This document shows, piece by piece, positions 1 through 64,000 of a stretch of DNA of 64,000 bases (positions are counted from its first letter, which is position 1; the number at the start of each line of letters is the position of its first letter). The stretch spans positions 1 to 64,000 of the forward strand of contig JAAYQF010000009.1 in the NCBI GenBank assembly GCA_012519425.1, given 5' to 3'. Under the pieces are notes generated by a model. That model was not told the DNA's origin. It was given only the letters and a program-made list of their open reading frames with translations, and did no database searches. The position numbers and the translations under genes are program-made. The stretch is from Bacteroidales bacterium (lineage in GTDB: Bacteria > Bacteroidota > Bacteroidia > Bacteroidales > Paludibacteraceae).

Positions 1-16
1 ATCTTGGAATAAACAT

Positions 17-24
17 TAACTTTG
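17..24 (+). promoter_or_regulatory. -7 promoter element of mgsA
   Basis: The sequence TAACTTTG matches the Bacteroidota -7 consensus TAnnTTTG and lies 23 bases before the mgsA start codon. The -33 element would fall at or beyond the window edge, so only half of the promoter can be judged. Confidence 0.5.
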
Positions 25-47
25 TACGCGTATTAAATATCAAAACA

Positions 48-494
48 ATGAAAAAACAACTCAAAATAGCCCTGGTAGCACACGATGCACGCAAGGCAGA
101 CATGGTAGAATGGGCAGTTTTTAACTCAGATATGCTTTCGCAGCACAAGCTGATTTGTACGGGAACCACCGGCGGACTGATACAGGAAGCCTTTGAAAAT
201 GAGGGAATAGAAGTAGAAGTTGAGCGTAAAAACTCCGGTCCGATGGGTGGCGATGCCGAAATTGCGGCAATGGTTGTGAATAAACAAATAGATTTTTGTG
301 TGTTTTTAATAGATGACCTGAGTGCAAATCCACACGAAGCTGATATACAAATGCTTTTACGTCAGTGCCGCATTCATAATATCCCGATAGCCTGCAACCG
401 CTACAGTGCGGATTTGATGATTACCAGTCCGCTGTGGGACGATGAAGAGTACGTTCCCAAAGACCCTCAATATGTACCTTTTCATCGTGAATAG
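48..494 (+). CDS. mgsA: Methylglyoxal synthase
   Basis: Cytosolic enzyme that converts dihydroxyacetone phosphate to methylglyoxal and phosphate, a bypass of lower glycolysis used when phosphate is limiting or sugar phosphates accumulate. The 148-residue length fits the family (about 150). Visible family motifs are the phosphate-binding CTGTTGGLI (residues 37-45), SGPMGGDAEI with the catalytic Asp69, DDLSANPHEAD with Asp90, His96 and Asp99, and the C-terminal CNRYSADLMI. The start has a promoter-like TAnnTTTG just upstream and no Shine-Dalgarno, as is usual here. It is monocistronic: a tRNA promoter begins right after the stop codon. Confidence 0.96.
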   Translation: MKKQLKIALVAHDARKADMVEWAVFNSDMLSQHKLICTGTTGGLIQEAFENEGIEVEVERKNSGPMGGDAEIAAMVVNKQIDFCVFLIDDLSANPHEADIQMLLRQCRIHNIPIACNRYSADLMITSPLWDDEEYVPKDPQYVPFHRE

Positions 495-497
495 ATA

Positions 498-530
498 TTG
501 CGGTTTCCGGCAAATTATATTACATTTGCG
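498..530 (+). promoter_or_regulatory. Promoter of tRNA-Gln(CTG)
   Basis: TTG at 500-502 and TACATTTG at 523-530, separated by 20 bases, match the Bacteroidota -33/-7 pattern. The tRNA begins 17 bases after the -7 element. A 40-base stretch with 32 identical positions recurs at 1456-1495, where no tRNA follows. Confidence 0.7.
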
Positions 531-546
531 GTCCCGAAATATCCAT

Positions 547-617
547 TGACTTATGGTGTAATGGTAGCACTACAGATTCTGGATCTGTCTGTCTAGGTTC
601 GAATCCTAGTAAGTCAG
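547..617 (+). tRNA. tRNA-Gln, anticodon CTG
   Basis: A full cloverleaf can be drawn: acceptor TGACTTA with TAAGTCA, D-stem GTG/CAC, anticodon stem ACAGA/TCTGT around loop TTCTGGA (anticodon CTG, reads CAG), and T-stem CTAGG/CCTAG around TTCGAAT. The discriminator base is G617 and CCA is not encoded. The last 12 bases overlap the 3' end of the HAD phosphatase gene on the opposite strand. It differs from the second tRNA-Gln of the window (anticodon TTG) mainly in the acceptor and anticodon stems. Confidence 0.95.
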
Positions 618-1262
618 CAAGCTCTCAATTTCCCGGGGCTCACTTACAAAACGCACTGCTCCGTGTTCTTCGAGTTCCGCTTTTGTTCGAAAACCCCATA
701 AAACACCAATAAATTCAACTTCGGCATAGGTTGCAGTCAAGGCATCTACACCGGAATCACCCACGAAAACAGTATCGCTTTTCTGTACACCCGCATCAGC
801 TATTATTTCATTGAGGATATCGGGGGCAGGCTTTACCGGAACACCGTCACGCTGACCAAATACCCGTACAAAATTGATCTCCGGAAAATAATGTTTTACC
901 AAATCCACCGTCGGCTGATGTGGTTTATTGGACGCTACCCCAAGCTGATAACCTGCATCTTGCAATTTTACAAGTAATTCGGGGATGCCCGGATAGGGTT
1001 TTGTACAATCTTCGGCATGCAACAAGTAGTATTTAAAAAATTCATGCCTCACCATGGAGATGACATCTTCATTTTTATGTTCCTCGGGCAAAACGCGTTC
1101 AATCAGCTTATTCAGCCCATTGCCCACGAACAATCGAAACTTATCCGTTTCAAATTCAGGGAAATTGAATTGTCTCAAAGCATAATTGACGGCATTCGCC
1201 AAATCTTCTATGGTGTCCAAAAGGGTACCGTCCAAATCAAATATGATAAGTTTCTTTGTCAT
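606..1262 (-). CDS. HAD-superfamily phosphatase, phosphoglycolate phosphatase-like
   Basis: 218-residue haloacid dehalogenase-type phosphatase, probably cytosolic and acting on a small phosphorylated metabolite such as 2-phosphoglycolate. All four motifs are present: DLDGTLLDT with nucleophile Asp9 and acid/base Asp11, SNKP with Ser111, Lys144 in VKPAPD, and VFVGDSGVD with Asp169 and Asp173. The helical cap lies between motifs I and II (about residues 17-85), the C1 arrangement of Gph/YbjI-like enzymes. The substrate cannot be set from sequence. The stop codon lies inside the 3' end of the convergent tRNA-Gln gene. A -7 element sits just upstream of the start. Confidence 0.9.
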   Translation of the reverse strand: MTKKLIIFDLDGTLLDTIEDLANAVNYALRQFNFPEFETDKFRLFVGNGLNKLIERVLPEEHKNEDVISMVRHEFFKYYLLHAEDCTKPYPGIPELLVKLQDAGYQLGVASNKPHQPTVDLVKHYFPEINFVRVFGQRDGVPVKPAPDILNEIIADAGVQKSDTVFVGDSGVDALTATYAEVEFIGVLWGFRTKAELEEHGAVRFVSEPREIESLLTY

Positions 1263-1284
1263 GATGATATGAAATTTTGCCTGA

Positions 1285-1292
1285 CAAAGATA
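1285..1292 (-). promoter_or_regulatory. -7 promoter element of the HAD phosphatase
   Basis: On the minus strand this reads TATCTTTG, an exact TAnnTTTG match, 22 bases upstream of the start codon at 1262. No TTG/TTTG is seen at the expected -33 distance. Confidence 0.45.
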
Positions 1293-1455
1293 TCAATTAT
1301 TCTTTATCATTTTATACTTCTATCCCTCCTTCCCAACCTATTTCCTAATCATAAAACCAAATCGACTCACAAACCAGTTATACATCGTGTTTAATTTACT
1401 CAGAAATCTATTCAAACTAAATTTTGAAAAACATGTAAGGATTTTGACGGATTCT

Positions 1456-1488
1456 TATTGCGTTTTCCGACAGATTACATTACATTTG
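1456..1488 (+). promoter_or_regulatory. Promoter resembling the tRNA-Gln promoter, target unclear
   Basis: TTG at 1458-1460 and TACATTTG at 1481-1488 are 20 bases apart, an exact Bacteroidota layout. The surrounding 40 bases match the tRNA-Gln promoter region (498-537) at 32 positions. No tRNA or structured RNA could be recognised after it. The first open frame is the 48-codon remnant at 1595, followed by the esterase at 1789. This is the main content of the 1263-1788 gap. Confidence 0.5.
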
Positions 1489-1594
1489 TGACTCCAAACC
1501 ACACCAAACATTTTACTCTCATCAGCCTTAAATCAAGAAAAGGGAAAATAAAATGCTTAACAGAAAAATTTAGTTCATAATTTTGTCATAACAT

Positions 1595-1741
1595 ATGAAA
1601 CTCAGACATATAGTATTTGATATTATTCTTTTCTCAATAAACTTAACAGCCCAACACAAAAATTTTATTGGCTTCGGTGTAGTCAGTGAAATGAATCGGA
1701 CCGAAATAAACTTCCATGAAATTCATGCTTGTGAATTTTGA
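1595..1741 (+). pseudogene. Short ORF with signal peptide, probable gene remnant
   Basis: A 48-codon frame starts with an ATG and a hydrophobic stretch that ends in TAQ, which looks like an N-terminal Sec signal peptide with a signal peptidase I site near residue 20. The mature part is only about 28 residues and ends at TGA. It could be the first piece of a lost outer-membrane or periplasmic protein, or a real small exported peptide. It lies between the orphan promoter at 1456-1488 and the esterase. I recognise no family. Confidence 0.3.
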
Positions 1742-1788
1742 TAAATCTATTGATTATTAATACCTATAATTTAAATATAAATAACATT

Positions 1789-3348
1789 ATGAAACTATTA
1801 AAAAACATCTCTTTCTTCTTCCTGGTTACAGCAGGTTTATTTTTTATCAATTGTACAGGAAAAACTAACCAGCAAGATTTGGTTGTTAAAATCGCTGCCG
1901 GCGAAATATCGGGCAGTTTCAACGACAATGTTTATGCTTTTAAAGGAATACCATATGCAAAGGCCGAAAGGTTTATGCCTCCGCAAGACCCCGATGCCTG
2001 GGAGGGTGTGCTGGAATGTAAGGAATTTGGACCGGTAGCCAGACAAATTGTGCCCTGGTATCCCGATTCCATCCAAGATGAAAAACAACTTTTCAGCTTA
2101 AATGTATGGACGCAAGGATTGAAAGACGGTAAAAAACGTCCGGTAATGCTTTGGTTACATGGCGGTGGTTTCCATGTTGGCGCAAGCAACGACCCTATGA
2201 CTTACGGTGAAGCATTGGCCAGAAAAGGAGACATCGTATTCGTATCTGTTAATCATCGGTTGAATATTCTTGGTTTTCTTGATTTGTCGGCATGCGGTGA
2301 GAAATATGCACTATCAGCAAATGTTGGCATGCTGGATATTGTAAAATCCCTCGAATGGATACAACAAAATATTGAAATGTTTGGCGGCAATCCTTCCGAC
2401 GTGACCATTGTGGGTGAGTCCGGAGGCGGCGGAAAAGTTGGTACACTCATGTGCATGCCATCAGCCAAAGGTTTGTTTCACAAAGCCATTATTCAAAGTG
2501 GAACCTTATTGAACACAATGACTAGGGAGAAATCACAGGCATTAGGCTTAACCGTACTTGAAAATCTGGGACTTACTCAGGAAAATCCGGACGGAATAGA
2601 TACCATCCCATACATGAAGCTTGTAGAAGCGGGCAATAATGCAATAGCAAAAATGTCAGGCTCAAGAAAACCGGGTTCTCCAACAATGTTTGGCTTTGCA
2701 CCTTCTGCCGACGGAGTAATTTTACTTCAACAACCCTTCAGCCCCGGATTTGCAGATATTTCATCAGATATTCCCTTAATGATGGGCTCTACTTTGAATG
2801 AAATGATGCCCGTCGCATATGGTGAAAAAGACCTGACTATTGAAGAAGCTAAAAAACGATTGGCGCCTAAATACGGCAACAAAACCGAACAATACGTAGC
2901 ATTATTTGCTAAGGCATATCCGGACTATACACCCCAGGATCTTCTTTCTATTGATGTTGTTTTCAGACCTTACACCATATTTACCGCCGATGCAAGGGCA
3001 CGTGAAACAAACACCCCTTTGTATGTCTATTTCTTAGCATGGAAAAGCCTTGTGGACGACGCATCGAAAGGGTCTTTCCATGGATTGGATATTCCTTTGG
3101 CATTCAACACAGTTGACTTAAGACCTGATTGGACTGGCAATTCTGAGGAAGCATGGGCAATGGCTTCCATCATGAGCTCAGCGTGGATAAACTTCATTAA
3201 AACAGGTAACCCCAATGTTGAAGGCGTGCTCCCGGCTTGGGAACCATATACTGCCGAGAATGGCGTTACAATGTATTTCGACAGTGAGTGCAAGATTGTT
3301 AACAATCACGACAGAGAATTGATGAATTTTATTATGTCTGCTGAATAA
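1789..3348 (+). CDS. Type B carboxylesterase lipoprotein
   Basis: 519-residue secreted esterase of the carboxylesterase type B (alpha/beta hydrolase) family, predicted to hydrolyse carboxylic esters outside the cytoplasm. The start at 1789 is chosen because it gives a clean lipoprotein signal with lipobox FINC and Cys22. An open frame reaches back to a TTG at 1738 but would bury the signal. Key features are the oxyanion loop WLHGGGF, the nucleophile elbow GESGG with Ser211, an acidic member likely Glu338 (STLNEM) and His431 (SFHGLD). The C-terminal region has the usual WINFIKTGNPN motif. The natural substrate is unknown; aryl or sugar-linked esters are possible. Confidence 0.9.
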   Translation: MKLLKNISFFFLVTAGLFFINCTGKTNQQDLVVKIAAGEISGSFNDNVYAFKGIPYAKAERFMPPQDPDAWEGVLECKEFGPVARQIVPWYPDSIQDEKQLFSLNVWTQGLKDGKKRPVMLWLHGGGFHVGASNDPMTYGEALARKGDIVFVSVNHRLNILGFLDLSACGEKYALSANVGMLDIVKSLEWIQQNIEMFGGNPSDVTIVGESGGGGKVGTLMCMPSAKGLFHKAIIQSGTLLNTMTREKSQALGLTVLENLGLTQENPDGIDTIPYMKLVEAGNNAIAKMSGSRKPGSPTMFGFAPSADGVILLQQPFSPGFADISSDIPLMMGSTLNEMMPVAYGEKDLTIEEAKKRLAPKYGNKTEQYVALFAKAYPDYTPQDLLSIDVVFRPYTIFTADARARETNTPLYVYFLAWKSLVDDASKGSFHGLDIPLAFNTVDLRPDWTGNSEEAWAMASIMSSAWINFIKTGNPNVEGVLPAWEPYTAENGVTMYFDSECKIVNNHDRELMNFIMSAE

Positions 3349-3831
3349 TTATTAGATTGTTGTGTTTTGGAATATGTTTCTAAGCTAAGGTTCTAATCAA
3401 CTTCTTAATAGATATTAAATAATTTTTTCTTGTTGCACAATTCAAAACTTTTATTCTACCTTAGCGGACGTTTTCGCAAAACCACTTGCAATATTATTAT
3501 TTTTCTAATGCTGAAATCACACTTCATAAGAAGAGCAAACTAAGAAAATTACATTATAACCAAGAAAATTAAAAACTATGAAACGAACATGAACTAATTT
3601 AATCATTTAAAAAAATTAGTTCATCGAGACTTCCATACGACAACTAAAAAATAAAATTTAAACGTATGAAAATGATTACGCACGATATTGTAAAAGCCAC
3701 CTTGTAAAGCACAAAGTCTCTGCAAGGTGGCGACCAACGGCAAAGTGTAAAAGCACGCAAACCTAATTTTGGTTTGAAAAACCAAAGATAACAACTTTCA
3801 AATTTATACTGTTTTTTAATTACATAAAACT
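3349..3831. other. Intergenic region with three inverted repeats
   Basis: No gene is recognised in these 483 bases. Three inverted repeats follow each other: ATGAACTAATTT (3589-3600) with AAATTAGTTCAT (3613-3624); CATACG (3632-3637) with CGTATG (3663-3668); and GCCACCTTG (3696-3704) with CAAGGTGGC (3723-3731). The third is perfect over 9 bp and GC-rich in an AT-rich setting. A further small stem AAACC/GGTTT lies near 3759-3775. This could be a structured untranslated RNA or the relic of an element; there is no poly-T after the stems to make them clear terminators. Confidence 0.4.
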
Positions 3832-4477
3832 ATGAAAAAATTAATGTTTGTTTTGGCTATGTATTATAGCCTTCTTCTGATTTCATGTGAAGTACAACCC
3901 GAAAGTCAAGTAACCGCTCCGGAAATTGAGAAAGGAGAAGTGGCTCTTGAAATGTTTTCTCATTCAAGAAGAATTGAGAAAATAACGCCCTTAGATGAGA
4001 GTAAGCATAGCGGATTTATTACTTCCGAACTACGCTCTCTGCTACCTGCACTTAAAAATAAACGTATGCGAGTCAGAACCAATTGAAACCGATTTGCATA
4101 ATAATTTTTCCAATATGATGGAGGCGTATAAATACGAACTACACACGTACTGTACCTACGAGTTTCCCGACGTAAACTTAGACAATGATTTTGCAGAACG
4201 CAACACCAATATTACAAAGCCACCACAAAATCGTACTCCATATCCCGTGGAAAACTGCTACACAAGATACATACGCATACCCGACGAACACGACGGTATA
4301 GTAAGTGCCAAACAAGTAATAATACCCGAACACAAAGGGGTAAAAGTGTGGAATGTGCGGGCTAAGGGCGTAAATCACCAAGAAATGGGAAACCATCCAA
4401 TAATGAGGGAAATTTTTTACAATGCGTTTAATGAAAAAGATATATATGAAAACACGTTTTATCTTGGCAATCACTAG
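3832..4477 (+). pseudogene. Degraded lipoprotein / alpha-beta hydrolase remnant
   Basis: Two overlapping frames appear to be parts of one former gene. The first (3832-4086) encodes a lipoprotein signal with lipobox LISC and about 65 mature residues, ending in a run of basic residues that looks out of frame. The second (open from 3995 to 4477, +1 frame) ends with EHDGIVSAKQ and, about 25 residues on, GVNHQEMGNHP. These resemble the catalytic Asp (DG[IV]V) and His regions near the C-terminus of lipase-like alpha/beta hydrolases. No nucleophile elbow is present, so the catalytic core is missing. A shift at the A-run near 4052-4057 would join the frames. The hydrolase link is inference from motifs only. 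Confidence 0.45.
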
Positions 4478-5735
4478 TATCGTGTTGTTACTCTCAGGCT
4501 GTTTTTTACCCCAGCCTGATGACATAAAAAAAGTTGAAGGCATTCAGCCTGTTTGGACAACTCAATTAGCAACTACTTGTTTGACATACAATAAAGGGCT
4601 TATTGGTCTGCCTTTATATAACGACAAGGTACTTTTTAATTCAACCAATTTTAGTAGGTTAAATAGTGTCGATAAAAACATCTATGAAGAGGATAATCGT
4701 ATCAACGCTTTGGATATCAATACCGGAGAAGTCCATTGGACTTTTCCGGCAGAATACTCCAAAGAAAATCCGATGTACTTTGATTCGAAACCCTATTGCA
4801 ATAATAACTATTTAGTGGTAAAGATGTCCGACTGGGGTACAAAGTATGAAGGAGGCGATATATTGCTCTGTTTTGATATGACTACAGGAACAGAAAAATG
4901 GAAAAGGGTAATCCCTAAAAACATGTCATATAACACCAATAACAACTTGCTCGGATTAGGAAAAACATTTTATTTTACACAAGAAACCGAAACGGAAGCT
5001 CTTATCTGCAAAGGGGATATTGAAACGGGAAATTGGGAAATCCTTTCAACTATAAAAGCGGAAAATAGTGAAGATATTGCAAGTTTAACAACTTCAGTTC
5101 CCGTTATGAGTTCCATAGACGGTAAAGACTTTTTAATTGTAGGTGGTTATGAAGAAAAATCAATTATATCTGATGAAGAAACTCAACATAAATGTTACCT
5201 ATATTTCGCAAACAGAAATAACGGTAATATAAATAAAGTGTTTGTTGAGCATTATGATAGTAATATGATTGTCGGCAATTTAAACCTATATGGAGACAAA
5301 CTGTACTTTACTTCCGGCAGACATGCCTTTTGCTATGATTTAGAACAAAATCAAATACAATGGCATTTTTTCTCCAATGAAGCTTATGACTATATGGCAC
5401 CACTTCTTATTGTTTCTCATGATGTTGTTTTTTTGTATGGGAACAATCGCTACATAGGTCTTGATGCTCAAACCGGACATAAACTTTATCAAGGTAATAC
5501 AGAATGTGCTAAAGCAGATGTATTTGATGGAAGGGTTTATCTGATAGGACGCATGGAACAACTTCATGTGTTGGATATAAAAACGGGTAGGGAATTACAC
5601 CGAATTACTTGCCCTGAAGATCCTAAAACCGGAAATGGTTTTCATATTGGTTGCAAACCACAAGTGCATGGAGATAAGCTATTTGTTTTTAGTTATACAA
5701 GTGCGTACTGCTATACTTTGTCGGATTTAAAGTAA
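4446..5735 (+). CDS. PQQ-repeat beta-propeller lipoprotein, copy 1
   Basis: 429-residue predicted lipoprotein with a PQQ-like beta-propeller. The start at 4446 is chosen because it aligns with copies 2 and 3 (KTRFIL.I.SI.LLLSGC); frames upstream at 4422 and 4431 are possible. The signal ends at lipobox LSGC. Propeller blades are marked by repeated ALDxxTG.xxW-type strands, for example RINALDINTGEVHWTF, LLCFDMTTGTEKW, YIGLDAQTGHKLYQ and HVLDIKTGREL. Such propellers usually bind proteins or cofactors rather than catalyse; the role is unknown. The N- and C-terminal thirds match copy 3 and the middle matches copy 2. The start overlaps the end of the upstream hydrolase remnant. Confidence 0.85.
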   Translation: MKTRFILAITSIVLLLSGCFLPQPDDIKKVEGIQPVWTTQLATTCLTYNKGLIGLPLYNDKVLFNSTNFSRLNSVDKNIYEEDNRINALDINTGEVHWTFPAEYSKENPMYFDSKPYCNNNYLVVKMSDWGTKYEGGDILLCFDMTTGTEKWKRVIPKNMSYNTNNNLLGLGKTFYFTQETETEALICKGDIETGNWEILSTIKAENSEDIASLTTSVPVMSSIDGKDFLIVGGYEEKSIISDEETQHKCYLYFANRNNGNINKVFVEHYDSNMIVGNLNLYGDKLYFTSGRHAFCYDLEQNQIQWHFFSNEAYDYMAPLLIVSHDVVFLYGNNRYIGLDAQTGHKLYQGNTECAKADVFDGRVYLIGRMEQLHVLDIKTGRELHRITCPEDPKTGNGFHIGCKPQVHGDKLFVFSYTSAYCYTLSDLK

Positions 5736-5753
5736 GTTAATTGTAAAAATTTA

Positions 5754-5842
5754 TTTATCTGTAGAGTTCAATAAGTGATTGATTTCGAATTAGTGTAAAA
5801 ACAAAATACCCATGCGTAAAACACGTTTTATCTTGGTAATCA
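5754..5842 (+). repeat. 89-bp direct repeat, unit 1 (5' of copy 2)
   Basis: This stretch, covering the upstream region and first 31 bases of lipoprotein copy 2, is identical to 7156-7244 in front of copy 3 (offset 1402). It marks the tandem duplication unit and implies that copies 2 and 3 share the same expression signals. Confidence 0.9.
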
Positions 5843-7098
5843 GTAGTATTGTATTGCTACTCTCAGGCTGTATGATACCACCACAGCCTGATGATATTAA
5901 AGTAGAAGGCATTCAGCCTAAATGGGCTACCAAAATAGGTAAAGCCGGTATATGGAACAATGGGTTAGTTGGTTTGCCCATTTACAATGATATGGTGCTG
6001 TTTCATTCAACTGAGTTCACGACATATCAGGGAAATGTTTTTGGGGATTTTGAAGAAGATAACAGAATCAACGCTTTGGATATCAATACCGGAGAAGTCC
6101 ATTGGACTTTTCCGGCAGAATACTCAAAGGAAAATCCCATGTACTTTGATTCGAAGCCCTATTGTTATAATAACTATTTAGTAGTAAAAATGCCAGTCTG
6201 GGGTACAAGGTATAAAGGTGGCGATATATTACTCTGTATTGATATGGCTACTGGGAAAGAAAAATGGAAAAAAGTAATTCCCAAAGATATGTCCTATAAG
6301 ACAAACAACGACCTAATCGGAATAGGAAAAATATTTTATTTCACACAAGAGACAGAGAAGGGGGCACTTATCTGCAAAGGAGATATTGAAAGCGGGAATT
6401 GGGAAATCCTTTCAACTATAAAAGCAGAAAACAATGAAGATATTGCAAGTTTAACAACTTCAGCTCCCGTTATTAGCACCATAGACGGTAAAGACTTTTT
6501 AATTGTAGGTGGTTATGAAGAAAAATCAGTTAAATCTGAGGAAGGAACTCAATATAAGTGTTACCTATATTTCGTAAACAGAAATAACGGTACTGTAAAC
6601 AAAGTTTTTGTTGAGCATTATGATAGTAATATGATTGTCGGCAATTTAAACCCTTATGGAGACAAACTGTACTTTACTTCTGGCAGACATGCCTTTTGCT
6701 ATGATTTAGAACAAAATCAAATACAATGGCATTTTTTCTCCAATGAAGCTTATAACTATATGGCACCACTTCTTATTGTTTCTCATGATGTTGTTTTTTT
6801 GTACGGGAATAACCGTTTTATTGGTCTATCTGCCAAAACCGGAGAAAAACTATATCAAAGTGATATTGAATGTGGAGGTGCTTCAGTTTGGAATGATTCT
6901 GTGTGTATTACCAGTCGCGACGGAAATATTTATATAGTTGATATAAAGACAGGCAGGCAGACTTTAAAAATAGAAGCACCAAAGAACTATGAATTGGGTA
7001 CTTATTTTGCCACAATTACTCCAAGAATTTATAACAATAAATTATTTTGTGTTGGGGAATATCATGCTTACTGTTACGACTTGAAAGAATTAGAGTAA
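5812..7098 (+). CDS. PQQ-repeat beta-propeller lipoprotein, copy 2
   Basis: 428-residue lipoprotein with signal peptide and lipobox LSGC (Cys20), then PQQ-type propeller blades (RINALDINTGEVHWTF, LLCIDMATGKEKW, AFCYDLEQNQIQWHF, YIVDIKTGRQ). Residues from about 75 to 335 are nearly identical to copy 1, including long stretches of identical DNA (around 6600-6800 against 5230-5430). The blade just after the signal and the last 90 residues differ clearly from copies 1 and 3. A strong terminator follows at 7111-7144. It is the only copy of the three followed by a visible terminator. Function unknown; a surface or periplasmic binding scaffold is a guess. Confidence 0.85.
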   Translation: MRKTRFILVISSIVLLLSGCMIPPQPDDIKVEGIQPKWATKIGKAGIWNNGLVGLPIYNDMVLFHSTEFTTYQGNVFGDFEEDNRINALDINTGEVHWTFPAEYSKENPMYFDSKPYCYNNYLVVKMPVWGTRYKGGDILLCIDMATGKEKWKKVIPKDMSYKTNNDLIGIGKIFYFTQETEKGALICKGDIESGNWEILSTIKAENNEDIASLTTSAPVISTIDGKDFLIVGGYEEKSVKSEEGTQYKCYLYFVNRNNGTVNKVFVEHYDSNMIVGNLNPYGDKLYFTSGRHAFCYDLEQNQIQWHFFSNEAYNYMAPLLIVSHDVVFLYGNNRFIGLSAKTGEKLYQSDIECGGASVWNDSVCITSRDGNIYIVDIKTGRQTLKIEAPKNYELGTYFATITPRIYNNKLFCVGEYHAYCYDLKELE

Positions 7099-7110
7099 CT
7101 TAAACAGCAA

Positions 7111-7144
7111 AATGCGTATCGGGATTACTTCCGGTACGCATTTT
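7111..7144 (+). terminator. Rho-independent terminator after lipoprotein copy 2
   Basis: A 14-bp stem (AATGCGTATCGGGA with TTCCGGTACGCATT, two G-T pairs) closes a 4-base loop at 7125-7128 and is followed by TTTT. It lies 12 bases after the stop of copy 2 and before the repeated leader of copy 3. Confidence 0.85.
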
Positions 7145-7155
7145 CAGGATATGCG

Positions 7156-7244
7156 TTTATCTGTAGAGTTCAATAAGTGATTGATTTCGAATTAGTGTAA
7201 AAACAAAATACCCATGCGTAAAACACGTTTTATCTTGGTAATCA
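7156..7244 (+). repeat. 89-bp direct repeat, unit 2 (5' of copy 3)
   Basis: Identical to 5754-5842. It spans the leader and the first codons of lipoprotein copy 3; identity stops at a G/A difference in the signal-peptide codons. Confidence 0.9.
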
Positions 7245-8493
7245 ATAGTATTATCTTATTACTCTCAGGCTGTATGATACCACCACAACCTGATGATATC
7301 AAAATAGAAGGCATTCAGCCTATATGGACAACCCAATTAGCAACAACCTGTTTAACATATAACGATGGACTTATTGGTTTGCCTTTATATAACGACAAAG
7401 TAATTTTTAATTCAACTAATTTTAGCAGGTTAAATAATGTCGATAAAAATATTTATGAAGAAGATAATCGTATTAATGCGTTGGACATGAATACCGGAAA
7501 GAGAAGTTGGGTATTTCCGGAACAATATGATAGTCTTTTCCCTCTATTATTTGACTCGACTCCTTATATTTTTAATGAATATCTACTACTGAAAATGCCT
7601 GCACCAAGAGGTGTTGAGGGGAATGACAGATTGTTGTGTATAAATATGGAAACAGGAAAAGAAGTGTGGCGCAAAATCGTGCAAAAAAACATTTCTTATA
7701 AAACAGGAAAAGATGTAATAGGCTTCCAATCCGACTATTTTATATTTCAAGAGACTAAACAAGATGCTATGATTTATAGCGGTAACATATTACACAGTGA
7801 AATAACTCCTTTATATACGTTTACTCCAAGTGAAGGATATGATTGTGTGGATTTTACAGGAAATGCCATTTACTATGAAAGCACTGAAAACAAACCTACA
7901 TTGTTGTTATTTCTCTTTGAAAAAAACTTTACGACTAGACAAGATAGCATAACCAGTGTTATTTTCGATATAAACAAAAATCAGATTGTAGCTAAACAGG
8001 GTATTTATCGAAAGGATAAAACCTACCGAGTTACCCGCTCCATCTTCTATAATTCTTTAGCCTACGTCAATTATGGCTCAGGATTGGCTTGCATCAATCC
8101 ACATACAAATCAAATAATGTGGCAGTACGATAGCTCCGAACCAGTCGATTTTCACACACCTCTTATGTGTATCAATAGTAATGTCGTTTTCCTATACTTC
8201 AATAACCGTTACGCTGGTCTTGACGCTCAAACCGGACATAAACTTTATCAAGGTGATATAGAATGTGCTAATACAGATGCATTTGACGGGCGGGTTTATC
8301 TGATAGGACGTAGGGGTATCTACATGTATTGGATATAAAGACGGGTAAAGAATTACACCGAATTACCTGTCCTGAAATGTCTAAAACAGGAGATGGTTTC
8401 AGTCATGGTTGCAAACCACAAGTACATGGAGATAAACTATTTGTTTTCAGCTACACGAGCGCGTACTGCTATGATCTGGCAGACCTGAAATAA
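7214..8493 (+). pseudogene. PQQ-repeat lipoprotein, copy 3, frameshifted
   Basis: The intact frame runs 7214-8338 (374 residues) with the same lipoprotein signal (lipobox LSGC). At about 8310-8320 one base is missing compared with copy 1, near the run AGGGG. The frame then ends at TAA 8336-8338, while the lost C-terminal ~50 codons (DIKTGKELHRITCPE to SAYCYDLADLK) continue in another frame to a stop at 8491-8493. Residues 25-90 and the last part match copy 1, while residues about 95-300 are unlike either other copy. The break may be a recent mutation, a slippery switch or an assembly error. The truncated propeller might still be made. Confidence 0.8.
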
Positions 8494-8533
8494 GTAAGTT
8501 CGCAGTTTTCTTGTCTCTACTTTACCGCGCCAA

Positions 8534-11326
8534 CTAAATTTTCCCCCTCAAGAATCTTCCGGTATAAGAAGCTTCGCATTTTACAAGTGCTTCCGGCGTG
8601 CCTTCAAATACGACGAAGCCGCCTTCATCACCTCCTTCCGGACCCAAATCAATGATGTGGTCGGCAGATTTGATAATTTCGGGATTGTGCTCAATGATGA
8701 TAATGGTGTGTCCTTTGTCAATCAACGCATCAAAAGCTTTGAGTAAGGTTTTGATGTCGTGGAAGTGCAAACCGGTAGTGGGTTCGTCAAAAACAAAAAT
8801 AGTCGGTTCCGTTTTTTCCAAAGCTAAAAATGAAGCCAACTTTACACGCTGACTTTCTCCGCCGGAGAGAGTGGAGGATGACTGTCCCAGTTTTACATAG
8901 CCTATGCCTACATCTTGCAAAGGTTTCAGACGTTTTACAATTTTCTTTTGCGTACTCCCGGTGTGTTCGGTAAAAAACTCAATCGCCTGATTTACAGTCA
9001 TCTCAAGCACATCATGGATATTAACCCCTCTATATCGCACCTCCAACACATCTTGCTGAAAACGCTTACCGTGACAATGATCACACTCCAACACCAAATC
9101 AGCCATAAATTGCATTTCAACCGTCACGGTTCCTTCACCCTTACACTCCTCGCATCTCCCGCCGGGAGTGTTAAAAGAAAAATGTGAAGCTTTGTAACCC
9201 ATTTGTTTGGATAACTGTTGATCTGCAAAGAGATTGCGTATTTCATCATAAGCTTTGATGTATGTCACAGGGTTGGAACGCGTTGATCGTCCTATAGGAT
9301 TTTGGTCAATCAGCTCAATACCTTTGATCAGATGCATAGAGCCCTTGATGTTGTCAAGCTGACCACTTTTATCTGCTACATTATCATAATATTTTTTCAT
9401 TGCTTCATAAAAAACCGACTTCACCAAAGAGGATTTTCCGGATCCACTTACTCCTGTCACTACCGTCATCACATTTAGAGGAAACTTCACATTAATGCCC
9501 TTCAAGTTGTTTTCTCTGGCATCTAAAATTTCAATGTAATTATTCCACTTGCGGCGATGTAAGGGAGTCGGGATGGTTTCTAAGCCCAGGAGATATTTGA
9601 TGGTATAGCCCCCTAAGTCCCCCTTGGGGGATTTAGGGGGCTTCCCCTCATACACAATCTCTCCCCCCTTCCTTCCTGCCTCCGGCCCCATATCAATCAG
9701 ATGATCCGCAGCACGCATAATTTCTTCATCATGCTCCACCACAACGACCGTATTACCTATATCTCTCAAACGCAGTAAAACCTCTATCAGTTGACGCGTA
9801 TCACGCGGATGCAACCCGATACTCGGTTCATCCAAAATATATAAGGAACCGACCAGACTGCTTCCCAAAGAAGTAACCAAATTGATGCGCTGGCTTTCTC
9901 CGCCGGAGAGGCTGTTCGACAGACGATTCAAATTCAAATAGCCCAAGCCGACATCCAATAAAAACTGCAAACGATTGTTGATTTCAACCAAAAGTCTTTC
10001 TGCAACTGCTGCATCGTGTTTATCTAACTGAATATTGTCAAAAAAATCTTTCAGCTTAACAATCGACATCAGCACCAACTCATTGATTGTTTTGCCGGAA
10101 ACACGAATGTATGAAGCTTCTTTTTTCAAGCGACTACCCCTGCATTCGGGGCAAATGGTTCTGCCCCTGTAGCGGGCAAGCATCACCCGGTATTGAATTT
10201 TATACTGATTGGCTTTCAGCATATCAAAGAAAGCGTTAATGCCGTAAAAATACTGATTACCATTCCATAATACTTGTTTTTGTTCGTCTGTCAATTCATG
10301 ATAAGGTTTATGGACAGGGAAATTAAACTTAGGAGCAGCACGCAAAAATTCTTTCTTCCATTCCCCCATCACTTCTCCACGCCAGCAAAAAATCGCATCT
10401 TCATACACAGAAAGTGATTTGTTGGGTATCACCAAATCTTCATCAATGCCGATAATTTTGCCGAAGCCTTCGCAAACGGGACAAGCCCCTATGGGCGAAT
10501 TGAAGCTGAAAGTGTGCACAGTCGGCACTTCGAACCCGATACCATCGGCTTCAAAACTTTTGGAGAAATGTAAGATCTTTGTTTCATCAGCTAAAAAAAC
10601 TTTTAGCACACAAGCACCTTTCCCCTCGGCAAATGCAGTCTCCACTGAATCTGTCAGTCGGCTGATACCCTCCTGCGCCATATCGACAGTCAACCGGTCA
10701 ATGATCAAATATATCTTTTCGCCCGTGATTGTTTCCTGAGCAAGTAATTCCTGAATGGTAAAGGTGTCTCCATTGATTTGCATCCTGCTGAAACCCTTTT
10801 TCAGCAAAACATCCAATGCCTCACGCAACGACTGCTTCCCTGCATCTACTTCGGTCAGGATCATTAAACGTGTACCTTCAGGAAACTGCATGGCAGCCTC
10901 TACAACGTCTTGTACTTCATGCTTTTTTACCAAATTACCTGAAACAGGAGAATATGTTTTACCGATTCTGGCAAATAAAAGTTTGATGTATTCGTAAATT
11001 TCGGTAGAAGTCCCGACCGTAGAGCGCGAATTACGTGTATTTACCTTTTGGTCAATAGCAATAGCAGGAGGAATGCCTTTGATATAATCAACTTCCGGCT
11101 TGCTCATGCGTCCCAGGAACTGGCGGGCGTAGGCGGACAGACTCTCCACATAACGTCGCTGCCCTTCAGCATAAAGCGTGTCAAACACCAGGGATGTCTT
11201 ACCGGAACCTGACAAGCCCGTAACTACCACCAATTTGTCGCGCGGTATTTTTACGTCTATATTCTTGAGATTATGAACACGAGCGCCTTTAACAATAATA
11301 TGGTCTGAATTATTTTCAACAGACAT
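8534..11326 (-). CDS. uvrA: Excinuclease ABC subunit A
   Basis: 930-residue damage-recognition ATPase of nucleotide excision repair; forms UvrA2B and loads UvrB on lesions. Two ABC modules are complete: Walker [11 protein letters not shown] (residues 37-46) and [10 protein letters not shown], signatures [11 protein letters not shown] and [11 protein letters not shown]. Zinc-binding cysteine sets [16 protein letters not shown] and CEECKGEG...CDHCHGKRF are present. Between the two modules lies the peptide [12 protein letters not shown], encoded by a 34-bp palindromic repeat in frame (9608-9641), where relatives have an ordinary linker. It lies 49 bases downstream of the GH43 gene on the same strand, with no clear promoter in between. 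Its partner uvrC is about 47 kb away in this window; uvrB is not here. Confidence 0.98.
9608..9641. repeat. 34-bp GC-rich palindrome inserted in uvrA
   Basis: Arms GCCCCCTAAGTCCCCC (9608-9623) and GGGGGATTTAGGGGGC (9626-9641) form a near-perfect inverted repeat with one mismatch and a 2-base centre. Its composition differs sharply from the surrounding gene. Similar CCCCCTAA...TTAGGGGG palindromes are known to me as dispersed repeats in Bacteroidota and some other genomes. Here it keeps the uvrA frame open. Confidence 0.85.
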
Positions 11327-11375
11327 AAGCAGATTTCAATTTTGACCAACCCGTAAGGATAAATGAATAATTATT

Positions 11376-12866
11376 CTATTCAATCTTTTTCGCCCAAACT
11401 GAACGACCCTGGCTATCCAAACCGGTAGCCAACCACGTAAAACGTTCGTTTTCCCAATCTTGTCCGGCATGTACATGAAGTCGCATGGCGCGATTTTCAA
11501 AATCAACCAATTGAATCAAATTTTCAGCAATATACCACCATCTACCCGATTGATGTGGAGTAGTGAAAGTCTGGTCAGCGTGTAAATTAAGCCTTACTGA
11601 TTCACATCTTTCATTTTTTCTAAGCTGATTTTCTCCCCACAACACTTGACCTGCCTCCAAATCGCGGGTGTCCATGCTTTCGGACAAGTTGATCCATTCC
11701 CACACTCCGGCAACATCTTCCTTAGTGAACAACACATCCGAAACGCCAGCATATCTTTCCGGCGATACAACCGGCCATCCGTCTTCTGTCCAGAAAATTT
11801 TTCTGACATGTAAAACCATCATATGGTTATCAGGAGACAAGCGTGCCTGGTGTGCCATGTAAAAATCACCTGTTGCATCGCTGAACACAGCACAATGCCC
11901 TGTGCCAGCCCAGCCGGGGTGATTTTCAAAACGATAGGGATATGTTAACAATGGAAGGTTATCTGTTTCTTCTCTGAAATCATTTCCGAAATAGTCGGTA
12001 AAAGGACCTTCCGGAGAATCTGACCTACCCACCCGAACATTGTATGTGGTCATCAGCGGGTCATAGGATACAAAAAGGAAGTATTTCTTTAATTTAGGAT
12101 TGTAGATAATTTCAGGTGCTTCGTTGTTATTTTTCCTGCCTTCGTATCGTCTGGCTGTCAAGTGTCCCTGATCACCCTCGCGAAGAGTCAGGCCCGTTTC
12201 GGGATTCAATTGCACACAATAAAGTCCTCCAAAATAAGAACCGTAATGCATCCACTGTTTTCCTGTTGATGCATCGGTTACAATACTCGGATCGATGGCG
12301 TTCATTTTATCCCCTTTTTTAGTTTTTACCACACATCCCTTTAAGGTCCAAGGACCTAAAGGTGAATCAGATTCAGCCAATCCGATGTAAGAAGTTTGTA
12401 AACCAAAAGCAGATACGGAATAATACAAGCGGTATATCCCTTTGTACTCAAATATATAAGGTGCCCAAATATTGGTTGCACCCCTTCCTCCACTGTGTTC
12501 CAACACCCATTCCCTGGCTTCCTGTGGAATGCTGTCAAAGGCCCAACCTTTAAATTCCCAATTTACTAAGTCTTTGGATGTCCTCACTTGAATATTCCCA
12601 AAAGGAAGTCGGTCATTTTGAATAACCCTTCTTCTTTCTCTGAAAATGGCATCTGTAGAATACATATAGTAAGTATCATCAAAAAGTTTACAAGACGGGT
12701 CATGTACATTATAGGGACCCCATTTTAAATAGTTATGCATATCTGAAACCCCGGTATAATCATCCATCCATGGATTGGGCAATGCAGAATACATAGCAGG
12801 ATTATCAGACACGACACACACAACACGCCATGTTATGCAAAAGGCAATAATTAATAATTTTCTCAT
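11376..12866 (-). CDS. Secreted GH43 glycoside hydrolase, arabinan endo-1,5-alpha-arabinosidase-like
   Basis: 496-residue extracytoplasmic glycoside hydrolase of family 43 (five-bladed propeller), likely acting on arabinan or related plant polysaccharide. The start at 12866 gives a signal peptide-like N-terminus (MRKLLIIAFCITW); an upstream in-frame start at 12935 would precede it with a non-signal extension. Putative catalytic residues are Asp56 (VHDPS, base), Asp192 (NAIDPS, pKa modulator) and Glu249 (NEAPE, acid). After the propeller the C-terminal ~110 residues (GVWEWINLSES onward) look like the accessory domain found at the end of extracellular arabinanases. No susC/susD pair is nearby, so it is an isolated enzyme. 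Exact specificity is uncertain. Confidence 0.85.
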   Translation of the reverse strand: MRKLLIIAFCITWRVVCVVSDNPAMYSALPNPWMDDYTGVSDMHNYLKWGPYNVHDPSCKLFDDTYYMYSTDAIFRERRRVIQNDRLPFGNIQVRTSKDLVNWEFKGWAFDSIPQEAREWVLEHSGGRGATNIWAPYIFEYKGIYRLYYSVSAFGLQTSYIGLAESDSPLGPWTLKGCVVKTKKGDKMNAIDPSIVTDASTGKQWMHYGSYFGGLYCVQLNPETGLTLREGDQGHLTARRYEGRKNNNEAPEIIYNPKLKKYFLFVSYDPLMTTYNVRVGRSDSPEGPFTDYFGNDFREETDNLPLLTYPYRFENHPGWAGTGHCAVFSDATGDFYMAHQARLSPDNHMMVLHVRKIFWTEDGWPVVSPERYAGVSDVLFTKEDVAGVWEWINLSESMDTRDLEAGQVLWGENQLRKNERCESVRLNLHADQTFTTPHQSGRWWYIAENLIQLVDFENRAMRLHVHAGQDWENERFTWLATGLDSQGRSVWAKKIE

Positions 12867-12928
12867 TTTAAAATATTTATTTATTGATGCGAAGATAATA
12901 AATTTAGATAATTCCTCTGCAAAGGACT

Positions 12929-12984
12929 TTCTCAAAACAAATATTCAACTAAAAAATAACAAGGCGTCTTGGAAATGTCCAAAC
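12929..12984 (+). repeat. Fragment of the dispersed GTCTCA repeat (left end)
   Basis: TCTCAAAACAAATATTCAAC followed by AAAAA, CAAGGCGTCTT and GAAATGTCC aligns with the left ~55 bases of the core copies at 15006 and 31576, with several mismatches. The rest of the element is missing. It lies upstream of the GH43 gene. Confidence 0.6.
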
Positions 12985-12997
12985 AGCAACAAACAAA

Positions 12998-13030
12998 AGC
13001 AAGTCGTCCGAAAATTCCAGACGACTTGCT
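12998..13030 (-). terminator. Terminator hairpin of pckA
   Basis: AGCAAGTCGTC (12998-13008) and GACGACTTGCT (13020-13030) form a perfect 11-bp stem with an 11-base loop, 67 bases after the pckA stop. The minus-strand T tract is only moderate (TTTGTTTGTTG). It separates pckA from the GH43 gene on the same strand. Confidence 0.7.
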
Positions 13031-13097
13031 CGCTAACACATTTTTTTTTTAAAAAATATCTTTATTCTTATAAAATAGGATATTGTTTCAATATTGA

Positions 13098-14693
13098 TTA
13101 CAGTTGCGGACCGGAAGCTTTCAAGGCAATAGCAGCGTCATTCACACAATACTGTTCAAAGTTCTCAATATATTTTGCAGCTAATTTCTTAGCTTTCCTT
13201 TCCCAATCAGCAACTGAAGGATAAGTATCACGCGGGTCAAGAATACCTTCAGATACATTCTTCAACGCTTTAGGAGCATACAAGTTCAGAATCGGTACGT
13301 GAAAAGTTTCAGCTTTCTCAATTGAGCCGTCTAAAATGGCATCAATGATAGCACGCGTATCTTTCAAAGAAATACGCTTGCCTGTACCATTCCAACCTGT
13401 GTTCACCAAATAAGCTTTTGCATCATGTTCCTTCATTTTCTTAGCTAAGTCAGATGCATATTTGGTGGGGTGCAAAGTCAGAAAAGCTTCTCCGAAAGCA
13501 GGTGAGAATGACATTTGCGGTTCTGTGATTCCACGTTCGGTACCTGCTAATTTTGACGTATAACCACACAAGAAGTGATATTGAGCTGATTGCTCATCTA
13601 AGATAGACACCGGAGGCAATACGCCGTATGCATCAGCCGACAGGTAAATGATTTTCTTAGCATGACCTGCACGTGAAGGTAATACGATCTTATTAATGTG
13701 ATAAATCGGATATGAAACACGTGTATTTTCAGTTTTTGAAGCTTCTTTTGTGTAATCGATGGAACCATCTGCGTTTACAGTAACGTTTTCCAACAGCGCA
13801 TCGCGACGAATAGCTCTCCAAATGTCAGGCTCTTTATCCTTTTCCAAATCAATCACTTTGGCGTAGCAACCACCTTCAAAGTTGAAAATGCCATGGTCGT
13901 CCCATCCGTGCTCATCATCACCAATCAAATAACGTTTGGGGTCCGCAGATAAAGTAGTTTTACCGGTACCCGACAAACCAAAGAATACGGCAACATCACC
14001 TTCTGCACCAACGTTAGCCGAACAGTGCATGGAAGCAACGCCTTTCAAAGGAAGGAAGTAATTCATCAAAGCAAAAATACCTTTTTTCATCTCACCGCCA
14101 TACCATGTTCCCCCAATAACCTGCATCCTGCGGGTCAAATCAAACAAAGTAAAGTTTTCAGAGTGAAGGCCCTGTTCTTTCCAGTTAGGATTAGTGATCT
14201 TTGAACCATTGATAGTCACCCAGTCAGGTTCACCATAGTTAGCCAACTCGTAGTGAGAAGGACGAATGAACATGTTGGTTACAAAGTGAGCCTGCCATGC
14301 CACCTCCATGATAAAACGAACTTTCATGCGGGTGTCTTCATTGGTACCGCAAAATGTATCAACTACATATATTTTTTTCGCACCGGAAAGCTGTTTGGTT
14401 ACCAAGTCTTTACATGCATCAAATACTTCAGGGGTAGTCGGCTTGTTGATGGTGCCATCCCACCACAATGTATCTCTTGTCGTATCGTCTAAAACGATAA
14501 ATTTATCCTTAGGTGAACGCCCGGTAAAAACACCGGTATCAACTGCTACAGCACCTGTATCAGTCAAAACTCCTCTTTCAAAACCTTCGTTGCCCGGGTC
14601 TGTTTCATCCTGAAACAACTGTTCGTAAGTAGGATTGTGTACAATTTCAAAGTTTCCTGAAATCCCGTACTTGCTTAAATCCAAATTTGTCAT
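13098..14693 (-). CDS. pckA: Phosphoenolpyruvate carboxykinase (ATP)
   Basis: 531-residue cytosolic enzyme interconverting oxaloacetate + ATP and PEP + CO2 + ADP. In fermentative Bacteroidales it often runs toward oxaloacetate, feeding succinate or propionate formation while making ATP. The kinase loop [14 protein letters not shown] (Lys245, Thr246) is complete; other signatures are [10 protein letters not shown] near residue 57, the region around [13 protein letters not shown] (His223 as likely metal ligand), and [10 protein letters not shown] (Asp260). Length is typical (530-540). It has a full promoter about 70-100 bases upstream and a terminator downstream, so it is probably a single-gene unit. 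pyk in the same window uses the same metabolite. Confidence 0.97.
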
Positions 14694-14761
14694 TTGCTAA
14701 TAAATAAAATGGTTATGTATTATTTTTTGTCTCAAAAAAAACCAACTCTCAAAATTGCGGA

Positions 14762-14792
14762 CAAAAGTACAACAAATTTATGGAGCTACAAA
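14762..14792 (-). promoter_or_regulatory. Promoter of pckA
   Basis: On the minus strand TTTG (14789-14792) and TACTTTTG (14762-14769) are separated by 19 bases, an exact Bacteroidota -33/-7 layout. Transcription would start about 60 bases before the pckA start codon. Confidence 0.65.
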
Positions 14793-14886
14793 AAACAATT
14801 AGAGAAATATTTCTCTAATTAAACAAAAAAAGTATTTCTAAACATATAGATACAAACTATCCCGATGAAAAATTGTATTTTTGTGC

Positions 14887-15346
14887 GCGGTGTCTCATAA
14901 GGTCCGAGGTCCGAGGTCCGGAGTTGCAGGACGCAAACCGACCTTGACCGATGAGCCGAAAAATAAGTGAGATTGAAGTAAATAATCGTTCATGTTTGAG
15001 CTGCAGTCTCAAAAGAAAATATTCAATCAAAAACCCGCAAGGTGTCTTAGAAGTGTCTAAATGCAAGGCACTGAGATTGAGGGCGAAGGAGCATACTTGA
15101 AGTATGTGACTGAGCCCGAATATCGAAAGTAACGCAGTAGTTGGGCGCTTATGAGACACCGCTGAGTTTGGACGATTTAGCTGTTCGATCGCTAATTTTT
15201 CGAGCGAAGCGGGCACAGTCTTGATTTTTTTTTGCTTCGTTTTTTTGTATCAAGACAAAAAAATGAAGGAAGAACGAATAATGCTTTAAAAGTTGAATTT
15301 AACGTTAAATGCCCACTATTTTCAGTTGAATACTTATTTTGAGACA
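14887..15346 (-). repeat. Composite copy A of the dispersed GTCTCA repeat
   Basis: About 460 bp bounded by GCGGTGTCTCATAAG on the left and ACTTATTTTGAGACA on the right. Read on the minus strand it aligns end to end with copy C at 60326-60811. Inside it, 15005-15160 is a complete core in the opposite (plus) orientation, bounded by GTCTC and TGAGACACC and 160-bp copy B-like. Other internal marks are three tandem 7-base GGTCCGA-type units at 14901-14920 and an inverted repeat TCTTGAT/ATCAAGA around 15219-15255. Short frames inside are not convincing genes. Together with the pckA promoter it fills the 14694-15378 gap. Confidence 0.75.
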
Positions 15347-15378
15347 TATACTTTAGTTATCGTTTCAATTATCAGAAT

Positions 15379-15810
15379 ATGAAGATAAAAATTGTCAACC
15401 GCTCCAGGCACGCTTTACCTGAATACGCTACCTTGCACGCAGCAGGGATGGATTTACGGGCTGATATAGCTGAAAGAATTGTGCTAAAGCCCTTGGAAAG
15501 AAAGCTGATCCCGACTGGTTTATTCATTGAGTTGCCGATTGGATACGAAGCGCAGGTCAGACCAAGAAGTGGTTTGGCACTCAAAAAAGGCGTTACTGTT
15601 TTGAATACACCGGGAACCATTGATGCCGATTACCGGGGCGAAATAGGGGTTATTCTCATCAATTTATCCTCAGAAGATTTTGTTGTCGAGGATGGTGAAC
15701 GCATTGCGCAAATGGTAGTCTCCGCCCACGAACAAGCAGAATGGGAAGAAGTAAAAACATTGTCTCACTCCGATCGCGGTGAAGGAGGATTTGGTCACAC
15801 AGGCGTATGA
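15379..15810 (+). CDS. dut: Deoxyuridine 5'-triphosphate nucleotidohydrolase
   Basis: 143-residue trimeric dUTPase that hydrolyses dUTP to dUMP and PPi, keeping uracil out of DNA and supplying dUMP for thymidylate synthesis. All five motifs can be read: [43 protein letters not shown] and the C-terminal [11 protein letters not shown] that closes over the active site. Its stop overlaps the start of the next gene (ATGA), so it is the first gene of the dut-TPR-DUF4292-EnvC operon. The composite repeat ends only about 30 bases upstream, so promoter signals may be affected. Confidence 0.97.
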
Positions 15811-17558
15811 AACAGTGGAGGATCTTGACATATCTCCTTTTTTTAGTGTTGCTTTCATGTCAGACTACCAAACACATCGAAAGTAACGGTCATGTCAGAA
15901 AACAAGTGCTGACGGAAGAAGAACAGCGTGTTTTTGATTATCATTTTTATGAAGGCATCCGGCTCAAAGAAGAAGGGAAATACAAAGATGCTTACGAATC
16001 ATTTCTTTCCTGCAAGTCCATCGACTCCCTGGATACCGGCTTGATAGCAGAAATTGCCATTATGAAACTTGCCTTGGGCAACTTAGATGAAGCCATCATC
16101 GGAATGCAGCAAGCTGTAAAGCAGGAACCGAATAATTGGTGGTATAATACCAATTTACTCAACATGTATGTTCAAAGTGAAAAATACGATGAAGCAATAG
16201 CTATTGGTGAATCTCTGTTAAAAAAATATCCGGAAAAAGAATATGCATACAATGTGTTGATCCTTCTTTACAAAGAAACCGATCAGCTGTCGAAAGCCAT
16301 TGTTTTGTACGACAAGTTAGAACAAATTATCGGCATCAGCGAAAGAACGGTGTTCGAGAAGATAGGCATTTACCTGTCGGATCAGAATTTCAAAAAGGCA
16401 CAGGTAGAAATAGATAAAATAATTCAAAAATTTCCTTTAGAGAATAAGTACAAAATTCTGAAAGCCGATTTGTTGATGCAGCAAGGGAGTTTATTGGATG
16501 CTTATGAATTATATCAGCAAATTCTGAAAGATGAGCCCCGGAACCCTTATGTATATGTTTCACTTTCTGAGTATTACAAAGCGATCAACAATCCTGATGA
16601 GTCTTTGAAATATATTGTCATGGCACTGAAAAGTGGTCAGCTCGACATGAACAGCAAGTTGGATATCTTAAGCCAACATATTGAACATATCTTACGGGCT
16701 GAAGGCGAAATTGAGGAAACCGAGAACCTGTTCAAATTACTCGTTGAATATTATCCCTTAGAAGAAGCTGTACACGGTTATTACGCTGCTTTCCTCCAAC
16801 ATATGAAAAGAGACGAAGAGGCTGTGGTGGTGTATGAATCCATGCTGAATATTAATCCCTCAAATAAGCAAACCTGGCTGAATATCATACAAATATATTT
16901 TTTCGAACAAAATTATCCGGCTTTGCTTCATACTGCCAACCGGGCATTGGAAGTCACGGGAGACGAACTCTTGTTTCATTTATATAAGGGCTTGACCCTG
17001 GAGCTAATGGAAGAATATGAGCAAGCATTAGAAACCTATTTAGTTGCCACATCACTGTTTAAACCAACAGATAAAGCAGCTTTGAAAAGCGATATTTTCA
17101 CGCATTTAGGCGATGTTTGCATGAAACTGAACAAGGCGGAAGAAGCTTTTAAGGCTTATGAAGAAGCTATTCAGATGAATGCAGGTAATTTGGTTGCACT
17201 TAATAATTATGCCTACTCTTTATCCACAGAAAAAGGAGATTTACAAAAAGCCGAAAGAATGAGCGCCAAAACGGTCGAAAGAGAGCCTCGTAACAGTACT
17301 TATTTAGACACTTACGCCTGGATATTTTATCAACAAGGAAATTATTCTTTGGCCAAGTTTTATATTGAAAGGGCGATTGATAATTTGAAAGACACTCAAG
17401 ATCAGGGTGTAATATTAGATCATTACGGCGACATACTTTGGATGTCTAAAGAAAATGACGAAAAAGCTCTGGAGGTTTGGAAAAAAGCTTTTGATTCGGG
17501 ATATCAAACAGATGCGTTGAAAGCAAAAATTGAAAATAAGGGATGGGAAAGGGAATAA
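15807..17558 (+). CDS. TPR-repeat lipoprotein
   Basis: 583-residue lipoprotein with a Sec/Lgt signal (lipobox LLSC, Cys at about residue 18) followed by at least ten tetratricopeptide repeats across residues 40-560, for example units ending in [37 protein letters not shown] and [13 protein letters not shown]. Such solenoids scaffold protein complexes at the envelope; the partner is unknown. The start codon overlaps the dut stop. This gene, the following DUF4292 lipoprotein and the EnvC-like protein form a block I recall as conserved in Bacteroidales, suggesting a shared envelope role. Confidence 0.88.
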
Positions 17559-17591
17559 GTTTTAACAAAACCGAAGAACAATAAATTTAAG

Positions 17592-18398
17592 ATGCATACG
17601 AGGACTTTAAAAATATTGCTTGCTGTTGGACTGCTAATTACCTTTGTTGGATGTAAAGTAAAGGAAAAAGTAAAAATTGACGATTTGCGCACACATGAAG
17701 AAGTGCTATTGCAAGAAGTTTTACGGGCAGAGCCTGCATTCGGGAATATTCATTTTATGCGCATGAATATAGGAGTGAATTTGAATGGGAAAAGCAAATA
17801 CAACAGTGCAGCAAATTGTAAAATCATCACTGATTCCGTGATACATATTTCTGTCAGACCTTTCTTCGGCATTGAGATGTTTATTGTACAACTGACACCG
17901 GCGGGGATGGTACTTGTTGACAAAACTAAAAACCTGTATTATCAATCTGATTATTTAATTTTTGAAGACTTATTCAACATGCAGTTGAATTACAAAACTT
18001 TTGAGTCTTTACTTACAAACAAACTCTTTACAGTTCAGGTGAAAAATCAGGAAAAATCACTCAAACCCATACCTTCCAATAGGGGAAATGAGCGAATATT
18101 GACGTATAAAAATGTATCTTTGACCCAATATTTTCTGTTGAACGAAAATAATCGGATCAGGGAAATTGAAATTAAATCCAATGAAGGGACCGGGCAATTC
18201 AGAACTTATTATACTGATTTTACGGCTACCGGAAAATGGATCTTCCCATCAAATATACGTCTTCAACTGAATAATGGATCTGAAAAATTTGACTTTAATA
18301 TATCTATTAGCCAAATGGAAGTTGATGGTGAAATTAACATTCCCTTTTTGAATACTCATTTGTACAGGCAAGCAGATATCAAATCGCTTTTAGAATAA
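17592..18398 (+). CDS. DUF4292 family lipoprotein
   Basis: 268-residue predicted lipoprotein (lipobox FVGC, Cys21) of a Bacteroidota family of unknown function, DUF4292. The mature part is rich in beta strands (VNLNGKSKYNSAANCKIITD, FRTYYTDFTATGKWIFPSN), resembling LolA/LolB-like half-barrels that bind lipid acyl chains; that likeness is my inference from the pattern, not a proven relation. It lies 33 bases after the TPR gene and 13 bases before the EnvC-like gene, so the three are probably co-transcribed. Confidence 0.8.
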   Translation: MHTRTLKILLAVGLLITFVGCKVKEKVKIDDLRTHEEVLLQEVLRAEPAFGNIHFMRMNIGVNLNGKSKYNSAANCKIITDSVIHISVRPFFGIEMFIVQLTPAGMVLVDKTKNLYYQSDYLIFEDLFNMQLNYKTFESLLTNKLFTVQVKNQEKSLKPIPSNRGNERILTYKNVSLTQYFLLNENNRIREIEIKSNEGTGQFRTYYTDFTATGKWIFPSNIRLQLNNGSEKFDFNISISQMEVDGEINIPFLNTHLYRQADIKSLLE

Positions 18399-18411
18399 AT
18401 ATCTCCGGCAA

Positions 18412-19644
18412 ATGCGAAAGGTTTTGACTATATTATTCACTTTGTTGTTGATGGCTGTCGCTGTTTCTGCACAAACCATTAAAGAACTTGAGGAACAGCG
18501 CAAAAACGCGCTGAAACGCCTCGAGACAACAAGTAAAGTACTCAGCGAAACAAAAAAAACGCAGCAAACTTCATTGAACAAACTGAATATCATCAACAAA
18601 AGTATCAGTCAACGTAAAAACCTCATCAACACCATCAACAAAGAAATCAATGCTTTAGCGAGAGAGATTGCGAAGCTGAATGCGGAAACCAAAAAACTGG
18701 AACGGGAACTTAAAATATATAAAGAAGATTATGCCCACATGGTAAGGGAGGCGTACATCAACAGAGGGGTGTATTCGAAGATGTTGTTTTTACTTTCGGC
18801 TGAATCCTTTGACCAATCGTACAGGCGACTGCGTTACATGCAGGAGTTTACTGCCTACAGGAAACGGCAAATTGAAAAAATTGAAGAGACCCAGAAAGAG
18901 ATTGCAAAAAAAACAGAACAGCTGACACAGCATCAGCAGACGCAAGAAGCTGTAAAAAAGCAAAAGAATACAGAACAGCAAAAGCTATTGGTCGATAAAA
19001 AGAAAGAAAATACAGCTTATGCGGATCTTAAGCGGAAGGAAAAAACGCTCCAGGCTGATTTGAAAAAGCAACAAAAAATAGCCGACGACCTGAATAAAAA
19101 AATTGAAGCTTTAATTGCTGAAGAGGTCAGTAAGGCGGAAAAAAAACGTAAAAAAACAGGTGAAGCTTCCCCTGATGATACACCGGATACAGGAATTTAT
19201 GCCCTAACCAAAGAGGAGCAGTTGATCTCGGGAAACTTTGCAGCCAATGCCGGCAGATTGCCATGGCCTGTTGAAAGAGGCTTCATCAGCGGCAAATTTG
19301 GCATTCAGCCTCATCCTACTTTAAAGTATGTAACAACCAACAATAAGGGTATTTATATACAGACGACTGCCAAGACTAATGCCCGGGCGGTATTTGAAGG
19401 AATAGTAACACAACGTTTTTCAGTTCCCGGAAGTAATAATGGCGTTATTATTCAGCATGGACAATACCGAACGGTATATGCAAATCTTACGACAATCTAC
19501 GTTCGCGTTGGTGAAAAAGTTTCTGCCAAACAAAGGATAGGACAGATTTATACGGATGCAGAGAATGATAATAAAACGGAATTATTTTTTCAAATTTGGA
19601 AAGAAAGGGCTATATTGAACCCTGAGTCATGGATTGCGAAGTAG
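18412..19644 (+). CDS. EnvC-like murein hydrolase activator
   Basis: 410-residue exported protein: signal peptide (to about residue 20, VSAQ), a long coiled coil (about 22-250, rich in K, E and Q), a linker and a C-terminal LytM/M23-type domain (280-410) beginning GRLPWPVERGFISGKFGIQPHPTL. In active M23 peptidases zinc is held by HxxxD and HxH; here the matching places read NNKGI and ELFFQIW, without histidines. Like EnvC and NlpD it is therefore probably not a peptidase but an activator of amidases during septum splitting. It is the last gene of the dut operon. Confidence 0.87.
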   Translation: MRKVLTILFTLLLMAVAVSAQTIKELEEQRKNALKRLETTSKVLSETKKTQQTSLNKLNIINKSISQRKNLINTINKEINALAREIAKLNAETKKLERELKIYKEDYAHMVREAYINRGVYSKMLFLLSAESFDQSYRRLRYMQEFTAYRKRQIEKIEETQKEIAKKTEQLTQHQQTQEAVKKQKNTEQQKLLVDKKKENTAYADLKRKEKTLQADLKKQQKIADDLNKKIEALIAEEVSKAEKKRKKTGEASPDDTPDTGIYALTKEEQLISGNFAANAGRLPWPVERGFISGKFGIQPHPTLKYVTTNNKGIYIQTTAKTNARAVFEGIVTQRFSVPGSNNGVIIQHGQYRTVYANLTTIYVRVGEKVSAKQRIGQIYTDAENDNKTELFFQIWKERAILNPESWIAK

Positions 19645-19663
19645 GATGTTGTTTTCGGGTTCC

Positions 19664-19703
19664 GTGGTGCGGGTTCCGAGACATTGAATATTTGTTTTGA
19701 GAC
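19664..19703 (-). repeat. Fragment of the dispersed GTCTCA repeat
   Basis: GACATTGAATATTTGTTTTG followed by AGAC is the reverse complement of the left end of the core (GTCTCAAAA.AAATATTCAA). Only about 25-40 bases remain, next to a GGGTTCCG-type repeat also seen near copies A and C. Confidence 0.5.
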
Positions 19704-19836
19704 AACCCCAAGGGAAACAAAAAGATGAATGGTAACAACAATAAAATATATAAACGACTTTTATGAATTAAGGCTTGGGTGTTGAAAAGTAAATGGTAGT
19801 AAAAATCAAAAAACAAGAAAATTTTTAGATATAACA

Positions 19837-21693
19837 ATGAGTGAAACAAACGGAGTGAAACAGGTTGAATATACCGACAAAAATATTATAACCTTAGAGG
19901 ATTTAGAACATGTGCGCCGAAGACCGGGGATGTATATCGGAAAGTTGGGTGACGGTTCGCATGTGGATGACGGAATTTACGTTTTACTGAAGGAAGTGTT
20001 GGATAATTCCGTGGATGAGTTTCGCATGGGTGAAGGCAAACAAATCAATGTCACCTTACGCGAAAACCATGTCGAAGTAAGGGATTTCGGACGAGGTATT
20101 CCATTGGGAAAAATGATAGATGCCATGTCTGTCATGAACACAGGGGGAAAATATGATTCCAAAGCATTTAAAAAATCAGTTGGATTGAATGGTGTGGGTT
20201 CCAAAGCTGTGAATGCCTTATCTGAAAAATTTATCGTACAAAGCTTTCGGGAAGGACAATCACGCCGAGCAGAATTTAAACAAGGAAAAATCGTATCAGA
20301 TTCCGGAATAATAAAAGACACAGAATCACAAAGGGGAACTTATGTGTATTTTGAGCCGGATGATACCATGTTCGAAAAATTCAAATACAATGAGGAATTT
20401 GTCAATACGATGCTTAGAAACTATGCTTATCTTAATACCGGATTGACATTTAACTTCAACGACACCAGGATAAGCTCCAAAAATGGCTTACTGGACTTGC
20501 TCAATGAAAACATTACCTCAGAGATACTATATCCCATCATTCATCTGAAAGGGGAAGATATTGAAGTTGCCTTTACACATACCAATCAGTATGGGGAAGA
20601 ATACTATTCTTTTGTAAACGGACAACACACAACACAAGGAGGTACGCATCAGAGTGCATTTCGTGAAGCAGTCGGCAGAACCATCAAAGAGTTTTTCAAT
20701 AAAAACATGGAACTGAATGACATCCGCAACGGCATTGTTGCTGCGATATCCATCAGTGTAGAGGAGCCGGTATTTGAATCACAGACCAAGACCAAATTAG
20801 GTTCTCGCGATATGGCGAAGGACGGAGTTACTATTAACAAGCATATTTCCGATTTTTTGAAAAAAGAATTGGATAATTATCTGCACCGTAACCTGGAGAT
20901 TTCCAACATTATACATCAGAAAATTCAAGAGTCGGAAAAGGAAAGAAAAGCGATTGCCGGGGTTACCAAGGTTGCCAGAGAAAGAGCAAAAAAAGCCAAT
21001 CTGTACAACAAAAAGCTACGGGATTGTCGCATTCACTACAATGATAGCAAAGGGAACATTGAAGACACATGCATCTTCATTACTGAAGGTGATTCTGCCA
21101 GCGGCTCTATCACCAAGAGTCGGGATGTAAATACTCAGGCTGTCTTCAGTTTACGCGGTAAACCCCTGAATAGCTATGGCCTGACCAAAAAGGTGGTGTA
21201 CGAAAATGAAGAATTTAATTTGCTGCAGGCAGCCCTCAACATCGAAGACGGCTTAGACGGTTTACGTTACAATAAAGTGATAGTGGCAACGGATGCCGAT
21301 GTGGACGGAATGCATATCCGCTTGTTGTTGATCACTTTTTTCCTGCAATTCTTTCCGGACCTGATCAAAAAAGGTCATGTCTATATCTTACAAACACCTT
21401 TATTCCGGGTACGGAATAAAAAAGAAACGATTTATTGTTATTCGGAAGAAGAACGTTTACAAGCAATAGCTAAGTTGAGTCCTAATCCGGAAATTACACG
21501 TTTTAAGGGTTTGGGTGAAATTTCACCAGACGAATTTAAACACTTCATCGGGAAAGATATGCGATTAGATCAGGTGACACTTAAAAAAGAAGATGCCGTA
21601 GCCGATTTGCTGGAATTTTACATGGGGAAAAACACCTCTGAACGTCAGAATTTCATCATCGAAAATTTAGTGGTTGAGGAAGATGTTGAATGA
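19837..21693 (+). CDS. parE: DNA topoisomerase IV subunit B
   Basis: 618-residue ATPase subunit of a type IIA topoisomerase that decatenates chromosomes with ParC (not in this window). The GHKL ATPase signature is seen in [22 protein letters not shown] and [21 protein letters not shown]. The TOPRIM metal site is [10 protein letters not shown] (about residue 412) and DADVDGMHI (about 485). The C-terminal ITRFKGLGE and MRLDQV segments follow. The short length and the text [13 protein letters not shown] near the N-terminus fit Bacteroidota ParE rather than the longer GyrB, but GyrB cannot be fully excluded. tadA overlaps its 3' end. Confidence 0.92.
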
Positions 21694-22117
21694 TGAGTAC
21701 TTTATGCGTCAGGCACTATTGGAGGCTCAAAAAGCTTTCGACAGAGATGAAGTTCCGGTGGGTACTGTGATTGTTTGTAATGAGAGGATCATTGCACGCG
21801 GGCACAATCTGACCGAAACTTTGAACGATGTAACGGCACATGCTGAAATGCAGGCTATCACTGCCGCAGCTGACTTTTTAGGTGGCAAATACCTGACCGA
21901 CTGCACCATTTATGTCACCGTAGAACCTTGTGTGATGTGTGCCGGTGCATTAGGCTGGGCGCAAATCAGTCGGATAGTATATGGAGCAAATGATATAAAA
22001 AGAGGCTTTTTACGTTTTGCACCTCAGGCTGTCCACCCCAAGACTGTCGTAACAGCCAACGTATTGGAAGAAGAATGCGCTACATTGATGAAAGAGTTTT
22101 TTCAGAAAAAAAGATAA
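21683..22117 (+). CDS. tadA: tRNA(Arg) adenosine-34 deaminase
   Basis: 144-residue zinc deaminase that converts wobble A34 of tRNA-Arg(ACG) to inosine. The active site is HAE (His53, Glu55) and PCVMC (Cys83, Cys86). The start is set at ATG 21683, which aligns with relatives ([10 protein letters not shown]) and has TGAGGAAG just upstream; a TTG at 21674 is also in frame. It overlaps the last 11 bases of parE, so the two are translationally coupled. The length fits TadA, not a guanine deaminase. Confidence 0.95.
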
Positions 22118-22132
22118 AAGAAACACAATACC

Positions 22133-25100
22133 ATGCTCAAAATCTATCGTGCTTCTGCCGGATCAGGAAAAACATTCAGGCTTACACAGGACTATATACA
22201 TCTACTTTTCAATGCTAAATACACCCATGCCCACCGACATATCCTGGCTGTGACCTTTACGAATAAGGCTACGGAAGAGATGAAGTCGCGCATATTAGAA
22301 GAGTTGCATCTCCTGGCTTCCGGACAAGAATCAAACTACCGGGAAGGATTGATGAAAGCACATCAACTTACTGCCGAATCTGTCAATCAAAAAGCCAGGC
22401 ATATACTCACCAATATCTTACATGATTATACTGCATTCTCCATCAGTACCATAGACCGGTTTTTTCAGCAAATCATTCGTTCTTTTGCACGTGAGATAGG
22501 GGTGTATGGAGGATATACCCTGGAACTGGATACAGATGGCATACTTGAACAAGCCGTGGATAATTTGTTTTTCGATTTATCTGAAAAAGAAAATGCACAA
22601 CTCTTGAAATGGCTGGTTCAGTTTGCTGAAGAACGCATCGAAAATGCCGAAAGGTGGGATATGCGTAAAGATATCCTAAGTTTGGGATATGAAATTTTTA
22701 AAGAAAAATATCAGCATAAGGCTACCGAAACCAATGAAAAATTACACGACAAACAATTCCTGCAGGCATTTCAGGCCAATTTAGTCAAAAAAATAAAAAC
22801 CTTTACCGAGACATCAGAGAAAATAGCAGAGGAGGCACTGGCGGTTATCCATCAACACGGATTGCAAACCGAGCAGTTCAGTGGAGCTTCCCGGTCTGCT
22901 ATGAAAAAATTGGAAAGAATAAAAAATGGTGATTTCGGCCTGACCAAAACTTTTAGAGAAATGGCAGAGGATATCACAAAATGTTACACAAAAAAAACGG
23001 ATACTTATGTCATTGCTACTATTGAAGATGCTTATGATGGCGGTTTACAAGCCAAAATGCAGGAATTGATTGCATATGTAGATGCCGGGATTTTGTCGTA
23101 TAATACGGCTGGTTTTATCCTTAAGCATCTGAATACCCTGGGAATATTGTCCGACTTGACCATACAAATCAGAAAGCTGACTGTTGACCAAAAATTGATG
23201 CTGATATCTGATTCCAACCTTTTGTTAAACCAGATTATAGATCATAGCGACGCACCCTTTATTTATGAGAAAAGCGGATTACTTTTCCACCATTTCATGA
23301 TAGATGAGTTTCAGGATACTTCTGTTTTACAGTGGGAAAATTTTCTGCCGCTTTTGAAGAACAGTCTGTCAATGGATCACTACAACCTGGTGGTGGGAGA
23401 TGTCAAGCAAAGTATTTATCGCTGGCGCAATTCGGATTGGAATCTGCTGGGAAGTCAGGTATATGAGGATTTCAAGCATGAAAATTTACAAGAAGAAAAT
23501 TTGGATACCAACTGGCGTAGTGACAAGAACATCATCTTTTTCAACAACGCCTTGTTCCCTGAAGCAGCAGAATGGCTGCAACAAAAACTGAATGAGAACC
23601 TTGACCCCGTTCTTTCTTCGCTTCCGCAATTGACCGGTTTGCAAAGTAAAATTACAGATGCCTATCAACAAACCGAACAAAATTTTTGTAAAAATGCCGG
23701 TGAAGGTCATGTGAGATTTCAATTTATAGAAAGAACTGACTCAGAAGGAGAATCCTGGAAAGAGCAAAGTTTAAATTTACTACCCGGCTTGCTTGAAGAT
23801 TTTCAGTCGAGAGGCTACAAGCCTGCTAAAGTTACTATTTTGGTCAGGACAAATGAGGAAGCTTCAATGATTATCCGAAAACTGCTGCATCATAAAACAA
23901 CGGAAGAAGCCAAACCTGGTTTTAGTTACGACATCATGGGGTCGGAAGGGCTGACCTTAGAATCGGCTGCATCTGTTAGGTTTTTATTGAGTCTGTTGCG
24001 ACTTTTCATTCATCATGAGGATGTTGTACAAAAAATGATCATGCAGTTTGAGTATGCAAAAGGTAAATTTGGACGATCTGCCTCTGAAGCTGTGCGAGAA
24101 ACTGTTGCCAATCGTGTAGACTCAGGTAACACAAATTGCGAGACCATCATTTCTTCTATGTTTACTCAAGAAGAGAATGAACAATTGAGATCATATAAAC
24201 ATTATACTTTGTTTGAGATGGTTGAAAATATCATTGCGTTGTTTGATTTGGCTTCGTGGAATGACAAAGAAGTTATTTTCTTACAAGCCTTTCAGGATGC
24301 AGTGTATCGGTTTTCAACAGGCAAAACATCCGATTTAAATGCTTTTCTGCAATGGTGGGATCAATTTGGTCACAAACAGAGCATAACAACACCGGAGAAA
24401 GAAAATGCCTTCCGCATCATGACCATACACAAGGCTAAAGGTTTGTCATTTGATGCGGTGGTGATGCCTTTTTGCGACTGGACATTAGACTCGCGCATGC
24501 GCAACATCCTGTGGTGCGAAACCCAGATTCCACCTTTCAACGCATTACCTCTGATGCCGGTAGAATACAAGAAGGCACTGGGTGAATCATTGTTTGCAGC
24601 CGACTATTATGAAGAAATGATGCTTACCTTTATGGATAACCTGAATCTTGCTTATGTTGCTTTCACCCGTCCGAAGCACGAACTGATGGCAATTTGTCCG
24701 CTTCCCAAAGAAAAAAAAGATGGCAGCGTAACCGTTGATAGCATTTCAAGTTTGATCCATCAATGTATGACAACGAGCAACAAGAGAATCCTGACTTCTA
24801 ATTTTGACAAAAATATTTGTCAAATAGGACAACCTGTGAATAGAGAACAATCTGCCAGACATCCCCAAGAATTTGCATCGGTATCTAAAACCTATCCCGT
24901 TTGCAGTATTTCCGGTCGCCTGAAACTCAAGCACAGCATCAGTATGTTGAACCGCGAGGAAATTGACATCACTGAAAGTCCGTTGGATTATGGTAATCTG
25001 ATGCATGAGATATTCTACAACATACAAACACCGGACGACCACCACGCCCTTATAGAAGAGTTTATACGGTCAGGAAGAATTACCGGCACAGAAGCCATCC

Positions 25101-25402
25101 AAATAGCTAAGGATGTTGAAGAGTTTTGGCAATTACCCGAAACCAAAGCATGGTTTAAACCCGGTGTTCAGGTATTGAATGAAACCACCATCCTTACTCC
25201 CGAAGGCCAGCATTATCGTCCCGACCGCATCATCTTAGAAGACAATCAAGCCACCGTTATAGATTATAAATTCGGCGAGAAAGAGCTTCCATCCCACACC
25301 AAACAAGTGCAAAATTATGCGCGGTTGCTGCATGAGATGGGCTACCAAACCCAAGCTTACTTATGTTATGTAAAGCTTAAAAAGGTACAGGTTGTTGCGT
25401 GA
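22133..25402 (+). CDS. UvrD/RecB-like helicase-nuclease (AddA-type)
   Basis: 1089-residue superfamily 1 DNA helicase fused to a C-terminal PD-(D/E)XK nuclease, likely acting in end resection of double-strand breaks. Motifs in order: Q-less Walker A ASAGSGKTF (residues 7-15), VTFTNKATEEM, FMIDEFQDTS (Asp391), GDVKQSIYRWR, DTNWRSD, IMTIHKAKGLSFD and AYVAFTRPKHEL. The nuclease part has GNLMHEIFYNI near 960, then RPDRIILEDNQATVIDYKFG (about 1025-1047) with the D...DYK catalytic set. AddAB-type systems need an AddB-like partner, which is not adjacent here. 15 bases separate it from tadA. Confidence 0.9.
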   Translation: MLKIYRASAGSGKTFRLTQDYIHLLFNAKYTHAHRHILAVTFTNKATEEMKSRILEELHLLASGQESNYREGLMKAHQLTAESVNQKARHILTNILHDYTAFSISTIDRFFQQIIRSFAREIGVYGGYTLELDTDGILEQAVDNLFFDLSEKENAQLLKWLVQFAEERIENAERWDMRKDILSLGYEIFKEKYQHKATETNEKLHDKQFLQAFQANLVKKIKTFTETSEKIAEEALAVIHQHGLQTEQFSGASRSAMKKLERIKNGDFGLTKTFREMAEDITKCYTKKTDTYVIATIEDAYDGGLQAKMQELIAYVDAGILSYNTAGFILKHLNTLGILSDLTIQIRKLTVDQKLMLISDSNLLLNQIIDHSDAPFIYEKSGLLFHHFMIDEFQDTSVLQWENFLPLLKNSLSMDHYNLVVGDVKQSIYRWRNSDWNLLGSQVYEDFKHENLQEENLDTNWRSDKNIIFFNNALFPEAAEWLQQKLNENLDPVLSSLPQLTGLQSKITDAYQQTEQNFCKNAGEGHVRFQFIERTDSEGESWKEQSLNLLPGLLEDFQSRGYKPAKVTILVRTNEEASMIIRKLLHHKTTEEAKPGFSYDIMGSEGLTLESAASVRFLLSLLRLFIHHEDVVQKMIMQFEYAKGKFGRSASEAVRETVANRVDSGNTNCETIISSMFTQEENEQLRSYKHYTLFEMVENIIALFDLASWNDKEVIFLQAFQDAVYRFSTGKTSDLNAFLQWWDQFGHKQSITTPEKENAFRIMTIHKAKGLSFDAVVMPFCDWTLDSRMRNILWCETQIPPFNALPLMPVEYKKALGESLFAADYYEEMMLTFMDNLNLAYVAFTRPKHELMAICPLPKEKKDGSVTVDSISSLIHQCMTTSNKRILTSNFDKNICQIGQPVNREQSARHPQEFASVSKTYPVCSISGRLKLKHSISMLNREEIDITESPLDYGNLMHEIFYNIQTPDDHHALIEEFIRSGRITGTEAIQIAKDVEEFWQLPETKAWFKPGVQVLNETTILTPEGQHYRPDRIILEDNQATVIDYKFGEKELPSHTKQVQNYARLLHEMGYQTQAYLCYVKLKKVQVVA

Positions 25403-25445
25403 CGCCGCCCTCTGACTTATACCCCACCCATTTTCTCAAACCACA

Positions 25446-25461
25446 TATTTTTGTATTTTTG
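25446..25461 (+). promoter_or_regulatory. Tandem -7 elements upstream of the DPP5 gene
   Basis: TATTTTTG occurs twice back to back (25446-25453, 25454-25461), each an exact TAnnTTTG match, 35-50 bases before the start codon. No -33 TTTG is obvious. Confidence 0.4.
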
Positions 25462-25495
25462 TAGCTCGTAAAAACTACAAATTATAAATTATTTT

Positions 25496-27574
25496 ATGTC
25501 ACGATACATAATCATCCTATTCATGTCTGCTGCTATTCTTTCTACTTCCTGCAACCATCAATCTGACAAACAAGTTATTGGCAAACAAAACCCACAAATT
25601 GAAAACGGGATCTTATCACCGGAAACACTCTGGGCTTTCGGCAGGGTCGGCGGTTTTAGCCTTTCACCTGATAATGACAAAATTGCCTATACGGTCTCTT
25701 ACTACAGTATCGCAGAAAATAAGGGTAATACGGATATTTTTACCATGAGTGCTGACGGATCCAATCAATGTCAATTAACTCAAACTACCGCCCATGAAGG
25801 CTCTGTACATTGGATGAAGGATGGCAAAAGCCTTGCTTATATTTCAGATAAAAGTGGTAGTCCACAACTGTGGATAATGGATGCAAAAGGTAAAAACCGC
25901 CATCAGATCACGAACAGAGAAGGAGGCATAAAAGGCTTTTTATTCTCACCGAACGAGCGGAAGGTCATTCTGATAGCCGACGTAAAAATAAAAGCTGCCA
26001 TCAAAGATATACATCCCGACTTACCCCAAGCTTCCGGCAGATTGATCGATAACTTGATGTACAAACATTGGGATGAATGGGTAGAAACTGCTCCCCACCC
26101 TTTTGTAGCTGATTTTGACGGGCAGAATATATCCAATGAAGTCGACATATTAGAGGGAGAACCCTATGAATGTCCTTCCAAGCCATTCGGTGGCATAAAG
26201 GAATTGGCCTGGAGTCCTGATGACAATACCATTGCTTACTCCTGTCGCAAGAAAACCGGAAAAGATTATGCGATTTCTACCAATACGGACATCTATTTTT
26301 ACGATTTGCACAGTGGCAAATCCACCAACATGACCGAAGGTATGATGGGTTATGATATGAATCCCGTGTTTTCTCCGGACGGAAAGTATCTGGCATGGAC
26401 AAGCATGGAGCGGGATGGCTATGAATCAGATAAACAACGTCTGTTTATCCTGAACATAGAAACCGGAGAAAAGCGTGATTTAACCGCGGGCTTCGACCAA
26501 AGTGCCGAGTCTTTGTCATGGTCGGCAGACAGCAAAAGCATTTACTTTGTAAGCGTATGGCATGCCGTTACTCAAATCTATAGAGCTGATATCGAAACAA
26601 GTCAAATTGTAAAAATCACAGAAGGTGTACATGATTACCAATCGGTTCAATATGCCGGCGATCAATTGATCGGCGTTAAATGCTCCATGAGCAAACCACA
26701 TGAGATATATGCCATTAACCCTACAACCGGCGAAGAAACGGAACTGTCTCACGAAAACAAATCCATCCTGGAACAATTGGAAATGGGCAAGATTGAGGAA
26801 CAATGGGTGACGACTACCGACCAACAGCAAATGCACATGTGGGTGGTATATCCGCCTCATTTCGACCCCGAAAAGAAATACCCAACCATCCTGTATTGCC
26901 AGGGTGGACCGCAATCTCCTGTCAGTCAGTTTTGGTCGTATCGCTGGAATTTGCAACTAATGGCAGCCAACGGTTATATCATCGTAGCACCCAATCGCAG
27001 GGGGTTATATGGCTTTGGACAAGAGTGGTTGGAGCAAATCAGCGGCGACTACGGCGGACAAAACATGAAAGACTACCTGACTGCCATCGACTATATGGCT
27101 GAAAAGCCCTATGTGGATAAAGACAGATTGGGTTGTGTAGGTGCAAGTTATGGCGGATTTTCAGTGTTTTGGTTAGCCGGTCATCATGAAAAACGTTTCA
27201 AAGCATTTATTGCTCACGCAGGTATTTTTAATCTGGAACAGCAATATTTAGAAACGGAAGAAATGTGGTTTGCCAATTGGGATATGGGAGGAGCATATTG
27301 GGAAAAAGACAATGCAATAGCGCAACGTACCTATGCTGCATCACCACATCGTACGGTAGATAAATGGGACACGCCGATTTTAATTATTCACGGAGAAAAA
27401 GATTATCGCATTTTAGCATCGCAAGGTATGGCTGCTTTCAATGCAGCCGTACTGAACAATGTGCCGGCACAATTATTAATTTATTCGGACGAGAATCATT
27501 GGATCACTAAACCGCAGAATTCAATTTTGTGGCAAAGAACATTTTTCAGTTGGTTAGACAAATGGCTGAAATAA
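25496..27574 (+). CDS. dpp5: Dipeptidyl-peptidase 5 (S9 prolyl oligopeptidase family)
   Basis: 692-residue exported S9C serine peptidase that removes dipeptides from peptide N-termini, feeding amino-acid fermentation. It has a lipoprotein-type signal (STSC, about residue 19), a WD40-like propeller (40-430, FSPDGKYLAW and similar) and an alpha/beta hydrolase domain with Ser551 (GASYGGF), Asp636 (GEKDYRI) and His668 (DENHW). Long stretches such as LMYKHWDEWVETAPHPF, ISGDYGGQNM and AFIAHAGIFNLE agree with my memory of Porphyromonas gingivalis DPP5. A lipoprotein anchor is a difference, since that enzyme is periplasmic and soluble. Confidence 0.93.
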   Translation: MSRYIIILFMSAAILSTSCNHQSDKQVIGKQNPQIENGILSPETLWAFGRVGGFSLSPDNDKIAYTVSYYSIAENKGNTDIFTMSADGSNQCQLTQTTAHEGSVHWMKDGKSLAYISDKSGSPQLWIMDAKGKNRHQITNREGGIKGFLFSPNERKVILIADVKIKAAIKDIHPDLPQASGRLIDNLMYKHWDEWVETAPHPFVADFDGQNISNEVDILEGEPYECPSKPFGGIKELAWSPDDNTIAYSCRKKTGKDYAISTNTDIYFYDLHSGKSTNMTEGMMGYDMNPVFSPDGKYLAWTSMERDGYESDKQRLFILNIETGEKRDLTAGFDQSAESLSWSADSKSIYFVSVWHAVTQIYRADIETSQIVKITEGVHDYQSVQYAGDQLIGVKCSMSKPHEIYAINPTTGEETELSHENKSILEQLEMGKIEEQWVTTTDQQQMHMWVVYPPHFDPEKKYPTILYCQGGPQSPVSQFWSYRWNLQLMAANGYIIVAPNRRGLYGFGQEWLEQISGDYGGQNMKDYLTAIDYMAEKPYVDKDRLGCVGASYGGFSVFWLAGHHEKRFKAFIAHAGIFNLEQQYLETEEMWFANWDMGGAYWEKDNAIAQRTYAASPHRTVDKWDTPILIIHGEKDYRILASQGMAAFNAAVLNNVPAQLLIYSDENHWITKPQNSILWQRTFFSWLDKWLK

Positions 27575-27596
27575 TGACTTTATGCATAAAATCATG

Positions 27597-27604
27597 TAAA
27601 TTTG
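27597..27604 (+). promoter_or_regulatory. -7 promoter element of the ECF sigma gene
   Basis: TAAATTTG matches TAnnTTTG, 45 bases upstream of the sigma factor start. No good -33 partner is seen. Confidence 0.4.
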
Positions 27605-27649
27605 TAACTGCTTGCAACTTTTTTAACCCTTTAATCATCATTAGCATAC

Positions 27650-28231
27650 ATGTCTGAAAAACGCTTCGACGAAGAACTGAAAATCGTAGATGCAGCAAAG
27701 AAAGGAGACGCGAAAGCTCAAAAGTTAATCTATGAGCGTTACGCGCCTGTCATGATGAGTGTATGCTGGAGATATGTCGGAGACAAAGAAACTGCAAAAG
27801 ATATGTTGCAAGACGGTTTCATCAAGCTATTTTTAAAATTAGACATGTATGCCGGAACCGGAGCCTTTGCAGGGTGGGTAAGAAGAGTATTCGTTACCAC
27901 CTGCTTGGAATATCTGAGGCAAAAGAGCGCTTTGAAATTGAGTAATCCTATTGACGATGTGGGATATAATATTCCTCAGCCGGAAGTTTCAGTAATCGAA
28001 AAAATGTCTGCCGATGAGTTGATGGATTTGATTGCAGATATGCCGGAAAATTTCCGCACGGTTTTCAACCTGTATGTCATCGAAGGTTACACACATGCTG
28101 AAATAGCAGAGCTCATTGGGATAACGGAGGTAAATTCAAGAACTCTCTTTCTAAGGGCGCGAAAATATTTACAGAATGCTATAGAACTTATACAAGAAAA
28201 TGAAAAAAGAAACTCACAATCAGGCACCTGA
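27650..28231 (+). CDS. ECF-type RNA polymerase sigma-70 factor
   Basis: 193-residue extracytoplasmic-function sigma factor. Region 2 is seen at YERYAPVMMSVCWRYVGDKE followed by AKDMLQDGFIKLF, and region 4 at FRTVFNLYVIEGYTHAEIAEL with a helix-turn-helix (HAEIAELIGITEVNSRTLFLRARKYL in two parts). There is no N-terminal region 1.1. Its 3' end overlaps the next gene by 32 bases, the usual arrangement with a cognate anti-sigma factor. The regulated genes are unknown; they may include the downstream membrane protein itself. Confidence 0.9.
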   Translation: MSEKRFDEELKIVDAAKKGDAKAQKLIYERYAPVMMSVCWRYVGDKETAKDMLQDGFIKLFLKLDMYAGTGAFAGWVRRVFVTTCLEYLRQKSALKLSNPIDDVGYNIPQPEVSVIEKMSADELMDLIADMPENFRTVFNLYVIEGYTHAEIAELIGITEVNSRTLFLRARKYLQNAIELIQENEKRNSQSGT

Positions 28232-29495
28232 TCCTTTCCTCAAACAGATCAAAGACAAGCTGGAACATCATTCCATGCCTGTGGATGAGCATCTGTGGAA
28301 AAGTATCGAGAAGCGTATTCAGCCACCCAAGCCACTGATACCGGCATGGTTATATGTTTCTGTGGCTGTTGCTGCCGGATTGGCGCTGTTGATCTCGGTT
28401 GGAAATTTCTTTTATTCCCATATAAATGAGGCAAAACCAATTGATAAAACGGAACAACTATATGTAGAAACAGAACAAGCCAACGAAATAACCGATCCAA
28501 CTGTCCAAGTTGAAATCGAATCATCTGAACAAACTGCTGTTATTTCGGATGAAAAGCCGGCAAAAACACACAGCACTACAATCCAAACTCAAGAAGAAAA
28601 GTTTTATGTGGATAATACTCAAAATATTGACACCAAAGAAGAAACTGTTTCAATAGTACAACCTGAACCGGAAATTCTTACAACAGAAGCCACTACGGAA
28701 ATCGTTTCAGAGGAAACCGCGGAACAAGCTGTCGCGATAAAGACTGTGAAAGAGCCTGTCAAACAGGATAAAACCACCAAATTGAAGACACTTCCTACAC
28801 AAACACATCCTGATTGGACTAAATCCATACATAAAAAGAAAAAAAGAAATTTAATGATTGCGGCATCATTTGGTTCCGGTATCGGCAGCTCATCCGCCAC
28901 CATCACGCCTAGATCACGTGCCTACAGATCTCAGGGATTGGTTGATGTGCCAACTACGGTAGGCAGAGTACTTACACCCAATGATTTCAGAAACAAAGAA
29001 TACCTGCCACCCTTGTCTACTGAATTAAATGTCAGAGTACCCGTGAGCAACATTTTTGCTTTGGAAAGTGGTGTGGTGTATAACTATTTACAAACACGCT
29101 TAAGTGGAAGTCCGGCGGGTGAAGCCAACAAGGCAGCTATTGATCTGCATTACCTTGGAATACCGGCAAACTTCGTAACTTCCCTGCTGCAAACCAATCA
29201 TTGGGAAATATACATATCTGCCGGAGGCATGATAGAAAAAGGACTGAGAACAGATTTCAGACAATACCAGCAAGTAGAAGATGCCCGGGTCAAGAGTGTG
29301 GCAAGCACAGAGATCAACGGTTTGCAATGGTCGCTCAATAGTACTGTTGGTGTTAGTTATTCCATACACAAGCATATTTCCTTGTTTTTTGACCCTAAAG
29401 TGGCATACTATTTCGAAAACGAGCAACCTTACAGCATTCGAAAAGAATTACCTGTTTTGGTCAGCTTGAATACAGGACTGAGAATGTCTCTATAA
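28200..29495 (+). CDS. Membrane protein with N-terminal anti-sigma-like part and C-terminal beta-barrel domain
   Basis: 431-residue protein of unknown function. Residues 1-45 are hydrophilic and contain HLWKSIEKRI, a short helix seen at the start of Bacteroidota anti-sigma-like proteins. One transmembrane helix follows (about 50-70, LYVSVAVAAGLALLISVG). Residues 75-210 form a low-complexity linker rich in T, E, V and Q, long enough to cross the periplasm. Residues 220-431 alternate hydrophobic residues in strands (LMIAASFGSGIGSSS, STVGVSYSIHKHISLFFDP), as in small PorT/OmpX-like outer-membrane barrels. It overlaps the sigma gene by 32 bases, implying coupled translation. The topology is inferred. 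Confidence 0.72.
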   Translation: MKKETHNQAPDPFLKQIKDKLEHHSMPVDEHLWKSIEKRIQPPKPLIPAWLYVSVAVAAGLALLISVGNFFYSHINEAKPIDKTEQLYVETEQANEITDPTVQVEIESSEQTAVISDEKPAKTHSTTIQTQEEKFYVDNTQNIDTKEETVSIVQPEPEILTTEATTEIVSEETAEQAVAIKTVKEPVKQDKTTKLKTLPTQTHPDWTKSIHKKKKRNLMIAASFGSGIGSSSATITPRSRAYRSQGLVDVPTTVGRVLTPNDFRNKEYLPPLSTELNVRVPVSNIFALESGVVYNYLQTRLSGSPAGEANKAAIDLHYLGIPANFVTSLLQTNHWEIYISAGGMIEKGLRTDFRQYQQVEDARVKSVASTEINGLQWSLNSTVGVSYSIHKHISLFFDPKVAYYFENEQPYSIRKELPVLVSLNTGLRMSL

Positions 29496-29555
29496 AAAGC
29501 TCTACCATAAAAGATGAATTCCCTGCAATAGTTAAAAGAAATAATGATAATTCTT

Positions 29556-29595
29556 AAATAAGATAGTCTGACAACCCGGCCTATCTTATTTTTTT
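29556..29595 (+). terminator. Rho-independent terminator between the sigma operon and aroQ
   Basis: AAATAAGATAG (29556-29566) and CTATCTTATTT (29581-29591) form a perfect 11-bp stem with a 14-base loop, followed by a T run to 29595. Confidence 0.88.
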
Positions 29596-29596
29596 A

Positions 29597-29604
29597 TACA
29601 TTTG
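29597..29604 (+). promoter_or_regulatory. -7 promoter element of aroQ
   Basis: TACATTTG, an exact TAnnTTTG match, 25 bases before the aroQ start and directly after the terminator. The -33 position falls within the terminator and has no TTTG. Confidence 0.5.
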
Positions 29605-29629
29605 CAGCCGAGTGATTAATTCTGTGACA

Positions 29630-30046
29630 ATGAAGCGCATTCAAATCATCAATGGTCCCAATCTGAATTTGTTGGGCAAAAGAGAACCGTCTCTGTATGG
29701 CAATCAACCTTTTGAAGTCTATTTTGATGAGCTGAAAACTAAATATCCTCAGATTGATTTGTTTTATTTTCAATCAAACATAGAAGGAGAAATTGTCAAC
29801 AAATTACATGAGGTAGGGTTTGATTTCGATGGGATCATTATCAACGCAGGAGCTTATACCCACACCTCAATTGCTATTGCTGACGCTATCCGCGCAATAA
29901 AAACGCCGACAATCGAAGTCCATATTTCCAATGTATATCAACGAGAAGCCTATCGGCACTCTTCCTATCTTTCTGAAGTCTGCAAGGGATGTATTCTTGG
30001 ATTTGGATTAGACTCATACCGGTTGGCTATCGAATCTTTTTTATAA
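29630..30046 (+). CDS. aroQ: 3-dehydroquinate dehydratase, type II
   Basis: 138-residue dodecameric enzyme that dehydrates 3-dehydroquinate to 3-dehydroshikimate in the shikimate pathway. Motifs: IINGPNLNLLGKREPSLYG with catalytic Tyr23 at the flexible loop, FFQSNIEGE-like YFQSNIEGEIV, IIINAGAYTHTSIAI, and VHISNVYQREAYRHSS with the catalytic His near residue 101. The start at ATG 29630 gives the family's standard N-terminus; a GTG at 29612 would add six residues. Seven bases separate it from pyk, so the two are probably co-transcribed; aroQ-pyk linkage joins aromatic precursor supply with PEP use. Confidence 0.95.
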   Translation: MKRIQIINGPNLNLLGKREPSLYGNQPFEVYFDELKTKYPQIDLFYFQSNIEGEIVNKLHEVGFDFDGIIINAGAYTHTSIAIADAIRAIKTPTIEVHISNVYQREAYRHSSYLSEVCKGCILGFGLDSYRLAIESFL

Positions 30047-30053
30047 AACATAT

Positions 30054-31499
30054 ATGACGAAAGCTACAAAAATTGTTGCCACCATCAGCGATAAACGCTG
30101 TGATGTGGACTTTATACGTGCCTTATTTGAAGAAGGCATGAATGTGGTTCGAATGAATTCCGCCCACCTTGAACGAGAAGGTTTCTTGAAAATCATCAAC
30201 AGTGTGCGGGAAGTCAGTAAGCATATTGCATTATTGATTGACACCAAAGGACCGGAGGTCCGTACGACGGTTGCGGAAAACGACCACATTGAAATACGGA
30301 CAGGTGATACCGTAAGAGTAAAAGGTGATCCCAACGGGGTATCTGTACAAGGAAAGATATATGTCAGCTATCCCCACTTCGTTCGTGATTTGCACATAGG
30401 GGATGATATTTTAATTGATGACGGAGAGATTGATTTAAAGGTCGAATCCAAAGCCGGAGGTTACGTAATTTGCAAGGCACGTAATGATGGAATATTGGGA
30501 AGTCGTAAAACCGTGAATGTACCGGGTGTGCGCATTAATTTGCCTTCATTATCTGATAAAGACAGGCGAAATATCCTTTTCGCCATTGAGCAGGACCTTG
30601 ATTTTATTGCCCATTCATTTGTACGAAACAAGCAAGATGTCATTGATATTCAGCAAATATTAGATGAACACAACAGCCCGATTAAAATCATTGCCAAGAT
30701 TGAAAATCAGGAAGGTGTTGACAATATTGACGAAATACTTGAACATGCGTATGGTGTGATGATTGCCCGCGGCGACTTGGGAATTGAAGTGGCACAGGAA
30801 AAAATTCCCGGCATTCAGCGTAAACTGATCCGCAAATGTGTGCGCGCCAGAAAACCGGTTATTGTTGCTACGCAGATGTTGCATTCAATGATTTACAATC
30901 CAAGACCGACTCGTGCCGAAGTAACTGATGTTGCCAACGCTATTTATTACCGTACTGATGCACTGATGCTCAGTGGTGAAACTGCCCAGGGGAAATATCC
31001 GGTTGAGGCTGTCAGGACTATGGCAAGCATTGCCAGAGAGTCAGAAAAAACCAAGTTGGTCGAAAATAACATTCCGATTCCCATCGACAAATACGATGTA
31101 ACTTCCTTTTTAAGCAATGCAGCAGTAGAAGCCAGTTCTCAGCTCGAAACAAAAGCCATCATAACAGACACTTACAGCGGTCGCACTGCCCGGTACTTAG
31201 CGGCATACAGAGGTGCTGTACCGGTGGTGGCTATTTGCTATCACGAGCGCTCGACCCGTGAACTAGCCCTTTCCTATGGGGTCAACCCGTTCTACCAGGA
31301 GGGAACCGGCAATACACAACAATATTTTATCGAAGCCCTGCAACATATGTTGAAATGGGGCTGGATTCAGCGGGATAATCTTGTTTGCTACCTCAGCGGC
31401 AGTTTTGGAGAAGGTTTTGGAACGACTTTCTTAGAAGTGAACAATGTAAACAAGATACTTGAGTCGAGGGATAAATACTTGTTGCCAAATTTTGAATAA
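30054..31499 (+). CDS. pyk: Pyruvate kinase
   Basis: 481-residue glycolytic enzyme transferring phosphate from PEP to ADP. The barrel starts at ATKIVATISD and MNVVRMNSAH (substrate and K+/ADP binding). The beta-barrel B domain spans about 67-165. The active-site segments IIAKIENQEGVDN and MIARGDLGIEVA carry the lysine and the metal-binding Glu/Asp. PVIVATQMLHSMI, DALMLSGETAQGKYPVEAV and the C-terminal regulatory domain (about 345-481) complete it. Length is normal. No terminator is obvious before the repeat copy B that follows about 70 bases downstream. Confidence 0.96.
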   Translation: MTKATKIVATISDKRCDVDFIRALFEEGMNVVRMNSAHLEREGFLKIINSVREVSKHIALLIDTKGPEVRTTVAENDHIEIRTGDTVRVKGDPNGVSVQGKIYVSYPHFVRDLHIGDDILIDDGEIDLKVESKAGGYVICKARNDGILGSRKTVNVPGVRINLPSLSDKDRRNILFAIEQDLDFIAHSFVRNKQDVIDIQQILDEHNSPIKIIAKIENQEGVDNIDEILEHAYGVMIARGDLGIEVAQEKIPGIQRKLIRKCVRARKPVIVATQMLHSMIYNPRPTRAEVTDVANAIYYRTDALMLSGETAQGKYPVEAVRTMASIARESEKTKLVENNIPIPIDKYDVTSFLSNAAVEASSQLETKAIITDTYSGRTARYLAAYRGAVPVVAICYHERSTRELALSYGVNPFYQEGTGNTQQYFIEALQHMLKWGWIQRDNLVCYLSGSFGEGFGTTFLEVNNVNKILESRDKYLLPNFE

Positions 31500-31569
31500 C
31501 AATCACCTGCTACCCTCTACAAAAACAAGTCAGAAAAATTCAACATATTAAAAATAATCATAGCTTTAA

Positions 31570-31731
31570 GGTGCTGTCTCAAAAGTAAATATTTAACCAA
31601 AAACCCGCAAGGTGTCTTAGAAGTGTTCAAATGCAAGGCACTGAGATTGAGGGCGAAGGAGCATACTGAAGTATGTGACTGAGCCCGAATATCGAAAGTA
31701 ACGCAGCAGTTGGGCACTTATGAGACACCGC
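31570..31731 (+). repeat. Core copy B of the dispersed GTCTCA repeat
   Basis: About 160 bp bounded by GGTGCTGTCTCA (31570-31581) and TGAGACACCGC (31721-31731), forming imperfect terminal inverted repeats. Internally it is almost identical to the core inside copy A (15005-15160), including AACCCGCAAGGTGTCTTAG and CCCGAATATCGAAAGTAACG. This is the simple form of the element. It ends only 20 bases before the start codon of the outer-membrane receptor gene, so it occupies that gene's promoter region. No clear target-site duplication is seen. Confidence 0.85.
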
Positions 31732-31751
31732 CTGAAGTTTAAGCTTGAGCA

Positions 31752-34232
31752 ATGAAACGATTAATAATTCTCACTACCATTCTTTCCGTAATTCTCCTTC
31801 CCTCCTTTGCTTTACAAACCATTAGAGGTCGTATTGTTGATGGAAGTTCGCAAGAACCACTTGATTTTGTTAATGTGGCTTTGATAAAAGATGCCGATGT
31901 AGTTCCGACAGCAGGAGTTGTATCCGATGAGAACGGAAGGTTTGAACTTCCCCGTATTCCCAATGGAAATTATCTGCTGCGCATCAGTTTTGTCGGTTAC
32001 AACACAATTGAAATACCACTAAAAGTCGGTGACAAGGCTTTAGATATGGGTTTGATTAAGTTGATGGAAGATAGCAAATCTCTGTCGGAAATAGAGGTAG
32101 TAGGACAAGGAACGCAAATGCGTTTTGAGATTGACAAAAAAGTTTTTTCCGTAGATCAAAACATAGCTTCTGCCGGAGGCTCGGCAACAGAAATTCTACA
32201 AAATATACCTTCAGTGGATGTGGATAACGAAGGTAATATTTCTTTACGAAATAGTTCAAATGTAGAAGTTTGGATCAATGGGAAGCCATCCGGATTGACA
32301 GAAGAAAACAGGGCACAAATCTTACAGCAAATGCCTGCCGAAAGCCTCGAATCTGTTGAGATTATGACCAACCCATCAGCCAAATATAATCCTGAAGGAA
32401 CATCCGGAATCATCAACCTGGTAATGAAAAAAGACAGAAAGGGGGGTTATTACGGTAGCGTTTCATTAGGCACGATGTGGTCACAGGGTTCAGTCCCGGG
32501 ATACAATGCCGGCGTGAACATAAATTATAACAACAGAAAGTTTGATGCATATCTTAACGTGGGTTTCCGGCGAATGAACTTTTTAGGAGGTGGACAAACT
32601 GATCGCTATACCTTAAACAATACGGACACCTTAACCGTGTTACATCAATTCAATCAAAATACTTTTGGGCATCAGAGCTTGTTTACCCGTGCCGGTGTGG
32701 ATTATCACATCAATGACAAACACTCTATCGGTTTATCAGGCTTTGGTATGGGAGGCACAGGAGGCGGCATCACTAATATTGGTTACACTTTAACAGATTG
32801 GACATCAGGCACCATCATAAGGGATTATACGCGTGAAAATATTAGCGCCAATAAACGTCCGGGTATGAATATAAGCCTGGATTATAAATGGGACATAGAT
32901 ACCAATGGCTCTAATTTGATGTCGAGTTTGTCTTATTCCAACTTCAATATGAAAAGCGATGAGACCTATCTACAGCGGGAAAGGAATGCGGAAGACACCA
33001 CAGCCCACATGATCCAGTACCACCAGGGACAGAACAAACAATGGCAATATAAATTAGATTACACACAAAAGTTTTCAGAAAACGATCGTCTGGAAGCAGG
33101 CTGGCAGAGCACCCTACAAGACCGCTTTGGTCCTAATTCGGCTAAAGATTTTTTGAAAGATCAGCCTTTACATTCCTACTACAATGAATTTAAGTACGAA
33201 GAACAGATACATGCAGCTTATGTGACGTACGGCAGCAGGATCAAGAATTTAAGTCTGCAAGGAGGCTTAAGAACCGAATATTTTTGGCGTCATCCCATCA
33301 ATGAAACTAAGGATAACACAGGACAAACACAAAGGGTTGATTATGGGGCAAAAGGAGAATGGCAGTTCTTCCCCAGTTTTTTTGCCTCTTACACTTTGCC
33401 TGAAAATAATGAAGTTCAGTTGAATGCGAGCCGGAGGGTTAGTCGCCCGCGTGGTCGTCAAATCAATCCTTTCCGCAATTACTCCGACTCAACCAATATC
33501 AGTTACGGTAATCTGGAACTTTCCCCTGAATACTCTACAGTAGTGGAATTGAACTACCTGAAGTTATGGGATAACCATTCTATTTCTTCTAGTATTTATT
33601 ATAGATTTACAGACGATGTGATACAGCGGGTGAGTTTTATGAACGGTCAGGTCATGGAATCATCTTTTATGAATGTAACCAAATCATCAAATACAGGAAT
33701 GGAGTTCGTGGTAAAAAACAATTTATTTAAAGTGCTTAATCTCACATCTTCTCTAAATTTATATTACAACAAATTAAACGCCTCCACTTACAACAACCCT
33801 TACGATACCTCTGTCGTGATTACAACGCCCGAACAGAAAAATTTTACGTGGAGCACAAGGATAATAGCTAATGTTATTTTTGGGAAAAACACTTCCGGAC
33901 AGTTAACAGGTTATTATTCAGCACCGCGATTGATTGCTCAAGGCAAACGAACTGCTTCCTATGCCGTGGATTTGGGACTGCGACAAAGTTTTTTCAACAG
34001 GAATCTAAGTTTGAATTTTTCGGTACGTGATATTTTCAACACCCGTAAGAGAAGCTCCATTACCTGGGGTGATAATTTCTATCAACGATCAGAAAGTTAT
34101 TTCTCCGGCAGGATGATAGGGCTGACTGCCACATGGAATTTCGGAAATATGATGCCTAAGAACAACATGAAAATGCGGGAGAGAGGTGAAAGTGAAGATG
34201 AATTTGACTTGGAAGGTTTCGGAGAAGATTGA
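31752..34232 (+). CDS. Outer-membrane TonB-dependent receptor-like protein (OMP_b-brl_3 type)
   Basis: 826-residue outer-membrane protein: signal peptide (to about residue 20), a carboxypeptidase-regulatory-like beta-sandwich (22-105, IRGRIVDGSSQEPLDFVNVAL), a TonB plug (about 125-215, with AGGSATEILQNIPSVDVD and PAESLESVEIMTNPSAKYNPEG) and a C-terminal barrel of alternating hydrophobic strands ending in aromatic-rich WNFGNMM. The short length and plug text fit the family 'outer membrane beta-barrel protein' (PF14905) rather than SusC. No SusD partner is present, so the substrate may be a peptide, metal complex or none. A short acidic tail (ESEDEFDLEGFGED) follows the barrel. Repeat copy B lies directly upstream. 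Confidence 0.87.
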   Translation: MKRLIILTTILSVILLPSFALQTIRGRIVDGSSQEPLDFVNVALIKDADVVPTAGVVSDENGRFELPRIPNGNYLLRISFVGYNTIEIPLKVGDKALDMGLIKLMEDSKSLSEIEVVGQGTQMRFEIDKKVFSVDQNIASAGGSATEILQNIPSVDVDNEGNISLRNSSNVEVWINGKPSGLTEENRAQILQQMPAESLESVEIMTNPSAKYNPEGTSGIINLVMKKDRKGGYYGSVSLGTMWSQGSVPGYNAGVNINYNNRKFDAYLNVGFRRMNFLGGGQTDRYTLNNTDTLTVLHQFNQNTFGHQSLFTRAGVDYHINDKHSIGLSGFGMGGTGGGITNIGYTLTDWTSGTIIRDYTRENISANKRPGMNISLDYKWDIDTNGSNLMSSLSYSNFNMKSDETYLQRERNAEDTTAHMIQYHQGQNKQWQYKLDYTQKFSENDRLEAGWQSTLQDRFGPNSAKDFLKDQPLHSYYNEFKYEEQIHAAYVTYGSRIKNLSLQGGLRTEYFWRHPINETKDNTGQTQRVDYGAKGEWQFFPSFFASYTLPENNEVQLNASRRVSRPRGRQINPFRNYSDSTNISYGNLELSPEYSTVVELNYLKLWDNHSISSSIYYRFTDDVIQRVSFMNGQVMESSFMNVTKSSNTGMEFVVKNNLFKVLNLTSSLNLYYNKLNASTYNNPYDTSVVITTPEQKNFTWSTRIIANVIFGKNTSGQLTGYYSAPRLIAQGKRTASYAVDLGLRQSFFNRNLSLNFSVRDIFNTRKRSSITWGDNFYQRSESYFSGRMIGLTATWNFGNMMPKNNMKMRERGESEDEFDLEGFGED

Positions 34233-34288
34233 CGTACATCATTAAATTTTCTCGCTTCACACGACTATCCTCAGAATATTAGACAGCA

Positions 34289-34320
34289 TTTGTAAGTTTG
34301 AAAAAACCGTTGTATCTTTG
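34289..34320 (+). promoter_or_regulatory. Promoter of tRNA-Gln(TTG)
   Basis: TTTG (34289-34292) and TATCTTTG (34313-34320), 20 bases apart, match the Bacteroidota promoter; the tRNA starts 25 bases downstream. Confidence 0.65.
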
Positions 34321-34344
34321 CACCGCTTTTTAAAAAAGACATTC

Positions 34345-34415
34345 TGTCCCATGGTGTAATGGTAGCACTACAGATTTTGGTTCTGCCTGTCTAGGTTCGA
34401 ATCCTGGTGGGACAG
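34345..34415 (+). tRNA. tRNA-Gln, anticodon TTG
   Basis: Cloverleaf: acceptor TGTCCCA with TGGGACA, D-stem GTG/CAC, anticodon loop TTTTGGT (anticodon TTG, reads CAA and by wobble CAG), T-stem CTAGG/CCTGG around TTCGAAT, discriminator G415 and no encoded CCA. The outer pair of the anticodon stem is an A-C mismatch (ACAGA with TCTGC). It converges on glnS, the gene for its own synthetase, and has its own promoter and terminator. Confidence 0.94.
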
Positions 34416-34423
34416 CGAAAGCA

Positions 34424-34466
34424 CGAACGCCTGATAATTATAAATATTTATCGGGCGTTCGTTTTT
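34424..34466 (+). terminator. Terminator of tRNA-Gln(TTG)
   Basis: CGAACGCCTGATAA (34424-34437) pairs with TTATCGGGCGTTCG (34448-34461) with one wobble pair, followed by five Ts. It lies between the tRNA and the convergent end of glnS; the minus strand lacks a T tract, so it mainly stops the tRNA transcript. Confidence 0.88.
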
Positions 34467-34481
34467 ATATAAAAGAATATT

Positions 34482-36167
34482 TTACTTTCTCTTTTCCTTT
34501 GCCCAGCTATCCTTCAACGATACTGTTCTGTTAAAGATCAATTTTTCTGCGCTTGAATCGGGATCTATGTTGAAATATCCGACACGCTGAAACTGGAAAT
34601 ATGATAAAGCGGGTTCATTTTTTAACCATGGTTCTACAAAACAACCGGTAAGAACTTTCAAGGAATCCGGATTGATCAATTCTCTGAAATCGCGCTCATC
34701 AGCAGTTGGATTTTCTACAATGAATAAACGGTCGTATAGTCTGACTTCCGCTTCCACTACATTTTCTGTAGATAACCAATGTAAAGTACCTTTCACCCTG
34801 CGATTGGCGTCAGGCATACCGCTTTTGGTGTTCGGGTCATACTCACAATAAATCTCAACAATATTCCCTTCTTCATCCTTCTTACAACCCGTACACATAA
34901 CGATATAGGCACTTTTTAAGCGTACCTCCTTCCCGGGTGTCATGCGGAAGAACTTTTTGGGAGCATCTTCCATAAAATCATCTCTTTCGATGTACAACTC
35001 GCGAGAAAAAAGAATTTCCCGTATGCCTGCTTGCTCATCTTCAGGATTGTTTTCAGTTTGCAGGGTTTCAACCTGACCTTCAGGATAATTCGTAATGATC
35101 AGCTTCACCGGATCGAGCACTGCATTCACACGCGTAGCCGTTTTATTCAGGGTTTCACGCACCGCATGTTCCAATAATCCATAATCATTGATGCCGTCAT
35201 ATTTGGTATAACCAATTTTATCTATAAAGTTATGAATAGCCTCAGGAGTATAGCCGCGACGGCGCAAACCGCATAGAGTAGGCATACGCGGATCATCCCA
35301 TCCCGACACCAAGCCATCTTCCACCAATTGTAACATCCTGCGCTTGCTCATTACCGTATAAGTTAAATTCAAACGATTGAATTCGGTTTGTCTGGGCCGA
35401 TAGTCCGTTTCCTGAAATTGGTCGATAAACCAGTCGTACAACGGGCGATGCACTTCAAATTCCAGGGTGCAAAGCGAGTGGGTTACACCTTCAAAATAAT
35501 CAGACTGACCATGGGCAAAATCATACATAGGGTAAGCTTTCCAGGTCCAGCCTGTACGATGGTGCGGATGATCGGTAATCACGCGATACATAATCGGATC
35601 GCGCATGTGCATATTAGGAGATGTCATATCTATCTTGGCACGCAACACCATTTTCCCCTCAGGGATTTCACCTGTATTCATCTTGCGAAACAGTTCCAAA
35701 CTTTCTTTTATGGGACGGTTACGGTACGGACTTTCAGTACCCGGCACTGTAGGCGTTCCTTTTTGTTTGGCTATCTCCTCTGAAGATTGTTCATCAACAT
35801 AAGCTTTTCCGTCTAAAATAAATTTCTCAGCCAAATCCCACAATTGTTGGAAATAGTCGGAAGCATAATAAACATTTTCCCACTGATATCCCAACCATTG
35901 AATATCTTCCATGATTGAATCAACATACTCCACATCTTCTTTCAACGGATTGGTATCATCAAAACGCAAGTTGCAAATACCATTATATTTCTCGGCTATT
36001 CCGAAATCTATACAAATAGCTTTGGCGTGCCCGATATGCAAGTAACCGTTAGGTTCAGGCGGAAAACGCGTCTGAATACGACCATTATTAAGACCATCAC
36101 GCAAGTCCTGCTCAACCATTGCTTCAATAAAGTTGAGACTTTTTTTAGGTGCTTCTACACTATCCAT
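34482..36167 (-). CDS. glnS: Glutaminyl-tRNA synthetase
   Basis: 561-residue class I synthetase charging tRNA-Gln with glutamine directly. The ATP site has the HIGH motif as HIGH (residues 44-47, within PPEPNGYLHIGHAKA) and KMSKS as VMSKRR near residue 272. RFDDTNPLKED (about 67-77) and the C-terminal anticodon-binding beta-barrels (about 340-561, FFRMTPGKEVRLKSA) fit GlnRS rather than GltX. It starts 8 bases after lpxA, so it is the last gene of the lpxD-lpxC-lpxA-glnS unit, and it faces a tRNA-Gln gene downstream. Confidence 0.97.
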   Translation of the reverse strand: MDSVEAPKKSLNFIEAMVEQDLRDGLNNGRIQTRFPPEPNGYLHIGHAKAICIDFGIAEKYNGICNLRFDDTNPLKEDVEYVDSIMEDIQWLGYQWENVYYASDYFQQLWDLAEKFILDGKAYVDEQSSEEIAKQKGTPTVPGTESPYRNRPIKESLELFRKMNTGEIPEGKMVLRAKIDMTSPNMHMRDPIMYRVITDHPHHRTGWTWKAYPMYDFAHGQSDYFEGVTHSLCTLEFEVHRPLYDWFIDQFQETDYRPRQTEFNRLNLTYTVMSKRRMLQLVEDGLVSGWDDPRMPTLCGLRRRGYTPEAIHNFIDKIGYTKYDGINDYGLLEHAVRETLNKTATRVNAVLDPVKLIITNYPEGQVETLQTENNPEDEQAGIREILFSRELYIERDDFMEDAPKKFFRMTPGKEVRLKSAYIVMCTGCKKDEEGNIVEIYCEYDPNTKSGMPDANRRVKGTLHWLSTENVVEAEVRLYDRLFIVENPTADERDFRELINPDSLKVLTGCFVEPWLKNEPALSYFQFQRVGYFNIDPDSSAEKLIFNRTVSLKDSWAKEKRK

Positions 36168-36175
36168 AATTTTTA

Positions 36176-36955
36176 CTAAATATGTCCTTTGATAATACCC
36201 CTGTTGGAAGATTGAATAAACCGGATGATATTATCCCTTTCAACGGACAGAGGCAAGGTTTCCATTACACGTTCAATCGCGTTGGTTGTGTTGAGTCTCG
36301 ATTGAAAAATTATCCTGTAAATATCCTGAATGCCATTGATTTGCTCATTGGTATATCCTCTGCGTCTCAGTCCGATAGAATTCACTCCACTATAAACCAA
36401 TGGTTCGCGACCGGCAACTATGTAAGGCGGCACATCTTGAGAGACTTTCGAGCCACCCTGTAACATGGTATGCGCACCGATTTTAACGAATTGATGCACC
36501 AAGGTTCCACCTCCCAAAATTGCGAAATCGTCTATTTCTACCTCTCCTGCCAACTGGGTTGCATTGGCCATTATCACAGAATCCCTGATGATACAGTCAT
36601 GTGCCACGTGTGAATAAGCCATCAGCAAACAATTGTTTCCTACTATAGTTTCCCCCTTGGCTGCTGTCCCCCTGTTAAGGGTAACGCACTCACGAATGGT
36701 TGTATTATTACCGATGATAACCAGCGAATCTTCTCCTTTAAATTTTAAATCCTGTGGAATAGCACCCAAAACAGCGCCGGGGAAAATTCTACATTTTTCA
36801 CCTATCCTTGTCCCTTCAAGGATGGTTGCATTAGCGGCGATGGTTGTGCCTGCACCTATTTCCACATTTTTGTCGATAAATACGAAAGGACCTATTTCAA
36901 CGCCGGGGCCAATGACAGCCTCAGGATGTACTTGAGAAAGAGGATGTACAGTCAT
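36176..36955 (-). CDS. lpxA: UDP-N-acetylglucosamine O-acyltransferase
   Basis: 259-residue cytosolic trimer that transfers a 3-hydroxyacyl chain from ACP to the 3-OH of UDP-GlcNAc, the first step of lipid A synthesis. The left-handed beta-helix is built from hexapeptide repeats (VIGPGVEIGPFVFIDKNVEI, TIVGNNCLLMAYSHVAHDC) with the catalytic histidine in AYSHVAHD. The C-terminal helical part includes GLRRRGYTNEQI, a LpxA signature. The start codon is one base after the lpxC stop. Acyl length preference cannot be read with confidence. Confidence 0.96.
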   Translation of the reverse strand: MTVHPLSQVHPEAVIGPGVEIGPFVFIDKNVEIGAGTTIAANATILEGTRIGEKCRIFPGAVLGAIPQDLKFKGEDSLVIIGNNTTIRECVTLNRGTAAKGETIVGNNCLLMAYSHVAHDCIIRDSVIMANATQLAGEVEIDDFAILGGGTLVHQFVKIGAHTMLQGGSKVSQDVPPYIVAGREPLVYSGVNSIGLRRRGYTNEQINGIQDIYRIIFQSRLNTTNAIERVMETLPLSVERDNIIRFIQSSNRGIIKGHI

Positions 36956-36956
36956 T

Positions 36957-37862
36957 TTATTTTGTTAAGTATTTTTTTCTTAAAAGTTTAGCAAATTCAG
37001 TATTGATTTTATGCCCGGGATATTTGGCAACTATTCTGCCTTTTATCGGTTTTCCGATCAATGCTAAATCACCAACCACATCAAGCAGCTTGTGCATAGC
37101 CGGCTCATTTTCAAATCTAAGTCCGCCATTTAAATATCCGAGCTGTGAGGCATCCACGGATTTCTGATTTAACTTCTCACATAAATTATCCACAGCTTTC
37201 TGCGACATAATTCTATCATAAATCACAATGGCATTTTTTAAGTCACCACCTTTTATCAGATTCATTTCAAGTAAATGTTCAATTTCACGAACAAACACAA
37301 AAGTCCGTGCTGCTGCAGCCTTCTCATTAAATTCACTAATGTCATTTAAGACAGCTGTTTGTTCCCTCAGCACAGGTGAATCGAATCCAATCAATACTTC
37401 CAACTCAAATTTATCAGAAGGATAGGCTGTTATTTTGGAACCAGAATCCGTTTCGCATTCAACAACATCAGTGATTACAAGATACTTTTTGTCGGCATCT
37501 TGTTCCACTACACCTACTTCTAAAATTTTATCCCTGAAAAAGCGTGCGCTTCCATCCAAAATTGGAAATTCGGGTCCGTCAACTTCAAACAAACAGTTAT
37601 CTATGCCGGCAGCATAAAAAGCGGCTAAGGCATGCTCTACCGTGCCAACTTGCATGTGGTCATTCATTAAAACCGTTCCACGCACAGTATGCCCAACATT
37701 ATCAACAATAGCTTTTATACAGGGTTTGCCTGTTATATCAGTCCTACAGATAACGATACCGTGATTAGCAGGAGCAGGATGAGCCGTCAATTTGATGTTA
37801 AGTCCGGTATGTAATGCAACCCCTTCAAGAAAAAAAGAATTTCCAATAGTTTTTTGTTTCAT
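36957..37862 (-). CDS. lpxC: UDP-3-O-acyl-N-acetylglucosamine deacetylase, stand-alone
   Basis: 301-residue zinc amidase catalysing the committed step of lipid A synthesis. Zinc ligands are predicted as His77 (GTVEHALAAF), His257 and Asp261 (MHKLLDVVGD); catalytic His284 (YPGHKINTEF) is present. The protein stops at residue 301 (LLRKKYLTK). In most Bacteroidota that I know, LpxC continues into a fused FabZ dehydratase domain of about 150 residues; here that domain is absent and lpxA begins one base later. FabZ must therefore be encoded elsewhere. 99 bases separate it from lpxD. Confidence 0.95.
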   Translation of the reverse strand: MKQKTIGNSFFLEGVALHTGLNIKLTAHPAPANHGIVICRTDITGKPCIKAIVDNVGHTVRGTVLMNDHMQVGTVEHALAAFYAAGIDNCLFEVDGPEFPILDGSARFFRDKILEVGVVEQDADKKYLVITDVVECETDSGSKITAYPSDKFELEVLIGFDSPVLREQTAVLNDISEFNEKAAAARTFVFVREIEHLLEMNLIKGGDLKNAIVIYDRIMSQKAVDNLCEKLNQKSVDASQLGYLNGGLRFENEPAMHKLLDVVGDLALIGKPIKGRIVAKYPGHKINTEFAKLLRKKYLTK

Positions 37863-37961
37863 ACGTTAACAACTAATCTTTCAACAGGTTTGTAAAAGCC
37901 ATCTGTTGATATATTATATCACAGACATCGGTGTGAAAATGTACTTACTCGTTTCATCACC

Positions 37962-39044
37962 TTATCTCGTATCAGAATCGATAGTTTTGTCTCCAATTTT
38001 ATTTTCAACAATCTTTTCTAATTCCTTTACTTTCTTAACCAATTCATAAATAGTTTTTTGCAATTCAGGCAAGTTTTTACTAACCACATAAGAACGTCTG
38101 AACGTATTCATTGGTACGGCCGGATAACCTGAATATATTTGACCCGGAGTTTTGATATTGCTTCCAACCCCTGCTTTAGCTCCTAACATAGTTCCATCAG
38201 CTATATCGATATGTCCGGAGATACCAACCTGGCCGCCAAACATTACTTTTTTGCCGATTTTTGATGAACCTGCTATACCGGTTTGTGAAGCTATCACTGA
38301 ATGTTCGCCTACCTCTACATTGTGTGCTACCTGCACCAAATTATCAATTTTTACTCCTTTTCGAATGATCGTACTTCCGAGGGTTGCCCTATCCACAGTT
38401 GTGTTGGCCCCAATCTCCACATCATCCTCTAAAACCACATTGCCAATTTGCGGAATTTTCTTATAACTTCCGCTTTCCGTCGGTGCAAAGCCAAATCCAT
38501 CGGCACCAATCACTGCATTGGCATGAATGACGCAATTGTTACCGATTATCGTATCCGGATAAATAACCACTCCGGGATAGATGATTACATTGTCTCCAAT
38601 CATCGTATTATCGGCAATACTCACATTTCCGTGAATCGTGGGTCGTTTGCCGATTTTAACCTGAGCTCCGATCTGAACAAAGGGAGCGATAAATGCTTCG
38701 CTTCCAATTTTTGCAGATGCATCAATACTGGCTAAAGAGGATATGCCTGATTTTCGTTCTTGCGAATCCTCAACTAAACTCATCAGCTTAGCCAGGGATT
38801 CATATGCGTTATCCACACGTATTAAAGTAGGGCTGACAGGTTTTTCAGATTTGAAATCACGATTGACCAAAACAATATCAGCCCGGCAGTCATAAATATA
38901 ATGTGTATATTTTGGATTTGACAGAAAAGACAGCGTACCGGGTTTTCCTTCTTCTATTTTTGAAAAATCATATACGCTCACATGAGGATCTCCCTCTACC
39001 GTTCCTTTTAAAAAATCAGCAATTTGTTGGGCTGTGAACTTCAT
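37962..39044 (-). CDS. lpxD: UDP-3-O-acylglucosamine N-acyltransferase
   Basis: 360-residue trimeric acyltransferase adding the N-linked hydroxyacyl chain to UDP-3-O-acyl-GlcN, the third step of lipid A synthesis. It has an N-terminal uridine-binding domain (1-100, [20 protein letters not shown]), a beta-helix of hexapeptide repeats (about 105-310, with the catalytic His region [15 protein letters not shown] and [10 protein letters not shown]) and a C-terminal helix ([20 protein letters not shown]). A -7 element upstream suggests its own promoter at the head of lpxD-lpxC-lpxA-glnS. Confidence 0.96.
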
Positions 39045-39254
39045 TCTTTAAAATTAAATACCTAAAATAATTGGGTGGAACTCGCATGCAGAAATTACGG
39101 TAGTAAAATTCATACACTGTTACCATTTCAAAAATTTGAGCGCAAAATTAATAAACATAATCGAGAAAATCAGATTAATCCTTGTTTTTCCCAATTTTTA
39201 GGCATTTTCCCATCTGCCTTTACAGCACCTGCACGCTCATAATTATTATCCTGA
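39045..39254. other. Gap between lpxD and the HD gene, with a short orphan frame
   Basis: On the minus strand, just after the HD gene, about 30 codons are open in another frame and end NYERAGAVKADGKMPKNW and a few more residues before TGA (about 39172-39260). It has no start codon of its own and may be the tail of a lost gene or chance. The lpxD promoter lies in the other half of the gap. Confidence 0.25.
39144..39151 (-). promoter_or_regulatory. -7 promoter element of lpxD
   Basis: On the minus strand TAATTTTG matches TAnnTTTG, about 100 bases upstream of the lpxD start. No clear -33 element. Confidence 0.35.
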
Positions 39255-40484
39255 TCAATCTTCTAATTTCAGATAGCAGAAAAAATGCTTACTTACTTTC
39301 TTAGTTAATACCTGAATATTCAGCATGTCGGATACTTCTGCAATATCTTTGATGCTCCCGTCCTTCATCAATATATTAATGTTTTCATCCTTAGGAGAAT
39401 ATGTGTCAGTACTTACGATAGAATCGCCCATCAAATATTGAGCTTCTCCCAAACTGATATTGAAACGCTGTATGTATCTTTTTAGTACGTTTTGTTGTAA
39501 AGTTTCATCAACAGCTTCAGAACCAACTTCAACTTTAAACAGCCTTCTGTTAATAAGTGACTTGCACAACAATGACAATACAAAATCTTCATGATCCATC
39601 CACACTTTAATGGCCGAAAAAAAATCAGCATCATCTAACATCATGAAACTTTCAAAAACATCCGTTGACCTGGAAAAGTCAGACAAACTGATTTCATGGT
39701 ATAAAAAATATTGTAAAGCCGGCGTGGCAAACAACTCAACGCCTTTTGAAGCAAGCTCTTTTGCCCGCTTCAAAATATTAATCAACATCCTTTCTGCAGC
39801 AACAGATGTTTTGTGCAAGTATACCTGCCAATACATCAATCTGCGGGCAACCAAAAATTTCTCTATAGAATAAATCCCTTTGGCTTCTACCACCAACTGC
39901 CCTTCATGCAAATTCAGCATTTTAATGATACGGGCAGCCCCGATGATCCCCTCACTAACACCACAGAAAAAGCTATCGCGGCTCAGGTAATCCAATCTGT
40001 CCATATCCAACTGACCGGACACCAACTGATGTAAAAACTTACGCGGGTACTTGTTTTGAAAAATATCAATTGCCATATCGAGTTTACCCTTAAACTCGAT
40101 GTTCATCTTCTCCATGATCAACAAGGATATTTCCTCATGACATACATTAGGCACCAAACTATGCTCCAAAGTATGAGAAAATGGTCCATGCCCAATATCA
40201 TGCAGCAACATACAGGCTTTAACTGCCACCTCCTCTTCATAAGAAATAGCATGTCCCGCTACTCTAAGCTGGTCGACTGCTTCCCCCATGAGATGCATCG
40301 CACCCAAAGAATGTTGCATGCGTGTGTGTTGCGCACCGGGATACACATAGGGGGACAAGCCAAGTTGTTTAATGCGGCTTAGCCGCTGAAAATAAGGATG
40401 CTGAATAATGTCGTAAAGCAAACCGTCCGGTATATTGATAAAACCAAATACCGGATCGTTGATAATTTTTCGTTTTTTCTCCAT
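39255..40484 (-). CDS. HD-domain phosphohydrolase (dNTPase-like)
   Basis: 409-residue HD-superfamily protein of the deoxynucleoside triphosphate triphosphohydrolase-like type, also related to SAMHD1. Metal-binding motif: His in HTRMQHSLG (about residue 56), HD in LLHDIGHGPFSH (about 94-95) and Asp in LDMDRLDYLSRD (about 159). The second half (240-409) is helical and unassigned. It precedes lpxD in the same direction, an arrangement I recall in Bacteroides genomes. The real substrate is unproven; dNTPs are the best guess. Confidence 0.87.
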   Translation of the reverse strand: MEKKRKIINDPVFGFINIPDGLLYDIIQHPYFQRLSRIKQLGLSPYVYPGAQHTRMQHSLGAMHLMGEAVDQLRVAGHAISYEEEVAVKACMLLHDIGHGPFSHTLEHSLVPNVCHEEISLLIMEKMNIEFKGKLDMAIDIFQNKYPRKFLHQLVSGQLDMDRLDYLSRDSFFCGVSEGIIGAARIIKMLNLHEGQLVVEAKGIYSIEKFLVARRLMYWQVYLHKTSVAAERMLINILKRAKELASKGVELFATPALQYFLYHEISLSDFSRSTDVFESFMMLDDADFFSAIKVWMDHEDFVLSLLCKSLINRRLFKVEVGSEAVDETLQQNVLKRYIQRFNISLGEAQYLMGDSIVSTDTYSPKDENINILMKDGSIKDIAEVSDMLNIQVLTKKVSKHFFCYLKLED

Positions 40485-40525
40485 GGATATTGATCTGTTA
40501 CCAAGCCGTTTAAACTGTTAAGAGC

Positions 40526-41974
40526 TTAAGCATGCAAAGATGCCAGGATCTCAATCAGCCACTTCCAGCTCTTTTCTGTAGAACTGATACTTACCCGCTC
40601 ATCCGGAGAGTGAACATCATACATTTGCGGTCCCATGGAAATCATATCCAGGTGAGGGTATTTTTCTAAAAACAATCCACATTCCAAACCTGCATGTATA
40701 GCGGTTTGTACGGGAGCTTGTCCAAATAATTTTTCATAAGCAGCAGAAGCCTTTTTCAATATAATTGAATTTTTATTGGGCTGCCAGCCCGGATATCCGT
40801 CCGATTGTTTTACTTCCGCACCTCCCAATGTAAGGGCTGCATATACCTGATTGGCAATATCTGTTTTACCATCGTTAGAGGAGCTGCGCTGACTGGTATT
40901 CACTTCTATGCGGTTATTATCCATCATCTTTACTGATGCCAGATTGGTAGAAATCTCTACCAGGCCGGGAATATCGCGACTCATGGCTTTTACGCCATGC
41001 GGACATGCGTAAAGCACATTTAAAAACCTGTCCGAAAAAGCTTTTTTCATCACTGATGCGGGTAAAGACTCCGACTCTAAGTTAATTTGCAAATTGGGTT
41101 CTATGCCCTGATATCTTTCCTCCAAAGTTGCAATATACATGTTCAGCATCGCGCGAACTTTTTCTTTGTCGGCATGAGGCACAGCACACAAGGCAGTGGC
41201 CTCCCGCGGAATAGCATTGTGCAAATTCCCGCCTTCAAAGCTATATAAACGTAAATCCACTTGCTGATTCAGCTCCCAGAGATAGCGATTCAGCACTTTA
41301 TTCGCATTGGCTCTTCCCAAATGGATATCACCACCGGAATGACCACCTGATAAACCTGACACACTTACTCTGAATCCGAAATAGCCGGGAGGTGTGGCTT
41401 CCGTTTCATAATCGAAGAATGCCCTGGTCCCAATTCCTCCGGCACAGCCGATGAAGACTTCCCCATCTTCTTCCGAATCTAAATTTATCAATATGGTACC
41501 GCTTAAAAAATCTTTGGCTAACCCGTATGCACCGGTCAGGCCGGTTTCCTCATCTACCGTAAACAAACATTCCAGGGCTGGATGTTTCAAATCATCAGAA
41601 TCCAATATTGCCAGCATCATGGCGACTCCTATACCATTATCAGCACCAAGGGTAGTCCCCCTGGCCTTTACCCAATCTCCTTCTACATAAGCTTCAATAG
41701 GGTCGGTATCAAAATTATGTGTTGAATCTGCATTTTTCTCACATACCATGTCCACATGGGCTTGTAAAATAACAGTCGGCTGGTTCTCATAACCAGCTGT
41801 GGCAGGTTTTTTAATCAGTAAATTTCCGGAACTATCTTGTGCATAAGGTAAATTTTGTGATTTTGCATAGTTGACCAAATAAGCTATTATTTTTTCTTCT
41901 TTTTTAGACGGACGTGGAATTTGAGTTATTTGATAAAAAAAATTCCAAAGCTTTTGGGGTTGGAGATTACGCAT
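40526..41974 (-). CDS. pepD: Aminoacyl-histidine dipeptidase (M20C)
   Basis: 482-residue cytosolic metallopeptidase cleaving Xaa-His and other dipeptides. Zinc-site motifs: AHVDMVCEK (His/Asp), GTTLGADNGIGVAMML (bridging Asp), FTVDEETGLTGA (catalytic Glu pair), INLDSEEDGEVFIGCAGG, and the C-terminal AIHAGLECGLF with the last His. The lid/dimerisation domain lies between about 205 and 380. Length is close to E. coli PepD (485). It lies 41 bases upstream of the HD gene on the same strand and has no obvious promoter; repeat fragment D occupies part of its upstream gap. Confidence 0.94.
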   Translation of the reverse strand: MRNLQPQKLWNFFYQITQIPRPSKKEEKIIAYLVNYAKSQNLPYAQDSSGNLLIKKPATAGYENQPTVILQAHVDMVCEKNADSTHNFDTDPIEAYVEGDWVKARGTTLGADNGIGVAMMLAILDSDDLKHPALECLFTVDEETGLTGAYGLAKDFLSGTILINLDSEEDGEVFIGCAGGIGTRAFFDYETEATPPGYFGFRVSVSGLSGGHSGGDIHLGRANANKVLNRYLWELNQQVDLRLYSFEGGNLHNAIPREATALCAVPHADKEKVRAMLNMYIATLEERYQGIEPNLQINLESESLPASVMKKAFSDRFLNVLYACPHGVKAMSRDIPGLVEISTNLASVKMMDNNRIEVNTSQRSSSNDGKTDIANQVYAALTLGGAEVKQSDGYPGWQPNKNSIILKKASAAYEKLFGQAPVQTAIHAGLECGLFLEKYPHLDMISMGPQMYDVHSPDERVSISSTEKSWKWLIEILASLHA

Positions 41975-42130
41975 AATAAATTGATTAAAAGTTTGATTGC
42001 AAATTTACGGGAATTTTCAGGATTGACAAAATACTATAGAGACTTAAGCAAGCACTCAATCAGATGGGAGTTTTTAGCTTCTATTCCTGGTGCTGTCCGA
42101 TTATGGATATTCACTAAATTTAAATTCTTG

Positions 42131-42192
42131 CGACAGACCTTGACTGATGAGCCAAAAAACAAGTGAGATTGACGTAAAAAATCGTTCTTGAA
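42131..42192 (+). repeat. Fragment D of the composite repeat (outer part)
   Basis: About 60 bases (ACCTTGACTGATGAGCC, AAGTGAGATTGACGTAAA, ATCGTTCTTG) align with 14941-14992 in copy A and, reversed, with about 60650-60705 in copy C. Only this middle piece is left. It lies in the pepD-holB gap. Confidence 0.65.
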
Positions 42193-42266
42193 TAATCCAT
42201 CCATTCTCTTATCTGAAAAAAAATCAGTAATTTTGTTCTGCTTAATAAAAAACACGATAAGATTTC

Positions 42267-43424
42267 ATGTTGTTTTCACAAATTATTGGACAAAAAACCA
42301 TTAAAGAGCGGCTGATTCGCACCGTTCACGAGAATCGTATACCGCATGCGCAGTTGTTCCGTGGTCGGGAAGGTGTGGGAAAGCTCGCACTGGCTGTAGC
42401 TTATGGCCAATATATTTGCTGCAAAAACAGAGCTGAACATGATGCTTGTGGTGTTTGTCCTTCTTGTGTTAAATATTCAAAATTAGCCCACCCCGACCTG
42501 CATTTGGTTTTTCCCATTATTAAACCTGCCAATAAAGACTCACTGGTATGTGATGATTTTGTCAATGAATTCAGGGAGTTGTTCCTTGAAGATCCCTACA
42601 TGGGCGCCCGGGATTGGTTCAATAAAATATCGAAAGACTCCAAACAAGGTATTATCTATTCAAATGAAAGTCAGGAAATTATTCGTAAGCTGAGTTTAAA
42701 AACATACGAATCTGAATACAAAGTGATGATCATCTGGCTTCCGGAGAAAATGCACGTCACTTGTGCTAATAAATTATTAAAAATATTGGAAGAACCGCCT
42801 GCCAAAACCGTATTTTTGTTGGTTTCCGATCAGCCTGAAACGATCATTACGACCATTCTGTCACGGACACAGCATATAATTATTCCTGCCCTGGAGAACG
42901 AAGATATCGTATCTGCTCTGACTTCCAATGCAGAAGTAACAATTTCACCAACAGATGCATTAAATATCGCACGCATTGCCAAAGGCAGCTATAAAAAGGC
43001 AAAGAACCTGTTATCGGAAAACGATGAACACAAAGAAAACTACGATAAATTTGTACAAATCATGCGTGATGCCTGGAAAGTTGGCAACAGGAAAGATTAT
43101 GCCGCTTTGAGATCGCTGAAACAATGGTCAGATGACATATCACAATCAACCGTAGGCAGAGAAAGGCAAAAAAACTTTTTAGTTTATGCACAACATATGT
43201 TGCGTGAAAATTTTATACTAAATTTGCAGCAACCGGAATTAAATTATCTGAATCAGACAGAAGCAGATTTTTCTAAAAATTTCTCCCCCTTTATTCATGT
43301 GGGAAATGTGGAAGATTTGATGGCGGAATTTGCTTTAGCACAAAAGCATATTGAGCAAAACGTAAACGCCAGAATGGTGTTTTTTGATTTAGCACTTAAA
43401 ATCATTATGCTTTTGAAAAAATAA
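42267..43424 (+). CDS. holB: DNA polymerase III delta-prime-type clamp-loader subunit
   Basis: 385-residue AAA+ clamp-loader subunit. It has a Walker A-like FRGREGVGKLALA (about residues 31-43), a zinc module with four cysteines (CKNRAEHDACGVCPSC), and an SRC-type motif as LSRTQHI. The Walker B region reads KLLKILEEPPAKTVFLL. The last 150 residues form the collar domain and are weakly conserved. Delta' usually does not hydrolyse ATP. It is the first gene of the tightly packed holB-ricT-gldH-trmB-mrp operon, 7 bases before ricT. Confidence 0.87.
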   Translation: MLFSQIIGQKTIKERLIRTVHENRIPHAQLFRGREGVGKLALAVAYGQYICCKNRAEHDACGVCPSCVKYSKLAHPDLHLVFPIIKPANKDSLVCDDFVNEFRELFLEDPYMGARDWFNKISKDSKQGIIYSNESQEIIRKLSLKTYESEYKVMIIWLPEKMHVTCANKLLKILEEPPAKTVFLLVSDQPETIITTILSRTQHIIIPALENEDIVSALTSNAEVTISPTDALNIARIAKGSYKKAKNLLSENDEHKENYDKFVQIMRDAWKVGNRKDYAALRSLKQWSDDISQSTVGRERQKNFLVYAQHMLRENFILNLQQPELNYLNQTEADFSKNFSPFIHVGNVEDLMAEFALAQKHIEQNVNARMVFFDLALKIIMLLKK

Positions 43425-43431
43425 AACACTC

Positions 43432-44568
43432 ATGGAACAAATATATAACGAATGCAGTGGCTGTAACGGATGCAGCTATAAAGGATTCAATCTGGGATCT
43501 CATCAAAAACTAAATACATTCGACTGGTTAAGTGACTTGCCTGAAACTCATCAGGAAACTGATTATGTCGAAGTCCAGTTTAAAAATACAAGAAAAGCGT
43601 ATTTCATTAACAGTGCTAAAATCCCTTTGGAAAAAGGAGATATCGTGGCAGTCGAATCGTCACCGGGTCACGACATAGGCGAAGTTACGATGATCGGTCG
43701 CCTGGTGTTATTGCAAATGAACAAGCAAAACATCAATCCTGAAAAATATACCATTAGAAAGATATACCGCAAGGCAAAAGAAGCCGATCTTGAAAAACAA
43801 AAGGAGGCCAAGGCCAGAGAACAGGAAACGATGATCAAAGCTCGTCAGATTACTGAAGACATGAAATTAGACATGAAGATTGGGGATGTTGAATTTCAAG
43901 GAGATGGGGGAAAAGCCATCTTTTATTATATCGCTGATGATCGGGTGGATTTTCGTCAATTGATTAAAGTGTTTGCCGAAACTTTTCGCGTGCGCATTGA
44001 GATGAAACAAATCGGGGCACGGCAAGAGGCAGGAAGAATCGGCGGTATCGGTCCCTGTGGTCGCGAATTATGTTGTTCCAGTTGGAAAACAAATTTCAGT
44101 TCAGTATCGACAGCAGCAGCCCGATACCAGGACATTTCAATGAATATGCAAAAGATTACAGGTCCTTGCGGCAAAATCAAATGCTGTATTCGGTATGAAT
44201 TAGACGCTTATGTAGATGCCCTGAAAGATTTTCCTTCCAAAGAAATAACGCTTGAAACGGCAGATCGCACATACTATCATTTTAAAACAGACGCCTTTAA
44301 ACCGTCTATTTCCTATTCTACAGCACAAAATTTCGGTGAGAATGTCATCACCATCAGTCCGGACAGGGCTAAAGAAGTAATAGCCCTAAATAAGAAGGGA
44401 GTTAAGCCGGATTCATTGGATAAGGAACAAGAAGAAAGGCAAAAAAATGCGTATAGCAGTGCCATTGAAGAAGATAGTTTGACACGCTTTGACAAACAAA
44501 AAAAACCAAAAAGGAGAAAACGTCCATCCGGAAAAAAAAGAAATCCAAAAAATCCAAAAAATGAATAA
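43432..44568 (+). CDS. ricT: RicT/YaaT-like PSP1 domain protein
   Basis: 378-residue PSP1-domain protein related to B. subtilis RicT (YaaT), which in Firmicutes aids RNase Y-dependent mRNA maturation and binds Fe-S clusters. The cysteine-rich signature is seen in GPCGRELCCSSW and ITGPCGKIKCCIRYE (about residues 205-265), plus an N-terminal CSGCNGCSYK. The last 60 residues are very lysine-rich (KKPKRRKRPSGKKRNPKNP), likely an RNA-binding tail. The function in Bacteroidota is not known. It overlaps gldH by 8 bases. holB-ricT linkage is also seen in Firmicutes. Confidence 0.87.
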   Translation: MEQIYNECSGCNGCSYKGFNLGSHQKLNTFDWLSDLPETHQETDYVEVQFKNTRKAYFINSAKIPLEKGDIVAVESSPGHDIGEVTMIGRLVLLQMNKQNINPEKYTIRKIYRKAKEADLEKQKEAKAREQETMIKARQITEDMKLDMKIGDVEFQGDGGKAIFYYIADDRVDFRQLIKVFAETFRVRIEMKQIGARQEAGRIGGIGPCGRELCCSSWKTNFSSVSTAAARYQDISMNMQKITGPCGKIKCCIRYELDAYVDALKDFPSKEITLETADRTYYHFKTDAFKPSISYSTAQNFGENVITISPDRAKEVIALNKKGVKPDSLDKEQEERQKNAYSSAIEEDSLTRFDKQKKPKRRKRPSGKKRNPKNPKNE

Positions 44569-45082
44569 CCCTACAGATTGCAACTTACCGGTCAAGTTCA
44601 ACATCTTATTCCAATGGTTGTTATTGGCACTGCTGCTACCAATATTATTTTTTAGTTCATGCGGCAAGCAACCGGTTTTCCATGAGTATAAACTGATAAA
44701 TACCGGTAGCTGGTCATCCGACAGCAGTTACGTTTTCAATGTAACAATTAATGATACCGCAGTTTTGTACGATTTGTCAATAGGTGTTCGTCACACCGGA
44801 GATTATCCCTATCAAAATTTGTGGTTGTTTGTTAAGCAAACAACTCCTGATCATAAAATTACACATGATACCATTTTCTGCACGATGGCAGATTATACGG
44901 GAAAGTGGTACGGAGCGGGAAATGGATCAATTTATACCTTACAAGTACCTTTACATAAGCATTTTCACTATAATAAAACCGGTACGTATCAATATTCCAT
45001 TGTTCACGGTATGAGAGATGATATTTTGAAGGGCATGAATGGCATAGGATTAAAATTAGAAATCGTAAATGGGGAAGAATAA
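44561..45082 (+). CDS. gldH: Gliding motility lipoprotein GldH
   Basis: 173-residue lipoprotein of the GldH family, required for gliding in flavobacteria but kept in many non-gliding Bacteroidales, where its role is unclear. The start at ATG 44561 places a hydrophobic stretch ending in lipobox FSSC (Cys near residue 34); an in-frame TTG at 44489 would lie deep in ricT. Family features: [30 protein letters not shown]-like [15 protein letters not shown] and [12 protein letters not shown]. It overlaps ricT by 8 bases and trmB by 14, so it is translated as part of the operon. Other gld genes are not in this window. Confidence 0.88.
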
Positions 45083-45836
45083 ATTAGCAAAATTTGCCGA
45101 AATGGAATCTTTTCCAAATGTGTTTCAAATGACCTCCCGGGAAATCTTACCGGGGAAGTCATTTGAGTATAAGGGGAAGTGGAGCAAATCGGTATTCAAA
45201 AACAACAACCCCATCGTACTGGAGTTAGGTTGCGGAAAGGGTGAATATTCGGTAGGGCTGGCCGAATTATTCCCTGATAAAAATTTTATCGGTGTGGATA
45301 TCAAGGGAGCAAGGATGTGGACAGGTGCTAAAGATTCCCTTAAGAAAAATTTAAAAAATGTGGCTTTTTTACGCACTAATATTGAAATGATCAATCATTT
45401 CTTTGCCACCGATGAAGTATCTGAAATATGGCTTACCTTCCCCGACCCACAAATGAAAAAAGCTTCTAAAAGACTGACTTCTACAAACTTCATGAAGAGA
45501 TACCAGCAAATTGTTAAAGATGGCGGATTGATTCATTTAAAAACGGACAGCCAATTTATGTTCACCTATACCCACGAAATGATCAAAGCCAATCATTACA
45601 CAGTGGGCATGATTACCGACGATTTATACGCATCTGTTTCCGACGACCCCATTCTAAACATCAAAACTTTTTACGAACAACAATGGTTAGACAGAGGTAT
45701 CAGCATTAAGTATATACGTTTTGTGTTAGAGAAAAAAAGCTCCTTTAAGGAACCGGATGTAGAAATCGAAAAAGACAGTTACCGAAGTTTCGGTCGAAAT
45801 CAACGTAATAATCAATCAAAACAAAATATAAAATGA
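45069..45836 (+). CDS. trmB: tRNA (guanine-N7-)-methyltransferase
   Basis: 255-residue class I SAM-dependent enzyme making m7G46 in tRNA variable loops. SAM site: [17 protein letters not shown] (about residues 50-67) and [12 protein letters not shown]; tRNA/catalytic signature [16 protein letters not shown] (about 122-137) and [10 protein letters not shown]. The C-terminal ~20 residues are basic and Asn/Gln-rich. It overlaps gldH by 14 bases and mrp by 4 (ATGA). Confidence 0.95.
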
Positions 45837-46942
45837 CCCTATATCCCAAATTAATCTTAGACACTTTAACACGCGTGCGTTATCCCGGAACAGGCAAAGA
45901 CATTGTTTCTTCTGGCATGGTACAGGATGACATCCGCATTAATGGTATGAAGGTTTCGTTTTCAATTCTGTTTGAAAAACCAAACGATCCTTTCCGGCAG
46001 TCTGTTATCAGGGCTGCTGAAACAGCTATTCTGACCTATATCAGTGAAGATATCGAGATAAAAGGAAACATCAAAGCCATTTTCAAACAGGCTGTTACTA
46101 CCAAACCTTTATCTATCCTGCCAAACGTAAAAAACATAATCGCTGTGTTTTCCGGCAAAGGGGGCGTAGGTAAATCAACTGTAGCCTCTAACTTAGCCAT
46201 TGCATTGGCACAGTTGGGTTACAAAGTAGGTTTGCTGGATGCAGATATTCACGGTCCTTCTATCCCAAAAATGTTTGGCGTAGAGGATGCTCGTCCCATG
46301 TTGGAAGAAGTTGACGGCAAGCAAAAAATCATTCCCATTGAAAAATATGGCATTCGCTTATTATCCATTGGCTTTTTTGTCAATCCTGAAGAAGCCCTGG
46401 TTTGGAGAGGTGCTATGGCAAGTAATGCTTTGAAACAGTTGATTACGGATGTAAGTTGGGGAGAACTGGATTATTTTGTAATGGACTTACCTCCCGGAAC
46501 CGGCGATATACACCTGACATTGGTACAAACCATGGGTATTACCGGCGCTGTAGTAGTAACTACTCCGCAAGATGTGGCTTTGTCGGATGCCCGCAAAGGA
46601 GTAAATATGTTTAGAGGCGACAAGGTTAATGTTCCGGTATTGGGACTGATAGAAAATATGTCGTGGTTTACACCTGCTGAATTGCCCGAAAACAAATACT
46701 ACCTGTTTGGTAAAGAAGGCGGACAAAGACTGGCTGAAGAATTAAACATACCTTTGCTTGGTCAAATCCCTATTGTGCAAAGCATACGCGAAGGTGGTGA
46801 CTCAGGTAAACCGGTTGCGACAGATAGCAATTCCATTTCAGGTTTAGCTTTTAAAAATTTAGCTGAAAAAGTAGTGGAACAAACCGAACTCAGAAATAAA
46901 AATCTCGCTCCAACACAAAAAGTTGAAATAACGAACAGCTAA
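45833..46942 (+). CDS. mrp: Mrp/ApbC-type Fe-S cluster carrier ATPase
   Basis: 369-residue P-loop ATPase of the Mrp/Nbp35 family, an Fe-S cluster carrier. It has an N-terminal MIP18-type domain (about 1-90), a deviant Walker [16 protein letters not shown] (about 104-118), [16 protein letters not shown] and [14 protein letters not shown]. The usual CxxC of ApbC, following IENMS, is replaced by [10 protein letters not shown], as I believe is common in Bacteroidota; cluster binding must use other ligands or be absent. Last gene of the operon; no hairpin terminator follows. Confidence 0.93.
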
Positions 46943-47073
46943 CAAGTTTACCAGATTAAAAATTCGGAAAAATCAATATTTACGTTAAAAATTTATTTTT
47001 TAACATAAATATAATATATTTGCATTTTGTCCTTTATTTGTTTCAATCTTTCTTTTTTATCCTGATAATTTCG

Positions 47074-47081
47074 TACGTTTG
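47074..47081 (+). promoter_or_regulatory. -7 promoter element of the OmpA gene
   Basis: TACGTTTG matches TAnnTTTG, 35 bases before the start codon. A second match, TATATTTG, lies at 47015-47022. Neither has a clear -33 TTTG, so which one is used is open. Confidence 0.4.
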
Positions 47082-47116
47082 TCACTTATAAGTAAATATT
47101 AGCCTCTCAATCATTC

Positions 47117-48382
47117 ATGAAGCGAATAGTTCTAATATACATATTGATAGCAAGTTTTGGGTTTAGCCATGCACAAAACCTGACTGATATGATTTCAAGA
47201 TCGAACAAGTGGTCGATTGTAGGTTATACAGGAGTTGCTCGACTGGATACTGACATAAAACCCGATTACGACTTTTCATGGATAATGAAAAGCCCTACCA
47301 TAGACATGTCTATAGAATATAATGTGCACCCTATATTTTCCCTGGGAGTTAATTATGGCGGGTTAATTTTTAATCAAGAAGATGAGGATGAGAAATTCAC
47401 AACCGGAGGTGCATATTTTTCTTCATTCATTAGCTTTGACTTTCTAAATATAATTTTAGGTAAAAAAAATAAATACCTGAGTTTATGGGGAAGTGCCGGC
47501 GTTGGTGTTGCGGGTATGGTATGGCCCAAATATGAAACTACACGCGATTTTAAAGGACCTAACCAGTATCTGCATGGTGTTTCATTTCCTCCTGCTTTTC
47601 TGATTTTTCCTTATACGGTGACCCTCGAATACAACGTCACCAAAAGGGTCAGCTTAGGAGCGCATTTTAAGTATTATTATACCAATACTGATCACTTAGA
47701 ATCTATTTATCGGGGTTATTACTATGACCAGTGGGAAACTTTTGGCATCAACTTACGCTATAAATTTACACAAAAAGACACGAAAAGTGTCAGGGATCAG
47801 CTTCCTGATACCACATCACAAAACATTATCAAACAACTTCAACAACAAATTAATCAGCTTGGCCAACGTATAGATACAGTCGAAAACAACCTTGCTTCTG
47901 TAGATTACAGGGTCATAAAACTTGAGGGGATATTATCTGATGACGGTCCCGATACAGATAGGGATGGCGTGCCGGATATCAGGGATTTAGAGCCCAATAC
48001 ACCTCCGGGTACACCAGTCGATTTTTGGGGCAGAAGTATGATGGTGCAAACCCTCAAAGAAGAAGATATTCTTTCTGTTTATTTTGATTTCGACAGTTAT
48101 GAGTTAGATAAAATTGCACAAATCACCCTCATCAAAGTAGCTCAGAGAATGGCTGAAGATCCTGACTTATTGCTCGAAATCAGAGGGTACACCGATTACC
48201 TCGGTACCAACGAATACAACAAAAAACTAAGCCGCCTGAGAGCAGAACGGGTAAAACAAGAATTGGTGCAAAAATATGAAATTCCTCATGACAGGATGGT
48301 CGCCAACGGATTGGGTAAGATACCTGAACCGCCTTTAAAATCTTTGGTTAACAGGCGCTGCGACTTCTTTTTCAGCAAATAA
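47117..48382 (+). CDS. OmpA-family outer-membrane protein with thrombospondin type 3-like repeat
   Basis: 421-residue outer-membrane/peptidoglycan-linking protein. Signal peptide (to FSHAQ, about residue 20); an N-terminal barrel (about 25-230, many alternating strands such as YLSLWGSAGVGVAGM); a short coiled coil (240-275, QLQQQINQLGQRIDTVE); a calcium-binding TSP3-type stretch DTDRDGVPDIRDLEPNTPPG (about 278-297); and a C-terminal OmpA/MotB domain (310-421, VYFDFDSYEL, IRGYTDYLGTNEYNKKLSRLRAE) that binds diaminopimelate in peptidoglycan. The domain order is that of Bacteroidota major OmpA proteins. A terminator follows that overlaps the convergent amidase gene. Confidence 0.92.
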   Translation: MKRIVLIYILIASFGFSHAQNLTDMISRSNKWSIVGYTGVARLDTDIKPDYDFSWIMKSPTIDMSIEYNVHPIFSLGVNYGGLIFNQEDEDEKFTTGGAYFSSFISFDFLNIILGKKNKYLSLWGSAGVGVAGMVWPKYETTRDFKGPNQYLHGVSFPPAFLIFPYTVTLEYNVTKRVSLGAHFKYYYTNTDHLESIYRGYYYDQWETFGINLRYKFTQKDTKSVRDQLPDTTSQNIIKQLQQQINQLGQRIDTVENNLASVDYRVIKLEGILSDDGPDTDRDGVPDIRDLEPNTPPGTPVDFWGRSMMVQTLKEEDILSVYFDFDSYELDKIAQITLIKVAQRMAEDPDLLLEIRGYTDYLGTNEYNKKLSRLRAERVKQELVQKYEIPHDRMVANGLGKIPEPPLKSLVNRRCDFFFSK

Positions 48383-48403
48383 CAAGTGAATAAATAGGAG
48401 TTA

Positions 48404-48444
48404 GAGGGATTGGTTATATGCTTTAATCAATCCCTCCATTTTTT
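48404..48444 (+). terminator. Terminator of the OmpA gene, overlapping aguB
   Basis: GAGGGATTGGTT (48404-48415) pairs with AATCAATCCCTC (48425-48436) with one G-T pair, followed by CATTTTTT. The right arm and T run lie inside the last codons of the convergent amidase gene. Confidence 0.82.
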
Positions 48445-49302
48445 GGTGAGGTCTCCGTAAGCATCTATGCGCCTGTCACGAAAGAAGGGCCACATTCGCC
48501 TCACTGCTTCGGTACGTGATAAATCAATGTTTACTATCAAATTTTCATCCTGAGTGTCCCGGGCTTGTGCCAATATTTCGCCCTGCGGACCGGCAACAAA
48601 ACTGTTGCCCCAAAAGGAAATGCCGTTCGTTTGTCCGGAAGGATCAGGCTCATACCCTACCCTGTTACAAGCAATTACCGGTAAAGCATTAGCAATGGCA
48701 TGTCCGCGTTGAATGGTAATCCAGGCATCCAACTGACGATTTTTTTCATCTTCAGTGTCAGTACTCTCCCACCCTATGGCTGTCGGGTAAATCAAAACTT
48801 CTGCTCCCGCCATCGCCATCAACCGGGCTGCTTCAGGATACCATTGATCCCAGCACACCAGTACTCCTAATTTACCGACAGATGTCTGTATAGGTTGAAA
48901 CCCCATATCACCGGGTGTAAAATAAAACTTCTCATAATAAGCAGGATCATCCGGAATATGCATCTTGCGATATTTACCGGCAATAAAACCATCTTTTTCA
49001 ATTACTACCGCCGTATTGTGATACAAACCCGCAGCACGCTTCTCAAAAAGCGAAAGTACGATTACCACCTGATGTTCTTTAGCTGCCCGACCGAATATTT
49101 CTGTAGAATAACCGGGGATAGTTTCTGCCTGGTCAAACACAGCCGGATCTTCAGTTTGACAAAAATACAATCCATTGTGAATTTCCTGCAATACCACCAG
49201 CTCTGCACCTTGTTGAGCACATTGCCGGATATTTTGTAGTAATTTCGCTACATTCTCATCACGAGAAGCTGTGTTCGCTTGTTGAATTAATGCAACCTTC
49301 AT
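48427..49302 (-). CDS. aguB: N-carbamoylputrescine amidase
   Basis: 291-residue nitrilase-superfamily amidase that hydrolyses N-carbamoylputrescine to putrescine, CO2 and ammonia. The Glu-Lys-Cys triad is Glu40 (VVLQEIH), Lys113 (YRKMHIPDD) and Cys150 (VLVCWDQWYPE). The start at 49302 gives the family N-terminus MKVALIQQAN; an open frame continues upstream to 49416 but overlaps the deiminase gene. It lies 53 bases after agmatine deiminase on the same strand, completing the agmatine-to-putrescine route. The 3' end holds the terminator of the OmpA gene on the other strand. Confidence 0.95.
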   Translation of the reverse strand: MKVALIQQANTASRDENVAKLLQNIRQCAQQGAELVVLQEIHNGLYFCQTEDPAVFDQAETIPGYSTEIFGRAAKEHQVVIVLSLFEKRAAGLYHNTAVVIEKDGFIAGKYRKMHIPDDPAYYEKFYFTPGDMGFQPIQTSVGKLGVLVCWDQWYPEAARLMAMAGAEVLIYPTAIGWESTDTEDEKNRQLDAWITIQRGHAIANALPVIACNRVGYEPDPSGQTNGISFWGNSFVAGPQGEILAQARDTQDENLIVNIDLSRTEAVRRMWPFFRDRRIDAYGDLTKKWRD

Positions 49303-49355
49303 ATAATTATAATTTGTTTTTATTTCCCTTGTTTGTTCTGACTCTTGTCTCTCAA

Positions 49356-50366
49356 TCAATAATATTGCATGGTCACACAATGCAAAGACCCATGCTGTTG
49401 AATCAAAGGCAAACAATTGATACCAATGATTTCCCTGTCTGGAAAGACTTTCTGTAGTTGTTCCAATGCTATTTTATCTTTTGGAGAGTCATAGGTAGGG
49501 ACCAAGACTGCTCCATTGATAATCAGAAAATTAGCATAGGTGGCCGGTAATCTTTCACCTTCGTGATATACTGCATCTGCCATGGGCAAAGGTACTAATT
49601 TATAAGCATTGCCATCCAATGTTTGAAAACTTTGCAATTCCTGCTCCATCAACAACAGCTCCCGGTAATGCTCATCGGAAGTATCAGCACATTGAACATA
49701 GGCGATGGTGTCAACATCACAAAAACGAGCCAGGGTATCAATATGGCTATCCGTATCATCTCCTTGCAAATGACCGTGATCCAGCCATAATACCCGTTTC
49801 AAACCGAAATATTCTTTGAGTTTTGCTTCTGTTGCTTCTTTGGATAAATCATTGCGATTGGCAGACAATAAACATTTGGAAGTAGTTAACAACGTACCTT
49901 CTCCGTCAGATTCAATACTACCGCCTTCTAAAACAAAATCCAAATGATTGCGATACAATGCATCTTTACCAAATACACCCTTATCAAACAACAATCGGGT
50001 CAATTGATTATCCAAATCAGCCTTATATTTTTTACCCCAACCATTGAATGCAAAATCACAAATTATTTTTTGATTGCCTTCAAGGACAGTAATACCACCG
50101 TGATCACGTGCCCAGGTGTCATCGGTAGGCAATTCAACAAAAATGATATTTTTACCTTTTGCACCTTTGAGCAAATGCTCAACTTTTATTTTATCATGAC
50201 AGACTACCAACAAATTTTGAAATCGCAGGATAGCACGCGCAATCTCAACAAAACAAGCATTCACTTCATCGAGCAAATACGCCCAGTCTGTTCCCTCATG
50301 TGGAAAAGTCAACTGGATAAAGTCTTGTTTTGCCCATTCAGGCGGAAGTATGGTTTTCAAGCTCAT
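49356..50366 (-). CDS. aguA: Agmatine deiminase
   Basis: 336-residue guanidino-modifying enzyme converting agmatine to N-carbamoylputrescine and ammonia. Visible active-site segments: PTDDTWARDHGGI, DFVLEGGSIESDGEG, HGHLQGDDTDSHIDT and the nucleophile Cys330 in HGSLHCVTMQYY at the very C-terminus. The start is ATG 50364-50366; a TTG one codon earlier is also open. Its first 29 bases overlap the 3' end of the epimerase gene, so the epimerase, aguA and aguB are likely one transcript. Arginine decarboxylase, the source of agmatine, is not in the window. Confidence 0.95.
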   Translation of the reverse strand: MSLKTILPPEWAKQDFIQLTFPHEGTDWAYLLDEVNACFVEIARAILRFQNLLVVCHDKIKVEHLLKGAKGKNIIFVELPTDDTWARDHGGITVLEGNQKIICDFAFNGWGKKYKADLDNQLTRLLFDKGVFGKDALYRNHLDFVLEGGSIESDGEGTLLTTSKCLLSANRNDLSKEATEAKLKEYFGLKRVLWLDHGHLQGDDTDSHIDTLARFCDVDTIAYVQCADTSDEHYRELLLMEQELQSFQTLDGNAYKLVPLPMADAVYHEGERLPATYANFLIINGAVLVPTYDSPKDKIALEQLQKVFPDREIIGINCLPLIQQHGSLHCVTMQYY

Positions 50367-51360
50367 CAATACAACGTTTTTTATTATAAAATTTAGGATA
50401 AAACCACTTCAAAGCTGATTCAATAGCTTCTTCAATAGGAGTTTCGGGTAATGACAATTCTTTTTTTGCTTTAGCATTCGTATAATACTCCTTTATCAAT
50501 AACTGATTGATATTCCGACTTGAAAAAGACACTTTGATTTTCAATAATTGAAAAAAATCGCCCAAATACCCCACTAATTTTAATAAAAAATCAGGAAGTA
50601 CCATGATGATTTGTTGGTAATTCCCCACCCTGCTTTGTATTTTAAAATATTCTTTAAAGCTCAAATTGATATTACAGGCCAAATACCTTTCACCGGATTT
50701 TCCCATGGTCAAAGCATTACAACAAGCTGTAGCCACATCTTCAACCGCCACAAAATTCTTTCCTCCGGAAGGAATCAACAGAAAGCGCTTTTTATATCCC
50801 ATCTGTACCAATACCCCTGAACTGGGTTTGGTATCATAGCTTCCAATCATAAAGGTCGGATTAATGATAATGGCATGACGACTCATTGAAGCATTAGCAA
50901 AATCAACCACCAATTTTTCTGCTTCAAATTTACTTTTTGCATAGTGTGATTTCGTAAAGGGATATGAAAAAGATACATTTTCATCAGCTAAATTATCAAC
51001 ACTGCCAAAACCAATAGTGTTCGCGGAACTTACAAAAATTACTTTGTCAACCGACAATTCTTCGGCTATTTCAAGCAATTGTCTGGTTGCATCCACATTA
51101 ATATTTTTGTATTTTTGATAGCCTGTTAAATGCATATCGGTCACTGCAGCAATATGAATAACCGCTTCGCAAGAATGCATGGCACGGCATAAAGTGTTCT
51201 TATCATTAAAATTACCTTTAACACACTCTACCCTATTCAAATCAAAAGTGATTTTTTGAGTGGACCTGACGATGATTTTTACCTGATGCCCCTTATCTAA
51301 AAGTTGCATAACAACGTGATGCCCTAATAAACCATTGGCTCCGGTAACTAAAACTTGCAT
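50338..51360 (-). CDS. NAD(P)-dependent epimerase/reductase, extended SDR family
   Basis: 340-residue extended short-chain dehydrogenase with a Rossmann fold. The nucleotide-binding motif is TGANGLLGHH (residues 6-15). Catalytic Ser is in VSSANTIGF, Tyr and Lys in HYAKSKFEAEK. Overall it looks like the dihydroflavonol reductase/3-beta-HSD-like branch (LVTGANGLLG, VIHIAAVTD) rather than a sugar-nucleotide epimerase, but the substrate is not known. It overlaps aguA by 29 bases; a functional link with polyamine synthesis is not established. Confidence 0.82.
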   Translation of the reverse strand: MQVLVTGANGLLGHHVVMQLLDKGHQVKIIVRSTQKITFDLNRVECVKGNFNDKNTLCRAMHSCEAVIHIAAVTDMHLTGYQKYKNINVDATRQLLEIAEELSVDKVIFVSSANTIGFGSVDNLADENVSFSYPFTKSHYAKSKFEAEKLVVDFANASMSRHAIIINPTFMIGSYDTKPSSGVLVQMGYKKRFLLIPSGGKNFVAVEDVATACCNALTMGKSGERYLACNINLSFKEYFKIQSRVGNYQQIIMVLPDFLLKLVGYLGDFFQLLKIKVSFSSRNINQLLIKEYYTNAKAKKELSLPETPIEEAIESALKWFYPKFYNKKRCIDELENHTSA

Positions 51361-51805
51361 GGGTAGACACTAAATAATGTTTGATGTGTATTAAAACCGA
51401 ATAACATTTATAAACTCTTGAAAACTTTTTGATAATTTGTGTGTAAAAATAAACAACTTTATTTGTTTTTATCAGATATGCCTCCGTTTAACAAAATAAT
51501 TCAGATGACAAAAATAAAATAAGATTTTCTTTTAACGAATTATTAAAGGAAATACTGGTTTTTCAACTATTGAGTTTGTAAAAACTTATTAACTTTGCAG
51601 ATTTAAACGGACTGTTGAAATAATTTACAGCTCATTCATTATCAAATGATTTTTAAAAATATAAATTATTGATATCATCTATTCTAAATTTAATAACGAT
51701 ATAAACAAAAATTTAGAAAAAAAATATCAACCATATTAACAAGCTATTATTATTATCATTTAAGGTTTAAAATCTAAAATATTAATATTAATTATTGTTG
51801 AAACA
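51361..51805. other. AT-rich intergenic region upstream of nadA
   Basis: No gene is seen in these 445 bases. The stretch is strongly AT-rich, most so at 51630-51800. It holds a -7 element at 51590-51597 and a short palindrome ATTGTTGAAACAAT (51794-51807) covering the nadA start. I saw no riboswitch-like fold and no DnaA-box cluster. Confidence 0.5.
51590..51597 (+). promoter_or_regulatory. -7 promoter element of nadA
   Basis: TAACTTTG matches TAnnTTTG. It would give an unusually long leader of about 200 bases before nadA. A TTG at 51570-51572 is 17 bases upstream, slightly closer than usual. Confidence 0.35.
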
Positions 51806-52735
51806 ATGAATAAATCAAAACTTATTGGTGAGATTAATCGTTTACGAAAAGAAAAAAATGCTGTCATCATGTCCCATTTTTATCAGACAGATGATATACA
51901 AAATATTGCTGACAAAGTAGGAGATAGCCTGGCTTTAGCTCAGTGGACTATACAAACTGATGCTGACATTATTGTATTGTGTGGTGTTCATTTCATGGGT
52001 GAAACAGCCAAAATCCTTTCACCCGATAAAAAGGTATTGATTCTCGATGTGGAAGCAGGTTGTTCTTTGGCAGAAAGCTGTCCTGCAGACAAGTTTGAAG
52101 AGTTTATCAAAGCACATCCCGACCATACTGTGATCAGTTATGTGAATACAACTGCTAATGTGAAAGCTTTGACAGATATAGTGGTTACTTCAACCAATGC
52201 AAAGAAGATCATTGATCAATTACCTTTGGATGAAAAAATAATATTTGGTCCTGATAAGAATTTAGGTAATTATATCAATAAGATAACCGGTAGAAATATG
52301 TTGTTGTGGGATGGTGCGTGTCATGTGCATGAGAATTTTTCCATTAAAAAATTGATACAATTGAAAGAAGAACATCCTGATGCCGTTACTATTGCTCATC
52401 CTGAATGTCCTCAATCTTTATTGATTTTAGCGGACTTTATTGGTTCTACACAAGATTTATTGAATTATACAACCAATTCTGAGTATAAAAAATTTTTAGT
52501 AGCAACAGAATCCGGTATTTTACATCAGATGAAAAAAAATAATCCGGATAAGATGTTTATTCCTGTACCACCAAACGATAGTACTTCTGCTTGCAATCAG
52601 TGTAGTTATATGAGATTGAATACCCTGGAAAAATTGTATTTATGTTTAAAAAATGAAAGTCCGGAAATTTTAATTGATAAAGCTTTAAGACTAAAAGCCT
52701 TAAAACCAATTATCAAAATGTTGGAAATGTCTTGA
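51806..52735 (+). CDS. nadA: Quinolinate synthase
   Basis: 309-residue [4Fe-4S] enzyme that condenses iminoaspartate and dihydroxyacetone phosphate to quinolinate, the first committed step of de novo NAD synthesis. Likely cluster ligands are Cys86 (AGCSLAES), Cys172 (DGACHVHE) and Cys263 (ACNQCSYM), with spacing like the short archaeal/Thermotoga-type enzymes. Other motifs: AVIMSHFYQTDDIQNIAD and SYVNTTANVKA. nadB and nadC are not adjacent. The stop is one base away from the convergent U32 gene. Confidence 0.95.
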   Translation: MNKSKLIGEINRLRKEKNAVIMSHFYQTDDIQNIADKVGDSLALAQWTIQTDADIIVLCGVHFMGETAKILSPDKKVLILDVEAGCSLAESCPADKFEEFIKAHPDHTVISYVNTTANVKALTDIVVTSTNAKKIIDQLPLDEKIIFGPDKNLGNYINKITGRNMLLWDGACHVHENFSIKKLIQLKEEHPDAVTIAHPECPQSLLILADFIGSTQDLLNYTTNSEYKKFLVATESGILHQMKKNNPDKMFIPVPPNDSTSACNQCSYMRLNTLEKLYLCLKNESPEILIDKALRLKALKPIIKMLEMS

Positions 52736-52736
52736 T

Positions 52737-53984
52737 TTATTTTCGAATAAATTTATAGACTTTATCGTTTCTCCTGACTAATTCTTTTGTTTTAACAGAA
52801 AAGTACTCGCCTTTCGCTGCTTTGTTGACTACCTGAAGATCTACACGCAGTTCTTCAATGATGTCTTCATATACGCCTGTTGTTTCACCTATAATGAGTA
52901 TTTCATCACCTTTAGAAATATATTGTGCTTCTATATATATTTCTGCAACGCTAATTTTAGTGAAATAGTTGGTTACTTTGCCTATGTACACCTTTTTATG
53001 TGTAGCAGCAGAACCGTAATTAGCGCTCCACTCCCCCAGTCTTTGTCCAAGATAATATCCGTTCCAAAATCCGCGGTTAAATACCTTGCTTAACCTCTTG
53101 TTCCAATTATCAATTTTTTCCTGTGTGAAATCATCTTCTAAATAGGCTTTTACTGCTTCTTTATAGCAAGCCACAACTGTTTTGACGTACTCAGGTCCAC
53201 GAGCTCTACCTTCAATTTTAAAAACCCTAACACCGGAATCTAGCATAATATTCAGAAAATCAATGGTTTTTAAATCTTTGGGAGACATGATGTATTCATT
53301 ATCGATTTCCAATTCAATTTCAGAATCTATATCTCTTACGATATAACCCCTGCGACAAATTTGATTGCAAGCTCCCCTGTTGGCAGATAAATTTTTTTCG
53401 TGTAAACTTAGGTAACATTTTCCGGAAACCGCCATACATAAGGCACCGTGACAAAACATTTCGATGCGAACCAAAGCACCGTTTTTTCCTCTGATATTTT
53501 GATCTATAATTGCTTGATAAATCTTTTTTACCTGTTCCAGGTTTAGTTCACGCGCCAATACAACTACATCGGCAAACTGCGCATAAAACTTCAAAGATTC
53601 TATATTAGAGATGTTTAATTGTGTGGATAAATGCACTTCAACACCAATGGAGTTGGCATACATCATGGCAGCTATGTCTGAAGCGATAATAGCGGAAACC
53701 TGTACTTCTTTTGCTATATCTATAATTTCTCTCATCAGTGCAATATCTTTGTCATATAATATCGTATTGACGGTCAGATAAGATTTTATGTTATTTTCAT
53801 TGCAAGTTGCTACAATTTTACGTAAATCATCGGTCGTAAAATTATTACTGGATTTACTGCGCATATTCAGTTTTTCTATGCCAAAATACACAGAATCAGT
53901 ACCAGATTGTATAGCTGCAGCTAAGCTCTCCCATGATCCAACGGGAGCCATGATTTCTATATCTTCACGTCTGAGATTATTCAT
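52737..53984 (-). CDS. Peptidase U32 family protein (tRNA/rRNA hydroxylation type)
   Basis: 415-residue U32-family protein. Characterised members (TrhP/YegQ, RlhA) take part in prephenate-dependent hydroxylation of tRNA or rRNA; protease activity is doubtful. Family features: IMAPVGSWESLAAAIQSGTD (residues 11-30), SVYFGIEKLNMRS, VEVHLSTQLNISN, and four cysteines in EMFCHGALCMAVSGKCYLS and NRGACNQICRRG. The last ~80 residues form a small beta domain (KVYIGKVTNYFTKISVAEIY). The start overlaps the stop of the upstream outer-membrane protein gene by four bases (ATGA). Confidence 0.9.
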   Translation of the reverse strand: MNNLRREDIEIMAPVGSWESLAAAIQSGTDSVYFGIEKLNMRSKSSNNFTTDDLRKIVATCNENNIKSYLTVNTILYDKDIALMREIIDIAKEVQVSAIIASDIAAMMYANSIGVEVHLSTQLNISNIESLKFYAQFADVVVLARELNLEQVKKIYQAIIDQNIRGKNGALVRIEMFCHGALCMAVSGKCYLSLHEKNLSANRGACNQICRRGYIVRDIDSEIELEIDNEYIMSPKDLKTIDFLNIMLDSGVRVFKIEGRARGPEYVKTVVACYKEAVKAYLEDDFTQEKIDNWNKRLSKVFNRGFWNGYYLGQRLGEWSANYGSAATHKKVYIGKVTNYFTKISVAEIYIEAQYISKGDEILIIGETTGVYEDIIEELRVDLQVVNKAAKGEYFSVKTKELVRRNDKVYKFIRK

Positions 53985-54850
53985 TGATAGCGAGGCGTTA
54001 ATTTATTGATTTGTATGGCTGTACCTATTCGTATTTGATGATATGGAAAACTACGAATGCCATATTGATATTGAGTAAATATATTGAAAATTTGATATTG
54101 ATAATTTATTTTTGTTTGAAAAATAAGGGGATTATCACCATAATCATTTCCATATGCAGGATGTTTATGCATCCATCCATCATATCCTGCAATGGTATTT
54201 TCCCATTTCCAATGCTGATTACCTACAATCAATTTCACACCATAAATAGGAGCATCATTTTGACGACTACCGGTAGTTTCCCAGCACAGAAATCCTATAT
54301 TTCCCACCAGTCTGATTTCATTCAGAATATTATTTCTGAAGAAAATAGATTTTCCTGCTTCCAAATCAAAATAATAACCCGGTGTATCAAAATATCGTCT
54401 TTCTTTAAAGTTTGTCCCGGATGCTGTTTTTAATGTTGAGTTCAGGATAACTGCAGGCTTTATTGCACCTTCTTTTAGTATTGAAATTCTTGTCTGTACA
54501 TAAAAATCTCCCATTGCCCGTCCCTTGGTATTGCCGTTCATATCGCGTTCGATACTTAGTGCATCTGTAACTTGATAATGTTCTAAAATACTGGTCCATA
54601 TTTTAAAGGAAACTCTTTTTGGCAATAGAGGTACATCTATTTTGATATAGGCATTTTGAGTTTGGTCTTCAAAACCGAAATAATAGTCGCCCATCAACTC
54701 CAAAGTGGTTTTATCCGTAATGGTAGCATCTGCAAATTCAGGAACCGGATTGGCATTCGGACCAAACCAGGCAGGGGAATATCGAACTGTTTGCGCAACA
54801 ATTTTTCCCGATATAAGAGCTATAGCTATTATGAAGAAAACGTACCTCAT
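53981..54850 (-). CDS. Predicted outer-membrane protein of unknown function
   Basis: 289-residue exported protein with a signal peptide (cleavage after about KIVAQ, residue 20). The mature part has many amphipathic strands with aromatic ends (GDYYFGFEDQTQNAYIKIDV, WKWENTIAGYDGWMHKH), suggesting a 10- to 14-strand outer-membrane barrel. I do not recognise a named family. It is cotranscribed with the U32 gene (4-base overlap) and divergent from dusB. Confidence 0.7.
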   Translation of the reverse strand: MRYVFFIIAIALISGKIVAQTVRYSPAWFGPNANPVPEFADATITDKTTLELMGDYYFGFEDQTQNAYIKIDVPLLPKRVSFKIWTSILEHYQVTDALSIERDMNGNTKGRAMGDFYVQTRISILKEGAIKPAVILNSTLKTASGTNFKERRYFDTPGYYFDLEAGKSIFFRNNILNEIRLVGNIGFLCWETTGSRQNDAPIYGVKLIVGNQHWKWENTIAGYDGWMHKHPAYGNDYGDNPLIFQTKINYQYQIFNIFTQYQYGIRSFPYHQIRIGTAIQINKLTPRYQ

Positions 54851-54982
54851 ACGTTTATTATTTGTTGTTTTATTGTCGTATGAATTCTCAATGAACCAAA
54901 TTAATCAATTATTTTGCTTGTTGGTTAAATTGGTTCGTGTTCGACTTATATTTAATAATTTACAAATCTACATGATATTTTT

Positions 54983-54990
54983 TAATTTTG
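54983..54990 (+). promoter_or_regulatory. -7 promoter element of dusB
   Basis: TAATTTTG matches TAnnTTTG, 19 bases before the dusB start. No clear -33 element. Confidence 0.4.
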
Positions 54991-55009
54991 TAGCTCAAAT
55001 TTATTGATG

Positions 55010-56020
55010 ATGAAAATTGCCCACATACAATTTCAGGATAAGCCTTTGTTTTTAGCTCCTATGGAAGATGTGACCGATCCGGCTTTTCGTCTGCTCTGTA
55101 AGCGCTATGGTGCTGATATGCTATATACTGAGTTTGTATCGTCAGAAGCCCTTATTCGCAGTGTCAATCGCACCAAACAAAAATTGACCATTTATCCTGA
55201 AGAGCGACCCATCGGTATTCAGATTTATGGTCATGATACCGACTCCATGGTAGAGGCGGCCAAGATTGCAGAAGAGGCGAATCCTGAGTTGATTGATATT
55301 AATTTTGGTTGTCCTGTCAAAAAGGTAGCTCGCAAGGGTGCCGGAGCCGGTCTGCTGAAAGATATTCCTCGAATGTTGGATATTACCACAAAAGTAGTTA
55401 AAGCCGTTAAATTGCCTGTAACGGTCAAAACTCGCCTGGGTTGGGATGAAGAGAGTAAAATTATTGTTGATTTGGCTGAACAGTTGCAAGATTGTGGTAT
55501 CGCTGCTTTGACCATACATGGCAGAACCCGTTCTCAAATGTATAAGGGTGAGGCTGATTGGAGTTTGATAGCTGAAGTAAAAAATAATCCGCGTATGCAT
55601 ATTCCGATTATTGGTAATGGTGATATTATTACGCCTGAACGAGCTTTGGAATGCTTTAATAAATATGGTGTAGATGCGGTGATGATTGGACGTGGAACCA
55701 TTGGTCGTCCCTGGTTATTTGCCGAAATCAAACATTATTTTAAAACCGGTGAAATTATACAAGCATTAGATTTTAATCAGCAAAAAGAAGTTTTAAAAGA
55801 ACATATTTTGGCTTCTGTCAAGTGGTTGGATATGGATGATGATATTCCCATAGAATCCCTATATCATCAAAGATTGAAAGGTATTCTTCATAGTCGAAGA
55901 CATTTAGCTGCTACGCCCGTATTCAAAGGTATTCCTAATTTTAGGGAAACGCGCGTTGCTATGTTGCGTGCAGATACTTTGTCCGAGTTGTTTGAAATTA
56001 TAGATGGGGTAGAGAGGTAA
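55010..56020 (+). CDS. dusB: tRNA-dihydrouridine synthase
   Basis: 336-residue FMN-dependent enzyme reducing uridine to dihydrouridine in the tRNA D-loop. TIM-barrel motifs: LAPMEDVTDPAFRLLCKRYG (residues 14-33), INFGCPVKKV with the catalytic Cys101, and TIHGRTRSQMYKGEADW. VMIGRGTIGRPWLF binds the FMN phosphate. The C-terminal helical domain carries HRLKGILHSRRHL-like KGILHSRRH. The start is set at ATG 55010 from family N-termini; ATG 55007 and TTG 55004 are in frame too. It converges on tsaE with a 24-base gap. Confidence 0.92.
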   Translation: MKIAHIQFQDKPLFLAPMEDVTDPAFRLLCKRYGADMLYTEFVSSEALIRSVNRTKQKLTIYPEERPIGIQIYGHDTDSMVEAAKIAEEANPELIDINFGCPVKKVARKGAGAGLLKDIPRMLDITTKVVKAVKLPVTVKTRLGWDEESKIIVDLAEQLQDCGIAALTIHGRTRSQMYKGEADWSLIAEVKNNPRMHIPIIGNGDIITPERALECFNKYGVDAVMIGRGTIGRPWLFAEIKHYFKTGEIIQALDFNQQKEVLKEHILASVKWLDMDDDIPIESLYHQRLKGILHSRRHLAATPVFKGIPNFRETRVAMLRADTLSELFEIIDGVER

Positions 56021-56044
56021 TGTATTTATCTTAAATCTCTAAAA

Positions 56045-56470
56045 CTAAACTTCAAATTCAACAATTCTTATCCCGTTTTCAGTTTCAGCTATTTTTACTT
56101 TAACCATATCATCAGGCAGCAAGCGTTTAATTTTTTCAGGCCATTCGATGAAGCAGTAATTTCCTGAATAGAGATAACCAGTTACGCCAATATCCGTTGC
56201 CTCGCTTTCTTTTTCGATTCGATAGCAATCCATGTGATAGATAATATTCCCATCCGCACCTAAATATTCGTTGACTATAGAAAAGGTAGGGGAGTTAATC
56301 ATATCTTCAACACCTAAGTTTTCGCAAATGGCTTTTATGAATGTTGTTTTACCCGCACCCATTTCTCCATAAAATGCAAAAACTTTTTTGTTTTTTATTT
56401 TTTTGATAAAGTCTTGCGCCGCAATATTTATCGCATTTAAATTTTCTATATAGATCGTTTCTTTATTCAA
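56045..56470 (-). CDS. tsaE: tRNA threonylcarbamoyladenosine biosynthesis ATPase TsaE
   Basis: 141-residue P-loop ATPase needed, with TsaB, TsaC and TsaD, for t6A37 in tRNAs reading ANN codons. Walker A is FYGEMGAGKTTF (Lys41, Thr42); INSPTFSIVNEYLG and IYHMDCYRI are TsaE signatures, and CFIEWPEKIKRLLP follows. The frame opens with TTG at 56468-56470; no ATG lies at a suitable place upstream or in the first residues, so translation probably begins at TTG. It lies 87 bases after uvrC on the same strand. Confidence 0.94.
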   Translation of the reverse strand: MNKETIYIENLNAINIAAQDFIKKIKNKKVFAFYGEMGAGKTTFIKAICENLGVEDMINSPTFSIVNEYLGADGNIIYHMDCYRIEKESEATDIGVTGYLYSGNYCFIEWPEKIKRLLPDDMVKVKIAETENGIRIVEFEV

Positions 56471-56557
56471 TTTCGTTTTATTTTGGGTTTTGATGTTAAT
56501 AATTTTAAAATTCGTCTTTTTTGAGTGCTTTGTTTACGTGCAATCTTTCGAGTTTTT

Positions 56558-58393
56558 TCAAATATTCGATTCTGAAGGCTTCAAATCATTGTGAAAATGT
56601 TTATAAACCTTTGATGCTCTGCTTTTTCCGACTATTTTTTCAATTTCATCCAAATCTGCGTTCTGAAGTCTTTTTATGCTTTTGAAGTGTTTCATCAGTT
56701 CAATTTTTGATTTTTCGCCAATTCCGGGAATATTATCCAATTCTGAAGTTTTTTGGCCCTTACTTCTTTTATCCCTGTGAAATGTGATGGCGAATCTATG
56801 GACTTCATTTTGAATATTGGCTAAAAATTTGAAAATTAAATCATTAGGACTAATTCCGATAGATTTTGGAGGAAATCCGAACAATATTTCCCGTGTTATA
56901 TGTTTTTTGTTTTTTACCAAGCCAACTATAGGAATAGTTATATTAAGCTCATTTTCAATTACTTGTCTAACCGCTTCCATCTGACCAATACCTCCGTCAG
57001 TCAAGATTAAGTCGGGTAGGGGAGATTCTTCTTTGATAAATCGGGAATATCTTCTTCTTACAACCTCTCTCATAGATTCATAATCGTCCGGACCCTCTAC
57101 TGTTTTAATATTATACTTCCTGTAATCTTTTTTAGAAGGCTTTCCCTTTTTGAATACCACGCAAGCACCAACGGCATCGCTTCCTGATATATTTGAATTG
57201 TCGAAGCAATCTATGGTCATTGGAAGTTTTTCCAATTTCAATTTTTCTTGAAGATTTTTCAAGATGGCAGTAGTTCGTTGTTCCGGATTCAATTTTTCCT
57301 TTTGCTTTAATCTGTCAAATTTATATTGTTTGACGTTTTGCATGGATAAATCCAATAATTTCTTTTTGTCTCCTCTTTGTGGAATCGTGATGTTGATACC
57401 TTCTATTGGGAATTCAATCTCGAAGGGTAAAATGATTTCTTTTGTTTCTCCCGGAAATTTTCTTCTAAGTTCTGTGATGGCACTAGCTAATAAGTCTTCT
57501 TTTGTTTCGTCCGTTCTTTTTTTATACTCAATGGTATAACCTAAAATGATACTTCCTTTGGAAATACGCAGCATATTGATATAGCTTGAATTTTCATCTT
57601 CATCATACCCAAACACCTCTGTTTCTTCCAATACTGTATTGGTAATAATTGATTTTGCCTTATAGTTTTCTAAAATTTCATATTTCTGTTTCAACACATT
57701 TGCTTCTTCAAAGCGCAATTCTTTTGAAAGTGTTTTTATTTCAACCATGATGGATTTGCTCAGTTCATTAACTTCACCTTTGATAATTTTTTCTGCCTCA
57801 TGGATATATTTTTCATATGCTTCTTCAGTTTCTGATCCTATGCATGGTCCATTACATTTATGAATATGGTATTGCAAACAAACCGAATATTTCTTTAAAT
57901 CTATGTTCTCTTTTTTTAGATTCAACTTACAGGTTCTGATTGGATACAATTCATGAATTAATTCAAGCAAGGAGTTTACCGCCCAAACAGATGTGTAGGG
58001 TCCAAAGTATTTTGACCCATCGTTAATCAGTTTTCTTGTTTTGAATATTCTTGGAAATGCTTCTTTTGATATGCATATGCTTGGATAGGATTTGTCATCC
58101 TTCAGCATCACATTATACCTTGGCTGATGTTCTTTAATCAGATTGTTTTCCAGTAGCAGTGCATCACCTTCTGTATCGACTATGATGTATTTCAGGTCGG
58201 CAATATTCTTGACCAATACATTTGTTTTCCCACTATGGCTTTTACTGGTAAAATATGAGGAGACTCTTTTCTTCAGACTTTTCGCTTTTCCGATATAAAT
58301 GATTTCTTCTTTTTTATTGATAAATTGATATACTCCCGGCTTATCCGGAAGAGAAGCTATCACGTTTTTTAATTTATCGGCTTGAAGATTCAT
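56558..58393 (-). CDS. uvrC: Excinuclease ABC subunit C
   Basis: 611-residue nuclease making both incisions in nucleotide excision repair with UvrB. N-terminal GIY-YIG domain (PGVYQF at 19-24 and IIYIGKAKSLKKRV at 31-44); a cysteine-rich segment (CKLNLKK, CLQYHIHKCNGPCIG); UVR motif near residue 210 (ELRFEEANVLKQKYE); RNase H-like endonuclease domain with DCFDNSNISGSDAV and LPDLILTDGG; tandem helix-hairpin-helix at the end (DNIPGIGEKSKIELMKHF, IVGKSRASKVY). A parS-like site lies in the 39-base gap before its start. Confidence 0.97.
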   Translation of the reverse strand: MNLQADKLKNVIASLPDKPGVYQFINKKEEIIYIGKAKSLKKRVSSYFTSKSHSGKTNVLVKNIADLKYIIVDTEGDALLLENNLIKEHQPRYNVMLKDDKSYPSICISKEAFPRIFKTRKLINDGSKYFGPYTSVWAVNSLLELIHELYPIRTCKLNLKKENIDLKKYSVCLQYHIHKCNGPCIGSETEEAYEKYIHEAEKIIKGEVNELSKSIMVEIKTLSKELRFEEANVLKQKYEILENYKAKSIITNTVLEETEVFGYDEDENSSYINMLRISKGSIILGYTIEYKKRTDETKEDLLASAITELRRKFPGETKEIILPFEIEFPIEGINITIPQRGDKKKLLDLSMQNVKQYKFDRLKQKEKLNPEQRTTAILKNLQEKLKLEKLPMTIDCFDNSNISGSDAVGACVVFKKGKPSKKDYRKYNIKTVEGPDDYESMREVVRRRYSRFIKEESPLPDLILTDGGIGQMEAVRQVIENELNITIPIVGLVKNKKHITREILFGFPPKSIGISPNDLIFKFLANIQNEVHRFAITFHRDKRSKGQKTSELDNIPGIGEKSKIELMKHFKSIKRLQNADLDEIEKIVGKSRASKVYKHFHNDLKPSESNI

Positions 58394-58410
58394 ATCGAAT
58401 ATTTAGAAAT

Positions 58411-58426
58411 TGTTCCACGTGAAACA
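58411..58426. promoter_or_regulatory. parS: parS centromere-like site (ParB binding)
   Basis: TGTTCCACGTGAAACA is an exact match to the parS 16-mer TGTTNCACGTGAAACA (N = C or T) bound by ParB/Spo0J for chromosome segregation. It is palindromic except for one position per arm. It sits in the 39-base gap between mnmG and uvrC, where it is not constrained by coding. Such sites cluster near oriC in most bacteria, and mnmG (gidA) is often origin-proximal. ParA/ParB genes are not in this window. By a simple equal-base estimate the chance of such a match in 64 kb is below 1 in 10,000. Confidence 0.88.
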
Positions 58427-58432
58427 ATATAC

Positions 58433-60307
58433 TTATCTTCCCAATAAAACAAGCAGCACATTGATATCGTTGGGAGAAATGCCCGGAATGCGGCTGGCAT
58501 GACCAATGGTCTCCGGATCTATTTTGAGTAGTTTTTCACGCGCTTCTGTTGAAATTGATTGCACTGCATTATAATCAATACGTCCCTTCAAAGGGATATT
58601 TTCCAATCGTTGCAGTTTATCAGCAATTAATCTCTCTCTCTCGATATAACCGGCATATTTGATGATGACTTCGGCTGCTTCAATTATTTCTTCAGTACGT
58701 TTGGGAATGGCTTGAACTTTCGCTTTTAATGCCGGAACTGCTTCCGCCAATTCAAGTATGCCAAATTGCGGACGAAGTAATAAATCATGCAGGCGCGTAC
58801 TATGCCTGAGTTCCGAAGAATCAACAGATAGTAAAAAATCATTGATTTGATTAGGCTTTACTAAATGCGCTTTCATAAACTCAGTGAGTTTGTTTAACTC
58901 TTCTTTTTTGTAATTCAATTGTTCTATGCGGTCAGCTTTGGCTAATCCCAATGCAGCACCCTTTTCACTCAAACGCATATCTGCATCATCCTGGCGCAAA
59001 AGAATTCTGTATTCTGCACGAGAAGTGAACATACGGTAAGGTTCATCAACACCTTTGGTAACCAAATCATCAATTAACACACCTATATAAGCCTCGTCAC
59101 GTGCCAGGGTGAATGGTTCACCACCGTGACAGTTGATGTGAGCATTAGCACCGGCAATCAGTCCTTGTCCCGCAGCTTCTTCATATCCGGTCGTGCCATT
59201 CACCTGTCCGGCGAAGAATAAATTTTTTATTTTTTTTGTTTCAAGCGTATGTAGTAATTGTGTCGGATCGAAGAAATCATATTCAATGGCGTATCCAGGC
59301 CGGTAGAGTTGGGCATTTTCCAGGCCCTTGATTGTATGTAAGGCACGGATTTGAATATTATAGGGTAGGGAAGATGAGAAGCCGTTGATATAATATTCAT
59401 GTGAATAAGCCCCTTCCGGCTCCAGGAATAGCTGGTGAGAAATTTTATCTTCAAAAGTGACGATTTTAGTTTCTATGCTCGGACAATAACGCGGTCCTAT
59501 GCTTACAATTTGCCCATTGTAAAGCGGAGAATCATCCAGTCCTTGACGTAAAATCTCATGGGTTTGTTCATTGGTATAAGTAATCCAACAACTCCTTTGT
59601 GGCATTACTCTTTTTACGTCTTCTAAATAAGAAAACTGATGAAAATCATCATCTCCGGGCTGCTCTGCAGTTTGGCTAAAATCAATGGTTCGTCCATCAA
59701 TGCGGCAAGGCGTGCCGGTTTTCATCCTGTCTGTAGTAAAACCCATGGATTGCAACTGTTCGGTGATCCCATATACCGCCGGTTCTGACAGTCTGCCACC
59801 CATCATTTGAGTTTTACCAATATGAATTAATCCGGAAAGGAAAGTACCGGCAGTAAGAATAACAGCTTTAGCTTTCATTTCTATCCCCAAGGCAGTGATT
59901 ACGCCTGTGACTGCACCATCCTTGAAGGTCAGCTGTTTAACTGTATCTTGCCAGATATATAAATTCGGAGTATCAGTTACAATTTTAAGCCATTCCTGAA
60001 TAAATTGGTTTCTATCGTTTTGTGTGCGAGGACTCCACATGGCAGGACCTTTTGAGCGATTGAGCATGCGAAATTGTATCGCACTTTTGTCGGATACAAT
60101 ACCCATTTGTCCCCCAAGAGCATCTATTTCTCTGACTATCTGTCCTTTAGCCACTCCTCCTACCGCGGGATTACAACTCATTTGACCTATCTTGTTCATA
60201 TCCATGGTGATAAGCAGTGTTTTGGAACCCATATTAGCAGCGGTAGCAGCAGCTTCATTGCCGGCGTGACCGGCACCAATCACAATTATGTCGTATTTGA
60301 AATCCAT
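58433..60307 (-). CDS. mnmG: tRNA uridine-5-carboxymethylaminomethyl modification enzyme
   Basis: 624-residue FAD- and NADH-binding enzyme that with MnmE modifies U34 in tRNAs ending in A/G codons. Features: FAD-binding GAGHAGNEAA (residues 11-20), NPAVGGVAKGQIVREIDALGG (47-67, split here for length), GTFLSGLIHIG, MKTGTPCRIDGRT with an active-site Cys, GQVNGTTGYEEAAGQGL and the C-terminal helical domain (PGISPNDINVLLVLLG). Length is normal (about 620-630). It lies 39 bases upstream of uvrC on the same strand; the parS site lies in between. Confidence 0.98.
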   Translation of the reverse strand: MDFKYDIIVIGAGHAGNEAAATAANMGSKTLLITMDMNKIGQMSCNPAVGGVAKGQIVREIDALGGQMGIVSDKSAIQFRMLNRSKGPAMWSPRTQNDRNQFIQEWLKIVTDTPNLYIWQDTVKQLTFKDGAVTGVITALGIEMKAKAVILTAGTFLSGLIHIGKTQMMGGRLSEPAVYGITEQLQSMGFTTDRMKTGTPCRIDGRTIDFSQTAEQPGDDDFHQFSYLEDVKRVMPQRSCWITYTNEQTHEILRQGLDDSPLYNGQIVSIGPRYCPSIETKIVTFEDKISHQLFLEPEGAYSHEYYINGFSSSLPYNIQIRALHTIKGLENAQLYRPGYAIEYDFFDPTQLLHTLETKKIKNLFFAGQVNGTTGYEEAAGQGLIAGANAHINCHGGEPFTLARDEAYIGVLIDDLVTKGVDEPYRMFTSRAEYRILLRQDDADMRLSEKGAALGLAKADRIEQLNYKKEELNKLTEFMKAHLVKPNQINDFLLSVDSSELRHSTRLHDLLLRPQFGILELAEAVPALKAKVQAIPKRTEEIIEAAEVIIKYAGYIERERLIADKLQRLENIPLKGRIDYNAVQSISTEAREKLLKIDPETIGHASRIPGISPNDINVLLVLLGR

Positions 60308-60325
60308 TTATCTTATTAATTATGA

Positions 60326-60811
60326 GGATGTTTCAAAAGATATTCTACTAAAAAACAGCAAGGCGTTTTATGTTAAGTTCATTATTCTCTCTTCATTTTT
60401 TGGCTTGAACCAAAAAACGAAGCAAAAAAGTTCAAGACTGTGCGTGCTTTGCTCAAAAAACTTGCGCTCAATTGACTAAATCGTTCAAACTCAGCGGTGT
60501 CTCATAAGCGCCCAACTGCTGCGTTACTTTCGATATTCGGGCTCAATCACATACTTCAGTATGCTCCTTTGCCCTCAATCTCAGTGCCTTGCATTTAGAC
60601 ACTTCTAAGACACCTTACGGGTTTTTGACTGAATATTTGCAGCTCAAACAAGAACGATTCTTTACGTCAATCTCACTTATTTTTCAGCTCACCAGGCAAG
60701 GTCGGTTTGCACCCTGCAGCATTTTTGACCTCGCGACCACGAAACTCAGAACCCGCAACCCCGAATATCAAAAGTAACGTAGTAGTCGGATACTCTTATA
60801 TTGAAACACCG
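60326..60811 (+). repeat. Composite copy C of the dispersed GTCTCA repeat
   Basis: About 485 bp bounded by GGATGTTTCAAAA (60326-60338) and TTGAAACACCGC (60800-60811). The outer ends resemble the ends of the simple core (ATATTC...CAGCAAGGCG and CCCGAATATCAAAAGTAACG). Within it, about 60494-60650 is a core in reverse orientation, starting GGTGTCTCATAAGCGCCCAA, which lacks the ~12 bases TCTTTTGAGAC seen in copy A. The whole aligns with copy A read on its minus strand. It fills most of the 60308-61068 gap; short frames within are not convincing genes. Confidence 0.75.
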
Positions 60812-61003
60812 CCTGCAAAAATACAAAAATGTTGTCAGATTTTATATTATTATGACACTGTGAGCTTACATTGTTTGAACCTCAAGAGTTTTCGAGAAAG
60901 AGGTAATGAAAAGAGATAATTGAGTTCTGAGTTCAATGTAAAATTGGTTCTCTTCCTTCTAATCTGCTCAAACAAACATTTAACATAAAAGTTTTATTTT
61001 TTA

Positions 61004-61034
61004 TTTGCTTTCAATTGGGATTAAAGTATCTTTG
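61004..61034 (+). promoter_or_regulatory. Promoter of the Na/Pi cotransporter gene
   Basis: TTTG (61004-61007) and TATCTTTG (61027-61034), 19 bases apart, are a clear Bacteroidota promoter 34 bases before the start codon. It also argues against the upstream TTG start at 61015. Confidence 0.7.
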
Positions 61035-61068
61035 TGAGCAAATATTTATATTTATAAGACCAAAAATA

Positions 61069-63162
61069 ATGAAAAAGACCCGCGTACTTGCTTTCTTTTT
61101 AACCATTACTTTCCTTGTATGTTTTTCTCCCACTCTGCATGCTAAATTAACAGAAGATGATTTTGAGAATGTTCAAATTATCCCTGAAAAAGAAGCTCTA
61201 ATGCTGCACTGGAACATTGATTATGAAACCTTTAATCGTATTCAAGAGCAGGAAAGCTACATCATTATCGCGTATGCTACACAGGCCGAGGTGAAGAAAG
61301 CGGGTTTTTCTGAAGATGAGGGATGGTCTTATGTTGCTGACATTCCGATTGATGAGACGGCCTATTTTATTGATGATTTGAAAGGCGGTGAAAGTTATTT
61401 CGTAAAACTTGGAGTGCAGACGGAAAAAGGGATTTCATGGTCAAGTGTTCAGGAGGGTGAAACAGCCAAGCCCTGGGGCCTCTTTGATTTTTTAACGTTA
61501 ATAGGTGCATTGGCTTTGTTCCTTTTCGGAATGAAAATCATGAGCGATGGATTGCAGAGAATGGCCGGGAAAAACCTCAGAAACATACTTGGAACCTTTA
61601 CCTCTAACCCTTTTAAAGGTCTATTGACAGGATTGGGTATCACAGCTTTGATTCAGTCTTCATCGGTTACGACGGTTATGACAGTTTCCTTCGTGAATGC
61701 CGGTATCCTTTCGCTGACGCAATCAGCAGGTATCATTATTGGAGCTAATATCGGTACGACTTTGACTGCCTGGATTGTTGATTTTTTTGGCTTTAAAATG
61801 GATATTGGACCTTATACGCTGATTATGCTGGCTGTGGGTTTACCCATACTTTTCCTCAAAAATCCAAAATTTCAAGGATTGGGTAATGGCATCATCGGTT
61901 TCGCTTTACTCTTTATGGGTTTAGGTTTTTTGAAAGCTTCTGTTCCCGATATTAGCCACGATACTCCCATTGTACAATATTTTGTCTCACTGGGGGACAT
62001 CCCGTATTTTAGCACCCTCATTTTTGTTGCTTTCGGTGCTTTGCTTACCGTTATCATTCAGTCTTCATCGGCTACTGTTGCATTGACAATGACACTGATG
62101 GCTACCGGTGCCATACCTTTTGAGATAGGTGCTGCCATGGTGTTGGGAGAAAACATAGGTACGACCATAACTGCTGAATTAGCTGCTACAGTGGGGAATG
62201 TACATGCGAAAAGAGCAGCAAGAATACATTCAACCTTTAATATAACAGGGGTAATTTGGGTACTTCTCGTTTTCCCGTTTTTTCTGAAACTTGTCACTTT
62301 CCTGACTGAAACAATCTTTGGTGGAAATCCTATCCTCAATACTGCAGAGTACGGCAGCACGGGTTTGGCAGTTCTACATACCACATTTAACGTTACCAAT
62401 GCATTAGTCCAGATATGGTTTATCCCATATTTGGTTAAATTTGTCGAGTTTTCCGTTAAATCTCGTGGTAAAAAAGATGAGCAATTTCGCTTGGATTACA
62501 TAAAAAGTCCCAAGGCAACACCGGAACTTTCCATTTTAGAAGCTAAAAAAGAAATAGCCAAATTTGGTGGTTTGACGTCCTCAATGTCTTCTTTTACAAG
62601 AGATCTCTTGTTAGAAACAAGTTCCAACAAACAGTATGAAATCCTCGAAAGGATAGCCAAATATGAGGAGATTACCGACAGGGTAGAGGTTGAAATCGGA
62701 CGTTATCTCAACCAGATTGCAAGTGGTAATATTGACGTGCAGCTGGCAACACGCATTAATGGGATGAATAGTGCTGTGAATAGCCTGGAAAGGATTGGGG
62801 ATATATTCTATCAAATATCCAAAAATATTGAGAAGAAGAATACTGAAGGAATTGAATTTTCAGAGTCACAAAATAAGAAATTGATTGAAATGTTTGATTT
62901 AATCGATGAAGCATTTCAAGTCATGAGTCAAAATCTTCAGAAACATTCTCATGAAGTTTCTATTTATGAGGCAATAGAAGTGGAACGAAGAATTAATCAA
63001 AAGAGAGATGAGCTCAGACAAGATCACTTTGATACAATGACAACCAATGATGTTGAATTCCAAATCGGAAGGAGCATTATTTACAATAATATATTCTCAT
63101 TATTAGAACGTATCGGAGATCATATTCTGAACGTGACGGAAGGTATTACCGGAAAGTATTAA
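61069..63162 (+). CDS. Na/Pi cotransporter family protein with N-terminal FN3-like domain
   Basis: 697-residue inner-membrane protein, predicted sodium-phosphate symporter of the NptA/PF02690 type. Signal peptide (1-24, up to LHAK), an extracytoplasmic beta-rich domain (25-135) with a fibronectin III-like look (ALMLHWNIDYETF, ESYFVKLGVQTEKGISWSS), two inverted transport repeats with the hallmark QSSS (ALIQSSSVTTVMTVSFVNAG and TVIIQSSSATVALTMT), ANIGTT and ENIGTT, and a C-terminal PhoU-like helical domain (about 475-697). The start at 61069 is chosen for the signal peptide and promoter; an in-frame TTG at 61015 lies inside the promoter. No pst or pho genes are adjacent. Confidence 0.9.
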   Translation: MKKTRVLAFFLTITFLVCFSPTLHAKLTEDDFENVQIIPEKEALMLHWNIDYETFNRIQEQESYIIIAYATQAEVKKAGFSEDEGWSYVADIPIDETAYFIDDLKGGESYFVKLGVQTEKGISWSSVQEGETAKPWGLFDFLTLIGALALFLFGMKIMSDGLQRMAGKNLRNILGTFTSNPFKGLLTGLGITALIQSSSVTTVMTVSFVNAGILSLTQSAGIIIGANIGTTLTAWIVDFFGFKMDIGPYTLIMLAVGLPILFLKNPKFQGLGNGIIGFALLFMGLGFLKASVPDISHDTPIVQYFVSLGDIPYFSTLIFVAFGALLTVIIQSSSATVALTMTLMATGAIPFEIGAAMVLGENIGTTITAELAATVGNVHAKRAARIHSTFNITGVIWVLLVFPFFLKLVTFLTETIFGGNPILNTAEYGSTGLAVLHTTFNVTNALVQIWFIPYLVKFVEFSVKSRGKKDEQFRLDYIKSPKATPELSILEAKKEIAKFGGLTSSMSSFTRDLLLETSSNKQYEILERIAKYEEITDRVEVEIGRYLNQIASGNIDVQLATRINGMNSAVNSLERIGDIFYQISKNIEKKNTEGIEFSESQNKKLIEMFDLIDEAFQVMSQNLQKHSHEVSIYEAIEVERRINQKRDELRQDHFDTMTTNDVEFQIGRSIIYNNIFSLLERIGDHILNVTEGITGKY

Positions 63163-63169
63163 TTTAAAA

Positions 63170-63496
63170 TCAGCCTGAAACCACTTTTAATCCTATAATA
63201 GAAGCGATCAAGGTAAAGATGAAAAAAAGTCGGAGAAAAGTTGCCGGTTCCTTGAATACGAATATTCCCATTAATACTGTGCCTACTGCACCTATGCCCG
63301 TCCATACGGCATAAGCAGTACCAACAGGCAAGCTCTGCACAGCCTTCACCAAGAGCGCCATGCTGATGGCCAGCGTAACAACAAAACCCGCATACCACCA
63401 GTACATCTCTGTGCCGGTGGTTTCTTTTGCCTTACCAAGACAAAAAGCAAAGGCAGTTTCGAACAAACCGGCAATAACTAAAACAATCCAATTCAT
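63170..63496 (-). CDS. SMR-family transporter, guanidinium exporter (Gdx/SugE) type
   Basis: 108-residue inner-membrane protein with four transmembrane helices, functioning as a dual-topology dimer and exchanging protons for a cation. Glu13 (VIAGLFETAF) is the conserved binding residue. The text SLPVGTAYAVWTGIGAVGTV and the end IIGLKVVSG fit the SugE/Gdx branch, whose characterised members export guanidinium, rather than the EmrE multidrug branch. It converges on the Na/Pi gene with a 7-base gap. No guanidine riboswitch was seen upstream, in the 41 bases before the next gene. Confidence 0.88.
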   Translation of the reverse strand: MNWIVLVIAGLFETAFAFCLGKAKETTGTEMYWWYAGFVVTLAISMALLVKAVQSLPVGTAYAVWTGIGAVGTVLMGIFVFKEPATFLRLFFIFTLIASIIGLKVVSG

Positions 63497-63537
63497 ATCA
63501 ATAGTTTGCCGGCAAAAATAAGTAAAATTGCGGGAAC

Positions 63538-64000
63538 TTACCTCAGTTTGGATAAAAACCCCAATCCATATCCGAAAAGCTGAGTGAATGAGGTCACAAT
63601 TGATAACAATCCTATCTTAATACTTTTGTTTTGGATTGATGAATCTACGAAAACTATCAGGCAGAAAAGTAACAATAATCCCCATATAATCGGAATAAAG
63701 AATCCTGTTATCAAAATTGAAATCACACCAATTACAAAGATTGAGGGCAAGAAATGAACAAGCTTCAGCGACTCAGGATGTTTTTTCCACAGGGCAATTC
63801 GTGCTGCTCCCGAATGAAAAACCTGGCGGTAAAACTTGGCTAAATTCACCCTGCGTTTGTGATAAACATAGGCTTCAGGAAATAAACGTACGGTATAACC
63901 TGCCTTGAAAATACGTATGCTAAAATCAATATCTTCTCCGTAACGCATACTGGAAAATCCACCTAAACTTCTGTAAACATCAGTCTTTACACCCATGTTG
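63538..64000 (-). CDS. Glycosyltransferase family 2, C-terminal part (cut by window edge)
   Basis: The frame stays open to the window edge, so only the C-terminal ~154 residues are seen. They start in the typical GT2 sequence before the acceptor site (YRSLGGFSSMRYGEDIDFS), with the ED motif of the catalytic base in GEDIDFSIRIFKAGY, then PEAYVYHKRRVNL and FYRQVFHSGAARI. Two hydrophobic segments (FLPSIFVIGVISILITGFF and IIWGLLLLFCLIVFV) anchor it in the inner membrane. Such enzymes make cell-surface glycans; donor and acceptor are unknown. The ATG at 63996 is probably internal. Confidence 0.87.
   Translation of the reverse strand, partial: NMGVKTDVYRSLGGFSSMRYGEDIDFSIRIFKAGYTVRLFPEAYVYHKRRVNLAKFYRQVFHSGAARIALWKKHPESLKLVHFLPSIFVIGVISILITGFFIPIIWGLLLLFCLIVFVDSSIQNKSIKIGLLSIVTSFTQLFGYGLGFLSKLR

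Follow-up and report, generated by a model that had tools for sequence, protein, structure and literature searches.

The window, the 64,000-nucleotide stretch of a Bacteroidales genome analysed here, contains two long repeats, copies A and C, in each of which a short dispersed element (the core) is enclosed by outer ends resembling its own. We asked how one repeat came to lie within another, and whether the composite then spread as a unit, as the original prediction had proposed. In the reading that we prefer, to which we give a probability of about 80%, the core is a ~163-bp IS1182-type miniature element (MITE) that replaces stem-loops without target duplication, and A and C are old MITE copies holding a second repeat, XZ, the tip of which was later replaced by a younger MITE.

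Genomes and copies

The genome that contains the window is a 2.39-Mb draft in 142 contigs, 94.7% complete, in which contig breaks fall in repeats. Copy numbers are lower bounds, being taken from the places and stretches searched. Searching it with copy A resulted in 64 matching places at E≤0.001, far beyond chance. The same core is held by named Paludibacter-type Bacteroidales genomes, foremost Bacteroidetes bacterium ADurb.Bin174 (G005), which has many loci in common with the window's genome at ~87–93% identity. Two further entries, G025 and G049, are the same genome, Paludibacter sp. RC263. An Rfam search of the window matched tRNAs alone. Positions 4422–8338 of the window hold tandem paralogues, seen as three consecutive long ORFs (437, 428, and 374 aa) with direct repeats D1–D6.

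Architecture of the composites

In a global alignment of 528 columns, copies A (14885–15352) and C (60324–60813) match from one end to the other, as had been claimed, and 385 positions are identical. Both have outer ends similar to those of the simple 163-bp element at 31570–31732 (alignment z against shuffles of 4.5 and 6.8 for A, 6.6 and 9.1 for C), which bears out that part of the prediction as well. Each core is inverted relative to its own outer ends; the expectation that both cores would also be complete failed for C, from which the final ~16 bp of the right end are absent. What separates the outer ends from the core is no part of the MITE: it is another repeat, XZ, and the composite thus has three layers, not two: an old MITE, the XZ hairpin repeat inside it, and a younger MITE at the XZ tip. 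The proposal that a core had inserted into an older copy was therefore right in placing a younger element within an older one and wrong in taking the insertion to be directly into the MITE, as the core sits in the XZ hairpin. The composite encodes no transposase, as stated earlier, and mobilisation in trans is likely. The features are as follows.

14885–14901, plus strand: copy A, outer (old) MITE left end GCGGTGTCTCATAAG; 16/18 to the MITE left end; orthologous end in G005
14902–14938, minus strand: copy A, XZ tail, low-complexity of the GGACCTCGGACC type; like the tails after simple XZ copies
14939–14999, minus strand: copy A, Z arm (3' half of the XZ hairpin); Z match 1–61 of 61, 80%
15001–15163, minus strand: copy A, younger MITE (core) replacing the XZ tip stem-loop; core match 3–162 of 163, 94%
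15164–15268, minus strand: copy A, X arm (5' half of the XZ hairpin); X match 1–105 of 105, 97%
15269–15306, minus strand: copy A, leader from the outer MITE end to XZ; similar leader in C and at locus L104
15307–15352, plus strand: copy A, outer (old) MITE right end, ending in TTTTGAGACATATAC; 31/50 to the MITE right end, z 4.5; orthologous in G005
31570–31732, minus strand: simple 163-bp MITE, having replaced the stem-loop AAAATCTTCC-CAAAA-GGAAGATTTT; empty orthologous site in G005
42133–42190, minus strand: solitary Z-arm fragment of XZ; Z match 6–60 of 61, 82%
60324–60366, minus strand: copy C, outer (old) MITE right end, beginning GAGGATGTTTCAAAAG; 33/49 to the MITE right end, z 6.6; orthologous in G005
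60391–60492, plus strand: copy C, X arm of XZ; X match 1–105 of 105, 84%
60493–60638, plus strand: copy C, younger MITE (core), right end truncated; core match 3–147 of 163, 94%
60644–60704, plus strand: copy C, Z arm of XZ; Z match 1–61 of 61, 84%
60705–60760, plus strand: copy C, XZ tail; locus L091 has the same tail and the same junction to the MITE left end (CGCGACCCCGAATATC)
60761–60813, minus strand: copy C, outer (old) MITE left end; 41/58 to the MITE left end, z 9.1; orthologous in G005

The layers differ in age. G005 has the outer MITEs of A and C at its orthologous loci, which makes them older than the split between these genomes; at locus A of the more distant genome G049, the element is absent. 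In G005, deletions run through the XZ hairpin at both loci and mask the time at which the cores arrived. At two other loci, L091 and L104, related remnants of an outer element plus XZ follow the same order, and the outer MITE may thus have multiplied together with the XZ that it contains.

The XZ repeat

XZ is ~179 bp long, with CTTCATTTTTTTGTCTTGATAC at its start, CAAGGTCG at its end, and a low-complexity tail after it. It occurs whole and core-free, between unrelated flanks, at many places of the window's genome. XZ is independent of the MITE: among 48 genomes of the genus, 31 contain XZ and 6 contain the core. The repeat forms a long imperfect hairpin with 51 predicted pairs, and in 11 of these the 13 copies compared show paired changes on both sides. 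An Rfam search of XZ loci returned nothing at E≤0.5. At an empty tip, the sequence reads ACTC/GCAACTTCGTTGC/TCAAAC (slashes mark junctions), with 13 nt between fixed arms in at least 15 copies, and tip variants such as GCTGCTACGCAGC retain the stem through paired changes (GCAAC with GTTGC, GCTGC with GCAGC). The copies L250:1501-1679 and L037:774-952 exemplify the covarying hairpin, the variable tip stem-loop, and the GGAACCCG-type tail. In XZ copies of other species (L253:1501-1683 and L255:1501-1682), unrelated longer tip stem-loops (GTTTCC...GGAAAC and CCTGTCG...CGACAGG) lie between the conserved arms, as if tips had been exchanged.

The core is a MITE with IS1182-type ends

The core is a short, mostly intergenic element with terminal inverted repeats (GGCGGTGTCTCATAAG and GGGGCTGTCTCAAAAG) and without a transposase. 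Clean copies begin with GGCGGTGTCTCATAAG, end with CTTTTGAGACAGCCCC, and have variable interiors, so that total length is ~41–182 bp. The MITEs at loci L096, L088, and L185 differ from their G005 orthologs by internal insertions and deletions, with the ends kept. One further sequence, ACTGAAGATAYGGCAAGAATATATATTGG, flanks the copies L079, L126, L132, and L139 and is possibly another target repeat.

The ends of the MITE match those of IS1182-family elements in congener genomes at 15 of 16 bases. The IS ends read GAGGCTGTCTCAAAAG in G022 and GAGGCTGTCTCAAAA in G025 (the latter also given for both genomes jointly), and the end of the G025 element is also recorded as GAGGCTGTCTCAAAAT. The transposases of these elements are 508–549 aa long and score 449 (G022) and 430 (G025) bits with the NCBIfam IS1182 model (NF033551; cut-off 270). 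IS1182 partners were found in G022, G025, and G034, with TGTCTCA ends not seen for G034. The search for a transposase with matching ends, advised at the outset, was thus successful in congeners and unsuccessful in the window's own genome, where the 94.7% complete draft gave no match to PF13751, PF05598, or NF033551, so that the MITE there is either an orphan or dependent on an unassembled or lost partner. Two other candidate mobilisers were discarded: no DDE_Tnp_1 (PF01609) transposase is present in the window's genome, and the two DUF772 transposases of G005 (L233) are IS5/ISNCY-like and belong to an element without TGTCTCA ends. Beyond ~16 bp of the ends, comparison of MITE and IS by eye revealed no similarity. 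The connection to IS1182 therefore rests on the ends and the mode of target use, from which we infer that an IS1182 transposase moves the MITE.

Stem-loops are replaced at occupied sites

In occupied XZ copies, the 13-nt tip stem-loop is gone, its position taken by the MITE in either orientation. The junctions are exact at loci L108 and L127 (ACTC/GGGGCTGTCTC...GACACCGCC/TCAAAC) and at L089 (ACTC/GGCGGTGTC...AGCCCC/TCAAAC), and nearly exact at L134. Copies A and C retain GCAGC at the right junction (ACTC/AGCGGTGTC...GCAGC/TCAAAC in A), which counts against exact replacement, and replacement at these two was either inexact or later reworked. An orthologous pair captures both states of one XZ copy: it is empty in the window's genome (C95) and occupied in G005 (L144), with flanks 96–99% identical and with the upstream flank and the XZ arms nearly identical.

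Replacement is also seen outside XZ. Where the window has the simple MITE at 31570–31732, the G005 ortholog carries CCTTAAAATCTTCCCAAAAGGAAGATTTTGAAG; its stem of 10 bp, with a loop of 5 nt, was matched by 0 of 3000 random placements in the window. The ortholog of C9:44388 in UBA1402 has CTTTTTAATTTTTAAAAAG (8+3+8 nt; P = 0.007, or 0.7% of random placements), and that of C46:5106 in G005 has GTTCTTAAATTTAAATTTAAGAGC (stem of 10; P = 0.0013, or 0.13%). Some observations count against stem-loop replacement: the empty site of C97:2594 has a 4-bp stem only (P = 0.33), at that of C56:3188 the replaced segment coincides with no stem-loop, and the XZ tip stem by itself is not rare (P = 0.13). Of six empty target types, four are clear (the XZ tip and three more loci), one is weak, and one is an exception, with stem background rates taken from the window only and the boundaries of replaced sites set by alignment. 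Some further orthologous loci were uninformative: at L082, L088, L096, and L185, the MITE is in both genomes, and at L086, L092, L097, L112, L128, L132, and L140, the ortholog is either scrambled or interrupted by a contig end. The target-site duplications that had been suggested as a check were absent at the orthologous pairs, and the flanks of 45 copies gave a weak direct-repeat signal (p = 0.017) and no inverted-repeat signal (p = 0.26), which also counts against the preferred reading. With no clear signal across these copies, target duplications and inverted flanks were both rejected as a general signature.

If the 160-bp repeat and XZ were ordinary intergenic hairpins of the REP or terminator type, alike through recombination only and never transposed, the lack of an IS1182-type transposase gene in the window's genome and the mostly intergenic location of the copies would follow naturally. 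We consider this highly improbable given the presence and absence of the element at orthologous loci with exact junctions, and given terminal inverted repeats that match the IS1182 elements of congeners. We propose instead that the MITE would transpose by swapping out a target stem-loop, leaving no target duplication, and that the target is probably recognised as a hairpin or cruciform. Nesting would arise because the MITE lands on DNA hairpins, the XZ tip included, and replaces them: A and C would be old, diverged MITE copies holding the mobile hairpin repeat XZ, in which a fresh MITE copy later replaced the tip stem-loop.

Origin and recurrence of the composites

Seventeen cores were identified inside XZ, all of them at the tip and some cut by contig ends. 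Eleven are in the window's genome, in a single orientation, and six are in G005, three of these in the opposite orientation. One XZ copy (C72 in the window's genome, L134 in G005) has its core in opposite orientations in the two genomes. Occupied and empty X sequences are intermixed (10 label changes, with a mean of 9.5 after shuffling), and a single origin of all same-orientation composites was rejected, since placing them in one clade gave AU p-values of 1.8e-5 for X and 0.009 for the cores. Together with the XZ copy that is empty here and occupied in G005, these results do not support the claim that the composite generally spread as a unit. The proposed tree of cores and composites contradicts a single origin of the same-orientation composites, and within it the core of A is sister to that of C (support 98/77), with a common junction, ACTC/AGCGG...GCAGC/TCAAAC, so that a common origin of the core is possible for this pair.

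For A and C themselves, transposition of the outer ends, XZ, and core as one mobile unit would account for the common order and orientation of all layers, for the sister cores, and for the similarly ordered remnants at L091 and L104. We nevertheless regard it as unlikely. The other X-core-Z composites have no outer MITE ends, A and C have X sequences from different XZ groups (a single clade brings a penalty of 13.2 log units, AU p = 0.07), and the outer junctions of A and C differ on the left-end side. G005, moreover, has outer elements without a core at both loci, a comparison blurred by the deletions there. A rather stronger case, which we still hold to be doubtful, can be made for cores having entered XZ once or a few times and then spread by homologous recombination or gene conversion between XZ arms rather than by transposition. 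Composite cores resemble each other more than expected (9 changes, compared with 15.5 in shuffles, 0/300) while their host X sequences are mixed, six composites have the junction ACTC/AGCGG in common, and copy A unites the X arm of one XZ group with the Z arm of another, suggesting that recombination between XZ copies may also pass cores around. Such exchange would not explain why cores in opposite orientation are nearest to different solo copies (L127 to L122; L134 to L079 and L092), which argues that several composites are independent insertions, and stem-loop replacement at non-XZ loci is beyond the reach of recombination between XZ copies. Replacement of stem-loops by the MITE thus remains our preferred reading. 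As XZ is multicopy and has a small tip stem-loop, it would offer a reusable landing site at which composites form repeatedly in place. We suggest more tentatively, at somewhat less than even odds, that the XZ tip is a standing docking site for the MITE and that the host and guest repeat families co-evolve through such recurrent composites.

Relation to known elements and significance

In Staphylococcus, IS1272, a member of the IS1182 family, replaces target stem-loops without target duplication (PMC5678879), and TnSha1 does so with the same hairpins hit repeatedly (PMC4923244); the targets of the two include terminators and recurrent hairpins (PMC5678879, PMC4923244). The MITE appears, from its insertion sites, to act likewise. 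It differs from both in being a non-autonomous 163-bp element of Bacteroidota, in replacing shorter stems (4–10 bp, 12–25 nt), and in often having as its target the tip of another dispersed repeat, which results in nested composites. The Porphyromonas gingivalis families MITE239, MITE464/PgRS, MITE700, and BrickBuilt are, like this MITE, short non-autonomous intergenic repeats of Bacteroidales with inverted ends; these ends match the IS5 family (GAGACC... and ACGTCA...), and stem-loop replacement is not reported in the portion of their description consulted (PMC4596501). As the ends here are of the TGTCTCA type, these families were rejected as an identification. IS1111 of Coxiella inserts into QMITE2 palindromes (PMC10969869), and so also targets a palindrome within another small repeat, but it is an autonomous IS of another family, whereas the MITE here replaces the stem-loop.

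Among the open-access papers found, hairpin replacement is described only for IS1272-type staphylococcal elements. It is an unusual and irreversible mode of transposition, and it explains nested composites without any mobile composite. Natural insertion sites number in the dozens, some of them have an orthologous empty allele, and they are enough to begin defining the target rule. That a MITE of Bacteroidota also replaces stem-loops suggests that IS1182 ends and transposases have this property in general.
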